Shown: positions 1 through 64,000 of the stretch, in pieces
How the letters are laid out: every line of letters begins with the position of its first letter
How positions within the stretch are numbered: the first letter of the stretch is position 1
NCBI RefSeq assembly: GCF_000516985.1
Contig: NW_006917093.1
Coordinates: 2,914,001 to 2,978,000 of the forward strand
Direction: 5' to 3'
Source of the DNA: Pestalotiopsis fici W106-1
Taxonomy: Eukaryota > Ascomycota > Sordariomycetes > Amphisphaeriales > Sporocadaceae
DNA: 64,000 nt
The notes under the pieces: model-generated
The model's database searches: none
What the model was told of the DNA's origin: nothing
Seen by the model: only the letters and a program-made list of their open reading frames with translations
Position numbers and translations under genes: made by a program

Positions 1-270
1 AACAAAATACCGACAGTAGAAATCTGCAAGCAGTTCGAGGCGTTGTTCGAAACGTGTCTAGTGTGTTTGGTGTTCCAGCTGCGGTTCCTTTCAAGACGTC
101 TCATTCAAGAAGGCTACGCCGAGACCAGATTGGTAGACATTGGCATTCGTCGCCAGAACTCTCCCACTTCTGGTGTCTATGTTGCTAAAGCAGAAAGTGA
201 GGAGGATGAAGAAGAGGCCAGCAGAGGCCTACGAGATAGCGCTAAGATCGTGATGGCCATATTAGTTTGA
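1..270 (+). CDS. possible 3' end of an unidentified gene (truncated by window edge)
   Basis: A frame is open from the first base to a TGA at 268-270, about 89 residues. The only in-window start is a TTG, so any real start would lie to the left. The deduced segment has a hydrophobic patch followed by an acidic cluster (SEEDEEE). I recognise no family. It could be the last exon of a neighbour or a chance open frame. Confidence 0.15.
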   Translation, partial: NKIPTVEICKQFEALFETCLVCLVFQLRFLSRRLIQEGYAETRLVDIGIRRQNSPTSGVYVAKAESEEDEEEASRGLRDSAKIVMAILV

Positions 271-1732
271 TCGAATTTGCAAAATGGGTAAACTTGGAGT
301 GGACAGACACATACTCGTCAAATAGTGAGTGACATGGACTTCGCTGCAGATGTCACAAAAGCGGGGAGCACAACAACAATGGCCAACAAACGTTTTTGAT
401 ATCGGCTCCTGGATATTCCTAGTCGGTAAGGGTTGAACAAATAAATATCCTAATGACGACTTGTGTGTAAAGATTCAGATCGAAGCTATGCGACAAAGTC
501 CAATGACTCCACCAACGTTCGTTTTGTGGGAAGTCTTGGTGATTGGGTGTTTTTATGCAGTGGCATGAGCTTGACGGACTGGAGCTGAGGTGGGTAAGGG
601 TACGTACAAGGAATGAGGTAGCTCCACGGGTCTAGACGCCGTGGTGGCACTGCACATATTCTGTGTACACTACACCACTGCGTACCTGCAAACAGTGGCC
701 GCCAGGCAGGCAAAGGCTAATAACCGGAGAGCGTAGCGCCACTTTTATTCACTACATGCACCCAGCTAGGCAGGTATTGATGCATATGTAGCAGCATAGA
801 CCAGATGAATATTATCGTAACTGGACTTTTTGTAGACGGAACTCAAAAGTGAATACCACAAAATCTTGTGAGATTGCAGCGATTTGGAATACATATCATC
901 TCCAGATATGTACACAGAGTACATGATCCTTTACCAAAAAAAATATAAACCCGATGAGTAAAGAGTGACAAGCCGTTAACAGAATTGCAGGTCAGTCTCA
1001 ATTTTAGCTATCACTAGCGCAAAAAGCAATAAGCTCGGTTGTTGCAAGACAAACGCTGTATCACTGTAAACAGCACAAACTAGAGGTACTTGCAGCTTAT
1101 TCACTACTGCTACCTTTTTCCAGCCCAGTTGCTGCGAAAAGTACTTGGCCAGTGACGTCTGCCTTGTACCTACATGATGTACCTAGCTGTATGACGGGAC
1201 TGGAGTTTGTAATGTAGGCAGCACAGAACAATTGCAGGCCTGCACTCCAGCATCTCCGCCCAGCAGATTCCTTGTCGGACCTTCATTCATTCATTCCACT
1301 GCCGGCCTTTGTCATTGTTGCCGCATCCGACCATCAACTTCATAATTGCCACCACCTTCACTGCGTCTAGGCGCACAGCGGCCGAGGAACGCTTTTTGCC
1401 CCCTTGCCCGCCCTGCTGTGCAAATTGAGGCCGTCGCGACGAGACAAGCGCGCTCATCCGGTTCGCTACACCTCTACCGATAAAACTTGCGGGCAGCTGC
1501 CTACCTAGGTCCTGTGCAACAGCCTGCTCATCCCGCATCGCTGTTACACCAGCATACGCTTTACACCATCGAGTCTGCCTCACTGATGCCGCCCGGATGT
1601 TTATGAGAAATCTGCGATAGCAATCATCACTGGGGGTTACGGCGCTACATACCTTTGCCTTGAACGCCATCCACGCGGTCTTCGCGCCCTCCATTTTCCG
1701 AGCCACAGTCGACGCGATATAACCTTCTCGCA
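271..1732. other. non-coding upstream region of TFIIF alpha
   Basis: No supported gene. ORFs here are short and lack family signatures. The last 150 bases presumably hold the TFIIF alpha promoter and 5' UTR. No clear TATA box or RNA gene was seen. Confidence 0.5.
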
Positions 1733-3858
1733 ATGAGCGCGTCACCTGCCAATGGCCCCAATGGCCAAGGCCCAACACCACCTCAAGGGAAAGCACCGGT
1801 TCCCCGGCGCCGACCGGCCAAGGCAAACCCCTTCCGCCCGGTGCAGAAACCACATGCTCGCCCCGCAGCTGTTCACGCTCCAGGAACTCCGCTGCCTGCC
1901 AGCTCTAAAGGCGTCCCCCCCAAGCCTCCTGTCCCGAAGCCTCTAGGAAATTCCCAAAGTCAGCAGAACTTCGAGGAGGATCGTCAGAAGTATGGTGGCT
2001 GGTCGTTTCCTATGAGGGAAGGCATGGGCGAATTCGATTTGGTCTTGACCAAGAAGAACACCAAAGATGGCCTACGATCTCACGTCATGAGACTTATCCC
2101 ACCCCGGAAATCCGAGAACGGCATTGATCCTTCGGATCAGAATGAATTCACGCGCCCCGTTTTGTTGCACCGTCGTGATCCCAGACAACCTCCGCCTGGC
2201 CGCGTACTTAAGGAGCCCACGCCCATTGAGGAGGAGACACCAGAGCAAATTGCAGAACGAGAGAGACTGGCACAGATCAAGGCCGATAGAGATGCGCAGC
2301 GTGCCTTGGATGATGCTCAGAAAGCTCCATCTGGCGGTCCAGCCAAGAAGCAGCCCAAGCAGAAGGACAAACCGCAGGGTACCAAGGTCAACCACGGGCC
2401 GCGAACGGAGGCTGCCAAGAAGGAGTTTGACATAAGGTACGAGGAAGCTTTACCATGGCACCTCGAAGATGCCGACGGTCGAAATGTTTGGGTTGGCCAG
2501 TATGAGCGACCTCTGTCGGAGACCAAGGCGGCCATCGTTTACAAGGATAACAAGTTCATGATCACGCCACTTGGGAAATGGTACAAGTTCACATCCAAGC
2601 GATCGTCAGTCAATGCCATGACTATTGAAGAGGTCGAGGCAATCATGAAGAAGAAAGCACCCGTTGGACGCTGGGCTGTGAGAGACCAGCAGCGTGAAGC
2701 TGCCGAGAAGGCCATCAACGAGTCCCGAGGTGCGGGCATGGTGAAGCAGGAGAGCCACACCTATAAACAGTCTAGCCGGAAGGAAAAGGAAGATCACGAT
2801 GATATTGACATGTCAGGTGACGAGTTCCAAGACGATGACGAAACCGCCGGATTCGAGCCTGAGAAAGATGAAGATAGCAAGGACTCCAAAGACAAGGTTC
2901 GAAGAGATCAGCTTGGTGCTAACCTCTTTGGTGCTGCCGATGAGAAGGCCGTGGAGAGTGAGGAAGCTGTGCGACGTCGTGAGGAGCTTGAGAGGAAGCT
3001 GTTCGGAAAGAAGATGAAGAAGGCTCTCAAGAAGCGGGACAAGCAATTTCAATATGATTCGGATGACTCTGAGAGGGAGCGGGATCCTTTTGCTTCTTCC
3101 GTAAGTCGAGTCTGGTATCGACCATTACGAACACTGCTAACCATTACCAGAGCGATGAATCTGAAAGTGATTCAGACGAGGAAAAAGTCAAGAAAGAAGA
3201 AGACAAGGACAGCAAGGATAAGGATAAGGATAAGGACGGAAAGGACAAGAATGCCAGTGCTTCTAAGGGAAATGGCACTCCTCAAGGCAAGAAGAACCTC
3301 GCAGATGCCTCTAAGAAGGGCAAGTCACTCAAACGACCCGGTTCGCCCATGGTCTCGGACTCCAGTGGCAATGAGTCTTCGCGTAAAAACAAAAAGAAGA
3401 AGACAGGTCCGGCAAATGCCTCCTTGATGGGAAGCCGCAGTTCAACCCCCATCCCTCGACGGCCCGGCCCACCCGGATCAGCCAGTGACGCAGAAGCCAC
3501 TGGAGGTGAGATGTCAGATGGCGTTGGTGGTAAGATCAAGAAGAAGAAGATTGGCAGTAACCTGGCCACTGGCACTGGTGCTCGCGGCACCCCTGTTGGC
3601 AGCCGAGCTGGCAGTCCTGCTCCATCCAACTCCCAACCCACAGCGCCGTTGACGGCCCAGGAGATCATTGATGCCCTTCCCGAGAATCCCGAAGATGGCG
3701 TCACTATCAGTGAGCTGCTCAGGTCTTTCAATAGCCGAATTGGCGAGGGACCAAACAAGTCAACCAAGGCCGATTTTATTCAATTGGTCAAGATTCATGG
3801 AAACTATAAGAAGGACACCAAGACCCTTTCCCGAAAGCAGAAGCAGAAGGCAACTTAG
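1733..3858 (+). CDS. tfg1: transcription initiation factor TFIIF alpha subunit (RAP74/Tfg1)
   Basis: Two exons, 1733-3100 and 3151-3858, separated by a 50-bp intron (GTAAGT donor, CTAAC branch site, CAG acceptor); 691 residues. TFIIF binds RNA polymerase II and helps recruit it to the preinitiation complex. After a proline-rich N-terminus comes the dimerisation region, including WHLEDADGRNVWVGQYE and GKWYKFTSKR, both characteristic of RAP74. A long charged, low-complexity middle follows, with acidic clusters and a KDKDKDKD run right after the splice junction. The C-terminal 70 residues (TAQEIIDALPENP...) are the winged helix that in RAP74 contacts the FCP1 phosphatase. Reading past the intron stops the frame early and loses the winged helix, so splicing is needed. 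It converges on BUD13. Confidence 0.95.
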
Positions 3859-4341
3859 AAGGTAATGCCCATTTGAGGAACTTTGCGGCTCCAGCCAGAC
3901 GGTTTGATATGGGGTATGCGACTGTTGACCCGCGCAATCTGTGGCCAATATGCTCGCTGGCTTGGATGTCAAGGTTGGCCTTTGGTTCTCCGTCGGTTAG
4001 GGCCATTACTAGGCTGGAACATGTAATTGACATCATTGGTAGATGGATATTACCTATAAGAATTCCATTCTAGATATTGGCATAATACCCTCGATTTCCG
4101 ACTACACTCGCTTCGGAACAGATATCCGGCACATTTTCTTTCAATAGGCTGCATAGTGATAAATACCTGCTGCTGGGACTTTGCATCCTAAATTTGAGTC
4201 CCAAAAGCCAGTGACAATGTACAGGAGTCAGAGAAATGGTTTAAAAATTGTCTCAATTTGGGTATCACGGTTGAATCTATCATTGCTTTTAAATTTGCAT
4301 CTGTAGGGACTCTTGAAGAGATGTGGGCGAAATGCCTGCTC
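3859..4341. other. convergent intergenic spacer (TFIIF alpha / BUD13)
   Basis: 483 bp between two facing 3' ends. It presumably holds both 3' UTRs and polyadenylation signals. No gene is seen. Confidence 0.6.
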
Positions 4342-5328
4342 CTACTCGTCCATCTGCCAGTTGTACTCGAGGTTCTTGTTTCTTTCCACACGGTTCATGG
4401 CCCTGAACCTCTCAGCCTCCCAACCATTGCCTCTATCAACCCCGTCCCAGCGATAACCTGGGCGGATGCCGTATCGATTCGGCGGTGCTGCACCCTGATA
4501 AATTGGCCTTCCTTTGTTCTTCTTGTTGCCTCCCGCCGCGGCACCGGCGCCTGTCCCAATCATGTCGGCCATGGTGTCGCCCCACCTCGTTTTCTCCTTG
4601 AGCTCGCGATTCATCTCCTCATCGTTGACGCCGCGGGCAACGGTCATGAGCTTGGCGTCCTGGAGGAGCTCACGGCGGGCGTGGGCCTCGCGGACCTGGA
4701 CGTCGCCCTTGAGGGCCTCGACGGCCTGGGCCTTTTTCTGCTCGGCCTCGGCGAGCTGCCGCCGCGCCTCGGCCCGCTTCATGCTCACGTCGATGCGCCG
4801 GCCCGTCGCGTCGCGGTACACGGTCTCGGCCTCGCGCTCGTGCTTGCGCATCTTTTCAAACTCGGCCTCCTCGAGCGCCTTGCGCCGCGCCAGCTGGGCC
4901 GAAACCGTGGCCGCCGACTGCAGGCCCGCGTGCGTTCCATCCGACATCATGACGACGGCTGGGTCGTCATCTTTTTGCTCGCCCGTCGCGGCGGCGGATT
5001 CGGCTGCCGCCGAGGCCAGGATCGCGTCGGCGGCCGTTGCGTCCTCGCCCCCTTGTCGCACTTCGGCATCCTTGGGCGCCGGCGCCCCAACGACTTTCCA
5101 ACCCGAACTTTTGGCCTTGCGAAATTCGGCCGATGTCCCTGCTACCGTGGCGGACACATTCTCGTCATCGTCATCGTCTGCATTGGTGGATCGCGTCCAG
5201 CCCGTCTCGTCGTCGTCGGTGATGAGGAGGCCGGCCGAGGCGTCCTTGTTGCGCTTGCGCTTCTTGGAGGGCTTGGGGTCTGCGCTGAGATAGTGTTTTG
5301 CTAGATACGAAGAGAGGTCTGCTGGCAT
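4342..5328 (-). CDS. bud13: pre-mRNA splicing factor BUD13/Cwc26 (RES complex)
   Basis: Single exon, 328 residues. BUD13 belongs to the RES (retention and splicing) complex with Snu17/Ist3 and Pml1 on the activated spliceosome. The N-terminus MPADLSSYLAKHYLSAD is typical of fungal BUD13 proteins and fixes the start. A lysine-rich stretch and an acidic linker follow, then a charged coiled-coil middle (about residues 130-250). The C-terminal BUD13 domain carries the signatures GRPIYQGAAPPNRYGI, RPGYRWDGVDRGNGWE and a terminal ERNKNLEYNWQMDE. A long ORF on the opposite strand is its shadow. Confidence 0.95.
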   Translation of the reverse strand: MPADLSSYLAKHYLSADPKPSKKRKRNKDASAGLLITDDDETGWTRSTNADDDDDENVSATVAGTSAEFRKAKSSGWKVVGAPAPKDAEVRQGGEDATAADAILASAAAESAAATGEQKDDDPAVVMMSDGTHAGLQSAATVSAQLARRKALEEAEFEKMRKHEREAETVYRDATGRRIDVSMKRAEARRQLAEAEQKKAQAVEALKGDVQVREAHARRELLQDAKLMTVARGVNDEEMNRELKEKTRWGDTMADMIGTGAGAAAGGNKKNKGRPIYQGAAPPNRYGIRPGYRWDGVDRGNGWEAERFRAMNRVERNKNLEYNWQMDE

Positions 5329-6529
5329 CTTCTTGCGTGTGATTTTTTGAAGGTGGATAGGGAATGGAATGCCAAGACCAGACAGGAAAGGGAAGGAAGG
5401 AAAAGTAGATGTGTTGATCGTAAGGCTGAAGTCGTAGTGATGCGGCTCTTACCAGAATGTAGACAAGGCTGCCGCACGTTTGTGGTTGTCTGACGTCGTT
5501 AAGCTTGCGCATAGGACTGAGAGTGCTTATCTTATCAATTCATTATTTATGCAGCTAAGCGCAAGTCCAGACCCTCCAGACGGACACCCAAGGTTCGTCA
5601 TACAACTGCACTAACTCGCACAATTATGCAAGTCTCCAAAGCGTTTCCACAACGACCACACACCCAACGAACAACAACAGGTACAACATTCAGGACCACA
5701 AAAAACATGTGCTGATCCAAGCGAAATCGGAAGATTGAAGGATCTTCTATCGTCACCAACCTCAAGACCTGTTCGGTCCGGAAGGGAAACGTTACACTTC
5801 TCTTAGAGCATGACCAGAACACGCAGCGAATGGGAATGCAACGGATGAAGCTACAGGCTACCACTCGCGAGTCATCTCGCGTTCGAAGTTCGGCCTACAA
5901 TGACCATGCAGAGAAGACCGAAATACTCCCATGGTTGAATGAATTGTATTATCTCGGATCCACCGGCCCCGACTGGAGTAGCCAAGGGTTGATGGAAAGA
6001 AAATGAAATAGAGGTGGGCAGGCAGAAAAAGACTGGTTCTAGAACCAGACAGATAGGGGGGATCATCAACCATATATCAGAGAAATTATTGGACTATTAC
6101 TAATCGTGTTCAGTGCGGCTTACCTGACATTTCCATTGTATTTTGACGATCCCGAAAATATGGATTATTTCCGGGGACCAGAACGCAGTCGCCTCTGCCG
6201 TCACCCTGTCTCTAGCAAAGTTTTATTGCTGACTGTCTTCAATAAACGACGTCCACACCACGACTGCTTCATCGACTCTGTGCATACAATTGCACAATTC
6301 AAAAAAATAAATTATAGTCATGCAGATGCGACAAGGGTATATTGAATGTTTGTTGTACAGAGATTTGGGTATGTATACTCTGAAGGGGGATTTTCGAACG
6401 CCACCTATGCAAATCGTGTCATAACTCCGGGAATAAGAAGATTCCGGCCAAGCCTTGCCCCCCAAAGAAACAAAGAAAAGATTGAAAACAATTGGTCGCT
6501 CAGCATCAAGTCGTCCACTCTCGTCCACC
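5329..6529. other. intergenic region upstream of BUD13
   Basis: About 1.2 kb between the BUD13 start and the methyltransferase stop. Only short ORFs without recognisable features; no RNA gene seen. The first 150 bases carry the BUD13 promoter by position. Confidence 0.5.
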
Positions 6530-7540
6530 CTAATCAATCAATGAATCCTTTCGGCTCTGATCTTTCCGGCAGTCCCAAGCGAACTGCATGATCTGGCCAA
6601 AGTCGTTGAAGGACGGCAGAACTGCCGCCAGCTTTGTGATTTTTTGCCCGAACCAGGGCGGAGCACACGAGACCTTGCGCTCGACTCGCATGTATTCGTG
6701 CCAATACTGTCGCTCGAGCAGCTTCAGTTCGGGATGCAAGGATGCAACCTCTCCTGGCTCATCCACGCCCCACCCATATGTAGCCCCGCTGTCCTTGAGC
6801 CACGAAATCTGGGAGCTGTATTTTGTCAAAATGGTGCCCAGGATGTCGAATATGATCTGGCCGCCCAGGTCAAAGTAATCCACGACGTCGGTAATGACCT
6901 TTTTCGACTGCTCCGCCTTGAGATACATGAGCAGGCCCTCGGCGATCACGAGCGTCGGTCTGTCCTGGGGGATATCTCTCAGCCAGTTGTCATTGGTCAC
7001 GGACAGGCTCCGTAAGCAATAGTCACCCTCTGGGGGCTCTGTATATAGGCGTTGCCGCAAGTTGGTGACCAGCGGCTTGTCCAAGTCGATCCAGCGCACG
7101 TTTGGACCCCTCTTGATCCGGAACACCCTGCTCTCGAGGCCACATGCCAGCTGCAGGACCTGACACGGGCGGTCGCCATGGGATTCTAGAAAAGTTCGGC
7201 ACCAGGAATCCAGCTCCTTGGCTCGACCCGCTATGAAGCGTCCATAACGCTCGTCGTGCAAGGCTGCAAAGGTGCTCCGTGAATAATCCACATCGCAGCG
7301 ATCCAGGAGATATTGTGCATATGGATCGCCCAGCAAAGGTTCCGAGCTCTGGGCGTCTTTGGCCCTACACCATGTAGACGCCAGGAGTGTCTCTTCGATG
7401 CCTTCCAGGATAACCTTTTCTTTGGGCATGGTAGGTGTGCTTGGCAACGAAGTTGTGGGCGAGAGCCCTCCGCCGAATTCGCTGGTATTTGGTCGGCGCA
7501 TGGCTAGATTGTGATGTCTGGGTATCTGATTAGATGTCAT
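6530..7540 (-). CDS. SAM-dependent O-methyltransferase, LCMT/TcmP-like family
   Basis: 336 residues from the ATG at 7540. The SAM-binding segment LACGLESRVF (131-140) is a variant of the LGAGxDTRxFR motif of leucine carboxyl methyltransferases and TcmP-type polyketide O-methyltransferases (Pfam LCM). It is followed by WIDLDKP (150-156) and the family signature EGLLMYL. An upstream in-frame ATG at 7750 would add 70 basic, low-complexity residues; I reject it because a TATATAA box at 7590-7596 lies inside that extension, about 50 bp from the chosen ATG. A start at 7501 is also possible. The substrate is unknown: carboxyl methylation of PP2A belongs to the PPM1 branch, whereas this short divergent form may act on a small molecule. 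The neighbours (rhodopsin-like protein, P450) are accessory genes. Confidence 0.8.
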   Translation of the reverse strand: MTSNQIPRHHNLAMRRPNTSEFGGGLSPTTSLPSTPTMPKEKVILEGIEETLLASTWCRAKDAQSSEPLLGDPYAQYLLDRCDVDYSRSTFAALHDERYGRFIAGRAKELDSWCRTFLESHGDRPCQVLQLACGLESRVFRIKRGPNVRWIDLDKPLVTNLRQRLYTEPPEGDYCLRSLSVTNDNWLRDIPQDRPTLVIAEGLLMYLKAEQSKKVITDVVDYFDLGGQIIFDILGTILTKYSSQISWLKDSGATYGWGVDEPGEVASLHPELKLLERQYWHEYMRVERKVSCAPPWFGQKITKLAAVLPSFNDFGQIMQFAWDCRKDQSRKDSLID

Positions 7541-7589
7541 CTGAACTCCCCATCCGGGACCAAGACCCAGGTTTGCGAATGTGCTATCA

Positions 7590-7596
7590 TTATATA
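7590..7596 (-). promoter_or_regulatory. TATA box of the LCMT-like methyltransferase
   Basis: TATATAA on the minus strand, about 50 bp upstream of the ATG at 7540. It supports the shorter N-terminus. Confidence 0.45.
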
Positions 7597-7858
7597 CGGC
7601 TTCAGGGCCCGCCAGAAGCCGAGTCGTAGGTCGTCTAGCCCCTCGCCTTACACGGAGTTGTGTGCGGGCTGTGTGCGGGTTGCGAGATAACCCCCGGCCG
7701 TTACGGTGGCTCGGAAAGTGGTTGTACGTAAAAACGATGGGTGCTCCCAATTCACCGGATGGGCTGAGCGGGTGGGCTTCCGGTTGGATAGGAGAGAAAA
7801 ATATGGCTCCGGATACCCATGTTCAGACGCCACGAGGCAAAAGACCCGGCCGAAAGGG

Positions 7859-7920
7859 AAAAAATACAATACTGGAGACTCGCTGGAAATGGCCATGCAC
7901 CCCACTTATTGACCCAGTTG
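7859..7920 (-). pseudogene. degenerate 3' half of a 5S rRNA gene
   Basis: The minus strand resembles the last third of the intact 5S gene at 13884-14002. Both share the order GxTCAxTA, a GGG-rich block, CCAGCGA, a pyrimidine-rich segment, TTGTAT and a terminal T run. Differences are mostly transitions plus small indels. The 5' half of 5S (ACATACGACC, CATCCCGTCCG) is not recognisable upstream, so this looks like a truncated, mutated copy. Confidence 0.5.
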
Positions 7921-8721
7921 TCAAAGAAGAATATACCTATCACCAGGCAGCCAGGCCACTTAGCGAGAAGGGGCCCCTCGCACTGCTTCAGGCGTTCGCG
8001 ACACTGACCAGTTGTGGCATCGAGGCGACTTCAACGCGATGGCGAGGAGGCAACGGATAGCTCGCGTATTGATTCCATGGCTTCCGGTGGCAACGCAGCT
8101 GATCCAGAGGCCATCATGGAAGGGAGGTCAAATAGACTTCATCGTGGCACAGACAACTCGATATAGGCAAGAGTTGCCATGTCAAATACATGCATGCAAA
8201 TGGTCAGTACACACTACCAGCAGGCAACTGTTTAAGATGTGAGTTACAAGTGCTTTCGCCTGTGGCCATCGTCGGAACCTGGTTGCCTCTCTGTTATTGA
8301 AGACGTCTCTTGGGAATGGTCATTGATCCGACGGTCGGGATCATCTAGGATGTTGTGCCAAACAATCTTTTTGGTTAGCTTCCAATCTAATATTTCTCGC
8401 TTGACATTCATGCCAGACCCCGAGGGGATGATCCTATCAAGTAGCAAGGTAGTGAAATTTATACTATATGTATATTGTCAAGAATCTCTACAAGTATATC
8501 ACTTTGCCAGAGTACCCTTTGTCACACATCCTTCCAAGTTTTCGATACCTGTACCTAATCATATTTGATATGCCTCCGCCCTTGTCCTTGCCCAACTTGG
8601 TATGCCATTTGAACGCACGTTCACACATATAATATCAACCGAGCGGTTGATCCAAGGTTGAATTTCAATCACAGATGTTCATGGAGTTGAGAACCAAGAG
8701 TTCTAATCCGCATCGGAGATC

Positions 8722-10271
8722 CTAAGCAGCTTCCATTCTTCCCTCCAACATGGCGCCCTGGCTTTTGGAAGATTGTCCCAAAAATGCGTGGTAGTCATAG
8801 TCTGCAGTTGCCAGGGTAACAACCTCCCCTTGAGAAGGTGGAATCCTGTTAGAACGCTTTGGAACGTAAACTCTTCGTATAGATGACTTCAAACCTCCCA
8901 GAGTTCCTGTAGGGAAATGAGGCGGGCGCACCATGCCCTTCTCAGTATCGGCTTGTGTGTTGCTCCCAGATCTTACTTCTCTGTAAGTCCATGACCGCAT
9001 CTCCTGATACCAGCGAGCTGTTTTGTCTGGAATGCCTCGGAACAGAACAAAAATCACGGGCATACAGGCACAAGCGATTCCGATGCACAGTTCAGCAGCG
9101 CTATCATGGATTAGCCAAGGCAATATGAATGGTGGTCGATGACCAGCTGGGAACATACCAAAGCGCTTGTACGGGAATTTGTGTCCAAGTTTCGTCGCCT
9201 TCATTGAACATTTTGAAGCGGTATGCCGTATTGATAATAGATACAATGCAAGCGCTTGTAGAATATCAGCATGCGCGCCTCAAAGACCGAGCGGTTGATC
9301 GTACTCACACAAAGCCAGCGCTGAAAACACCATAGACTCCGGTCCTTCGCCTTTGAGAGAGGCGTAGTCCAGAAAGCATGAACATTGGCAGAAACCAAAC
9401 GTAAAAGTCTGTGAGGGACCCGACAACACTTTGTGCTTGGGCAAATTTTTCATCTTCTTGTCGACAACGGGTGCCTCGCGAGGGCGGTAAAACGGTCCAG
9501 TTTTCATCTAGGGACTCGCGTGGTAAACAGGACGCCAAAGTCACGATAACACTGATCGTGTAGAACACCACGTTGAAGATTAATCCACTCCAAATCAGAA
9601 CCTTTGCTCGAGGATGCGGAGAGAACAAACGCAAGTATAACATCAAAAGTGTCGACTTCACTGCCACGCAAGAAATTGCGTAGGAGATCCTTGATACGAT
9701 GATGAGCTTTACAAGTCAGATTCGCAACTTGCTTCCTCTTGTGACCCATACTCATCGGGCAGTAACTCACTTTTGAAAACAGTGGCGTAATGTCTGTAAG
9801 AGGCACGTCCCACAGATGATAGCCAACTGGCTTGTCGAGGACTGGCATACGCAGTGCATGTCAGATGCTTTCTTCACAATTATCATGTGAGTTTATTATA
9901 CAAACATATCAATGTTGTGCCACAGAAAACGACTGTAAGAGCCTACATAGATATGTCAGCTTTGGAGGACTTGCTGTTGTCTTCCGTGGATCCCAAATAA
10001 CTTACCGCAGAGATCAAACACAAAACTAACTCAATGATCAGTACCATGCACTTTGATGCACAAGGAACCTGGACGTACTATCATCTGCGCTTGCGGCACG
10101 TGCTCGCCATTGACGAACGTAGATCCTAAGAGCAAGGGAGACCATCATCAGCGGTAAGGCAATGGCAATGACGATGCGGCATATTGGAGACGATGAAACT
10201 GGGTCGACAAAGTTTGACACCACTCCTGCTGGTGGTGCCGCCGCGGGGATCTGAGACAGGTCGTAGTCCAT
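8722..10271 (-). CDS. rhodopsin-domain integral membrane protein (fungal PTH11/SAT4-like group)
   Basis: Seven exons on the minus strand: 10271-10079, 10029-10006, 9932-9906, 9841-9771, 9706-9309, 9254-9159 and 9100-8722. They join in frame to 395 residues. The product has the usual order of the fungal rhodopsin-like domain: an N-terminal membrane helix ending RIYVRQW, the ADD motif, VGYHLWDVP (the GxGxHxWDV-like site), VKSTLLMLYLRLF, an extracellular loop with cysteines, LTDFYVWFLPM, and ELCIGIACACMP before a polar cytoplasmic tail. Such proteins are plasma-membrane proteins of largely unknown ligand; PTH11 of Magnaporthe is a receptor-like relative. Two exons are only 24 and 27 nt, and the 27-nt exon uses a GTTTGT donor. 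It is divergent from the P450. Confidence 0.85.
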
Positions 10272-11539
10272 CTTCAGAAGAAGTGATGAATCGTCAAGGT
10301 GAGCCGTTCGCGGTGAGAAACACTGATCTAGAGAGGATAGATGTCAAGAACGACATCTGCAAATGGGATGAGTATGTAATTTCTATATAAATCTCAATTC
10401 GTAGGTGTAGATCTTTGCCTTTATCCCTCAAGCCGCGGAAATCGGCCCCAAAATACTCTCGATTTCCCAACCAATGTCTGACACAAAATCTTTTGGATGA
10501 TGCCGTGTATTGAAACTGAGAGATTGATTGGGTTAAAAAGAAAACATTCCGCTCTTTGAAGGATTTCCATGGGTAGTACGAATCACAAAGTAGTGAGAGC
10601 GTTTGGGGGCATTTTGGGGTCGATTTCCGCGGCTTAAGGGATAGAGGAGGGAGAAGTTCCTATCAGCTACGTACATTGCCCGGTGCACAAACCGTGTGTA
10701 CGTACCTAACCTAGACATATTGGCCCGGAGCGCTTCAGCAGCATCCATGCTCACATCAAGCATGTGTTTCTGGCGTCAACTGGTTGTAAGAAAGGAATTC
10801 TTCTTACTGGTTACAATTCCGCCTTGACGGGTGGGTGGGTGGTTGTGTGCAGCACTACAGCTGTTGGGTGGTTTCACGGGCGTTTTTTAGGCCCCATATT
10901 CCCTTACAAGCATCCCGCTTTTAGCGCTTTGATACTGAAGTCTTCGGTCAACCCCCTCTTTTTGCGCCAACAAGCACATTGCATGACTTCTTATGCGATG
11001 AGATACCCTGATGGCTGTCTTTGGCCACATTTCGCCGACGAGTGTAATCTTGGAAGACTGTTGGTGACGCAAGGCAGTAGAGTCGAGTTGCACGATCATT
11101 TGATCTGGCGCCCATGGGCCCACGGTGCTCCCAGGGGCCAACAGGGCTTTGTATAGTCTGTATCCTCTCTTGGCCTCCTTTGAGGAGCAGCCTTATTCCC
11201 CAGGTATTTCGGCGGCGCAGCACCCGTACAGAGGAATCCGTAACTCACAAGGGTCCTGCCTGTTCACCGTTGGATGCAATGCAAGGGTAGATGCAACATA
11301 GAACGTAGGGTACTGGCTTGATAACAGGCAAACAGGTTAATCAAACCATGTTCTCTTTCGGTTGGCTCCCCACATGCGCATGTAGGCATAACACATAACT
11401 ACTCTTGACAAGTAAGTTTCTCTGGACTCCCTCCAAATTTGTACTTTCAAATTGATTCCTCTTCCTTTCCTCTATTTTCCAAACCACGAGTAGTGCTACA
11501 GGAGTTATCCAGCATCCGACTCTTGCGGCCGACGTCGAC
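10272..11539. other. divergent intergenic region (rhodopsin-like protein / P450)
   Basis: 1.27 kb shared upstream region. A minus-strand TATATAG-like box lies at 10383-10389, about 112 bp upstream of the membrane-protein ATG. No supported gene; the 130-codon ORF near 10.8-11.2 kb has no recognisable features. Confidence 0.45.
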
Positions 11540-13309
11540 ATGATAGACCCTTATTTAATAGTAGCTGTGGCCGGTCTTGCGGGCACTTATGCTTTTTTCT
11601 GGTCATTGTTGCACTTTACTCAAGATGCCACCGAGCCGCCGTCTGTCGTGGATTCGATCCCGTTCCTGAGTCCAGTTATAAACATGATGGCAAGGGGTGC
11701 CAGCTTTCACTCGTATCTCAGGTGAGATTGTCAGAGACACAAAAGTCGATATTGTGCATTTCAGCCAGACTCCCCGAATAACATTTGTAAATATGTACTA
11801 ATGGTGACGCGTAGAGACGAACATAAGCTTCCCATTTACACACTACGTCTGCCGGGATCTCGCTTGTATGTTATCAATGACACAAGTCTGATTCCTGTTG
11901 TCCAGAGGCAGTTTCGAACACTGTCCATATCGCCGCTCCTGGTGAGGGTATTCTCTCATTTCATGGGTGTCAGCCCAAGTGCTCTTGAGATCGTGGGCCG
12001 AGATCCCATCGAAGACCATGGTTTTGTGCATCAAATGACTATAGAGACCAGCAAGGGTCTCGCCCCCGGTCCCAACCTTGACGACCTCAATGCCAGAGCA
12101 GTCTCCATTCTCGATGCGTCCTTGGCTGCGCTCTCTGCCAAAAATGCCGCCACTACAGTCAAACTATTTGAATGGGCTTCGCTCGAGATCATGATGGCTA
12201 CAACGAATGCTATTTATGGCCATCAAAACCCTTTCAAGAACCCCGCCGTTCGCGAAGCCTACTAGTAAGTGCAATTGGTACTTTGAAAGTAAGCCATGGG
12301 AGTATCATGCTGATAGTTGTGCTCAAGCAAACTGGAAGGTGGCCTCATCACTATGATTACTGGATTCTTGCCATCGCTCCTCGCCAAGGATAGTCTGGAA
12401 GCTCGAGAAGTCATGACTGAGGCCTTTATGAAATACTACGCCGAAGGTGGTCTTGACGAGGAAGCGTCCGTCTATGCACGAAATAGATATGAATTACCTT
12501 CTTCACTTGGTGTCCCCGTCAGGGATGTGGCACGGATGGAAGCTGGGGGGTCCATTGGTCTTGTCGCCAACACCATGCCTGCAACATTCTGGATGCTCTG
12601 GCACGCCTTTTCGGATCCCAATGTTCTCGAAGACTGCCGCCAGGAAGTAAGTCAGGCTGTTCACGAGAAGGACGGCGAAAGCTACCTAGACTTGGCATAT
12701 ATCAAGAGCTCTTGTCCCATCCTGGCTTCTACAATGCAAGAGGCATTCCGCTTGCATAGTATAGGCATGTCAGCACGAACAGTCGTCGAAGACCATGTTC
12801 TTGGCGGAAAATATCTGCTCAAAAAGTATATTTGCCCAAAAGCCATAAATATCTATCCAAGCGATAATATACTAACCTTCACTAGGGGCAATACAGTATT
12901 GATCCCGAGTACTGTGCAACATAGCTCTTCTCAAGCTTGGGGAGATAATGTGGACAGGTTCTACCACAAACGATTTGTCAAAGAACATGGCGCGACCAAA
13001 TACAATCCCACCGCATTCCGTGCTTTTGGCGGCGGGACGACTCTATGTCCTGGACGGCACTTTGCTTCAATGGAAATCTTGGCATTTTTCAGTGTCATAC
13101 TCTTGCGCTTCGATGTCACCCCACTCTCGGGTTCCTGGGATACCAAGGCCTTTAGAGAAGCGAATGCTGCCTTTCGCCTCCCAAAACACGACGTGGAGGT
13201 ACAGCTCGTCCCGAAGAATGATAAGATTTGGCACATCTTTTTCTCTGAGCCCGGACAGCCGATGATAATTTCCCAAGAGGACATCGCATCGGTCGTAAAG
13301 GTAGAATGA
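11540..13309 (+). CDS. cytochrome P450 monooxygenase (CYP7/CYP8-like clade)
   Basis: Four exons, 11540-11721, 11815-12264, 12328-12825 and 12886-13309; 517 residues. The third intron (60 bp) is in frame, so reading through it would insert 20 residues between LLKK and GNTVLIPS. An N-terminal membrane anchor is followed by a proline-containing hinge. The I-helix region reads GSIGLVANTMPATFWMLW, with the AN..PA.FW pattern of CYP7/CYP8-type enzymes. The K-helix ExxR is EAFR, and the heme loop is FGGGTTLCPGRHFA with cysteine 431 as the probable heme ligand. The substrate cannot be deduced. It is divergent from the rhodopsin-like gene and near an O-methyltransferase, so a small metabolic cluster is possible but unproven. 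Confidence 0.9.
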
Positions 13310-13883
13310 AGTGGATCCTTCACCAGCAGAGAAGCAAGGGAGGGAGATGCAATGTCTCTGTTGGTGCATTGCAGCGTACGTGCATGACATGTTAGTTGGT
13401 TGTATGCAATGTGCCACTGTTGGGACCAGGGCCACCAAGTCCGAGGTAATGTCATATATGCTAGACTTTGCAACAATTTTCCCTGTTGGCATCTACCCTT
13501 TCTTAAACTTACCACAGGATCCAGCAATACCCTCACAAGCGTTTGAAACAGTTGCTTGCTGGGCAATCTTCTTCAGTCTGGTCTATTTCAAATCCGTCAA
13601 GTCTGTCTCTGCTACCCAAGCCAGGATCAATATAATTTCTATCTCACTCCTTGACGTGGCTGCTTTTACACCAAACTATGCCCAACTGCGATGGAAAAAT
13701 GGAAGCTGGCTTATACTCTTTAGGTTAGGCATGCCAAGGAATGGAGTTTACCGCAACCCCTATCCGCCTTGGAAACAGCACCACCATCCTCCAGCCCAAA
13801 CCTCGACTAAAACAAAATATTATTACAATAATTCCATAACTTTACTCACCACTATTTGCAAGGATTGCAAAAAGTGTGCAAAA

Positions 13884-14002
13884 ACATACAACACCGGGGA
13901 TTCGCTGGTGGTCACCCACCCAACTACTGATCCGGCCGTCACCAGTTTGACTAGGGCAGAGCGGACGGGATGCCGTATTTTCTAGTGCGTATGGTCGTAT
14001 GT
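13884..14002 (-). rRNA. 5S ribosomal RNA
   Basis: 119 nt on the minus strand. It begins ACATACGACCATACG, contains CATCCCGTCCGCTCTGCC and the conserved GGATCAGTAGTTGGGTGGG segment, and ends GGTGTTGTATGT. The 5' and 3' ends pair (ACATACGAC with GTTGTATGT), giving helix I. A T run at 13880-13884 is the RNA polymerase III terminator. A TATATAG box sits 25-31 bp upstream, matching the upstream element of dispersed 5S genes in Neurospora and other sordariomycetes. It appears intact and expressible. Confidence 0.93.
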
Positions 14003-14026
14003 GCTTGTTATTTGTAAGAATTGCCT

Positions 14027-14033
14027 CTATATA
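14027..14033 (-). promoter_or_regulatory. upstream TATA element of the 5S rRNA gene
   Basis: TATATAG on the minus strand, 25-31 bp before the 5S start. This is the position of the essential TATA element known for Neurospora 5S genes. Confidence 0.7.
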
Positions 14034-14525
14034 TTGCAATTTTATAGAATTTCAAAACGGGTGGCCTTTGCGTTTCCGTCAGCTTTGAAGAATGCTACGT
14101 TGGACCTCCATTGGGTAGCTTTTGGAGAGGCGGAGAAATTCCAGCGTACTGCAGTATAGCTGGTAGGAAATGGAACCAAGCAAATATATCTATTGCCCAA
14201 ATTTCATATTTCCATGATCGTGCAAATTGTGAGAAGAAGATACTGCAATATCGCCTGCATGCCTTATTACAGGAACGCACCACCAATGGAAGACTGGGGC
14301 GCATTTTAGGTCTCATTGTAAGGTTAGCGACGTCAACTAGCAGCTAACGAAACATTTCCATAATAATTGCAGCCAGTTCTTTATTTTATTATAAAGATTA
14401 TAGCAAATACGAGCATAAGACCAAGTGTATTGTATAAATTGGAAATAAATCATGAAATGCTATCTGCTTACAAATTATCAAGCCTTATTAGGAAACCTCG
14501 GTAATAATATACACAGGCGGCCCAG

Positions 14526-15110
14526 CTATGGAAGGGGCACTTTCAATTTTGCTTTTCCTTCTATGCCTATTTCAGTGACAACATTGTCATTGCCATTGAT
14601 GTTATTGTTATTGGTGACATTCATTTCAATAACATTTCCATTGCCATGAATTTCGGTTCCGTGGTTGCGAGACGCCTCTAGGACTTGTCCGTAGAGGATC
14701 AGGAGCAGCAGAAGCGCAAGTCCAGCCTCGATCTCCAAGCCGTGTAATTCGATCTTCAGGTCCAGGCTGATGCGCACTGGCCTTTGGTGCGGTTCTGTGT
14801 TGCTTGGAGAAGGGTCGGTATAATGATTGCGGTACGACTTGGAGATCACCAGACCCAAAGTCACGAGGACGTAGCTGCGAATTTGTTCTTTGAGCTGTTG
14901 CAACTGTCTAGCTCGGGCCTCCTCTCCGGCGGCCCTTTGCGATATGATGAGCTTGTGTCTTGCAATGAAAGTAATCGCCAAGAGAGCTGGGTGCGACCGA
15001 AGGCGAACGCTACGCAGCTGCAGCGGCCGGTGTAATGGAGGCAAGCATCTTTGCGAATCTGCAATATCGCCAATCATTTGTGGCCCGGAACTTGGCCTTG
15101 AAGACTGCAA
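14526..15110 (-). CDS. putative membrane protein with C-terminal GN nonapeptide repeats
   Basis: Single-exon frame of 194 residues; no family recognised. Residues about 58-80 form a charged helix (AGEEARARQLQQLKEQI), followed by a hydrophobic stretch (80-90) and a strong transmembrane candidate at about 129-140 (GLALLLLLILYG). The tail after the helix (about 150-185) carries the GN repeat: units start at G156 (GNGNVIEM), near 165 and at G173 (GNDNVVTEI), spaced 8-9 residues and followed by G182. The same nine-residue pattern occurs in the four genes to the right. The N-terminal 50 residues look unconserved and a downstream start or an unseen intron is possible. The arrangement (helix, membrane segment, repeat tail) suggests a membrane-bound partner of the cluster, by inference only. 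Confidence 0.5.
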   Translation of the reverse strand: MQSSRPSSGPQMIGDIADSQRCLPPLHRPLQLRSVRLRSHPALLAITFIARHKLIISQRAAGEEARARQLQQLKEQIRSYVLVTLGLVISKSYRNHYTDPSPSNTEPHQRPVRISLDLKIELHGLEIEAGLALLLLLILYGQVLEASRNHGTEIHGNGNVIEMNVTNNNNINGNDNVVTEIGIEGKAKLKVPLP

Positions 15111-15602
15111 TGTATAGCTAGACTTTGGTTGAGGTGGTTCGAATATATTATCACTAGTCGCCTTGATTAGATATTCTTTGCATTATCACATCCTCGTGAT
15201 CTCGTACCTCAGCTTCACGGTCGGGTTTTTGGAGTCCATGACGACCGTGTATAATCACTGATTGCTGTGTCTTATCCAGTATTATAATCGAGTATCGACA
15301 ATTTGTCTGATTTGGGAATATTAGAGGTTTCGTCTTACGGTCAGATAAGGTGGGGTTTAAAGCGTTTTCATGCGACTGTAAGGCTTCACACCGACCTTGG
15401 ATCCGCGCGTAGATTTGTAATTACATGCTCAAAGCGAGGGAAGACGCAAGGCTGTACCGTAAAGATGAATGAAGGAGTGGCGAAGCAAGCCATCCTTGCC
15501 CAATCATGCATCTAATCAGTCATTCTGTCATCTGTCACCGCTACTCTACACATGTGACTCCAATGGTGTCTGCCTTTCACTGCGCCTGGTTCTAGGTCGC
15601 TC
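15111..15602. other. spacer within the repeat-protein cluster
   Basis: 492 bp between the membrane repeat protein (start at 15110) and the 3' end of the SesB-like hydrolase. It would hold the promoter of the former. No ORF of note. Confidence 0.5.
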
Positions 15603-16939
15603 TCAGCCCTTCCTCTCAAAGTACTTGTTCATGTGTTCCTTGACTTCAGCCGGGTCCGCAGCCCATTGGAAGGTCTTGTTCTCATTGCCAGATGTTGTAC
15701 TCCTGTTTTCATCGCCAAATTGACGGGTTTTGTTGCCGTCTCCTTCTGTTCTGGAATCGTTCGCCCGTCCAATTTGCTCAGTGTCGTCGCGATTCCCCTT
15801 TGTGAACTTCTGGTTTCCGTTTGACGCTGGAACGGGCCTTTTAGAACGATCGATAGCATTCTGTAAGGCATGCTTGACCATATTCGCAATATTATCTTCA
15901 ACATGTTGGTAAATGGGGTCGGTAGCACTTTCAAATTTGCACATGCTGCTGTGATTAGCGTCCAGCGGTATCTGCTTCTCGCGGTCTCCCGAAAGACCGA
16001 GAACAGCGGCTTTCGGATCCACGACCTAGGTGAATTGTTAGTAGAGTCTCGGCAGTGGTAGATAAGTCTTGAACCGCACCATTCCGAGCACCCCCAAAGG
16101 TTTTGTTTCGTAGAAGCTCAGAAATTGGAAGTCTTCAAGAAACTGGCGGAAGTCATCTGTGATAGATTTGGCGAACCAAGAATCCAATTTGAGTGCACTC
16201 ATGAAACTATTCTTCGGCCTTCTGCCCAGTTTTCGCACGGATCCGGCAATTACATCCCCAATCTTGGCGTTATTTCCGCCTTGATGCGGCGTACCGAAGA
16301 AAATGATGCCGTATGTGCTGTTCACAATGCTTTTGTAACTCTCGGCCTGCTTTGCATTGATCAATGCCTCGTAAAAAGGTTAGCTTTTGTCGCCATAATT
16401 GTCTGAACGGAAGTGTATACATACTCTCTTTACCACTATGCCACCAAGACTGTGACATATAAAGATCAGTCGCCGGTCCTTTTGGCCCTGTCTATGGTCA
16501 GACTCAATTGTGGTACCATATGGCTCCGTCACCTACATCACGGGCAATTGCAAGCTGGTTCAGCAGGCTCGCGGCTTGCTCCAGGACACCTGCGGTCGAA
16601 GTCTGGAAAGCCACATTCGCGTTGTAGTCGAACAACAGAATTCGGGCTTTGGGAAGCCGCTCTGGGAGAAAGTCGCGCAGCCACAGTGATTTCCCAGCGG
16701 TCCAGGTAGCTTCTGCATGCGACTTTCCTCCAAGGGGGTCAAGTCCGTGTACTGCAACAATGCTATGCGCGAGCTGTCAGTACCTATCTTAGCGAGCAGT
16801 ATGTCATGGAAGGCCTTGTTTATTCGACATACTCTATATCAGGCTCCAAAGGCTTCGCGAGCACCCTGAGGAAGTTCTTCGCCGACGAGCCCGGCTGGCG
16901 GACCGCATCAGGAGGGGTGTCAAGTACCGGTGAGGACAT
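15603..16939 (-). CDS. SesB-like alpha/beta hydrolase with C-terminal GN nonapeptide (amyloid-motif-like) tail
   Basis: Five exons on the minus strand: 16939-16833, 16762-16537, 16487-16425, 16367-16080 and 16025-15603. They join in frame to 368 residues. The fold is that of fungal SesB-type lipases: DIVAVHGLDPLGG (about 36-48), ILLFDYNANVAF, nucleophile elbow ICHSLGGIVVK (Ser124), GIIFFGTPHQGG, then VVDPKAAVLG (Asp231) and DANHSSMCKF (His253), giving a plausible Ser-Asp-His triad. Beyond the hydrolase (from about residue 298) lies a repeat tail of nine-residue units starting with G, for example GNRDDTEQI and GDGNKTRQF, ending in AADPAEVKEHMNKYFE. SesB-like proteins are effectors or partners of fungal NLRs, and some (SBP of Chaetomium) carry a prion-like tail. 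The donor after exon 4 is a weak GTGCGG. Confidence 0.85.
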
Positions 16940-17675
16940 CAGGTAAGAAATGGTACAGTAACTTGGATTATGGGGTAACACAAGCCTTGCGCAGAACAAT
17001 AGGCATGGATGGATGACAGTATGCAAGGATTGGTCAACTCGATTGGCGAACTTGGTCAGCCGATCGTGTCAAAAGGATGCGATTATCACTGATTAGCAAT
17101 TCATTGAGTACTGTAGGATATATAGTGAAGGGAAAGGTATTGACCTTTGGGTGAACTGCCGATCTTGAGGAGAAAGGAGAAGGCTATAACGCCTCGCCTG
17201 TCGCGATTGGGCCATAGCATTCCCACTTGCTGCGCCTTGCTGAAGTGCATGCTCGTTCTTTGACCAATGTGATCCATCCCTAAGAATCTCGCAATTTCTC
17301 TCAAGTTCGGTAAGCTTCATGCACCGATATGTGGTATGGTGATATTCGCGCTCCGTGTTGGGGATTCATTTGTCGGCTCCCCAAGGTCGAGTGACACGGA
17401 GTTATCATTGGGGACTCGGCTACATTTTGGCTGCTACCACATCATGCATGAGAGTCAGCTGCATTGACCGAAGAGCGTTCAGCAGTCAGCACAGCCTGGT
17501 GTCAATTCAACACCAAAAGCCTCGAGTTGTTAGTCATATGAAAAGCGCAAGAAATGATGCCATGAGCAGTACCACGGCGTGTTTTCATTTAAGGACAGCT
17601 GGTCCAGCCTGACTGGGAAATGAACAATATTCACAACGAGAACTTCGCAATACTCCTGACAGACTTCCCAACCCA
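16940..17675. other. divergent spacer (SesB-like hydrolase / tail-anchored repeat protein)
   Basis: 736 bp between two divergent starts, so it may act as a shared promoter. Short ORFs inside show no recognisable features. Confidence 0.45.
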
Positions 17676-18196
17676 ATGGCACAGGCTCAGGCACAAAAGA
17701 CCTTCTCTCCGACTCGATTCAAGGAAAGAGAAGACAGCAGGCCGAGGGGTCCGCAATTTTTAGACGAACCTCGTGACCAGAGTAGCATGTCATTGGCAGA
17801 ACGGCCAAGTACTTGGAACAACACTTCGGAAGAAAGAGCGGAAGACGCCAACGAAGAAACTTTACGAGTATGAGATACCTCTACATAATCACACATGAAA
17901 ATGCTGACATGGAATTCTAGACTGCACCATATCCAGATAGTCAGATGCATGGCAGCGCTGGAATTGATGGCAGTGAAGCCAGTACCACTTCCCAAGGCAA
18001 TCGACACGCAATTATTGGCGATAGAAATAACGCCCGTTCAGTCGGACGTGGGCATCTTGCTGGTATCAAAGGCAAGGGCAATACGTCGGAACAATATGAC
18101 ACTCATCCACCCACATTGGACAAGAACGTCATCATGTTGGTAATAGTGATTGCAGCTATTCTGATAGGGTGGCTTGTGTCATTCAGGTCAAGTTGA
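17676..18196 (+). CDS. tail-anchored protein with GN nonapeptide repeats
   Basis: Two exons, 17676-17867 and 17921-18196 (53-bp intron: GTATGA donor, CTGAC branch site, TAG acceptor); 155 residues. Exon 1 encodes a polar, disordered-looking N-terminus rich in Arg, Glu and Ser. Exon 2 carries units of the cluster's repeat, starting with G at 81, 90, 97, 106 and 115 (for example GDRNNARSV and GKGNTSEQY; one unit is 7 long). After a short proline linker comes one C-terminal membrane helix, about residues 134-150 (VIMLVIVIAAILIGWLV), followed by five residues. This is the layout of a tail-anchored protein with the repeats facing the cytosol. No known family. It is the only plus-strand member of the cluster and shares its upstream region with the SesB-like hydrolase. 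Confidence 0.65.
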
Positions 18197-18340
18197 AAGC
18201 AGTTCAACCCTATATGTCTGATATGTGTGAACTTGCACGGCTTGTAATTATGTGCACCGTTAATGGTATATTTGACGGGGTTCTCGAGAACAATTGATAG
18301 AGATCAACAGATAGTGTTTGCTTCACTTCGCTATCGTATG

Positions 18341-18864
18341 TCATTTCCCCCCGATGTCCCTCAGAGTATCCAGCAACCATTGGAATTGTTCGCGAATGTG
18401 TTTTGGCACTTCTCCAAGTGAGTGAACGAGCCTCTGCTGAACATTGTACAATGGATCGGCGATAGAGACGTTCGAATCCATATAAGTATGGCAGATATTT
18501 TGACCATATTGACACACCTCCTTGAAGTTATCGACAGCGAATGTCGTACCAATTTGAATCACATTGGACTTTCCAATCTGTGCAGCGAGGTTTCTGTCTC
18601 CCGTGATTCTGCTCAGATTGTCGTCTCCGTGTTGCATCGTCTCGTTGGTGCTTCCATTCGTGTGAGCATCGTGGCGGTGGCCAATTTGGAGCGTGGCGTT
18701 GCCATTGCCAATCTGTATGGATTTGCTCCCACTGCTGAGAGCTGTTGCATTTCTATCACCGTCCAAGAACGAATGCGTTAGTCGAGGGCTTTTCCCGTGA
18801 AAATTCTCTTTGAAAGGGTGCTTGATGGGAAGATCTCAATCCAGCCTTACCTAGGAGACATCAT
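18341..18864 (-). CDS. small soluble protein with GN nonapeptide repeats containing IQIG cores
   Basis: Two exons, 18864-18851 (14 nt, two adjacent ATGs) and 18752-18341, joined by GTAAGG...GATAG; 141 residues. The open frame alone has only a TTG start with an upstream stop, so a short first exon is needed and this is the best I find. Residues 13-72 are a run of repeats starting with G: GSKSIQI, then five perfect nine-residue units from 20 to 64 (for example GNGNATLQI and GDRNLAAQI), then GKSNVIQI. The sequence SIQIGNGN matches the RHIM core pattern I-Q-I-G-x-x-N. After the repeats, residues 73-141 contain SIADPLYNVQQ and a helical end with PKHIREQFQWLL. Similar elements (TDPIY, PAEVKEHM) occur in the hydrolase of the cluster. 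No known family. Confidence 0.6.
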
Positions 18865-19694
18865 CGTCTCAATGTTCCCGATCTCCCCTGTCAAGGGAGC
18901 CAAGATATGGTCGATATGTATGTAGAATTCTCACTTCTCGGTTGTGAAAGATATCCAGGAGTTGGCCACTTCCGCCAAAGTTGAACGTGGCGTAGGTGAC
19001 GGGACACACCGGAATCTATCATCTATCTGCCAGCCTTGTGTACCCTCCATCCCCACTGCGCCCTTTCAACCGGTGTGTGAATTTCTGCCATGGCACCACG
19101 TTTGTTTAGATGAATTCCATTGGCACCCTGGGGATGTAACCTCGAGAAAGCGCCAGGTATGAGCTGTAAGCCACTGCACTGCCCCGCAGTCATCATTATG
19201 TCATGCACAGAGTCTAGGAATGCACTTAGCTGCCATACAACGATCAGACCAATAGCGCCTGCTGGTGGCCACTGGCAGTCAATGTAGGACTTATTACTGC
19301 TTGATGTGCTCCGCTGCCAAGTAGCATTGAGTACAACCACATCAAATTCATAAATTGTGAGCGACTCTTTGACTTAACAGCGATTGGGATCTGCTTGCAC
19401 TAACTGGTTTCTTGTTACGGCCAGTCACTTGGAGGACGACATGTACACACCGATGGGGCAAACAATTATGCTCGTTTTAGAGTAAAAAGACATCTGAGCA
19501 CAAATCACATCCTTTTGGAATTTTGGGAAGCAAATTAGATGAATATTCAGTGAGAATCGTATTTATTGCGATATTTCCACTGCTATTTCAAGTGTGATAG
19601 ATTCTTGTTGGCGATGCAGGTATCACGGGTACCTGTCGAGGAACCTATGCGGGTGAAAGGCCACCTCGCTCCGAAATAACCGTAACGTTGCTAA
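18865..19694. other. spacer within the repeat-protein cluster
   Basis: 830 bp between two minus-strand repeat-protein genes. No further nonapeptide runs found on either strand and no other gene supported. Confidence 0.45.
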
Positions 19695-20126
19695 TCATTT
19701 GGAAGACTTGTTTGGGAGCCATCCCTTCATTGTCTTCAGCTTTGCTTTGACTTCTGGCGGTATATTTTCCAATGGCGTTGAAAACCCATCTTTCATGGCA
19801 TTGCCGATCTGGTAGATGACGGAGCCGAATTTCGTTATCAAGCTCTTGTTTCCGTTCCCATGCTGATTTGTCTCGCACTTATCGCCCTTGGTTTCGCTGG
19901 TGTTGGAATTGCCGTTTTGCCGGTTGAGATTGTCATCTCCCTTGGTGTCGTTCTTGTTGCAAATTCCATCCTGTGCTGAGCCGTTCACTTTGCCCACCAT
20001 TGAAGCCTCGTTGTTGTGGCCAACCTGTTTATTCGCGTTGCCAATACCGTCAATCCATATAGTATTACCATTACGATCCTTTTTGAGTCCAGACCGACTG
20101 TTACTGCTCTGGTCTTGTTGAGCCAT
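19695..20126 (-). CDS. small soluble protein with eight tandem GN nonapeptide repeats
   Basis: 143 residues from the ATG at 20126; the open frame extends upstream only to a TTG. After a polar leader, residues 27-98 are eight consecutive nine-residue units. All eight have G at position 1 and seven have N at position 4 (Cys in one); examples are GIGNANKQV, GDDNLNRQN and GNGNKSLIT. A degenerate unit precedes them and a YQIGNA segment follows (about 105-110). The C-terminus (PLENIPPEVKAKLKTM...) resembles the ends of the SesB-like hydrolase (DPAEVKEHM) and the 18341-18864 product (PKHIREQF). No transmembrane segment and no known family. This is the cleanest repeat array in the cluster. An upstream exon cannot be excluded: a hydrophobic segment is encoded just 5' in another frame. 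Confidence 0.65.
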   Translation of the reverse strand: MAQQDQSSNSRSGLKKDRNGNTIWIDGIGNANKQVGHNNEASMVGKVNGSAQDGICNKNDTKGDDNLNRQNGNSNTSETKGDKCETNQHGNGNKSLITKFGSVIYQIGNAMKDGFSTPLENIPPEVKAKLKTMKGWLPNKSSK

Positions 20127-20599
20127 TTGGCAGATGTGATTTCTCGAGTTTGGGAGAACGTGTTCGTATCTTGAGAATTGCAAATGATCAGGATGACTAC
20201 CAGTGCCCAGGATGCAGAACTTAACATGGTCTTAAATGCTACCACCCTTCGCCAGATATTCCATATTGACCAATGACACACTTATGGCCCCCTTGATCGT
20301 TCATGAGCCGAAAGCGACTGTAGCGTCGGTGAGCCACACCTACACAGAGCTCTTGGCAGCCTTGCGTTATGCCCCAACATCCTTTACACAACTTGAAGAA
20401 GATCTTTTGATACCCTTGACACTTTCGAAAGGTTCAAAAGTTCCCAACTAATTATAGCACAGCCATAGCAGAGCGTGAGTTTGGGTTTGAAATATTAAGC
20501 GAGGATGTGCTCAGCGAAATGGCAGCACACAGCGTGCGGCATGCCAGCACGAATCATCCAAGTACAATTTCTAGGGTATAGATTCTTGCGATCTGGAGC
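20127..20599. other. spacer between the repeat-protein cluster and the aminotransferase
   Basis: About 470 bp. It holds the promoter of the 19695-20126 gene and the 3' flank of the aminotransferase. Nothing else recognised. Confidence 0.5.
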
Positions 20600-22335
20600 T
20601 TATTCTTGTACCGAGAATTCCAATGCCTTTCCCATGCGATGTAATCCTTCTCGCAGGGCTGCCTCAGGCAACGTGAATGTAACCCTGTACCAGCCAAACT
20701 CTTCGGACGCATAGATGCTGCCGGGCGAAATCATAACTCCGCACTCGATACAAGTAGCTGCTAGTCTTGACTCGGATTCTATACATGCCACCAAGTCGGC
20801 CTCGGACATGTTCGATCGTAGTCTTGAAGAATGACCTTGACTTCGGAATCGTTGAGGTAGCATATAGCGGCCAAGATCAACCCAAATAAACACTCCTGCA
20901 TTTCTACGTCTGTATAAGCTATACGAGTCGACCCTCTATAATCATCTGAGTACTTACGATTCAAAATAATCGATTTTGTGCGATTGAAAGAATGCAGTTG
21001 CAATAGAGTGGTTTTTAGCCATGAGTTCATGGTTTAGAGTAAAGAAAGTATCAAGCCATTTCTTGTCGTTGAGCATCGTAGCCCAGATGTCCTGCACCAG
21101 GTGAGGAGACCAGGCAAATTGTCTGGATTTCACAAGTTCTGTCAGCATAGCCTCTAAGGACGCGAGCGGTGTGTGACTCGCCCGTTGCTCGATATTGCTC
21201 GTATGACGCCCTGATTCTGTGTATATAAGACTCCCAGACGAAGTCCATTTGCGCAAAAGTCCTTGCTCGCACCATACATGACATGAAGCAAGAGTGGATC
21301 AATGAGACCATTGCTCACGGCCATGACAGATGTGAACGGTGTAGGATCGGCCATGGAAGGGTTCTGAAACACCGACTTGGCATAAATCTCATCCGAGATA
21401 AGGTGTATCTGATGGCGGCTACAAAAACCCAAAAATGCCTTGAGCGTCTCTGGTGGCTGTTGTCACAATTAGCTATGACTCATGAAGTCGTTGTTTTTAG
21501 GACGACGAACATAGCATCTACCTAGTGGATTGTGTGGTCTGAGACTGGATTAGTGACGAGGCAAGAATGAATGACTCGAGGCGCAGGAACACACTGGGAT
21601 ATTAGGAGAGCACGAATATTTATACCCCGGGTCTTGGATTTTGAAAGTGCAGCTTCCAGTGCCTCTGTATTGATCTCCGGCCGGAAGAGGTCATTCATGG
21701 ACGAGTGCCTAGATATATCTGCATAGTCAACTCCAACCACTTGCACGTGACTGCGATGTGTGATGTCGACGGTAAAACCGTTGTAATACGGTCTGGGAAT
21801 CAAAATGCCATCATCAGGATCGCACAACGCCCATGCGATAGAATCGATGCAACTGGCGAGTCCAGGTGTGACGTAAAGATTGTCGGCCGCTACTTGCGTT
21901 GAAGGGCAGAAATGCTCGTTAAAGTATTTTGATAGAGCGTCTCGGAGTCGTAAAGACCCCCGCGGTCCAATACTATATGTCAAATGCTCGCCAGGTGATA
22001 TGCTCATCTGGAGGCAAGACTATCAATTTTTTGCACTCCCTCTTGAGATTGGAAAAGACAGTGTTACCCTTTGATTGATGAAATCTGTGACCTTGTCGTG
22101 CATCAGGCTGTTTTCAGCCAATCGAAGTAGAACCCTGAATCGATCAGTATAAATCTCCAAGCATCAGACCAGTTCGGTGAGCTCACATTCCATTGGGATT
22201 TGTAGGCGACCATGGGTTTCCCATTGATTTCTCTCTTGGACCCCATACATCACGGTAGGTGCCGTTGAAGGCACCTCTTTTCGACAAGTGGAAATGCTCT
22301 ATTGCATCTCTGACAACACGATCAGACGCTTCCAT
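20600..22335 (-). CDS. PLP-dependent aminotransferase, ACC-synthase-like (fold type I)
   Basis: Seven exons on the minus strand: 22335-22187, 22134-22068, 22007-21595, 21538-21511, 21456-21182, 21122-20958 and 20903-20600. They join in frame to 466 residues. Signatures in order: HLTYSIGPRGSLRLRDALSKYF, YVTPGLASCIDSIAWALCDP (cofactor-phosphate region), IPRPYYNGF, SQPHNPLGRCY, LISDEIYA (Asp241, Tyr244), MYGASKDFCANGLRLG (Lys284 as the PLP lysine) and AGVFIWVDLGRY. This is the pattern of fungal 1-aminocyclopropane-1-carboxylate synthase-like enzymes; most fungal members have unproven substrates. The usual NPxNP turn reads QPHNP here. The intron between exons 5 and 6 appears to use a GC donor (GCGAGT) with a normal CAG acceptor; no GT donor keeps the frame. 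The enzyme is otherwise intact. Confidence 0.85.
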
Positions 22336-22900
22336 TTTGAGCTGCAAGTGGTCAATCGCTCACTGCAATCAAGGGCTTCTGACGTTTGGTTTTGGAAGGC
22401 TTCGTACCTTTAAGATTCGGAGCCGACTCCTGTCAAATTCGGCGGTCGATAAAGACCTGGCTCCGACGCCGGCGCAGATGAGCCAACCTAGTTAACCACA
22501 CCCGGCGGTCCGACGGCATTGGCCCTCATTGGTGAAGAAATAGCTTCATGACGTAAAGTTGAAGACGTCCCTTTATTATCTTGTCCACACATTTTTCAAA
22601 GCCGACGGATAGAAGTCTCAAAAAGATCGTGCTGCACAGTCAGACCGAGTATTATGGAGCTACTGCGAGAGTCATTGAAAAAAAGAATCCATCGCATTCG
22701 AAGCATAAATAAGGCGTTTTCTGAGTGAAGGATTGTCATTAGAGATTTCAACTAATAGATACCACAAATTAAGCAAGCTCCAGCAGAAACAAAGCGTCGA
22801 ATCTCTACCCGGCTGGTCACAATACAATCGCCAGCCCTGAAGGCAGACCCGAAATCTGTCTCACCAAGACAATCGACAGCAGCAAGCAACACCAATCACC
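22336..22900. other. divergent spacer (aminotransferase / DinB-like protein)
   Basis: 565 bp between divergent starts, presumably both promoters. No ORF or RNA gene recognised. Confidence 0.5.
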
Positions 22901-23398
22901 ATGCTCACCACCGAGACAGCCACCATGATGGCCAAATATGATGACTGGGCTGACCAGGTCCTTTTTGATGCTATATCCAAGCTGCCAGAAGACGCGGCAT
23001 ACGCGCCGCGCAAGACACTTTTTGGAACAATGCTTGCAACGCTCAACCACAACTTGCAGGTCGATCTGATCTGGCGCGCGCATATCCTTGGCGAAGAGCA
23101 TGGGTTCTCCACTCGCCGCGATCTTCTGCACTCTTCCTTCAGCGACCTCGTGCATGCGCAGTCGCAGATGAATCAGTGGCTTGTGGACTGGGCGAAAGAC
23201 CAAACTCCGGAGAGTTTTAGCAAGCCGACCAAATTCAATTTCGTCTCGGGCAAGGCTGCGGAAATGACTGTCGGGAGCATGTTGTTGCATATTATCAACC
23301 ACAAGACATACCATCGTGGATGGGTCAGCCAGATGTTCTTTGACCACGACGTCAACCCTCCTGAAACCGATCTTTGTGTCTTTCTTTGCGAGAATTAA
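22901..23398 (+). CDS. DinB-family metal-binding four-helix protein
   Basis: Intronless, 165 residues. DinB/YfiT-like proteins are four-helix bundles that bind a metal through three histidines; some act as thiol transferases. The expected pattern is present: His50 in TLNHNLQVDLIW and the C-terminal pair His134 and His138 in HIINHKTYHRGWVSQM. The FNFVSGKAAEMTVGSMLLH segment also fits bacterial DinB proteins. No intron, compact size and an overall bacterial look suggest acquisition from bacteria, though DinB proteins are found in various fungi. The start is the first ATG, in an ATCACC context. The substrate is unknown. Confidence 0.85.
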   Translation: MLTTETATMMAKYDDWADQVLFDAISKLPEDAAYAPRKTLFGTMLATLNHNLQVDLIWRAHILGEEHGFSTRRDLLHSSFSDLVHAQSQMNQWLVDWAKDQTPESFSKPTKFNFVSGKAAEMTVGSMLLHIINHKTYHRGWVSQMFFDHDVNPPETDLCVFLCEN

Positions 23399-24128
23399 AT
23401 GATTTCAACGACTAAGTGTTATCGGAATATCGAATCAATTGACAAAATGTAAAATGAATATGTGAGCATCTCTGTATGCCTGGTTTCATACCCATCTCAC
23501 ACGACGAGCTGGAAAGTGATAATAAAATCGCATAAAAAGAGAGCGTTACAATCCATATACCCTTGCCACGATTGACATCCTTGTTGCTTGCTATTTTTCT
23601 TTTTCGAGGCGATAAAAGCTTTGTAACTGGCGCTATAGAATGACCGAGTCGGCTGTTTTATGAAATTGTTACAGGACGTAGTCACTTAGTGCCTAGTATA
23701 GTGTCAACGTTAGCAAGTCAACGTATATTGACAGTTGTAGCAGGTGAAAGCAAACCACCTCGATTATAGAATTCAGGTAGTTGAATATTAACAATAATTA
23801 TAAATTTTTTTTTTTTTTTTTTTTTACAAACCTTTCCATAAAGTTTGTGCTTCTAATAGTTATAAAACAGACCTTACCAAGCTTTTATATACCTTCTATT
23901 ATGCTCCTACGGTTATGCTCCTACGTTTAGACCGAGAACCTTTCAAAGGTTAGAACCGCATCCTTGCCGTGACACGTCTTGTATGGCTTGCGATCAGATT
24001 TGCAGAGGGTGAGAAACATTTCACATTGCCAAACATTTATACTAATATCGACGCATATGGTAAACTTGACTGTAATAATTATCATTACAAATGACAGCGT
24101 CTACTCTATCGTATACTTATTCGCATGT
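23399..24128. other. AT-rich intergenic stretch
   Basis: Contains a 21-T tract and AT-rich sequence, plus a short direct repeat near 23.9 kb (ATGCTCCTACG twice, a few bases apart). It may include a decayed element but no ends or coding relics are clear. No gene. Confidence 0.4.
23805..23825. repeat. poly-T tract (21 T)
   Basis: Uninterrupted run of T in an AT-rich context. Confidence 0.9.
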
Positions 24129-25541
24129 CTATGATATCGCTAAATCCGAGTTCTTGAATTCCGACTTCTCTACTTGTGGAGTCTTGTCATTCGGTCGCTG
24201 CTCCTCAATAGTCTCGCCAATCTCTCTGATTGTTTCCGAGATAGTACTGTTCTTCCTTTCGAGTTCAGGCAGGGCAATCCAAGTACGCATAGACTCTATT
24301 GCGTGGCCGTACTCTATGTGCACGCTGGGCTTTGGCCACATAGGCGGTGGCTTGTCCCAGGCATGCTTGGCCTCTTTGACGACTCTAACCGTGATCTCGC
24401 GTCCGGCCTCGTCCATTCTTTCCGCAAATGTATGACCTTCGGCGTGCAGCATGTCGTATTCGCAAATACAGAGGTGGACTGGGGGCAGTTCTCTTAGCAG
24501 CTCGTCCGACATGAGTCCTGGTGATAGACGTGGATCATCACGCTCATCTTTGGGAATCTTTGGGAAAATATATGATGCATCAAACAGATCGGTAAGGTTC
24601 TTAGACAGGGTAACGTCCGGCTTGACGCAGCTCTGTCTCTTGTTGGGACGGCTGATGGTCCAGTCGAGAAGGGGATAAAACAGTGCAAATCCTGCAATCT
24701 TGGGCGGCACGCCTCCAAGATCATAGCCCCATCGTTGTGGCTCTTGAAGGAGAACCCAGCTGGACAAAGCAAGCGAACCGCCTGCCGAGAAGCCAGAGAT
24801 GACGATGCGGTCCGTGTCGATGCCAAACTCTTGAGATCTCTTTGCAATCTGTATAATTGCATCTGCGCAGTCTTCCACAGCCTTGGGGAACGGGTACTCG
24901 GGCGCAAGACGATAGTTGACCGAGAAGACGACAGCATCGGTTGACTTCATCACGGCGCCAGCCCAAAGTGCGTCATCAGTCGCCGAACCCACCACAAAGC
25001 CACCTCCGTGGAAGTTGATGACAGCTGGCCTTGTCTTTTCGGGGTCCGCCGACCGGCTGGTAGAGGTTTCTATTCTCTTCTTGGGATCCCAGACCTTGAC
25101 CTCAATCTTCTTCCTGCCCTTCCACGGGCCTAGGGTAGAGTTGAGCCAAATGGTCGAGGTCGAGCTGATGGCCGCCCGGTTCATAATACCGAAGCCAATA
25201 TTGGCACCTGCCCGGATGGCACCCGCGCGGGCTGAGAGCATCCATCGAGCGCTTTGCTCAAGCGGATTAATGTACTCTTCATCACCAATATTCGAGAGCG
25301 TTTTTCTTAACCCTAATGGTGGTCGACCTTCTCCGGGCTCATTGTCGGGGCCGGCACCCGTGTCGAGCTTGCTGCGATTGCGCCGGAGGATCCTTTGAGA
25401 GAATGTTCTCCGGGCGGAGAAGGGCGGTCTAAGACTACCACCCTCGGAAACGGCCTTGAGATGGGGATGCTTTGGTTTCGGCTCCTCGACCGTCTCAGCG
25501 GTGGACACGGCGGACAAATCTGGTTGAGTTTCGTCCGACAT
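24129..25541 (-). CDS. alpha/beta hydrolase, hormone-sensitive-lipase-like (Abhydrolase_3); candidate ergosteryl-aspartate hydrolase
   Basis: Single exon, 470 residues. About 90 polar N-terminal residues precede the catalytic domain. Oxyanion-hole motif INFHGGGFVVG (HGGG at 178-181), SVNYRLAPEYPFP, and nucleophile elbow ISGFSAGGSLALS (Ser252 in GFSAGG) place it in the HSL-type esterase group. The later acid and histidine sit in CEYDMLHAEG and KEAKHAWDKPP. It is transcribed away from erdS, the next gene (start to start 2.3 kb). An alpha/beta hydrolase, ErdH, is known to remove aspartate from ergosteryl-aspartate in fungi, so this gene is a positional candidate. The position is suggestive only; a general carboxylesterase is the alternative. 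Confidence 0.85.
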   Translation of the reverse strand: MSDETQPDLSAVSTAETVEEPKPKHPHLKAVSEGGSLRPPFSARRTFSQRILRRNRSKLDTGAGPDNEPGEGRPPLGLRKTLSNIGDEEYINPLEQSARWMLSARAGAIRAGANIGFGIMNRAAISSTSTIWLNSTLGPWKGRKKIEVKVWDPKKRIETSTSRSADPEKTRPAVINFHGGGFVVGSATDDALWAGAVMKSTDAVVFSVNYRLAPEYPFPKAVEDCADAIIQIAKRSQEFGIDTDRIVISGFSAGGSLALSSWVLLQEPQRWGYDLGGVPPKIAGFALFYPLLDWTISRPNKRQSCVKPDVTLSKNLTDLFDASYIFPKIPKDERDDPRLSPGLMSDELLRELPPVHLCICEYDMLHAEGHTFAERMDEAGREITVRVVKEAKHAWDKPPPMWPKPSVHIEYGHAIESMRTWIALPELERKNSTISETIREIGETIEEQRPNDKTPQVEKSEFKNSDLAIS

Positions 25542-26470
25542 CCCGAATAGCCGTGGGGATGCAGGTCTAGATCCCCAGTGTGTTGCAAGGAGGGAGGGTT
25601 GATGAGCTAATCAGAAGCACTCGATGGTCCCGAGGGAGTGAATCGAGGGATTTGGGTTCCGTCTAACGTAGGCAAATTCTCCAAAAAGGAATTTTCTTTT
25701 CTCTCTCGGTGTGACTCGCACGTCTGATGACAGTTGCATTCATCAATACTATTGGAACGGGCTTCAAAGTACGGATCCAGGTTCAATGAATTGGGCAACG
25801 GTCCTGATTTTAGTTCCCGACCCAGCCGAGTTACAGATGTGACATAACCGCCTGCTGAGTCGATCTCTCGATGCTAAGAACTGGGAACCGCTGTGAACGA
25901 CGGGCAACGCGATTCAAGAGCAGTGCAGTGGTGCAAAGCAGGGTAGGGGAGTGTGAATGATCCACCAAGCAGGCCAGAGCAAAAGCCAGCTGGCCAGCAA
26001 GCCGGTTTGCATGTCTTGAATCGATTTGAGTGACTGAGATTCCCTGATAGATCGAGAGTGCTGAGTATGACGTCAGAAGCAATCAACTGGGATGGAGCCT
26101 CGGTGTTCAGTGCCAGTGCGCGCGCTGCGTTGCTGGGGCCCGCCCTGCCCGCGTTGCTCTCCGGGGGCCGGCTTCCAGGCAGTCAATCAACAAGTCACTT
26201 GATGGTCACAAACTGGCGAAAAGCTGGGGGGACTCCGGTCTTCAATGGTTAGGGCCCCTTGCTGAAACATTGACGCCCGTTCAGCCCAGTAACGCCCTAC
26301 GCAATCCCGCTAGAGTCTATAGCCAGCTGTAAATTACAGGTGCAGGGTCTAGACAATATGTATAGCAAATAATGTCAATGGTTGGCCGTAATAATGACGG
26401 TGAGGTTGGATTATTATTCAGGTTTTCCTCTAGTGGCACCTAGTATTCAGGCTTTTTTTTCGTAGATCTA

Positions 26471-26711
26471 CACCTCCTCAAGGATTATAAACGTTAGATC
26501 GTTACTTGCCCCACGCAGTGACCCAGCACCTCCCATCGGAATTTTACCACCAAAAAAAAGCCAATTTTCTATCTACTTCCATATCCAGTGCTAGAAGCTT
26601 CCGCAACCCGTACACAAACAGCATACATTATAGGGAGAGATACCTAACAGATCAGAGGGTTAGTGAGTGGAGCTTTGTACTGATCTAACATTTATAATCC
26701 TTGAGGAGGTG
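26471..26711. mobile_element. TA-flanked miniature inverted-repeat transposable element (MITE), Tc1/mariner-like
   Basis: Terminal inverted repeats of 30 bp (26471-26500 and 26682-26711) start CACCTCCTCAAGGATTATAA. They differ at one position, a C/T transition at a CpG. Both ends abut TA, fitting the TA target duplication of Tc1/mariner elements. The 241-bp element has no ORF, so it is non-autonomous. Confidence 0.75.
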
Positions 26712-27596
26712 TAGAACCGCGTCCAGCACATGTCAAGTATCCTGCTGGCCACTGCCCATGCATGTCTGGTTTGGTGCCCGGGAATAGCGCTAGCAGCTAG
26801 GGTGGTGATTTGCCCAGGGTGGAGCAAAGTCTCCGTCGTTCCCGCTTCAGCGCGCTGGGAGTACCTCATGTCGTCTCAGCAACAACATGAAAACTGCCCC
26901 AGCCAGCTTGGTTTCTTCTAAGTTCAAGATTCAAGGTAGTGCCAGGTATGTACTCTATCTCTCATTTCAAGGTGGTGTGAAGGGCTGGCTTGATTGGGGA
27001 ACATGCCATGTGTATCGTACGCATCCTCCTGTATGTATACTTTCGGAAGTCATGGATAAGCTTCAGGCCTAGCCAAGGGACGAATGCTTGACTCGACGCA
27101 CCTATGAAGGCCTCAGATAGCCGTGTTCCAATCTATCATTTGCTCCCTACTGGCTAGTTGTGGCTCGATTATATCCACCCCAAGAAAAATTGCACTGCTA
27201 CATTGCTGGTCAGCCTCTCTCCCATTCTTTACGGTCAGACGGAGTGTCCGCAGGATGTTGATTATAGATGTCAAGTAGTAGATTCTAGTAGGTACTGTAC
27301 ACTACATGGTGGATCCACTGACCGACCGACCTTAGGTACCTGTCTGAGCAGCACAGGGCATCCGAAATGGAAACAACGGACCCGTAATGCGATCGTGATG
27401 GCTGCCGCGGGATGACGACATAGCTTGGTAAGTCGCCGTGTTTCGCGCACGTCGGTCTTTGTATCTCATCCCGTCCCTGCGAGTCTGCCAGGTACAAGCC
27501 CATCCGTCTTGAATGTTGACAGCCCAAGAAAAAAAATTAAATAAAAAAAAGCTTATGTGACATTGAAGCAGACCCGGCTTAGGTAGCCTTGGTACC

Positions 27597-27630
27597 TTTT
27601 TTTCCCCCCCGTCTCTTTCCTCCCTCCCTT
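27597..27630 (+). promoter_or_regulatory. pyrimidine-rich promoter tract of erdS
   Basis: A run of T, then C, then CT-rich sequence ending about 185 bp upstream of the erdS ATG. CT boxes are common near start sites of highly expressed fungal housekeeping genes. Confidence 0.4.
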
Positions 27631-27814
27631 AAGTTTGCCCAGGCCGCCGCACCTTCTGCTCGATCGTATTGAAGCAGTTTTTCTGTAAAATAATTCCGCT
27701 CGAGGAAGCCCATTCCCAACACAAGCTCTTTTCTTTCTTGGGCATTAGTGTCTTCTTCTACCTCAATTGCATTATTATATCTTCTCCCAAATCAAGAGAA
27801 ATCATATATTTACA

Positions 27815-30497
27815 ATGACGGTAAAGGAGGGCTCGCCACGGCCCAACACCCTCACAGGCTTGGCACTTCAGTTGAAAGGAAAGCTCAAGCCTAGCAGCAA
27901 GAAGCAGCAGAATGGCGTAGTCGAGGACAAGGGCAAAGCTGCTCATCGTCACCAGCTCAAGCGACTCGAGAAGCAGGAGAAGGAAGAGCGTCACTCCCGT
28001 GACATCCAGGAAAAGCAGAATCGATGGCGCGAGGAGCATGAGCGCGCCAGGTCCGAGGAGGACTCTGAAATGCTCACCCGCTACGGAATGGTTGCCGAGC
28101 CCGAAGACTTGCCTGCCGCTGTTCAGCCCGAAAATATCATGACAATTGATCAAGTCACCAAGCTTCCCCTCGGCTCCAAGATTGCATTCCGTGCTCGTAT
28201 ACACACCCAGCGACGTATGTCGCCCAAGCTGGACTTCTTGCTGTTCCGCGACCAGACCCATTCCATTCAGGGCGTCCTCGCGCATACAAGCACGCACATG
28301 ATTCGCTGGGTGCAAAAGTTGCACCCCGAGTCTCTTGTCTACGTGACAGGTACTCTGAAGCAGCCGCCCGCCGACGTCCGCTCAGCCACTGAGCACAATG
28401 TTGAGGTTGACGTATACTCGACACATCTTGTCGCCGCCGCCAATGATCTGCCGTGGGACAACTACGAGCCGCCAGAGGCGCTGAATACCCGTCTGCAAGC
28501 GCGCATCCTCGATATCAGACACCCCGCGAACATTGCCATCTTCAAGATTCGATCCAAGATCGTCAGCCAATTCCGACGTACTCTTGAGGACCTGGAATTC
28601 CTCGAAATCCAGACTCCCAAACTGCAACCAGCGGCTACCGAGAGTGGTGCCGAGGTCTTCAAAGTCAACTACTTTGGACGCAAAGCTTTCCTGGCTCAGA
28701 GTCCTCAATTGGCCAAGCAGATGGCCATCTCTGCCGATTTGAGAAAGGTCTTTGAGGTAAGAACTTTCTGCTGCCCACCGTAATAGCTCATAATTAGCCA
28801 ATTACTAACACGCATGATAGGTTGGACCCGTTTTCCGTGCAGAGAACTCCAACACCCACCGACACTTGACAGAATACACTGGTCTAGATATTGAGATGGA
28901 AATCCAACACAACTACCACGAAGTCATGATGACCGTGGACAAGTGTCTGAAGAACATTTTCGCTGCTGTTCAGAAGATGCCTGAGCTACAAGTCGTGCGA
29001 GAACGCTTCCCCAGCGAGGATCTCGTGTGGTTGGAAGAGACCCTCGTGCTTCCGTTCACCGAGGGTATCCAGATGCTACGGGAGGATGGAGCTGATATTG
29101 AGGTTGAAGATCTTGGTACCCGAGATGAAATTCGCCTCGGAGAGTTAGTCAAGGAAAAGTACAAGACTGACTACTACATTCTCGACAAGTTCCCTGCCAA
29201 TGCTCGTCCTTTCTACACGCACCGAGCTGAAGATCCTCAGTTCACAAACTCATTCGACATTTTTGTTCGAGGTCAGGAGATTTGTACCGGTGGCCAGCGC
29301 ATTCACAACGCCGAGAAGCTCCGCGAGAGCATGAAGAATGCCCGTATTCCTGAGGCTGGTATGGAAGAGTATCTGTCCGCCTTTGACCTGGGTCCTGCTC
29401 CCCACGGTGGTGCTGGTCTTGGTCTTGAGCGTGTCGTTTTCTTAATGCTCAAGCTAGGCGACGTTAGAAATGCCACGCTCTTCCACAGAGACCCCAAGTC
29501 TCTTCCGGAGAAACCACCAGGACTCCCGCACCCAGAGGCGGACACGACAAAGCCATGGTTGTTCACGGAGCAGCCACCGATTGAGAAGCTCATCGCCAAC
29601 TATGGCGATGCTTCAAACACCTCGTGGCTCGACGAGCGATTTGAGATCTGGAGACATTCCAATGGTGCAGCTGTCGGGTATTGCGTCCAAGATGACAAAT
29701 TCGCCATGACTATCGGCGATCCTCTTTGCGATGAGAGCCAGTATAATGAGGTGATTGCTGCATACAAGCAATACGTTCTAAATGAGCTCAAGCTCACGCC
29801 GGTATGGATGCTTGTTTCAGACCATGTGCAAGATATTCTTGCGCAGAACCACAAGTGGCGAACGTTGAGCTGTGTTGAAGAGCAGCGTGTTGACGCAGAC
29901 CACCACAAGGAGCCAAGCAAACACGATGTACGAAGAGTCGACAGGGAGAACGTCAAGGTTCACAAGGTTGAGCCCAATGATGACTTTAAGAAACGGTGCG
30001 AGGAGGCCATTGAAGAATGGAAAGCCGCTCGCAAGGGCAAGAAACAGGTTCACTTGACCGAGATTCGTCCTTGGGTTGATACCGAGCACCGACACTACTT
30101 TGCGGCTGAGAGGGATAACAAAGTCCTCGCCCTTGTTGTCTTGGCCCAACTATCCCCTAAGCACGGATGGCAAGTCAAGTGGGCCATGGATTTCCCTGGA
30201 GCCCCCAATGGTACCATTGAGGTTACAGTTGAGAAGGCCTTGTCCTCTGTTACTGGTAACGTGACATTTGGTGCTGGCGTTTCTGAGAAGTTGACGCCCG
30301 GCGCCCAGCTTCATGGTGCTCGCGCCAAGTTCCTGGCGAACACATATGAGATCCTTGTCAAGCAGCTCTCGCTGGCAAACAAGGCTGGCTTCCGAGAGAA
30401 ATTTGGTGTCAAGGGTGATCCAATCTTTATCTGCTACCCTCGACACGGCGTTGGTGTTCAAGACCTGAAGCAATTCATCAAGTTCTTTGAAGACTAG
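27815..30497 (+). CDS. erdS: aspartyl-tRNA synthetase-DUF2156 fusion (ergosteryl-3-beta-O-L-aspartate synthase, ErdS)
   Basis: Two exons, 27815-28756 and 28821-30497; 872 residues. A lysine-rich N-terminal extension (about 1-105) precedes the anticodon-binding OB fold (FRARIHTQRRMSPKLDFLLF region). The class II catalytic core has motif 2 GPVFRAENSNTHRHLTEY (across the splice site) and motif 3 GLGLERVVFLML (about 514-525). From about residue 560 comes a second domain of 310 residues (DASNTSWLDERFEIWRHSNG, GDPLCDESQYNEV, YPRHGVGVQDLKQFIKFFED), which is DUF2156, an aminoacyl-tRNA transferase domain of GNAT-like fold. Established knowledge: this fusion charges tRNA-Asp and transfers aspartate to ergosterol in filamentous fungi. 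Both halves look complete. The protein may also serve as the cytosolic AspRS. Confidence 0.95.
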
Positions 30498-33400
30498 AGA
30501 ACCCACTTAGAAGGGTATAGAGTGTACCTTGGTTGGTACATTAGAGATCCTAGAGGAAGAAGAAAAGCGACTAATGAGGAGAAGGAAGTGGCTATGGAAG
30601 TGGCCTGCTGTAGGTCAGCCGATACCCCCAGATGGATTAATGTTCTGAAGCGTTCTCTCTAAAGGACAGTGTCCTTTCTTTTGTTATTACGGCATGCTTA
30701 AAATATCGTTTAGGCATGAGCCTATTTGGCATGAACTGTGTTTTTTGATATCCACTCCGTTCTCATGGTTTAGATAGCATTAATAGGTGATATTCTTCGA
30801 GTCAATATTTTAAACTATATTAAAAAGAGTTCTTGGTTGATCCAGAGCTGCTGAACCGTGAAGTTCTGCTATCTGTTGATCCCTTACCTTATGTAGCAGC
30901 TATATGTGCATGGGATGACATACCTCATGTGAGAAGTATTCTCCGTCTACATTACAGAAGTTTATGCTAGTCAATCACAGTTGCGAATTCCTGCTATAAA
31001 ATTGGACGTGCGAATGGCATCCATAAAAAAGGGGATATTTGGAATCCCCCAAGGTAGTCTTGTCGATATTGTCTCGAGTTGCAAGCCATAGTTCTAACAA
31101 AGTTTGTATTGGTATACTCAAAGCATGGGAAGCAAATGATTTGCCTGGCTAGACAAGACCTAACAGAACATGGGGCCAGAATCGTATGAAGTCGCGATGG
31201 CAGCGGCGAGCCGCGTCCATCGGAGAAGTGTGTGATAGTGTTTATGTGTGTCTATAAATGTCTCTAGGTCATAGCCATGCTCGGTTCGGACTCATCAAGC
31301 CTGTTGCCAAGCCATATATAAGAAATATGTCATCTTAATTAAAATCTGGAAGAAAAAGAAAGCAAGAAAGAGGGGAGGGGGGGTTGACGAAGGATACAAA
31401 AACTGACTTTAAAGCATATAATAAGGACATACAATAACGAGATCGGCCAACGGAAAGACAATCCCAAAATCGCAAAGCGATTTTTAATTATTTATCTCGC
31501 CGTAATCATCCTAAGGTTATGAAGCTTTGTTTTAGACGGGGAGGCACCAGCTGTATCGAATATTAGGTGATATCACTAGAGACTTGTCTCTTGTTTCCGT
31601 GACCACTTGTTACTAATACTACTACTAAGCGTTTCATCTGCCGGCTACTATCACAGTGACTAGGTAGTCATGTAGATGTGGGACACAATGCTGTTACGCC
31701 TGATACAGGATGCTCCCAAGACGGTATCCGTTATACAAAACATCTGGCATACCGCCAGGACAGGATGGTGATTGAAAGGGAACGGCACACATCTGTTCGA
31801 GATGAACGATATAGACAAGAGTTCCTGACTCGAGAACTCTGAATCAACTTGGAATCTCATGGAGACGTTTTTTTTTTTTTTTCCCAAAGTAGTGGACAGT
31901 GGAGAACAACTAAAGAAACCGCTGCATGGCAGTATCCGCCCACATAACGCGATCGCGAGTTTGGATGATTGGCAGAATAGGCAGGCGCCTAGATCATCAG
32001 GTGATATGATGTACACTCGCAATATTGGACTCACAAGGTTGGATTCCTGGCTTGGCGCATTTGTCAATTCCGACAACACGACAGGCTCAAGTCCCTGCTT
32101 GCTAAGAGGTAAGTCTGTGGTGGTGGGTGTGACCATCGCTTGACGGCATGCATATGAATCACAAACCCCTACACTCCGCGGATCGCGGAAACCAATCAAG
32201 TCTCTCATCGAGGGTGCATAATGTCGGCATAGGGGCGTTCAAAAGATGATCTGGTCCACTTGCTGCAGAAAAAACCTGCCTCATCCAAGAGACTGCCGAT
32301 TCAAATCTGCAGTAATCTTTCAACGGTTTACCAATCGCTCTTATTCTCCTCTTTTAGCTCATTCGGATTTCGGATGATCTGAACTGCTGTTAATTCCTGA
32401 AAGATACAAGAACAAGGTCAAGGCTCGGCAGGTTTGTGGCACAGCTCACTCGTGAGGGGGATCCGGTGGGTAAGAGCCACGGGCCGTTACGGGTAGTTGA
32501 GCCCACGCCGAAGCACTCTTGCAGCACGGATGCAACTCGGCAACGAATCAGCATCTGGTGTAACAATCACGGACCCTAAAATCCTTCGGGGTCCATCTTG
32601 TGTCAGCCGACATTGATCGCCTGCTTTTCCGTAGGTTTCTGCGGAGGCTGGCTGGAGTTGAATGCGTTATCCTCGCAATATAGCCCTGCGCCGTATGCTG
32701 GATCAATGAGTAGGAGGGATCCAAACAAGAGTCGACATGAAGACCTTGTTGTATTCCTATGCCACTATGGATCATCAGGGGGCTCTTTCGGCTTGGGTTT
32801 GTGCCTTAGTCCAGGACTTGAAATGTTTACCAGGGAGGCATCTTGAGCTTAGACAGATAGCCGACAAGGGTTATCAGATATGTTTCTTGAGCTTGTCAGC
32901 ACGGTTTATTCCTTGTGAGCAACGATTTTAGGATCCATGTCGAAGTTGCGTTTCTGCCAAGCTAGAACAAGAGTTTGGCAAGGGCATATACATCCGTGGC
33001 TGTTGGCTCGGGCCGCTGACTGCGCATAGAACTATCGACGGACGCTTTCCAAATCCGGTCGCAATGAAATTGAGGCTTCCTAGAGTTTACGTGTCGGAGA
33101 CTGGCTGGCCTTGTGTAATGATGAAGCTTGAGCAGCAGGATATCGATGATCTTGGCTGATGCTATACCATACGCAATACAAGGTACAAATTTTGTCGGAG
33201 AGACAGAGGTCCTGGCCGAGGTCAAGCCTCTGAGGGAAACTCACATTTGATGCCGCAGTGCCCGCCCAAAGATGATGATTGTGAAATAATAAGCGATCCA
33301 GAACGTGTGATCATGTGTGATGGCAACGCGGAAGCGGGGTGGATCTTTACGCAAGCATTAGACAACTTGATCAAAGCTTGACGATATCTGACTGGCTGTG

Positions 33401-35256
33401 TAAGTGAACGTCTTGCTGCGCCTAATCAGCACTCTCCACCCGGAGACTTATTCTATAGACTGAGTACAAGCAAAGCAGGGCCACCTGACTGTTATCGTGC
33501 AGTCAAATATTATACGACGCTGCGGTTCTTTGTGGCGGACATCACCCTGCAATTTGGCCATCATGCAGCTAATCGTGCATCATGTCGTCCATTGTTGCGC
33601 TGAAGAAAAGAACCCTGCCTAGATAGTTTGCAGGGGGGTGGAGGAGACACAAATAGTAGGTTGTTCCGAGGCGTGGTTCCTTTCCGTCTTTGGCTGTGGG
33701 GGGGTGCGGGCACTCTTGGGAATACACGGGGTAAAAACGAGTGTCCAGAGTACCAAATGTTACCGCAGCTGCCAGCACTATTCATGACGATGGCATAAAT
33801 ATACTGGTCCCGCTGAAGAATGCGATGATCGCGGGGTATAGACGTGTGTTCTTGGCGTCTTGAAGAATCCCGATTAGTTTTATAATCCTTGGCATTTTTA
33901 TTGTCGTCTTTCCCATGGCAGCGGTGAGTCTTCGTCTCGATTCAAAGTTGGTCCATCGCGAGGGTGCGCACACAAGGATAGAGAAAGAGTTTTGGCAGTG
34001 CCACAGCAAAATCGATTCTCGACCCAGAGGTGTGTATATCTATACACTGACTAGGTGGTATACGTAGTATCTCAGCTCTTCTGAGCGGAGGCTGTGTGGA
34101 GCCCATGTCGGGAGTGGAAATAGATCATATCCCGGTTTCGGCATGCCGAGCAGCAATGGGAAGCAATCCCATTCCTGCGAATGTGAGCCAATCATGTTTG
34201 AAATCGAACCCTTGCACCGAGGCCCTGGCGATGAGGAGTGCCTGCATGCAGCAACAGCAGCAAAATGCAACCCAGGCTCATCGCGGACAGCTGGCCAATC
34301 CAGAAGCCCTGAGTCGAAATTATTCAAGGTCGGTGTGCCATTGCTGATCCTGCGTCCTTTGAATTTGCTGCTGTTGTCTCCAAATCATCGCTTTGGTGGC
34401 ACAGAGGCTTGAGCTATCTCTCTTTTGTCGGTGAGTAATGTACCAATCTGACACTGCTGCACGGGGGGGAAAAGCAACTCGCTCGGCAAAATCCAAAATG
34501 TTGAAGTTTGTCTTTGCTGTATCGTGAAAAAGGTCTTGTTCCGTACACAAGCTGCGTATATACTGGTGTTTGCGGCTATCAATACCCTTTACTATTAGTC
34601 ACCCTATCAGGTGACACAATTAGCAACAGCCCAGAGATGTCAGAGCAATCGATCCGATAAGCGGTGGTCGGAGTCAAATAGCCTGGATAGATGGTACCTG
34701 GTGGATCGGCTTCAAGCCAGGGTCTCGTAGCCAAGGCGGGACTTGAGAGGGTATCATTGCGACTACCCTGCTGCCGAGGAGGAATGAAAATCAAGATATG
34801 CGTCCAGAAGGGAGACTGAGTTGAATTCTTTGGTTTCCTGGTCCAACTTTCGGTGAATGTTGACGACGTTTTGGGAATAATTTGTGCCGGCATCGCTATA
34901 CATAGGTACATTTAGAGTTGGCACTACCTAGCCCCTCCTGGTCATTACTGGTAAGATACTATAAGTACATTAAGGTCCTACCTACCATCTATCAATTTGT
35001 CAGAAAAGAATAGAGGTAAGCTGGAGCTTCAAGGGAATAGGTACCAATATTGACAATTTGCTTTTTCTCAGACTCTTCACTCTTCTCATTCCCGAGTTAT
35101 TGATCAGGTCCTCCTGCATTTCTGGCGGGCTTCAAGACGCTTTGAAACAAGGCCTTTAGTCAACACGGGCATCGTTGTACTTTGAGGCCAGTGTCGAGCA
35201 CAACTCTTTTCTTCTTCTTCTTTTTTCATTCCCCTTCCTTCCTCAAAACACTCACA
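30498..35256. other. 4.8-kb intergenic region without supported genes
   Basis: The erdS 3' UTR is at the left and the aminotransferase promoter at the right. ORFs are all short with no domain signature on either strand; a minus-strand frame at 32962-33225 is the least unlikely but unrecognised. A TTTT run lies at 31870-31882. No tRNA or element ends were found. Confidence 0.45.
35204..35243 (+). promoter_or_regulatory. CT-rich tract before the class III aminotransferase
   Basis: A nearly pure pyrimidine run (CTCTTTTCTTCTTC... then CCCCTTCCTTCCTC) ends 13 bp before the ATG, as in the 5' leader of many fungal genes. Confidence 0.4.
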
Positions 35257-36787
35257 ATGGATCCCGAGGTATCTGCTGTGCTGCACCGTAGTTTGCAGCA
35301 CAAGTTTCTTCAACTTTCGCGCGGCGAAAAGAGCAAGCTCTTTTTCGAGGATGGGAGCATTGTAATCGACGCCTCTGGCGGCGCAGCTGTTGCTTGCATT
35401 GGACACGGAAACGACAAGGTGAAGAAGGCCATTGCTGCCCAGCTTGACAAGATCGCGTACTGCTCAACAGCTTTCTACACGAGCAGTGTATGCGAAGAGC
35501 TCTGCCAGGAACTCGTCCAATCTACTCATGGATTCATGACTCGAGCCCTGATCGTCTCATCCGGTGAATACGCCGTCCTTCCATCATGGCTTGCCACGTA
35601 CTGACAGTAATCAAGGCTCTGAAGCAATGGAGGCCGCAATGAAATTGGCACGGCAGTACTTCCTTGAGAAGTCGACACCGGAGCCCCAGAGAGTCAACTT
35701 CATTGCCCGCCAACAGTCGTATCACGGCACTACACTTGGCAGTCTCTCCATGGGCGGCCATGTTTACAGAAGAGCCAAATTCGAGCCAATGTTGTTGAAC
35801 AACATCTCTAGAGTCTCGCCCTGCTTCCCGTATCATAACCGAAACTCTCAAGAGAGTGATGAGGCCTACGTCTCCAGACTGGCCGCTGAGCTTGATGCAG
35901 AGTTCCAGAGACTCGGGCCAGAGACAGTCTGCGCATTTGTTGCTGAGCCCGTTGTTGGCGCAGTAAGTCTGCTTCTGCTTGTAACAAATCAAAACCAGCT
36001 TACAAAAGCTTTAGGCACTTGGTTGCGTGACGTCGGTACCAGGATATTTCAAGGCCATGAAGCAAGTCTGTACCAAGTACGGCGCCCTATTGGTCCTGGA
36101 CGAGGTCATGTGTGGTATGGGCCGTACAGGCACTCTGCATGCCTGGGAGCAAGAAGATGTTGTTCCAGATATCCAAACCTTGGGAAAATGCCTGGGTGGG
36201 GGTTATCAACCCATCGCAGCGATGCTGGTTCATCGCAATGTAGTTGAAGTCATGTCGAATGGAACTGGGTAAGTAAAACCTTTGCTCCTTCTACATGCTT
36301 TCGAGAGTTAACCGCAAGTTCTTAAAGGGCGTTTGTACACGGTCACACATATCAAGGCCATCCGATTGCTTGTGCCGCTGCTCTGGAGGTGCAAAAGATT
36401 GTCAAGGAGGAGAGACTCATTGAGAATGTCCGAAAGCTGGAACCAATCCTTTCTGAGGGGTTGATTAAGAGCGTGTCTCATCACCCAAACGTTGGCAACA
36501 TTCGAGGACGAGGCTTCTTCTGGGGCATTGAGTTTGTGGCGGACAAGGAGACTGGAAAGCCGTTTCCCGTCAGCGCAGGTGTTGCCATGGGTCTCGCGGA
36601 GCTTGGCCTAAGCAAAGAATATGGAATTGCTGTTTATCCCGGGTCTGGAACCGTTGATGGTGTGAATGGTGACCACGTCATCATTTCGCCGGCCTACAAT
36701 ACGACCGCAGAGGAGATTGAGGAGATTGTTGAAATCTTTCAACGGCTCGTGTCTGACTACTTCAAGGCGAAAGAATCGACGCTGTGA
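35257..36787 (+). CDS. class III PLP-dependent aminotransferase (omega/GABA-type)
   Basis: Four exons, 35257-35563, 35616-35962, 36015-36268 and 36328-36787; 455 residues in frame. Signatures: SSG|SEAMEAAMKLAR (across intron 1), ARQQSYHGTTLGSLSMGGH, AFVAEPVVGAALGCVTSVP (across intron 2), LLVLDEVMCGMGRTG (Asp247 contacts the PLP ring nitrogen), TLGKCLGGGYQP (Lys276 as the PLP lysine) and AFVHGHTYQGHP (across intron 3). This is the class III (GabT/acetylornithine/omega-aminotransferase) family. The amino donor cannot be named from sequence. No mitochondrial presequence is obvious, as the protein starts MDPEVSAVLHR. The gene is isolated, with long non-coding flanks on both sides. Confidence 0.92.
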
Positions 36788-37276
36788 GAATCACGTGGAG
36801 GACGACAGCACTCAAGTACCTACCTGCCGTATGTACCTGCCCCTTGTTTGACATTGGACGGCGCGCCGAGCCACTGCCTACCATAGTATACCTTATGTTC
36901 TTCGGTACCTCTTTCATGTGCATTCTAGGCAGGCATACACGTTGCGCTCTCGCGCAGAACTTTTATGAATAACGAATATTTCATGATACATTGGCAATCC
37001 GTGGCATCTTGCCTCTAATGATAATCCAGCATGTGACGACCTTGACCTTTTACAAGCGTGCCGCTTAATCTGTATTAGAGGAGTGCTTTCCCATCATGTC
37101 ATGAAGAGGAGTACGTATTGCCCGTCAGCAAGGCCCCATCATCATGAGAAACGGACTAACAGACTGCATTAACCGCCAGTGTTGTATTCTCAATGGATTC
37201 TGTTATTGGAGTCGACTTCAGAGTATATAAGCAAGGTGTGCGGCATATGCAGTGCTAATGCAATGCATCCTCTTTG

Positions 37277-37311
37277 CCTCCGCGCGGAAAAGGACAGGTT
37301 AAGCGCGGAGG
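37277..37311. repeat. 9-bp perfect inverted repeat (CCTCCGCGC / GCGCGGAGG)
   Basis: Arms 37277-37285 and 37303-37311 with a 17-nt loop. The GC-rich stem could be a hairpin or a dyad binding site. Confidence 0.6.
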
Positions 37312-37574
37312 AACAAGATCTGAGCCTGAGATCCAGGTGGAAGATCATGTAGTCCCCTGCCTGAGATCCCTTGGCTGATAACGGGGGTTACCATCGTGTC
37401 GGGTCCGTCGTCGTAACCAATCGTGGGTGTGGAGTTGATGTTGAATGGAGAGGGAGTGTGCGGAGCAAAAATATCACAGTCTCGTACTTTGATTGTGGTC
37501 ATGAGTGTGCGTGAAAGGCAACATGATCTAATTCCCCGGTTTAGGCACTTGAGATGTGCCGATTCTGTCCTCAT

Positions 37575-37641
37575 ATAGGCGAGTCAAAGCTTATGATTTT
37601 ATAAAACTCAAAACCTCAGGCGTTTAGAGAGACTCGCCTAT
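37575..37641. repeat. 11-bp perfect inverted repeat (ATAGGCGAGTC / GACTCGCCTAT)
   Basis: Arms 37575-37585 and 37631-37641 with a 45-nt AT-rich interior. It could be a tiny element relic or a paired regulatory site. Confidence 0.6.
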
Positions 37642-38144
37642 GACGTAGTGTGAATGCTAACAGCAGTCCTCGCTGCTCGGCTCCCCTATACTTTTCAACG
37701 GTTCCCTAGTAGGTAAGTGCAGGTAATTACGTTAATGGAGTTGGGACGAAGAGAGACCTGTGATAGGCGCCCGGTGTTCTCTAGGCTCCATTTCTAGGCA
37801 TTTAAGGGTTCGGCACGGCGCCTAAAGGGCTGGAAAGGTCAGTGCTTGTACCTACCCGAGTTAGCCCCTCAAGCTTGCAAACACTTAGCCAGTGAGGTCA
37901 TGTACCGCTACGACTTCTGTGCTACCAAATTTCATAGTTTGCAACCAGGGCAGGTACATTACTGACGCTATTTACCCCCAGCACATAGTAGGCCAGATCC
38001 CTGGAGTGCCACCCCCTCAAGAAACGAAACAACACGTTCAGGCCATTCCGTCTACATTTTGGCGGGTTGGCAGTAATCACGTACGGTTCGACCGACTTCA
38101 CACCAACGATTACATTGCTCGTCCGTCGCCGACCGACCGCAGTC

Positions 38145-40105
38145 ATGGCCGTCGGTCTGACGAACAGCCGCCACGCGGCAGACGAAGAAGCCCGCGCCGA
38201 GGTGGATGTACTCAATTCGCGACTGGAGAAGACAGCCCAATTGACCAAGAAGATACAAGCATGCATCGGCAGGCTGGAGACGACGGGGAAGAGCGTGCGC
38301 GACGTGTCTGCGCCCCTCAACGGCGAGACCAAGAGACTTCAGATCCTCGGCAACAGTCAGTCCAAGATCCAGATCATCTTGCTGCCCCCCTGTGTTGCAA
38401 TAGCTAACGCGCGACTCTGCTCGTCGCAGATATCGATTCAGTCATTGCGGCCATTGAGCGCCTTCGCCAGCCGGCCGACTCCAAGAACGATGAGGAACAG
38501 ATCATTCGCCAAGGCCCTGACAAGGCCGGACTGTCCAACTATCTCAACTCCATCTCGAGACTGAGCAAGGCGCTTAGTAATATGGAAGTGGCCAATCTAC
38601 GGGCCAACCAGCAGACCAGGACGGACCTACAGAAATTAATCCAGAGTGGCAACAGCTCCCTCGAAAGCCATTTCGAAAAAACCTTGAGGGCTGAGACTCC
38701 AATGTCAGTTGAGCCTCTCAATTTCACGACCAAGGGCAAGCCGTTTCCTGTCATATCGCAGGACACAATTACCCGGCTAAGCTTGATCAACTCCTACGTT
38801 GGCAGCAACGCTACGGCCGAAAATCCGCTTGTCAAAATATACGCCGATGTCCGCAACCCGTACCTCCAGAAGACGCTTGTGAACCTGGCATTTGCCAGCG
38901 TCAACACGGCCAAAAAGACGGTACCCGGTGCCCTTTACAAGGCAGGCACCAATGGCATCGGTGAATATACCAAGGCCCTCGAAGGCATGTGTGTCGCAGA
39001 ACATGAGAATATCTGCAGTATTTTCATGAGACAGGACTGGGGTAGCGTCCTGCAGGCCACAGTTCAAACGCCCATGGCAGAACTCGCGCGTACGATACGT
39101 GAGCTGAATAACCATATCAAAGCACACATCAGCACGGATTGTTTCTTAGCTTACGAGGTTGTCGAGATAATGTCCAGTTTAGCCTCGAGCTTGGAGGAGC
39201 GTACTGGAGAGCTCAAGGGTACGCTCGCAGCTGCATTAAAACCGGTCAGAGAGACGGCCAAGACATCACTAGCCGAACTACTCGAGGATACGAAACAGAA
39301 GGTGAACATGCTGCAAATGCTGCCATCTGATGGAGCTCCCATCCCGGTCGTTTCCGCCACCATGCAACGCTTGCAGACAATGGTCGAATTTCTGCGCCCC
39401 ATCTCCAATATAATGATATCTTTAGGTGATGGAGGCTGGAAGTCCACTGCAGCAGCAAGCCGTTCGACCGATGTCATACCAAGCCTTGCATCATTCGATG
39501 TCGGAGCCGACGGCAAGGAGATCTTTGCACACTACTGTACAGACACCATTGATGTCCTCATGACTTCGCTTGATACCAAGGCAAAAGTCTTGCTCAAGGG
39601 GAAGTCTGTTCAGGGTGTCTTCCTAGCCAACTCCGTCACAATTATCCAACGCATGATTATGGAATCTGGTCTGGCACCACTCCTGGATGGCAAGCTTGGT
39701 GTACTGGAAACGTGGCGTAAGAAGGTAAAGGTTATGTACAATGAAGCTTGTAAGGAGCTATCGTTGCAGCTCTTTGATGTTATTCACACCAATCGAGCAC
39801 AGCGACCTACCTCGGGCAACGCCGATTCTGTCTCCGTACTCAAGAGTCTGAGCAGCAAGGACAAGGAGAACATCAAGAACAAGTTCCTGAACTTCAATGC
39901 CGGGTTTGATGACTTGGTTCAGAAGCACAAGACCTACAGCATGGAGCGGGAGGTTCGCAACATGTTTGCCAAGGATATACAACAGGTGCTCGAGCCACTC
40001 TACAATCGTTTCTGGGATCGATACCACGAAGTCGACAAGGGAAAGGGCAAATACGTCAAATACGACAAGTCCAGCATCGCAGCAGTCTTCTTATCGCTCT
40101 ACTAG
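38145..40105 (+). CDS. exo70: exocyst complex component EXO70
   Basis: Two exons, 38145-38355 and 38430-40105 (74-bp intron: GTCAGT donor, CTAAC branch site, CAG acceptor); 628 residues. EXO70 tethers secretory vesicles to the plasma membrane by binding PI(4,5)P2 and Rho GTPases, so it acts at hyphal tips. The N-terminus has the usual coiled coil (DEEARAEVDVLNSRLEKT), then SNYLNSISRLSKAL. The helical-rod body includes ISQDTITRLSLINSYVG, NPYLQKTLVNLAF and FLANSVTIIQRMIMES. The C-terminal basic region (KGKGKYVKYDKSSIAAVFLSLY) is the membrane-binding end of the family. Length is as expected. Its 3' end opens onto the 15.5-kb gene-poor region. Confidence 0.95.
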
Positions 40106-41264
40106 TAGATTTGCTCGTCAGATCCGTTGCGCATCGCCAGATCTAGCTGAGCGCATGAACAGGATCAAGTTCTAAGAACTATAGACGGCATCTTTCATTT
40201 CTCGGCAGCATGAAAGATGTCTAGGCTGCAAAACAAGGGGGCTAAACATTCCTGCTTTCTTCAGCTCAAAACACTGCCCCGCTCAGCAGTGCCGAACTGA
40301 CTGGATATTCTGCTGCCCCAAGCGAGTTCGGCTACGAGATGGAGGGGGCCTTGGGGCTATCGCTACAGGTAGCTGAGCTTTGCCAATACAACACGCTCCG
40401 GCCAGCAAGTCCTTCACTTGTACCAGGGTATACTAAGTAATATAATCATAGCATTGGGGACATCGACACATAACTTTGACAGATACCCTTTTCGGGATGG
40501 CGAGGCGTTTTGGGGAAAGACTTTTTTCTTGTCACTTTTGGTGCAACGGTGCCATGAGAGAATGCTCGACTGCAGCAGCTAGCAGTGATATCCAATAATA
40601 CTATAAGATACTCTCAACTTGGTATTTCAATCCACATCAATGACGTGGCAATATGATATCTGATATATGGTTCCAAGTACAGATATTTTAACATAAATTA
40701 TTGTGCCATTTTATTCCTCTTTCTATTTTTTCGATCGTTTCATCAAATATTGATGTAAAATTTGTGCTAAGAACTGTCGATGCCTAAATGGCCATGTCCG
40801 TTCGAAGACTCATCAGCTTCCTGCTTTTAGGAAGGAGAGGGAGGCTATACTCTTTTGCAAAAGAGAGTACAGCAGATTGAACGTGTCCAAACCCTGCATA
40901 CATGATGTGAAATTAAAGACGATCAGGGGCAGTTGCTTTACCTCTCTTTTTGTTGTATCCCCAACAGGTTAAACTACAGGCTTACCGAGAAAAAAAAATC
41001 ATGTAGTATCTTTCCCCCAGTCCATGTGTTGTCCACAAAGGACTAGAGATGCATCAAAGCTCTTTGGGTATCGACGTCTCGGTCGACGTGCATGGCATGG
41101 CATAGCATGGCATTGGCGTGGCATGCCCATCGTAAGACAATACCACATATGCACTCACACCTCGTTCTTCTTCACCTTGGGGTAAGAAGAGGGGATGGAA
41201 GAAATTCCAAATCCCGAGATGCTTCTCTTTTTGTTTTTGTCCCACCTGGTGCCGTGTATTGCTT

Positions 41265-41311
41265 GTATGTATGTATGATGTATGTACATACATACATACA
41301 TACATACATAC
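41265..41311. repeat. palindromic microsatellite (TGTA)n / (TACA)n
   Basis: About 16 bp of TGTA repeats, a short switch, then TACA repeats, giving a self-complementary array that can form a hairpin. Confidence 0.8.
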
Positions 41312-43636
41312 CCTTACATGCCATGCTAATATGGATCTCATTAGAATGCAGTGTAGCCACAAGAGACCCCTCACCTCACCTTGGTCCACCGTGAGGTCTG
41401 AGCTCCCTTTCAGGTCACCTATCTACCCTATCCTCACCTGGGAGCTTGACTGGGGTGGTGGTGTGTGTTTGTTCCTTTCAGGTAGGGAAACAGGGAGGCC
41501 TGGCACGGTCTGCTGTAAAATGGTACAAAAAGGGGATGGGTCAGGGCAGGGGGGCCAGATGGTTTTGTGTACGCGGTCAATATCCCTTGAGTACAAGGTT
41601 ACACCTTTTCTTTCTTTGCCTTTGGGAGGCGCGTTACAGGTGGGCACTTTCTTCACCTTGGATGGTTTTGGTCAATGGTGCCGGCTGAGAGCGGCATACA
41701 CAGTCACATACACACATAGAGATATGTCTGTCTGCACAGGGCTGGCTTATGATGCATATGTACAGGATATGTACGACTGACTGTGCCTGGACAGGAGGCT
41801 TAACAACAAAATTGGTATTCCCCTTTCAGGCAAAGAGTCTCACTCTTTGGTTTCTCCTATTCTCGAGTGACGTTTGTCCTCCTTGTGTACATGTAATACT
41901 TTGTATCTTGACTCCCTGGAGGGTATTTCGTGGAGATTGATGGTCCACTTCTAGGGAAAGAGAAAGCGCCCGTCATCGCTTGGATGAACTGAGCCGGGCG
42001 TCTGAACCCCAGACGTAACCTCCATTGCCTCTCCAAATTATTGGGAGTAGTGACACCGCTATATGATCTATGCACCGGAAAGCACGGGGTTTGGGCCCAG
42101 AGGCGATCGCCCTCCCCCGGAGAGAGGCGAACTGCGGAAGGCCCGGGGTGCAACCCCATCTATTATTCCCTTTCGTTCGAAGAGCTCCCGAGTCTCAATG
42201 GAATAGCCATCGCAGGGACGGCTCAAGTACTATAGCAACGATTTCCTCTTTGTCGTTTCCGTATCTTTCCTCTGGCGAATCATGAGTCCATCATGTTTAG
42301 CCATATAGTAAAACTGAATGGTTTTGTTTGGCTGTAATGCCATTCAAGTTGTGGACATTATGATTTCTTTCGAGCGCACGCCTCCGTACGTAAACCCCGG
42401 GCCTTTCGGGGATGGCAGGGGCCGGTCGGTGGTTGGGAAATCCCAAGGTCGATCTGCACAGATCAGATATGTTCCCCTGCTGCCTACCCGACGGCACAGT
42501 CGTACGCTTGTCATGTCATCCATAAATGGGAAATGTCTTTCTTTGTGCTATTTCCCGTATATACCCATTCAAGAATTTGTAAGTATTCAAGTACTCTGAT
42601 GGACTGCTAGTGTATATCCAGTCATGATGTGACAACCACCTACATTCACCGCTCATCATCATGTCTGAGGAAAGGGAAATATCCAATCAGCTTTGAAGAT
42701 ACAGGCACAAGAACCACTCGAGAAGGTACTGTTCCTAACTGGGCCTTGCTCTCCAGGCCGAGCTGGGGTGGCCTCAAGATCACCGTTAGGGGTCGCTCAA
42801 GCGCCGGAGAAAAAAAAACAAAGAGAACACAGACAGAGCTGAGGATAATGTCGAGCAGAAAATGTAGGGAGGGCACAGACATTTGTCAATCATTTGCCCT
42901 GAACGAACCAACCCGCATCTCGCCCAGGTTCTCTTGACCTTGGCCCCCCATCGACCTCGACATGACAAGGTGCAAGTAAACCGGCCCATGTTATGTGACT
43001 TTCCCTAAGAATAAAAACCTGCAGCAAATAGCAGAGACACGAGACCAACAACAACATCAAGGCCGGCCCAGGTACCCCCATTCCCCCTTGGCCACCACTG
43101 CATGTAATGTACAGACAGGGCGTCAAGCATAGTGTATATCTAGCCGCTGCATATGCATCTGCAATGACTGCACAAGAGCCAAAACAGGGGTAAAGACGGT
43201 ATGGCCTCCAGGGGGGGTCCTCCAGCTGCCGAGGCGATTTCCGATCTTGTACTCTGTAGGGTTTCAATGGTATTGTACCTCGACTTTCAAAGGTCTCTCT
43301 CGTCGGCTGGACACGCAAGATCCTTCTTCATGAATAAGCGAGGAGTGCCCAGTGCGAGGTCGTCCACGAAGAGAAAGATTGGGCGAGGGAAAGGATTTCG
43401 GAATACGTTCCGTAAGGCAAGGTAAGCTGCCTCAGCAGCCGCAAGCTTCACCGAAGAAACTTCATGGTACGACATGGTAGCTCTTAATATATTTTCGCCC
43501 GGATTCTTTGGGGAGGCTGCCATGCGTGTCTCACTCGTGCATTATTCAGGGGGCCTCGGCGGGCGCGCCACGGCCACTTTTTTCGCTCGACTTGGGGCCA
43601 TCCTTATTGTGACCTAGACAGCTTGACCGTCGTCAG

Positions 43637-43663
<27 letters not shown>
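43637..43663. repeat. (AC)n microsatellite
   Basis: 27 bp of uninterrupted AC dinucleotides. Confidence 0.9.
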
Positions 43664-43667
<4 letters not shown>

Positions 43668-46055
43668 TATAACCTCAGCTGCGGTAATGACTTTTGCTCG
43701 TGTGTGCAACAATGACATTTGCCTGACGTTTGTACTACGTGCAAGATGCAGCAGAGACTGTTGCAGCTTAGGCACCCAGAGAATACGATTGGCTGGCAAA
43801 CAAGGGGGCGGCATATTTCTGCCTTGTCCTTTCATGCTTTAACAGCTTCTCGCCCAGGGAGACAGAGAGAGAAAAGCTTTGACCGTGGTAAAGAAAAAGA
43901 CTGCATTGGGATTTATACATGGCTAGCTGCATGTCATGCTCCTCCGGCACGGGTCATCGTGACTTTGGCAAATAGTTGGGGCAAAATCTGCAGCTGCAGT
44001 GGTGGGGAGATTGGGGCGTCCTCGGTAAGGGAGCCGTAAGATCTTGTAGATCAGCATGGGAAAGTATCTTGGAGGAACCGGTACTCGTCTGGTTCCCGGC
44101 CCTAAGTAGGTACAGTCAGGGCGGGTGGATGATGTGTTTAGTCAAGTTTCCACAACCAATACCTGACCCATGGCCTGTAGTAGAGAATCTGAGAGAGGGA
44201 GAGAGAGAGAGCTGTCAGACATGGCCATGAGCAGACAGCTGACGTTCCCGTGTTGGCCTGGCCTCGACTCTGCTCTGATGCCCCCACGCGGGTCAGAAAT
44301 AGGATTGTGGCTTTGTACGTGCGGATGAAGAGGCTCTGCGTTGTCATTCAACGAAAGCTTCCAGGCAAGCCGAGTAAGACACAGACTTACTTCTACGGGA
44401 AACGTACTAACAAGAAACAGCTCGCTGATTGGCTATAGCATGGCGAGTACTACCAACAATGACGGAGTATATACTATTTGACGCCAGCCAGGGCTGTGTT
44501 ATGCACCAAGATGTCATGAATAGTGAAAAAAAAAAAAAACAAAAAACCGAAAAAAAACCCGGGAGAAAAGGTATGTAGCACACACACACAGTGGACAATC
44601 TTGCGTTTTTTTTATTCAATTTATGCACATTGCTCGCATCATAAGAATTTGGGGAGGAGTTGGTTTGTGCTGATCATATATTGCACATCTCAGTCACCAT
44701 TCCGAACTCCCGATCCTTGAAGAACTGGGGTGTTTTCAGAAAGCGAAGAACTGAGCTACAGCTACTACTACTCATATCGTATCCTAGGAGAGATCAGATC
44801 TGTTGGAAAAGGGAGTTCCCGTCCGAGTCCATCCGTCGTCCCAACATGTGGAGAACCTCCTGTACATTGTCATCTCCTCTTTTTGCAGATCCGCACATAA
44901 AACCTTCCCACGTGCTTGGTAGCAAGTGCCCGAGCTTCCACCCATTCCCTCTGGATAATGTAGAGGAACAAGAGTGAATGATGAACATGCATTTCCAAAA
45001 GCAAAAGGGGTCGGACGGGCAGATTGTTTACAACAGTCTGAAAGATGCTGTAGATTTCTGACCGGCTGCGCAGGGCAGATTCTGTAAATGAATGCAGCAA
45101 AGGCGGGGAAAAAAAAGCCTGGTGATGTTTGCCATACAAGAATGGCGTGGTGTGGGTATAGGAAGAGCAAGTTTCCAAGTATAGGAAAAACTCCCGAGCG
45201 CCGCATAATCCAAGAATGCTACAGTTCCCAAAGTGAAAAGAGAAACAAGAAAAAAAAAACGCTTGCTAATTTAAGAGAATGGAAATCCATCCGCATCCCG
45301 GGCGTTGCCGTTTGGGCCGCTATGCAATTGTCGACGAAAAGAATGCAAGCAGTCAAAGGCAGTGCTTTGCGCATGCTGGCGGCGAGCGGTGCAATTGTCC
45401 GTGCAGTTGCCGGCGGTCGCCGCAGAAGGAAAGAAGATTCCATGTTGAAGAGAAAACGAGGGGCCAGGGTATCGAAATTTGCTGGGAAGAAATATTCGTG
45501 GAAAGTGGGTAGGGATTGCAGCGGGAGTATTTCAGCCGATGTCGAGCCAGCCAGTGAGTTGCTGTTTGTTTGATTTGGCTTGCATGGGTGCCGCCGATGT
45601 AGGACAGTATATGATGGTACAGAGGTGGGAAAGATGCAGGGTCAACGACTGTTGGGCTCAGTGGCTCTCAGTGATTTCAGCCTTGTATCCAAGGGCCTGA
45701 AGTGGAAAGAGAACGTTTGGATGAGATTGCAGCGTAGCAAGACGAAAATTTGATCCCCCTGGTCATGCTCGTATAAGCTTTCGGTTATACCGACGGGACG
45801 GATCGTCGAGGCACTGGTTTTTTTTTTCTCCTCATGGCTGCTGAACGTATCCCGTCCACGTAATACGCACGCATACAGGCTTGGCAATGCGTCCATATGT
45901 AGGTAAATTGTGGTTGTCCTTGTCGTCATTGGTGAGTCCATCCAGAAAGGCGAGATGAGGGCATTTGAGGGTTTGTGTGCTGCTTCTTCGGCCGTTGCTT
46001 TCTCACAATGGTGAGCGAGCGGGCGGTCAACCGCGCCCCAGCTACAGCCGCCACC

Positions 46056-46178
46056 TTAGTTGGGGCAGCGGTGGCATCCTTCGCTGTGGGCGCAGTAGTC
46101 GTGGGTGCCAAAGTCAACAGCTTTGCAGCAAAAGGTGCAGCAGTAGTTGACAAGAGGCTGGTACTCCTTGACGGCCAT
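46056..46178 (-). CDS. 40-residue cysteine-rich small protein
   Basis: An ATG-to-TAA frame of 40 codons on the minus strand, starting MAVKEYQPLVNYCC. It has seven cysteines and three histidines: CC-x2-CC, then C-x5-C-x2-C, with histidines placed as in a zinc-knuckle-like or metallothionein-like peptide. There is no signal peptide, so a cytosolic or nuclear metal-binding role is more likely than a secreted effector. A 216-codon frame spans the same bases in another phase on this strand, but it is low-complexity Thr/Ala/Lys and less convincing. The upstream 400 bp (to about 46580) is CT-rich in the gene's sense and could be its 5' leader. It is the only plausible coding unit in the gene-poor region; no family is recognised. 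Confidence 0.4.
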   Translation of the reverse strand: MAVKEYQPLVNYCCTFCCKAVDFGTHDYCAHSEGCHRCPN

Positions 46179-49042
46179 GTTGATGGATTATTCTCTGTTG
46201 GTTTGTGAGAATAGTTGTGAAAGTGCGAGTTGAGGGCTTCAAGACCAATATGATTGATACGGGTCAGGTATTTATAAAATAATGCAGTTTTGGTAGGTGA
46301 GTAGTAGTGGTTGTAGTCTTGAAGACAATGAAGCGTTGGTGTATCAATGTAATCAAGGTTGATCTTTTTGGTCTTTAGAGACACGAAACAAGTCAAGTTT
46401 GAGTAACAAGAAGAGGTATCGATGTGATGATGCTTTTTTCTTCTCTCTCTAGGCTTACTGGAAGACTGGAAGGGGGGGATGGGAGCACGTTTAAATGCTC
46501 TACGCGATGTGACTGAACCTGGAGACTGACGATCTCCCATAAGAGAGGTTCGGCTTGTGCGTAGGTGTGGATGCACCAGGTGGGAAGGGGACCAAAGGAA
46601 AAAAAAAAAAAAAAATACCTTGGGGTCTTTTGGGCACGTACCTACCTTGTAGCAGTATACATGAAATACCCAGGTAGATACTATGGTACAATGACTGACA
46701 GCCTACCAAAGTCCGCCCAACCTACCCTATCCAGGGTCTGCCATGTCGATGGGGGGTTACGGGGCTCGTCAGGGGTCGGGCGTCAGAGGGAGGGCAGCAA
46801 GGGAAGGGCCAAAAAAAAAAGTCTCGCCATTTTCACCAGGACAATAATTGTGAAATGAGATAAGTGGTGGCCCAACCACTAAAACCCGCGCGCATTGGAC
46901 CCCAAAGAACGCGCGACGAAGAGGAGAAAAAAAAAAGCACGGGCATCTCGATTGCGATAGGCACTCGTCACAGACCGGGCGAATAGGCTAAGGTACCTAG
47001 GTAGGTAGGGGAAGTTGTGATGGAAAGGGCGGCCTTTGGCAAGCAAGTGTGGCACCATTAGCACGGGGTCACGAGGACGGCAAGATTAGCATAGGCAGAG
47101 TAGGTAGCTAGGTAGGTACCGTGGGCAGGTAGCAGAGAGAGAAAGATGTTGACAGAAGACATGGCTTACCGTGGAGCCGCTTCATGATCTCCGTATGCAT
47201 ACGTACACTAGGTACCATATATGTATGTATGTATTCCAAAGATGAACTGGGGGGTCGGGACAACTTTTCTTTTCTTTGATTGTCATGGTCTTGTCGTGTC
47301 AATGCTCGGGGGGAGACGTGTTGCATCTGATGATTTGAAGAGGATGCAGAAAAATGTTCATCATCATCATGATCATCGTCAGACTGTTACAACCAATGCA
47401 TCATGGGCACAAAATACGTATGTAATATATCATGTACAGTACGTACTTCAATGTTTGCCGTACGTTCAAGTTCAGTTGGTTGTTGCTTGGCATGCACATG
47501 CGTACTATCTGACTGGACTACTAATGTATGTAGGACAGGTTGAGGCAGGCGATGTAGGTAAGGTACAACGATGATGGATTGCAGCCAGGTACATGCTGTA
47601 ACGTAGGTAGGTAGCACACGTACATAGGGTTGCGCGCGCCGTTGTGTTGGTTGATGTGAGGTGAGGGGCAGGCAGCTAAAACCAAGGCTCAAGCATGAAT
47701 TGAACGAACGTATGGGATGGGAAAGAAAGAAAGAAGGAGGGGCTCGGAGAAGACAGCCGATCGAATGAATAGCTGGACTACACAGTACAAAGCCCACAAA
47801 AAAGAAAAAAGAAAAAAAAAAGATTGAAATCTTTTTTTCTCGCGCCTACATCCATCAATACCAAACCACAGAATATTATTCTTGAAAGGGCAACTAAAGC
47901 ACCGGCCTGTAGGGAGCGTCCGGGGCTAAATGGAGCCTCCAGCTCCATCCATCCAGCTTGTGCAGAAGGATTCTGCTGGTTTCGCGTGCCTCTCATCTGC
48001 GGCTGACAGTTGACCCGGCGCAGGCGGGCGGGCTCAAGTGCTTCTGGCTGGGGGTGAGATAAACATGGACTTATTACCTACCTACCACACTAGTAGCAGA
48101 TCTAAGGTAGCGGAACGCATCTCATCGCTCAATCGCCCATCGCATCATTCGTATCTGTACCCGGTACGCAAATTGCGATTTCGTGACTCGGCAGCCAAGG
48201 AGCCAAGCCGTAATCCTCATGCCAGACGATAAAAACAAGACCCCTTTGTAGTGGAGATGCAGCTTAAAACCTGCTCTGCTCTATCATCCTGTACAAATGC
48301 CTCTTATTACAGGTTGCCTACCTACCTCCTCACACAGAATTGGCTGATTTGCTGCCGTGTCCATACTGACGAGAGCACCACGGACAAAAAGACTCCATCA
48401 CCAACCTAGGGAATACCTTCATCTGGGTCCCGCAGCTCAGGTCTATCTGACCCTACCTAGTTAGAGAGAAAAGCGGGGTGGAGTGCCTTTGTACACAGTA
48501 CTGCATACATCCGTACATCCATCATCCACATTGCGAGCTTTTTGATCTGAGCGGCACGGCAAGAAAGGGAAGGGTAATGTAGTAAAAAAAAAAACAGCGT
48601 CCATAATCCAAGACGATCCGAGCTTTGACGGTGTTGAACCCGGGACCCTCATCACCACTGGAACAAGGGGACCCTACCTGACCTTCCCATGACCCAGTAG
48701 ACAGGCAAAGACTGTTGAAGCACGACAATTGCCCAGATAATGGTGGGTATTGTTGTTTCTTTGATGGGGGCCAATCGCACCGCTGCACTGAGTCACTGAC
48801 ACACGAGACTGGGAGTGTGGGGAGCCCTAGGAATTCCGTCCTTCTCATTTTGGCGTCATGCAATAGATAATAATGTCAAAACATTGAACATGCTATACCC
48901 CAATATTTCGAGAGTGTCCAAGCTTACGCACAGTTTTATTTTATTACACTTCCTGGAGCTGACGGCATGGTGAGAGGCGAAGGTACTATGTAGGAAAGCC
49001 ATGCGCACTGTATATTACTCAACTTGGGCCAAAGTACCACTC

Positions 49043-49070
49043 GCTGCTGCTGCTGCTGCTGCTGCTGCTG
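49043..49070. repeat. (CTG)n trinucleotide repeat
   Basis: 28 bp of GCT/CTG units, not inside a supported reading frame. Confidence 0.9.
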
Positions 49071-50028
49071 GGTTTGAAAAGACGAATGCTACACATAACG
49101 TGTATCCAGTTTACAAACAGCTTCGTCAACGCATCAATGGTCTGTCAGTGTCTTGCCCTGCCCTATGCCGAGGTAATTGAGTGGGCCATGGGAGTATCGA
49201 ATCTGCCCTGTACCACCAGTACTTGTCCATACCGCAAAAGGCGGCCACGGCCATCCAGAGAAGACTCCATAATACAAGCATCGTGAGCTGGCAAATCGAG
49301 CGACAAAAAAGAAATGCGAAAAAAAAAAGTGGCTGGCCTATCATGAGCCTAAGTTACGGCACACGGAGAGGATTGCGAGGACGGGGCATAAAAAAAAAAG
49401 AAGCAGCAAAAAAAAAAGAGCAAAGATAACCCTCGTGGCGCCTTATCCGCTTTCCACAAATAGAACCCGCATGGCTTCCAAGTCAGCAGAAACGTCACCC
49501 GCGTCAGTTGCGCCCAACGAATGATGAGAAAGACTACAACTGCGATCAAAGCTAAGACGAGGCAACGTGGGTAGTAGACGTGTCGTGCAACTAAAAGTTG
49601 TGTTGCGTGCTCTTTTCTAGAATATGCCTTCAGTATATCAATATAGCCAGCCATAGCTCGAAACAACGCTCAAGTGTCAAGTACAGACTGCAGGCATCTA
49701 ATCACTGGTTCCAGTACATAGATACTAGTAGTACTCTGTGCACAACTGAGTGAGTGCTGCAGCGGTTCATGAGTGATGAGGAGTGGGATCGATGAGAAAG
49801 CTGTCAACACGTGCGTAGTGGAGAACCAAAGATCCTCTCTTCCCGTACGTACAAAAGGGTAGTAGTGTAACCCCCGGGCGATTATCGCTGTCTGGCACAG
49901 GGATCACTGACCAAGGGCTGCACAGTGAGAGATGACGGCAGCTTGCGCCGGTCGGTAGCCAAGAGACAAGAAAAGATTCCATCGTCGTCGACTCTCCACG
50001 CGCCCCTTCTGGGGGTGGTGGTGGTTAG

Positions 50029-50050
50029 TTTTTTTTTTTTTTTTTTTTTT
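50029..50050. repeat. poly-T tract (22 T)
   Basis: Uninterrupted T run after a GGTGGTGG segment. Confidence 0.9.
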
Positions 50051-52226
50051 CCCTCTCGCCAACCAACCCGCCGTCGCAACGGAATTACTGGTTCTAAAAC
50101 GTTCTGGCGCTGCCCGTCCGCCCGCCACCAAAACGAACCACTTTCGTCGTCAGCTTCCTCGAGATAAGGCAGGTTCGGTCTGCTGTAATAATGCTGAGAA
50201 ACACACAAGTCCCGAATGCAACTCTCAAAAAAGAAAAAGAAACATCGTGGTGGGACTTTTTCTCTGTCATGTTCCATCCCCGGACAGCGCCAACAACGAC
50301 AAAGTGACTACCTATCTACAAATGGATCTCTCAATGTATGGATATGGATGCACCGTCAATCGATGCCTTATTTGCCTTATGCATACCTTACCCAGGGTCT
50401 CTTTTGGGGTCTCTTTTTTGGGATATCCACCACGCTCGCTCAACCTGATACGACCTGAACGGGTACTTGCGTGCGTACGTCGTTGTGATGAACCCAGGGT
50501 TGTCTTCTTTTTGCTTGCTCCTCTTCTCACGCCATCCCGTCCTACCTAACCCACAGCGCCATGGGGGCAAGGGCTTTTTTCCTTTTTTTCTCATTGACAT
50601 TTTGCGGCAATTATGACCTTGACTTGCAAAAGAGGAGTATAGTCGCCATTTTCTTTTCTTTTTTTCCCTCCTTTATCCCTGCTCGAGGTGCAGCGATGCT
50701 AACGAACTTCAACCGGTAAGATTCAATATCGAATAAGCAATGGTACTCTGTACATGCAGCCCATATACCAGATCCTCTTCGGACCGGTCATGTGTCCAGG
50801 TGCCTAGGGAGTGTACAGTCACAGACGAAGCTCAAAATGTCTTCTTGATGGGTCAAGAAATTGTTATCTGATGCATATCATAACGTTTGCGCAATCTGGT
50901 TTTCCTGCACGGCGTCAATCAGGGCCAATCTCACTCTTGCTTAAAAACAACCCATGAACCTGAAAGGGTTCCCCCAGTGCGTCGGTGGAGCACAACGAGA
51001 GAGAGAGCGATTAACAACACTGCTCCCTGGCATATTGTCTTTGCATGAAAAGGCACGTGCTGGATCGTTGTCACTACACAGTACATCGTATACGCTGCGG
51101 GGGAGGGAGAAGAGAGAGAGAAACCCGCTTGTACTCTGTGTTCATGGTTACTTGAACACACTCAAGATGGACAGGCCCTTCATTTCTTTCTACTCTATGA
51201 AGCGAGCAGAAAGTCCGAAGTAGCCGCTATCTACTGGCTTGCAACCCACTGCCATTCAGTCCTCTCCTTTAGGGTGGGGTGAAGACATTTTGGGTCATGA
51301 TACCATAGAAGCAAGCAGCCGTCTTTCTACATCTCCTCCCTCGGGTCATCTTGAATGTCCTCTCGCTAACGGCGCATGAACTACGCCGCCCGCGAATCAA
51401 CCCCCCATCACCATGTCTGCTAATAACTTTTGGGGGGGGAGTCTAGGATCGTCCCCACTGGCGCCAGTTTGAGCAGATACAGTAAAGTGGCAGATCAATG
51501 CGGGCAAGCGGTTTCTGGCGCCGGCCCTCTCGGCTAGGCCTAACGCAGGAGAGTAACTGAAAACGGGCGTTCCCATTCCAGCAATGTTGATCCATATCCG
51601 CTGCCCGCCCTCGCTCGCTCGCTCATTCATCGAAACCCAGGCTCTCGGGTAAAAAGACCATATCTCGGTATTTACGGACTGTAGTGTAGGCTTCGTAGGT
51701 CACCTGCCACTTGACTTTGCTTGCCTGCTTGTATCGGCGGTGTAAGATTGGTCAAATGCGGGGGAAACAAGTCAATCACTATTTTTCTTCTTGTCTGGAT
51801 AGACGATGACATCAGTGCATCTTTGCAATGCTATGAGATGGAGCATGTAGTAAGTAGTGTTTTGCACAAAACAAAGCATGTGCGTGCTGCACTCTCGCAG
51901 CTTACACAACTTCTATGTGCAATCAAGGAATATATCGGACCCCACTTTCCCCCAATACAATATTGTTATAGTGCATGAACATTACCAGCGCGAAGGATTT
52001 CTCTCTGTCTGATTAAATTCTTATTATTATTTTTTCTTTCAAGCAACACCTCCTGGGAGAGGCTCCTTGTCATGGATGGAAAGAAAGTTGACTCTAGTTT
52101 GGCTGGTCCCTTCCACAGCCCGGGCTCTCCTTGTCTGTTTCGTGATTTTGACTATGCGTGCCGCTGTCGAGGGCCGGGGAGAGCTCCAGGAAGAACCATT
52201 ATTGCTTGCTGACAGCTACTAACAAA

Positions 52227-52243
52227 CCCCCCCCCCCCCCCCC
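52227..52243. repeat. poly-C tract (17 C)
   Basis: Uninterrupted C run; unusual and possibly i-motif/G-quadruplex forming. Confidence 0.9.
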
Positions 52244-53600
52244 AATCCACATATACTGCTGTGTATTATAGCTACGACACGTGTGTTTGAACAAGGTACA
52301 GACCAGAAATTCTCCTTTGCATGAATGAGAAGGAAGGAACCGAGATTCATTCCCTGTGAGAAGCAAGCAAGCAAGCAGGTTGCGATGCACTGCGCTGCGC
52401 TGCGACCCTGTCAACCGGTAAATTTTGTGTCTTCTGTGCCCTCTTCTCTTTCTGCTAGGAGAAGGGGAAAAAAGAAAAAAGAAAAAAAGCATGCACGCAC
52501 CACCACCCGCAGCGTTGTATGTCTACACCCATAGCTCGAGGCTGAACCTCGAGGCTTTCGTAGATCTTTCCATGCATCAGCAAGTTACTTGCATCTACCT
52601 AGCCGCTCGTACACTCTTGTTCTCTCTAACCCTCCCTTCCTCCGTTCCCCCTTTCTTGTTTTGCCTCCTTCGCAAAACCCAGCAACCTGGAAATTTCCCG
52701 AAACACGCATTACGTACCCGCGATACCCGGCAACGCGAGCCGGGAAAACCCAACCTGCCAACTGGGAAACCGAGGGGAAAGAAAGGAACTTTTGGTCATG
52801 GCCGTGAGGACGGTGCTTCCATCAGCTGAGTATCCGAGCGCCCGAGGGCATCGTATCTGATTGATGTTTTGCATATGGCACGTTTTCATTTACACCTCCC
52901 TACCCGCCCACCTTTTGCGACGGAAGCACCAAGCCAGGATGATGGCGCAACAATACTGAATCACGCCACAGACAAGAGCCGATCTCCATTTTCTATATAC
53001 ATGTGTACACATATACACATCTCACACCACTATACACAGTACACTACACACAAGAAGCAGGGCTACATCAAAGCATCAAGGTGGAACCCCATCTCTCCTT
53101 GGATTTCAAAAGGAAACGAGGTCGGTTGTGAGAGAATTGTCAAACCTTATTCCCTTCAATTTCCATTTTCGCTGGCTTGCCCCAGAACGAAACCGAAGCG
53201 ATCGACTCACTACGTACCGCTACTGCTGCTGCTACGTATTGTCATAAAAGCCGGCCCCGCCTGAAATAGCTCCCGAACAGCGATCATCCTGATTCTGACG
53301 GCCGCGCCGTCGCGTTTCACCCCGAGCTAACCTAGTGGGTATTCGTCGTCTTCTTTATCATTCGAGAAGTCTTCTGGATTGAAAGAGAAACAGGTAGGAA
53401 CCCCGGGTCGGTCACCCAACTCTTTCCCTTTTCTACATGGTAGGTCGGGTACGGGTACTGGAAGCCGCTTGGTCTTCCTTGATTGCCAACCGAGCCAACC
53501 CCCTTTGACATTGCCCTACCCGAGTCAACAACTAAACAAAGTACCCTAAGGAGGTTTGTTTTATTTTATTTTATCTTTTCTTGGTTGGTTCATGCAAAGG

Positions 53601-53628
53601 AAAAAAAAAAAAAAAAAAAAAAAAAAAA
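53601..53628. repeat. poly-A tract (28 A)
   Basis: Longest homopolymer in the window. Confidence 0.9.
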
Positions 53629-54317
53629 GACTAGGCTCTCGGTTCCGGGGGCAAACTTCCAAAGCGACGGAGGACGTGGCGCAAAAGGTTCGCTTGTATG
53701 AAGTAGAGTGCCCTATTTCTCAGAAACGAGTGGATTTCTGGGTACCTAGGTCGGGTAGCCGACAAGTAACGGCTGTGGACCTTGATGGTTCGCCCAGAAA
53801 AACGCGTCTTGCTATGAGAGAGAGATTGAAAGAAGACGCGATGACATGAGCATTTCTATTTGGCATGTGCCCGACAGCGAGGAATACGTTTGAAACAGTC
53901 GCGATTCCATCAAAGGTACCTCCCCGACAAAGATAGAAAGAAAAATATGTATCGAACCAGGTTTGGAGAGTACATACATGGTAATATCAATGCCGATAAG
54001 CCTGTTTCTGGGATCATAGCTTCGGAGAATTCAGATATAGACAAAACCCTCGACTATACTTGCTCCACGACGGCAGTCGGAGTTCGCCAAACGAGGCGGG
54101 TAATTCCATTCTGCTTGCTATGAACGGAAAGTTCTCTGATCTTCTCCTCCGCAGGAAACAAAAAGCCCGCTACCACTAAGCCTTGCTCCACAGAGACTTC
54201 CAAGGTAGTATTGTGTAGTGTATACATGGAACTTCTCGAAGGCACCAAGGAATGGCCTTCTTTGCCAGGGCACGGCGGTCTCTTTCATTTCGGGGAATGG
54301 CGCCCGTGGGGGCAGCA

Positions 54318-54321
<4 letters not shown>

Positions 54322-54353
<32 letters not shown>
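54322..54353. repeat. (GT)n microsatellite
   Basis: 32 bp of GT dinucleotides. Confidence 0.9.
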
Positions 54354-54355
<2 letters not shown>

Positions 54356-54653
54356 CTGTGAAATGTATAGAGGCAGTTTAATTGGCGTGGTGTATACACA
54401 GTAGTATAGCTACCCCCACAAAGCACACGTAGACTTTTGAAACGTTTCTAGAAAATAATATTGTCGAGCCACCGGTAACAAGTCTCATTGGATGGATGGG
54501 GGGCGATCGCACACAGGGAAGCTAACGTCAGCAGACGTTGTTCTGCGGGTCATATCTTGGGGCTGATCGCCTCCTTAACCCCCTTGGGATATAAAGTACA
54601 GCGACGTGGCTGTCGCTGATAGGAAATACGAAAAAAAGGCCGACGTGGGATGA

Positions 54654-54674
54654 TCTCTCTCTCTCTCTCTCTCT
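54654..54674. repeat. (CT)n microsatellite
   Basis: 21 bp of CT dinucleotides. Confidence 0.9.
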
Positions 54675-55635
54675 AACTGGAAGATCTGCCTTTTGGCCAT
54701 CTAGCGAAACCCAGAAACGACCCAGTCACAGCAAAGCCCTCAGAGGATGAATGGTTGCTACCGTGTAGAAAGCAGGAACGTGTATGCAATGTGACATACT
54801 TGCGTCACGACGTGACTTTGTTTGTACTGGAACCTCTTTGCTGGCCACTTTGTGATATTTTCAGTATACAATTGCCGAGGGGAACCGATCAGAGCCGAGA
54901 GCGAAATTTCCATATCGAGGATGGGAGGACAGTTGTTTGCCAGTCTTTTCCTCCCTTGAAGGGTTAAGTTACCGCACTACTTTGTCGATAATCACGCAGA
55001 TAGGTGCATCTCCGTGACCAACCACAAGAGATGACTCAATCATGTGCAGTACCGAGATACCTGTGTTGGTAATGTCGTGTAGTCCTGCAAGAAACAATTG
55101 TGACTCAGCGCAACCCCATCGGAATCCTTAGGCACATGAACAGCCAGTCCATTAGCGACAAGATATGGATAATAGAACCATGGTAGTTGTTGTAACCAAG
55201 CATCTGATTATCAGAGCTATCTATTTGCTGTGCGTCATGTTTCTACTGACTTTATCGGTTGGGCATTGATCCCGACTCTCGAGTAGTCTGTGACTTGAGA
55301 ACCCAGGATTCAGGACTCTGTATCGTGGTACTCGATGGATATATGCCCTCGTCCCTGAGATTTTGCAGCGCCAAAAACGACTCTCTCTGTGAATGTATGC
55401 AGCCTTGTCTGGTGGACTCGTTGCAATATCTTGAGGTGTTTTCTTTCGCAAAGCACTCGTCCTCTCTGGCGTGCATTTCCATCGTTCAACTTCAAGGCAG
55501 CGTGCCGCACCTGATACTGTTGAGAGCTAGATGAGTAATTAGATTTCATCGAAGGAAGCTCTTTCGCGACCCTAGATTCGTTGTCAAGAATTGTCATATT
55601 TTCTCCATCATTGATCAACGACTCCGCTGCCTCAT

Positions 55636-56823
55636 TTACACGGCCACTTTTTGCAATACAGCGAAGAACAGCGGGCCCCATCTCCCTCCGCTCGGGTGAT
55701 CAGGCAGCGCAATCCATCCATTTTTCGTGCTCTCTGCCCATTGTTCGACGCCTTTGCTCATCAGGTCACCGCTGCGTACGGACATGTCCCACCTAATGGC
55801 GTACTTTTTCTTCTCCTTGGCGACTAGTTCCTTTGCCTTTTCAATCACATCGTCGTTTTCGTCGCTGCTCAGAGAACACGTGGCGTAGAGGACGGTGCCG
55901 CCAACCTTGACGGCCCGCAGCGCCGTCATCAGGATGGCGGCTTGTATCTTGGCCGTCTTCTTGGACTGCCCGGACCGCCACGACGCCATTTCGTCGGCTA
56001 CTCGGCCGCCCTGTCTGGCCTTGTGGTGGGCATGCAGAACGTGTCTCTCGCTTGAACAGGGCGCGTCCAAGAGCACCTTGTCGTAGCCACCTAGGCCCAG
56101 CGGCAACGACTGGGCGGCATTTTGCTCCGTGCCGTCAAGTTTGAGCACCTTGACCTCACCCGACTTGAAAAAGGAGGCGGGCAAATATGACTGCAAATTG
56201 GCGGCAAGACGTTTGTTTCGTGCATTGTCAATCTCGTTGCTGTGTAGACAGCCACCGCCGAGCGAGGGCGCGGCCGGGTCAAAGTTGGCTGGCCGCAGCA
56301 GCTGCGCGAGAGACAGACTCTTGCCGCCGGGCGCCGCGCAGAGATCGAGCACTTTGTCGCCCGGCGTCGGATTGAGAATGCTGACAGCTAGCAGTGAAGC
56401 GGCGTCCAAATTCCAGTGCGTCATCAAGTGAGGACTTGAGCCCGACACCGAATGTGGTGGTGGAAACGGCGCCTCCGAGATTGACGACTCGGCCGTCTCT
56501 GCTGTGGATGCCCTCTGGTAGGCAATCAGTCGTGTCTGGTCATCTCCGCTGGACACTACTTCAGAGTGTTCCGAGGCGGCTGAACCTAGATCCAACGGAA
56601 AGCTGACGCGCTGTAAATCTCTGGTGTCGTTTTCGGTAAAAGTGCTGGGTATGCCGTCTGCCTCATAGCGATTGATGAGCACCGCATAGCGCGTTGGCGC
56701 TAGCAGGGCCGGGCGCAGCGAGTTCTGCCACCTCTCATCGCTATACTGGTTTGCATAGGTCCGATTGAATGACTCTTCTGCAGCCTGAATCTGCTTTTGT
56801 TGTGCTTTTGTGAGTGCCGGCAT
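55636..56823 (-). CDS. RNA m5C methyltransferase, NSUN4-like (RsmB/Nop2/Sun family)
   Basis: Single exon, 395 residues from the ATG at 56823; the frame extends three codons upstream only to a TTG. SAM-binding motif I is VLDLCAAPGGKSLSLAQLL (CAAPGGKS at 162-169). Motif IV DAPCSSERHVL (Cys256) and motif VI LYATCSLSS (Cys316) supply the two cysteines of the Nop2/Sun mechanism; one is the catalytic nucleophile and the other releases the product. DAPC-S-S-E-R-H resembles the DVPCTTDRH of NSUN4, the mitochondrial small-subunit rRNA enzyme. The order, the short N-terminus and the closing GPLFFAVLQKVAV fit that branch. Its 3' end faces the gene-poor region. Confidence 0.9.
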   Translation of the reverse strand: MPALTKAQQKQIQAAEESFNRTYANQYSDERWQNSLRPALLAPTRYAVLINRYEADGIPSTFTENDTRDLQRVSFPLDLGSAASEHSEVVSSGDDQTRLIAYQRASTAETAESSISEAPFPPPHSVSGSSPHLMTHWNLDAASLLAVSILNPTPGDKVLDLCAAPGGKSLSLAQLLRPANFDPAAPSLGGGCLHSNEIDNARNKRLAANLQSYLPASFFKSGEVKVLKLDGTEQNAAQSLPLGLGGYDKVLLDAPCSSERHVLHAHHKARQGGRVADEMASWRSGQSKKTAKIQAAILMTALRAVKVGGTVLYATCSLSSDENDDVIEKAKELVAKEKKKYAIRWDMSVRSGDLMSKGVEQWAESTKNGWIALPDHPSGGRWGPLFFAVLQKVAV

Positions 56824-57616
56824 ATTGGTCAATCAGAGGAGCTGATACAGACAGTTCCTTTACTCCAGGTTGGAGGACCCCGGCCTGATATCGATAGTCG
56901 AAGTTCAGCCTGGGAAATGATGTGGTAACCAGAAAGGATATACCCTATCAAGTCGCCCCGCTGGATTTGACCAGTATAGAATCTACTTCCCTTTCGAGAA
57001 GTCAAATAATGTGTGGTAAGAATTGAGGTTTCATGAATATCTGTGTTGAAAAAAAAAAAAAAAAAAAAAACTTTGACGGCAAGTGATAGTAAGTGTTGGG
57101 CAGAAGAATTTTCACAGCTGTCAGCGGACCGTACAAGCGGCTATCAGATGTGACATGTAGACCAACTCTATACCTCTGGTTTGCGATACACCCAAGTAAG
57201 TAGCTGGCAAAAGGAATGAATATTTGCTGTGCATTCTTATTGGTAAATCATGTCTATACAATTCAGTGCAATAAAAATATTCTACCCGTCATAGGATATC
57301 CCTCATGATAATTTCACGTGTTTAATTCTACTGATCAAAGCGACAGTGTTACTACTACGTTTAGACTTTTTTAAGCAAAAGCTTTCTTTGTTTGTTTCCT
57401 TCCCTCTTCTATTTGCCCTTCCTTTGCCTGTATATAAAACTTTACAGTGGAAAAATAGGATTGTTTTTTCTCATCTTTTTGGTTTAATGACAGAGGTCTA
57501 TAACACTCGCGAGTGATGTCCGATATCCACGATGAAACACTCCTTCTCCTATTACAAGACGTATATTCAGGCTCATATCTTTTATACACTTCATTCACAA
57601 AGCACACATTGACTTC
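56824..57616. other. spacer upstream of the NSUN4-like gene
   Basis: 793 bp with the promoter of the methyltransferase and the 3' flank of the RNA-repair fusion. It contains a 22-A tract at 57049-57070. No gene. Confidence 0.5.
57049..57070. repeat. poly-A tract (22 A)
   Basis: Uninterrupted A run. Confidence 0.9.
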
Positions 57617-60600
57617 TCACGCACTTGCATCATCGTCTCTGACGCCGCTCCCAAAAACATCATCTCTCCTCGACCTCCGATCCCAGACAAGGACACCGTC
57701 GCTGACGCGCTTAAAGTACATGATGCGATGCTGGGGGATAAACTCCTCGTCCGTCTGCTCGGCCTTCCACTGGTCTAGCGCCCGCTCCTTGATGCCCAGG
57801 AAGCGGTCCTCGTAGCCCACGAGGTAATCGCCGCTGTCCATGCCCGGGTCCCAGCGGATCCGGCTAATGACGTCGGCCGATGATCGGAACTTGCCCGCGT
57901 ACGTCGGCTTGGTGTTGAGGATGACCTTGTTCTTGTCGGCTCTCTTGGACTTTTTGGACGATGACGACGCCGCCGCTGCCGTGTCGTTGTTGCTCTCCTC
58001 GTTTGTCATGTCGTCCTCGTCCTCTTCGTCATCCTCCTCTTCCTCGTCCTCGGACTCGTCATCTCCAATGGTATACTCGCCCCAGCTCCGGTGGTCCAGC
58101 TTTAGATCACCGAGTTCCGACTGCCGGACGACGGCGGCACACATCCAGGAGCAGGCCGCGTCAAAGTATTTTTCGTCGGCGCGCATCTGGTCCTCAAACT
58201 TTTGCGCGGCCGACACGAGGGAGCCGTGAGCCAGTTTGAGCTCTTCCTTGGACATGGCTTGGCCTTGGCGGTTCTCCAATCGGTCCAAGCCAATGAGGTA
58301 GCAGCCCTGGTAGTCGGATTCCTCGTCCGACGAGTCCGTGGCGACGAACCGGGCGGGCCAGATTCGTGCGTGGATATTGGGTAGCCTGCGACCAATATCT
58401 ATTCTCTCTTGTTAGCGGGGGATTCATCTCTGGCACAAAAGTCTGGAGGCATCGCTCGCTTTCAAAGACTTACCAACTAGGAGCATGACACATTTGGACT
58501 CGAGCCATCCCACAAACCGACTACCCTTGGCAAGCGAGACGCCCCAAAACTGGACATCAATCTTGACATAACTCTTGTAGGCCTGGAGGAAGGTGCTGGG
58601 GCCGCTTTCTGCCGGCACCCGAGCGATGCCCATGAACTCTGGCCAGCTGATGCCCGGGCTGGCTAGTATACGGTCGGCCCGCTGAAACTCTTCCGCAATG
58701 GTCTTGACCGAAGGCGGGGAGGCCGCGGTAGCAACGTTGAGGCTCGGCGAGTGGTACCCGAGAATGACCATGGCCTCTCGAGACGTCCGGACGTAGCGCA
58801 GGCGCGTATGAAAGAACGGGTCAAAGACCATGTCCTTTTTCCAGTCAAAGTTGGCATAATGATGAAAGAAGCAGAGGATGATCATGGGCACTGAGGCAGA
58901 GCCGTGGTCACGGCTGAGCATCTTGCAGACCCGCGAAAGCAATACTGCAATATGAATTCCTCCTAGATATCCGAAGCGTGCGGCGTAGATGCCCCGCTGT
59001 TTGGCCCACGTCTTGATCAGGTAAAAGGCCGTTCTGAATGCCGCAAAGTCGGGCACCGTCCGCCGGATATAGTAGAGATCGCGGGCGGGCTTGAGCTTGG
59101 CGAGCGTCTGCGCCGGCAGTGAAAAGACGGGGCTGTTGGCGGGCAGCTTCATGGCGCGCGGCCACGTCTGGGCGATGAGCGCCGAGGCGCAGTACTGCAA
59201 ATCCATCTTGACGCCCAAGACCTCGAGCTCGAGCATGGTGCCCGACAGCGCGTTGACTCTGCGCAGGACCTTGACGCCCTTGGTTACCGCTCTGCGCAGC
59301 CTCTGTGTCGCGAGGGCAAAGAAGGTCTTTGGGCTGATCGAGCCCAGGCAGAGACAGTCCACGTCCGATGACGCAGTCCATACACCCAGGCCGTACGAAC
59401 CAACAGGCACCACGACAAATTGCACGCCTGTACGGTTCTGGGAATTTTCGGTGGCAGAGTCTGTATCCTCCAGAGTATCGCGCAACAGCTGCAAGGCTTC
59501 TTCTCTCTTGGCGAATTCCTCTTCTGGCGGAAAAACTTCAAGAGCGGCGAGACTGGATTTCAGCTCGTTGACATCGGCCAGATGGTCGGGGACTGTCTTT
59601 TCGGCCACTTTGATCATGAGACTTGAAGTCTCGTCGTCAAGCAATGATTCAGGGGCCAATTTGAGCGAGCATCGAACTCCCCAATGATCACTCGCATATG
59701 TCGATGAGATCTTACCATCTTGGTCGCCAGTGCCCTCGATATCCCTCTTTACTCGCCCAAACATGTTGAAGCCGCCAATCGAAAGTAGCTGACCAGCCTT
59801 GAACAAGATTCGATCGTATCTCTGTGGTCTATTGTTGAATCCACTGCCAACTATTGCGGCAGCCAGCTCGTTGGAGAGAGGGTCGAAAGTGGCACCCTGC
59901 TCGCCTTCAACGGCTTCGTAGATATCCTTTTGATCCAATTCCAGGCCAGTAGCATCGAGATTTCCAAGTCGCGCGGCTGTCCATGAGTCGGAAAATCCAG
60001 CTTCGAGCAGAATGCTCTCGATATCCGTCAAGTAATCGGCCGTTTGTGATGAGATGCTCTTCTTTTCGAGCGCGGCGCTGATCGTGGCGGTGCTCGTCGT
60101 GATGTTGAAGTCGCCAGCCATTATCGAGGGATTGTTCGTATGATTTTCGTCGAGATATCTGATGATTGACTGTAACTCGGACCTCTTTGCCGCCACCGAT
60201 CCGTCCGTGAGCCCACACGTCAGGTGCACGGTAGCCAATATCAGCGGCACAAAGTCGTCTCCATCTTGCCGGCCAATATCATCAAATTGTAATACTAATG
60301 ACCCTTTGTGTCGTCTCTTGAATGGAACCCACTTCCAAGAAAAGCACCATTTGCTCAGCACGACGACGTTGATGTGACTTGGCAGAGGCCCAATATCGAC
60401 CTGGTTGGGAGGCGCGTTTGTGACGAATGGGTACTCTCCTCGAACATCTTGATTAGCAAGGAGATGACAGAGAAAGTCATCGGTAACCTCTTCGAGTATG
60501 AGAATATCAGATGTGGCTGAAACATCTAGAATATTGCTCAAAAGGAGCGGATATCGCTCTTGTGACGGGGGATACTCAAACTCTGCCAAAACATTATAAG

Positions 60601-61420
60601 AGGCAATCTTGAGAGTCTCTGGACATTGTTGTCGCTCCCTGTCAGGGGATATCCTGCAGTACCTCCACGAGCTGCTGTTCACGGAGTACTGAAATGGCAC
60701 ACATCTCTGAGACGTAGGCGCTGCGTATGAGTCGACGTCGTCGCTTCGAGTGTTGGCTTGCACGGCTTCCAACTCATAGAAGTAGGAAGGGCTGGGCAAG
60801 GCACGGACCTTGAAGTCGCAAAGGCTGATCGTTCCCCATAAACACATTTGACTTGACACCTTGCCATCGATATGCGTCTTCTCCCGAACCAAGATGCAAA
60901 GCTCCTGTACATCCCACGCCACGGCCGGGATGAGGCTCGCCTTTTGCACCAAGAACTTGTGCGCGTCAGAGTCGAGATCGGTGCTTTGACCTATCGTCAT
61001 GTGCATGTTGTAGTCATTATCATGCTGTCCAAGTGACTCGAGTACAGCCTTCCTCGATTGCTTCAGCCCCGCTGCACGGTCGGCGTCATTGTCGTGGATG
61101 AAAATCGTGTTATTGTGCCGATGCGGGAACACTCCTGCAGCTCTTAGAGATATCGAGAGGGGCGTACCAAACTCGTTATCGAATTTGGCTTCTAGACTTT
61201 TGGAAATGGTATTTGCGGCTTCGTGAAGATATTCCGCTTTCACAAAAGGATATACGATGTTGACGTGTGGTGGCCATTTCTCATAGGCCTTGTCGTATAG
61301 CGTTCGCAAACTGTCGATAGAGGACCAGTGACTTCGTGGGGGAATAATGCATAGAGCCGTGTCACTTGATCCAAAATCGATTATTGGAGAATTAGATGAA
61401 GAAGTCTCCGAGGTCGCCAT
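57617..61420 (-). CDS. multidomain RNA-end repair protein: 2H phosphoesterase - EEP nuclease - nucleotidyltransferase - MJ1316 domain
   Basis: Two exons, 61420-58474 and 58398-57617 (75-bp intron); 1242 residues. The ATG at 61420 is the first in frame; the longer frame begins at a TTG. Domain order: a 2H phosphoesterase with HVNIVYPF (His52) and HMTIGQS (His140); an endonuclease/exonuclease/phosphatase domain with SYNVL (276), ILEEV (310-311), AGDFN (437-439) and SDHWGV (578-579); a poly(A)-polymerase-type nucleotidyltransferase with VGSYGLG, SSDVDC (Asp686, Asp688) and VKMDLQY (Asp740) plus its helical partner domain; an acidic linker; and a C-terminal MJ1316 (DUF504) domain at about 1143-1225 (RIRWD, YEDR, IPQHRI, VWDRRSR). 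All catalytic residues I can judge are present. MJ1316 has been proposed to recognise RNA cyclic-phosphate ends. The likely role is clean-up and re-extension of damaged RNA ends. Confidence 0.9.
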
Positions 61421-62510
61421 GACTCTTGAGATGAGTATATCGTTCTGGGGAAATTGCCAAGAAAGAGAATGGAAATGAACAGAAGTAAGAGTATGGCAAA
61501 TTGAAATCAATAATCAGCAATCAGCCACTGCCACCTTTGTCTATACAACTTTGCTTCTTTACAATAGTGAATGAGAAATATCAAAGAACCAAGAAAGCAG
61601 CTGATGGAGAAATATATATATTTGACCTGAAGTTCAAGAGCAAATTGGACATGATATAGTAATAGGCAGGGGAGGCTGAACTTGGCAAAGTTGAGGTGCT
61701 GTAGCTGTATCCCAGCAATGCCAAAATGAGCTAAAGTGGTGGGTTGGGTATAGGTATCAGCACTGAGTGGCCCCCTAAAGAAAAACTAAGCCATAGGCGC
61801 TAGGCGACAACTGAAATGGCCGTAATGGCATTGGCAAGTTGGAAATGTTTCCCTTGTTGAAACCGCCTCGGAATCCGTGCAGGAATATCGTGGCTGGCAA
61901 TGTCATTGGTCCGAACAGAAAATAAACCCCCCAGCTCTTCTCAGGAATTGTTCAGACCATGAACCGGGGTGAGTCACTCGTGTGGGCAGTGGTGGTGAGT
62001 CGTGCTTAAGCCAGGTCCAAGATCCACTCTTGGCGTGCTATTTCATTATGATTCATTCTGTCTGTGCCACCAGGCTGTGTTTATCACACGAGCCACACTG
62101 AGTTCACGGCAAGGGAACCACATGTGTATATTGACCGAGTCCAGAAAGCCTTGCAATAAGTATCAAGTCGGGATATATTTATGACAACACATATAGAATG
62201 TTTCCCCGTCGCCATCTCGTTGTGCAGGATTATTGGTTTCCCATAGGTTAAAATAGGATCTTGGCTTCTATTCAGATACCTGCCTCATTGGATTACTTCC
62301 CAAGCATGCCATCGCAACATGGCACCCAAAAAAAACAACCAAAGGCTATCATGGTCCAAAAAAGGGAGGAAAAAGGTCAACGGTGCTAAAATGATCCTAT
62401 ACCACAGATCCCGTGCTCCGTCAGCTCAGTAATTTCCACCATTGACCATTCCACAAGCGATAATCAGGTCTCGTCTTTCGCCCCCAATCCTCGATAGAAA
62501 GCGAGTTCTT
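61421..62510. other. intergenic region upstream of the RNA-repair fusion
   Basis: 1.1 kb with the promoter of the fusion gene and the 3' flank of the aldo/keto reductase. An ATATATATA run at 61612-61621 is the only promoter-like element noticed. No gene. Confidence 0.5.
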
Positions 62511-63912
62511 CTAGGACTCCAATTTGGCAGGCTTGATGGGCTTTTGCTCGGGAACATAGTCATAGGTGCCTCCCATTCCCAACAGCCAAACCTTTCCAGG
62601 GTGCTCGGGGTACTTTTCGCCGCCCCAGAGGAAGTTGTTCGGGAATCCGAGATCGAATGAGTCTGCTGCCTCGATCTCACGAATGTCCTCTTCATCAAGT
62701 TCGAGAGTCAGAGCCTGGATATTACCCTTGAGGTGATCTACCGTCCTACCACCAACAATCGGAAACACGTATGGTGCCTTGTGCGTGACGTATGCTTGAG
62801 CGACCGAGGTAATGATAGAGCCCTTTCGCTTTGCAACCGCCTCAAGGGCCCTGCTGACCTTGATTTCCCTCTCGGTTGCTTGAACCTTGCGGCCTGCAGT
62901 GCTGTTGCGTTGTTCTTCCGTCTTGAACTTGCCGCCACCGAGGGCGCCCCAGGGTGCGAGGCCCATCTTCTCATCGCGGACCATGGGCAGGATCTCACGC
63001 TCAAAGTCGCGGTTGGCAGCACTCCAGCGACCCTGGTAGACACAAAATTGACGAAGGCCGTGATCACGAGCATACTGGTTGGCCTTGGCAACGACCCAGG
63101 CTGGCGTATCGGAAATTCCTAGATAGAGCACCTTGCCAGAAAGAACAAGGGCATTGAGAGCCTGCATCACTTCCTCGATCGATGTGCTGAAATCCCACCA
63201 GTGCACGTAGAGCTATACCAATAGTCAGAACCGTTTTCATCATGTCAAATTATTGTAATCAGTTTGGTGGGCGGTCACGGCTTACAAGATCAATATAGTC
63301 AGTCTGCAGTTTCTTGAGACTGGCATTTACCGACGTATGCAAGCTCTTGGTGCCATTTCCGGTGAAGTTGGCAGCAATCTCACCAGTTCCAGAACGGAAA
63401 CATGTAGTATACTTGGTGGCAATGACTAAAATGCCGTATTAGCCAGGGGGAAACGGTTCCTCGATACATTTATACTCTGTAGCTAGCAGCAAGACTCACC
63501 CATTTGGTCACGGTTGCCGCGTTTCTTCATCCACTCGCCAATCCATTTCTCCGACTCCTCGAATTGGTAATTATTCGCAGTGTCGATAAAGTTGCCGCCT
63601 TGCGAGTGGAAGAAGTCGAGGATCTCCTCAGTCTGTTTCTGATCGCAAGCACCCATATATTCTGGTTGAATTCATTAGTACTCACGTTCTTGTCAGATTC
63701 GTACAAACAAGACTTCATTCAGAAACTTGTGGCCTTTGAAGTAGGAGAGAAAATGTATGTAGCAGGAGGTAGAAATACTCACCCTTCCAGGCATCTCCAA
63801 AGTTCATTGCACCAAGGCAGAGAGGCGAGACTCGAATGGAAGCACTGGGCGAGAGAATGCGATAGCGGCCCAGAGGGCTCTTGGGCGCAGGGGCCATTGG
63901 CAAGAAAGACAT
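62511..63912 (-). CDS. aldo/keto reductase (norsolorinic-acid-reductase / aryl-alcohol dehydrogenase type)
   Basis: Four exons on the minus strand: 63912-63783, 63661-63500, 63425-63286 and 63212-62511. They join in frame to 377 residues. The catalytic tetrad of NADPH-dependent aldo/keto reductases is present: Asp70 and Tyr75 in [10 protein letters not shown], Lys102 in VIATKYTT, and His148 in LLYVHWWD. The [16 protein letters not shown] segment and the [10 protein letters not shown]...PIVGGRT region (cofactor side) match the AAD/NorB subgroup common in filamentous fungi. The ATG at 63912 begins [18 protein letters not shown], the usual start for this group; an upstream ATG at 63972 adds a Gln/His-rich leader I consider 5' UTR. 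The substrate is unknown; many members are general aryl-aldehyde reductases. The promoter lies in the last bases of the window or beyond. Confidence 0.92.
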
Positions 63913-64000
63913 GTTGACTGATTGGGGCGGGCTTTTGGTAGGGGATGGGTGACGATGTTGCTGCTGTTGCAAGGAGCTCTGGTGCTTGATCCCCGAGAGT

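Follow-up and report, generated by a model that had tools for sequence, protein, structure and literature searches.

The nearest known systems to the locus described here are the PP-motif triad HELLP/SBP/PNT1 of Chaetomium globosum and the pair HELLP/PNT1 of Podospora anserina. In the triad, too, a SesB-like lipase has a G/N/Q motif at its C-terminus, and differently built proteins of its cluster share that motif. The sigma system of Nectria haematococca (sesA/sesB/het-eN), in the part of its description available, also has units of about nine residues rich in G, N and Q, in threes, at the C-terminus of SesB and common to the neighboring proteins. Fungal amyloid-signalling motif families number four or five in the accessible text of PMC12261475, which also names a new G/N/Q signalling motif, GDQN, carried by a probable NLR and by the effector next to it in Fusarium oxysporum. 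Published motif searches start from NLRs and their neighbors, as the accessible part of PMC9815663 describes them. The array described here may be missed by NLR-based searches, because no NLR carrying it was found (see below). Searches of open-access papers found no description of the array.

The window is a stretch of 64,000 nucleotides of Pestalotiopsis fici W106-1 (C3:2914001-2978000). A sequence-only reading had proposed that five genes in it share an array of G-x-x-N-x5 units. Four of the five have it, and these four genes lie within 4.5 kb. Strong arrays are found in the hydrolase PFICI_05042 and in two small soluble proteins (soluble-1 and soluble-2), and a shorter one in a tail-anchored protein. 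The features are as follows, in window positions.

15603..16939, minus strand: SesB-like alpha/beta hydrolase PFICI_05042, 368 aa; splice model equal to the NCBI protein
16939-16833, 16762-16537, 16487-16425, 16367-16080, 16025-15603, minus strand: hydrolase exons, five-exon model
within 16437-16460, minus strand: hydrolase serine motif CHSLGG
15663..15824, minus strand: hydrolase C-terminal array, six nine-residue units, equal to three 18-residue units
15606..15659, minus strand: hydrolase C-terminal helix beyond the array, ADPAEVKEHMNKYFERKG (AlphaFold2 helix 353-367)
18341..18864, minus strand: soluble-1, 141 aa, predicted splice model
18864-18851, 18850-18753, 18752-18341, minus strand: soluble-1 exon 1, 98-bp intron and exon 2, predicted
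18551..18736, minus strand: soluble-1 array, about seven units, by the profile from the hydrolase arrays
19695..20126, minus strand: soluble-2, 143 aa, one exon
19833..20075, minus strand: soluble-2 array, nine units, eight regular
17676..18196, plus strand: tail-anchored protein, 155 aa, predicted splice model
17676-17867, 17868-17920, 17921-18196, plus strand: tail-anchored protein exon 1, 53-bp intron and exon 2, predicted
17990..18097, plus strand: tail-anchored protein array, four units, degenerate
18125..18184, plus strand: tail-anchored protein C-terminal transmembrane segment (Kyte-Doolittle)
14526..15077, minus strand: membrane protein, N-rich, not a member; first ATG at 15077

The hydrolase coordinates of the sequence-only reading were right, the five-exon model being identical to the NCBI protein across all 368 residues. 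Those of the small genes hold once one intron each is introduced into soluble-1 (98 bp) and the tail-anchored protein (53 bp); soluble-2 needs none. The likeness to fungal amyloid-signalling loci that had been pointed out, a SesB-like hydrolase together with different proteins sharing one G/N/Q repeat, is borne out as well.

The whole window was scanned in six frames, with a score that counts G at position 1 and N at position 4 over five units (maximum 10). Scores of 6 or more are seen only in the four array genes named above, and after shuffling of the frames the maximum is 3-5 in all but one of 180 shuffles, where it is 6. The G/N scores of each protein were also tested by 4000 local shuffles with composition kept. 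The hydrolase and soluble-1 arrays (each 9/10 over five units) are equaled in 0/4000, as is that of soluble-2 (10/10 over five units, 15/16 over eight). The latter is the best array, and the eight units claimed for it, with G in 8/8 and N in 7/8, are there. The tail-anchored array reaches 6/8 over four units (0/4000), 6/10 over five (14/4000) and 6/16 over eight (118/4000), and it scores 7.1 bits with the repeat profile from hydrolase relatives (14/2000 shuffles).

The fifth proposed member, the membrane protein (14526-15110 in the sequence-only reading), was rejected. Its 4/8 over four units is equaled by 440/4000 whole-protein and 2059/4000 local shuffles, its 5/10 over five units by 89/4000 and 617/4000, and the repeat profile gives 3.4 bits (55/2000 shuffles). 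Its excess of G and N is due to an N-rich stretch, not to a nine-residue period.

Scored with the hydrolase-array profile, soluble-1 reaches up to 40.3 bits and soluble-2 up to 46.0 bits, each over 27 residues. The 49 training arrays of this profile were picked by G/N score, so that only their Q, T and S frequencies count as independent evidence, not those of G and N. As the P. fici hydrolase array is among the 49, the scoring was redone without the three Pestalotiopsis rows. At the non-G/N positions, the hydrolase and soluble-2 arrays are each equaled in 0/20000 shuffles, and two stretches of soluble-1 in 11/20000 and 5/20000.

PFICI_05042 can be classed from its sequence as a SesB-like (DUF676-type) lipase, as had been suggested, with the nucleophile motif and a lipase fold. 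The DUF676 model matches it with 23.9 bits (Pfam cut-off 20.3), its top matches in the PDB are lipase folds, and residues H123, S124, L125, G126, G127 and H253 are conserved in 90% or more of 50 aligned rows.

The hydrolase has 312 relatives in the search, 120 of which were listed and analyzed. The array is found at the C-terminus of 53 of these 120, all in one clade; with the 18-residue profile the 53 score at least 21 bits, and the other 67 at most 0.2. In the tree, which left out P0001 and P0122-P0124, the carriers lie in one set of 57 rows, 53 with and four without the array (local support 96), and presence of the array requires 4 changes, compared to a mean of 39.6 in shuffles. Six or seven units are seen in 52 of 55 array hydrolases (two being fragments). 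The array is conserved on the same hydrolase in many other fungi and is not noise of one lineage.

The two units of each pair are different. Among the 49 arrays, Q is found at position 8 in 147/147 odd units as compared to 6/98 even units; P0021, P0032 and P0034, with arrays one unit out of phase, were omitted from the counts and the profile. The residue pattern indicates that the true repeat unit is 18 residues, GxxNxTxQx followed by GxxNxSxTx. Variable positions mostly hold polar or charged residues, with hydrophobic ones frequent at position 9 of odd units. In the AlphaFold2 model of the hydrolase, there is a strand every nine residues, from 300-304 to 345-349, with pLDDT of 85-92 for residues 301-350. 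The predicted unit has two five-residue strands with GxxN turns between them, stacked as a β-solenoid, and the conserved T/S at position 6 and Q/T at position 8 are predicted to lie on one face of it. A β-solenoid with two strands per 18 residues had been expected, and this prediction agrees; AlphaFold2 tends to draw repeats as solenoids. The model of soluble-2 is unusable (pLDDT 38.8, pTM 0.19, four sequences).

The Pfam models for sigma, PP, HET-s, curlin and RTX give no match to three of the arrays (maximum E of 10, the HMMER filters dropping most matches above 0.1). Stacking of tandem units as a β-solenoid is a likeness to HET-s/HRAM, although for the array it is only predicted. HET-s/HRAM motifs, however, have two 21-residue repeats with a hydrophobic core and are found with HeLo or HeLo-like proteins. 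The array is mostly polar, with an 18-residue period, and is attached to a lipase domain; together with the lack of a Pfam match for the three arrays, this places it outside that family. Curlin has QxGxxN-type two-strand turns, and RTX repeats have nine-residue spacing with 18 residues per turn. The array shares turn type or spacing with them, but it is located on a SesB-like lipase and has no curlin or RTX match. The GDQN pattern NxxxGxQYxxxGxGDQNxVSxxxxQxN, as given in the part of its source available, does not fit the array.

No NACHT, NB-ARC or PF17111 match is present in the window, and no NLR lies beside the hydrolase, consistent with the earlier statement that the window holds no NLR or HeLo/HELL protein. 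PF17111 (PigL_N in the Pfam copy used) presumably covers HeLo-like domains. The SesB-like family, rather than this hydrolase itself, is found fused to or beside NLRs. Some array-less relatives carry NACHT (P0043) or NB-ARC (P0094, P0096), and others what we take, from their accessions, to be TPR (P0053) and ankyrin (P0059) domains. In the P. fici genome, 20 of the 31 other SesB-like loci are followed on their own strand, within 2 kb, by an NLR NB domain. These 31 represent 35 of 40 matches, merged where close; the remaining five are in the cluster itself.

The array consensus finds four matches in the 51.7 Mb genome (E ≤ 10), all in the hydrolase, soluble-1 and soluble-2. This search found no NLR with an array. 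It missed the tail-anchored array, and it would also miss a lone short unit or one with the degeneracy seen in the tail-anchored protein. No multi-unit array is seen in the sequence at 55 of the 106 listed NB domains of the genome (87 from one search and 19 of 26, non-overlapping, from another).

The small array proteins are known from P. fici only, in searches of their own that covered this genome for soluble-1 and the tail-anchored protein and a large protein database for soluble-2. Neither the tail-anchored protein, with a mean Kyte-Doolittle value of 3.17 over 16 C-terminal residues, nor the membrane protein has a second copy in the genome (E up to 10). Soluble-1 finds itself and the hydrolase and soluble-2 arrays under the same limit, and has one weak, unrelated match in NCBIfam. 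Soluble-2 finds only itself in a database of 5.8 billion proteins (E up to 1, five candidates scored). The array-profile search, which scored just the 7,990 candidates with the most common words and has poor recall, yielded soluble-2, a hydrolase already known, two fragments of hydrolases and one RTX-type protein. The latter is a protein with PF00353, which we take to be the RTX repeat, at an E of 0.36 only. No array on proteins other than hydrolases was found outside the P. fici cluster in this search; with one known array hydrolase and two fragments recovered among the 7,990, it is a weak negative for small partners elsewhere. Recurrence of the repeat on NLR or hydrolase genes had been named as support, and it does recur on hydrolases of many fungi, with no array-bearing NLR found in the partial reading of the genome and no other array protein in this low-recall search.

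Since the array is common to the lipase and three neighbors, and is the tail of the same lipase in many fungi, it may be an undescribed assembly module of cell death or defense. We tentatively favor, at little short of even confidence, the view that the array is a novel module for homotypic assembly, carried by a lipase effector of the kind linked to fungal NLRs. End-to-end binding or templating would join the arrays of the four proteins into a growing assembly, which the tail-anchored protein would hold at a membrane and which the soluble ones would seed, extend or cap. There the lipase would be concentrated and switched on, and would attack membrane lipid as part of cell death or a non-self response. 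The presence of the array in four genes, its conservation in the clade, the nearly constant number of units, the alternation of Q, the AlphaFold2 strands, the genome matches of the consensus confined to the cluster, the NLR-linked relatives, the tail anchor and the TM-like tails of some array hydrolases count for the module. Counted against it are the three neighbors, for which the searches above gave no relatives in other genomes, so that a conserved system of several proteins is not demonstrated, the degenerate tail-anchored array, the unusable soluble-2 model and the mostly polar array, compared to the hydrophobic core of HET-s-type motifs. A more detailed version is possible but doubtful: a new signalling-motif family of 18-residue two-strand units in threes on a lipase effector (Xylariales, Fusarium, Gaeumannomyces, Pyrenochaeta), with a wiring in Pestalotiopsis that has no adjacent NLR, where the tail-anchored array protein may nucleate or capture the lipase at the membrane and the soluble array proteins may tune it.

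The array could instead be a stable folded solenoid, a fixed surface for dimerization or docking that neither templates nor polymerizes, with the small proteins binding the lipase as partners or inhibiting it. The confident monomeric fold drawn by AlphaFold2, the nearly constant number of units, as in a folded domain, and the mostly polar or charged variable positions are in keeping with this. On the other hand, stacked strands with open ends usually require caps to remain monomeric. The presence of the array on differently built neighbors also resembles the known templating loci, in the part of PMC3321046 available. We consider this solenoid rather unlikely.

A tandem PP/RHIM-derived motif acting in trans is less probable again. 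Each unit would derive from a PP motif by modification, and a PP-bearing NLR at C2:5.075 Mb, neighbored by a HeLo-like PP protein, would have in the lipase its missing SBP-like partner. The N-terminus of this NLR scores 20.9 bits with the array profile, compared to at most 8.4 in the rest of 254 kb of loci outside the cluster, and its non-G/N positions fit too (6/20000 shuffles). Residues G1, N4, Q8, G10 and N13 of the array are common to one P. fici PP motif and, with S15, align without gaps. The P. fici PP locus has no SesB-like match (E up to 0.001), and in C. globosum the PP NLR controls the SesB-like SBP, as the available parts of PMC5485727 and PMC7885112 describe. However, the other two of the three P. 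fici PP motifs do not score: that of the HeLo-like partner has 3.7-4.5 bits (2964/20000 shuffles) and the PP-like start on C7 has -4.8. Direct descent from the PP motif, which first looked strong, was weakened by these two values and is kept as a rival. The PP motif FxGx(x)NxGLQLxGxNxGxL and its model PF17046 match neither the three arrays nor their consensus, while PF17046 finds both C2 PP motifs, below the curated cut-off. None of the 67 array-less relatives has an intermediate single motif. Moreover, PP is one motif and the array a tandem of three 18-residue units; position 6 is G in PP and T/S in the array; and the P. fici cluster, unlike the PP systems, has small soluble and tail-anchored partners and no NACHT, NB-ARC or PF17111 match in the window.

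A divergent sigma motif, making the cluster a variant of sesA/sesB/het-eN, is very improbable. The accessible part of PMC3321046 also gives three units, of nine and eight residues, at the C-terminus of a SesB protein, but in GxGxQFNxx the Q stands at position 5 and the N at 7, as compared to 8 and 4 in the array. Sigma as there described lacks the 18-residue alternation and has its NLR partner adjacent. Neither its units (GxGxQFNxx, GGTQNINT) nor PF17106 match the hydrolase or the three arrays, and identity with sigma was rejected on register and Pfam. Functionless drift of Asn/Gly low complexity, spread by local duplication, has hardly any chance: it would suit small proteins confined to P. 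fici and an N-rich neighbor without a period, but the non-G/N positions fit a profile built without Pestalotiopsis rows and 53/57 clade rows keep the module, so that for the hydrolase it is already contradicted. Unrelated low complexity had been set as one of the refuting outcomes.

Dozens of fungal records show the motif retained on a lipase effector. Should it assemble, it would be a further motif family, one of regular and predictable fold and with a likely membrane-anchored partner, and would allow a direct test of the way fungal immune lipases are switched on where no NLR is part of the cluster.

Of the 55 array hydrolases, 9 have their own TM-like tail, and in one of these, P0044, the tail is fused. 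This 235-residue tail looks by eye like a fused neighboring enzyme, and the whole protein has no Pfam match. In PFICI_05042, the array is followed by the predicted helix 353-367 (pLDDT about 70), and the relatives have a short tail there too.

The 64-kb window was cut from the 51.7-Mb genome of P. fici. The hydrolase, spliced from five exons, matches PFICI_05042 of P. fici W106-1 at all 368 residues, which confirms the five-exon model. The genes of the cluster considered here are:

14526-15077, minus strand: predicted membrane protein
15603-16939, minus strand: SesB-like hydrolase (PFICI_05042)
17676-18196, plus strand: tail-anchored protein
18341-18864, minus strand: small soluble protein (soluble-1)
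19695-20126, minus strand: small soluble protein (soluble-2)

All six frames of the window were scanned, five nine-residue units at a time, for Gly at position 1 and Asn at position 4 (maximum score 10). All scores of 6 or higher fall within four of the cluster genes, and a score of 6 was attained in 1 of 180 frame shuffles. In local shuffles that keep composition, the period of the hydrolase, soluble-1 and soluble-2 was reached in 0 of 4000 trials each, and that of the tail-anchored protein in 0 of 4000 for four units and 14 of 4000 for five. The repeat, originally assigned to five genes, is therefore confirmed in these four. The membrane protein does not rise above its composition, with four units reached in 2059 of 4000 local and 440 of 4000 whole-protein shuffles, and five units in 617 and 89 of 4000, respectively. 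It ends in an Asn-rich stretch (NNNNINGNDNVV) in which a nine-residue period is not significant, and it has no Pfam match. The predicted membrane anchor of the tail-anchored protein has a mean hydropathy of 3.17 over 16 residues. By eye, the C-termini of soluble-1 (18341-18550) and soluble-2 (19695-19832) have a short P-x-x-[VI]-[KR] stretch and then a likely helix, as in the hydrolase.

The GxxN motif recurs every nine residues, as the sequence-only reading had it, but the true unit is 18 residues, GxxN-x-T-x-Q-x followed by GxxN-x-S-x-T-x. Position 8 is Gln in all 147 odd units and in 6 of 98 even units, and position 6 is mostly Thr in odd units (66%) and Ser in even units (72%). Positions 2, 3, 5 and 7 are variable. 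Six or seven nine-residue units are present in 52 of 55 arrays. The hydrolase-array profile matches soluble-1 with up to 40.3 bits and soluble-2 with up to 46.0 bits over 27 residues. Both proteins also fit at positions other than Gly and Asn, scored with a profile built without the Pestalotiopsis rows.

An AlphaFold2 model was obtained for the P. fici hydrolase using 50 sequences, 42 of them array-bearing. The predicted strands (residues 300-304, 309-313, 318-322, 327-331, 336-340 and 345-349) are exactly nine residues apart, in keeping with the β-solenoid of two rungs per 18 residues that had been expected. The pLDDT is 85-92 across residues 301-350, with a C-terminal helix beyond. The strands comprise array positions 5-9, with GxxN in the turns, and the conserved positions 6 and 8 would accordingly lie on the same face. 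The predicted fold is probably a polar-cored solenoid with two strands per turn. AlphaFold2 gave no usable model for soluble-2.

Queried against 5.8 billion proteins, the hydrolase gave 312 relatives, the best 120 of which were used for counting. An 18-residue-period profile, built from 49 C-terminal arrays of relatives, gives at least 21 bits for 53 of these 120 and at most 0.2 bits for the other 67; a simpler Gly/Asn count qualifies 52 of the 120. The repeat recurs on hydrolases of other fungi, which is part of the outcome sought from a profile search. By record names, carriers among the best 120 include Pestalotiopsis, Annulohypoxylon, Daldinia, Hypoxylon, Nemania, Xylaria, Rosellinia, Gaeumannomyces, Fusarium and Pyrenochaeta. 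A FastTree tree was built from the hydrolase domain alone, after removal of the array; several long branches were flagged. There, the carriers fall into a single group of 57 rows, of which 53 have the array and 4 lack it (local support 96). Array presence requires 4 changes on this tree, compared to a mean of 39.6 with shuffled labels. Judged by sequence, the array on the hydrolase is a conserved module, and a single gain followed by few losses is the simplest reading of its history. One of the 4 array-less rows is a P. fici paralogue about 356 kb distant:

L031, G000:C3:2572925-2573984: PFICI_04918, array-less hydrolase paralogue

An array-like GDDNAASYQ is located past its stop codon, which suggests that the array was lost by decay. 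P0044 (Lasiodiplodia mahajangana O1611_g3021) clusters with two Nemania proteins (support 99); as Lasiodiplodia is presumably not a xylarialean genus, this record may be misnamed. Its gene model appears, by eye, to be joined to a neighboring enzyme gene.

Within the P. fici genome, matches to a 55-residue consensus (E up to 10) are confined to the hydrolase, soluble-1 and soluble-2. The tail-anchored protein, whose array is degenerate, is missed by the consensus, and therefore equally degenerate arrays elsewhere could go undetected as well. Genome searches with soluble-1 and soluble-2 found solely themselves, each other and the hydrolase, and the tail-anchored and membrane proteins each matched itself alone. 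The two soluble proteins and the tail-anchored protein are known from one genome, the array-profile search elsewhere having had poor recall. A weak match in that search (E 0.36) is P0124, a 358-residue metagenome protein with GNGN runs and PF00353, the RTX repeat.

The hydrolase domain is SesB-like, as proposed, and some of its array-less relatives connect it to NLRs. Among the best 120 of 312, P0043, P0094, P0053 and P0059 have NACHT, NB-ARC, TPR or ankyrin domains (the accessions in P0053 and P0059 presumably being TPR and ankyrin). Moreover, 20 of the 31 other SesB-like loci of P. fici are less than 2 kb upstream of a same-strand NB domain. NB-domain searches of the 64-kb window were empty, which bears out the earlier remark that it holds no NLR. 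Sequence read at 55 of the 106 listed P. fici NB domains showed no array of several units. Two architectures are described in PMC3321046, with the effector either fused to the NLR or joined to it via a common motif.

The common conserved module, the lipase domain and the clustering of the genes, together with the predicted tail anchor, form the basis for the mechanism favored here, to which we give slightly less than an even chance. The arrays of the lipase and its partners would bind homotypically and template assembly, the tail-anchored protein would hold the assembly at a membrane, and soluble-1 and soluble-2 would tune it. The assembled lipase would then be activated, leading to cell death. 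The main rival to assembly, in which the array is a stable folded adaptor, is considered rather unlikely. A short tail follows the array in the hydrolases. It is TM-like in 9 of 55 hydrolases (one being a fused tail) and polar in 7, including all three from Pestalotiopsis, with five of the 55 too short to score. The membrane anchor may have moved from the hydrolase tail to the partner protein in P. fici.

Pfam, at a limit of E 10, detects none of the sigma, PP, HET-s and curlin families in three arrays and the consensus; soluble-1 gives two hits that are weak and unrelated (E 0.24 and 0.66). In the same comparison, two P. fici PP motifs match PF17046, under its curated cut-off; this family is PP, misnamed, according to PMC12261475. 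The sigma units given in PMC3321046 (GxGxQFNxx and GGTQNINT) have their Gln and Asn at positions other than those of the array. Sixteen NLR-side motifs are catalogued in PMC9815663, and the array is absent from the patterns spelled out in its text, as distinct from its logos. No description of the array turned up in searches of one library of open-access papers. The closest known motif is PP (FxGx(x)NxGLQLxGxNxGxL). PP or PP-like motifs stand at two P. fici loci:

L041, G000:C2, about 5073.5-5076.6 kb: PP pair, NB-ARC NLR and divergent HeLo-like protein (PF17111 match)
L099, G000:C7:3221100-3221700, minus strand: second PP-like protein start (SFADGNSGLQAGMIHGAV), P-loop-like stretch after

Array residues G1, N4, Q8, G10 and N13 coincide with the N-terminus of the C2 NLR, which scores 20.9 bits with the array profile compared to at most 8.4 elsewhere in 254 kb of loci outside the cluster, some of them overlapping. 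This NLR adjoins a HeLo-like PP protein, the standard PP pair. The HeLo-like partner scores 3.7-4.5 bits and the C7 start -4.8 bits, and kinship between array and PP is therefore a lead, not established. The protein at L099 is absent from the NACHT/NB-ARC domain lists of the genome. No SesB-like gene was detected at L041. The NLR there begins MAASASFGDANAGFQAGYINGSV, the PP motif of its HeLo-like neighbor is C-terminal, and a second PF17111 match is located nearby (C2:5079202-5079633).
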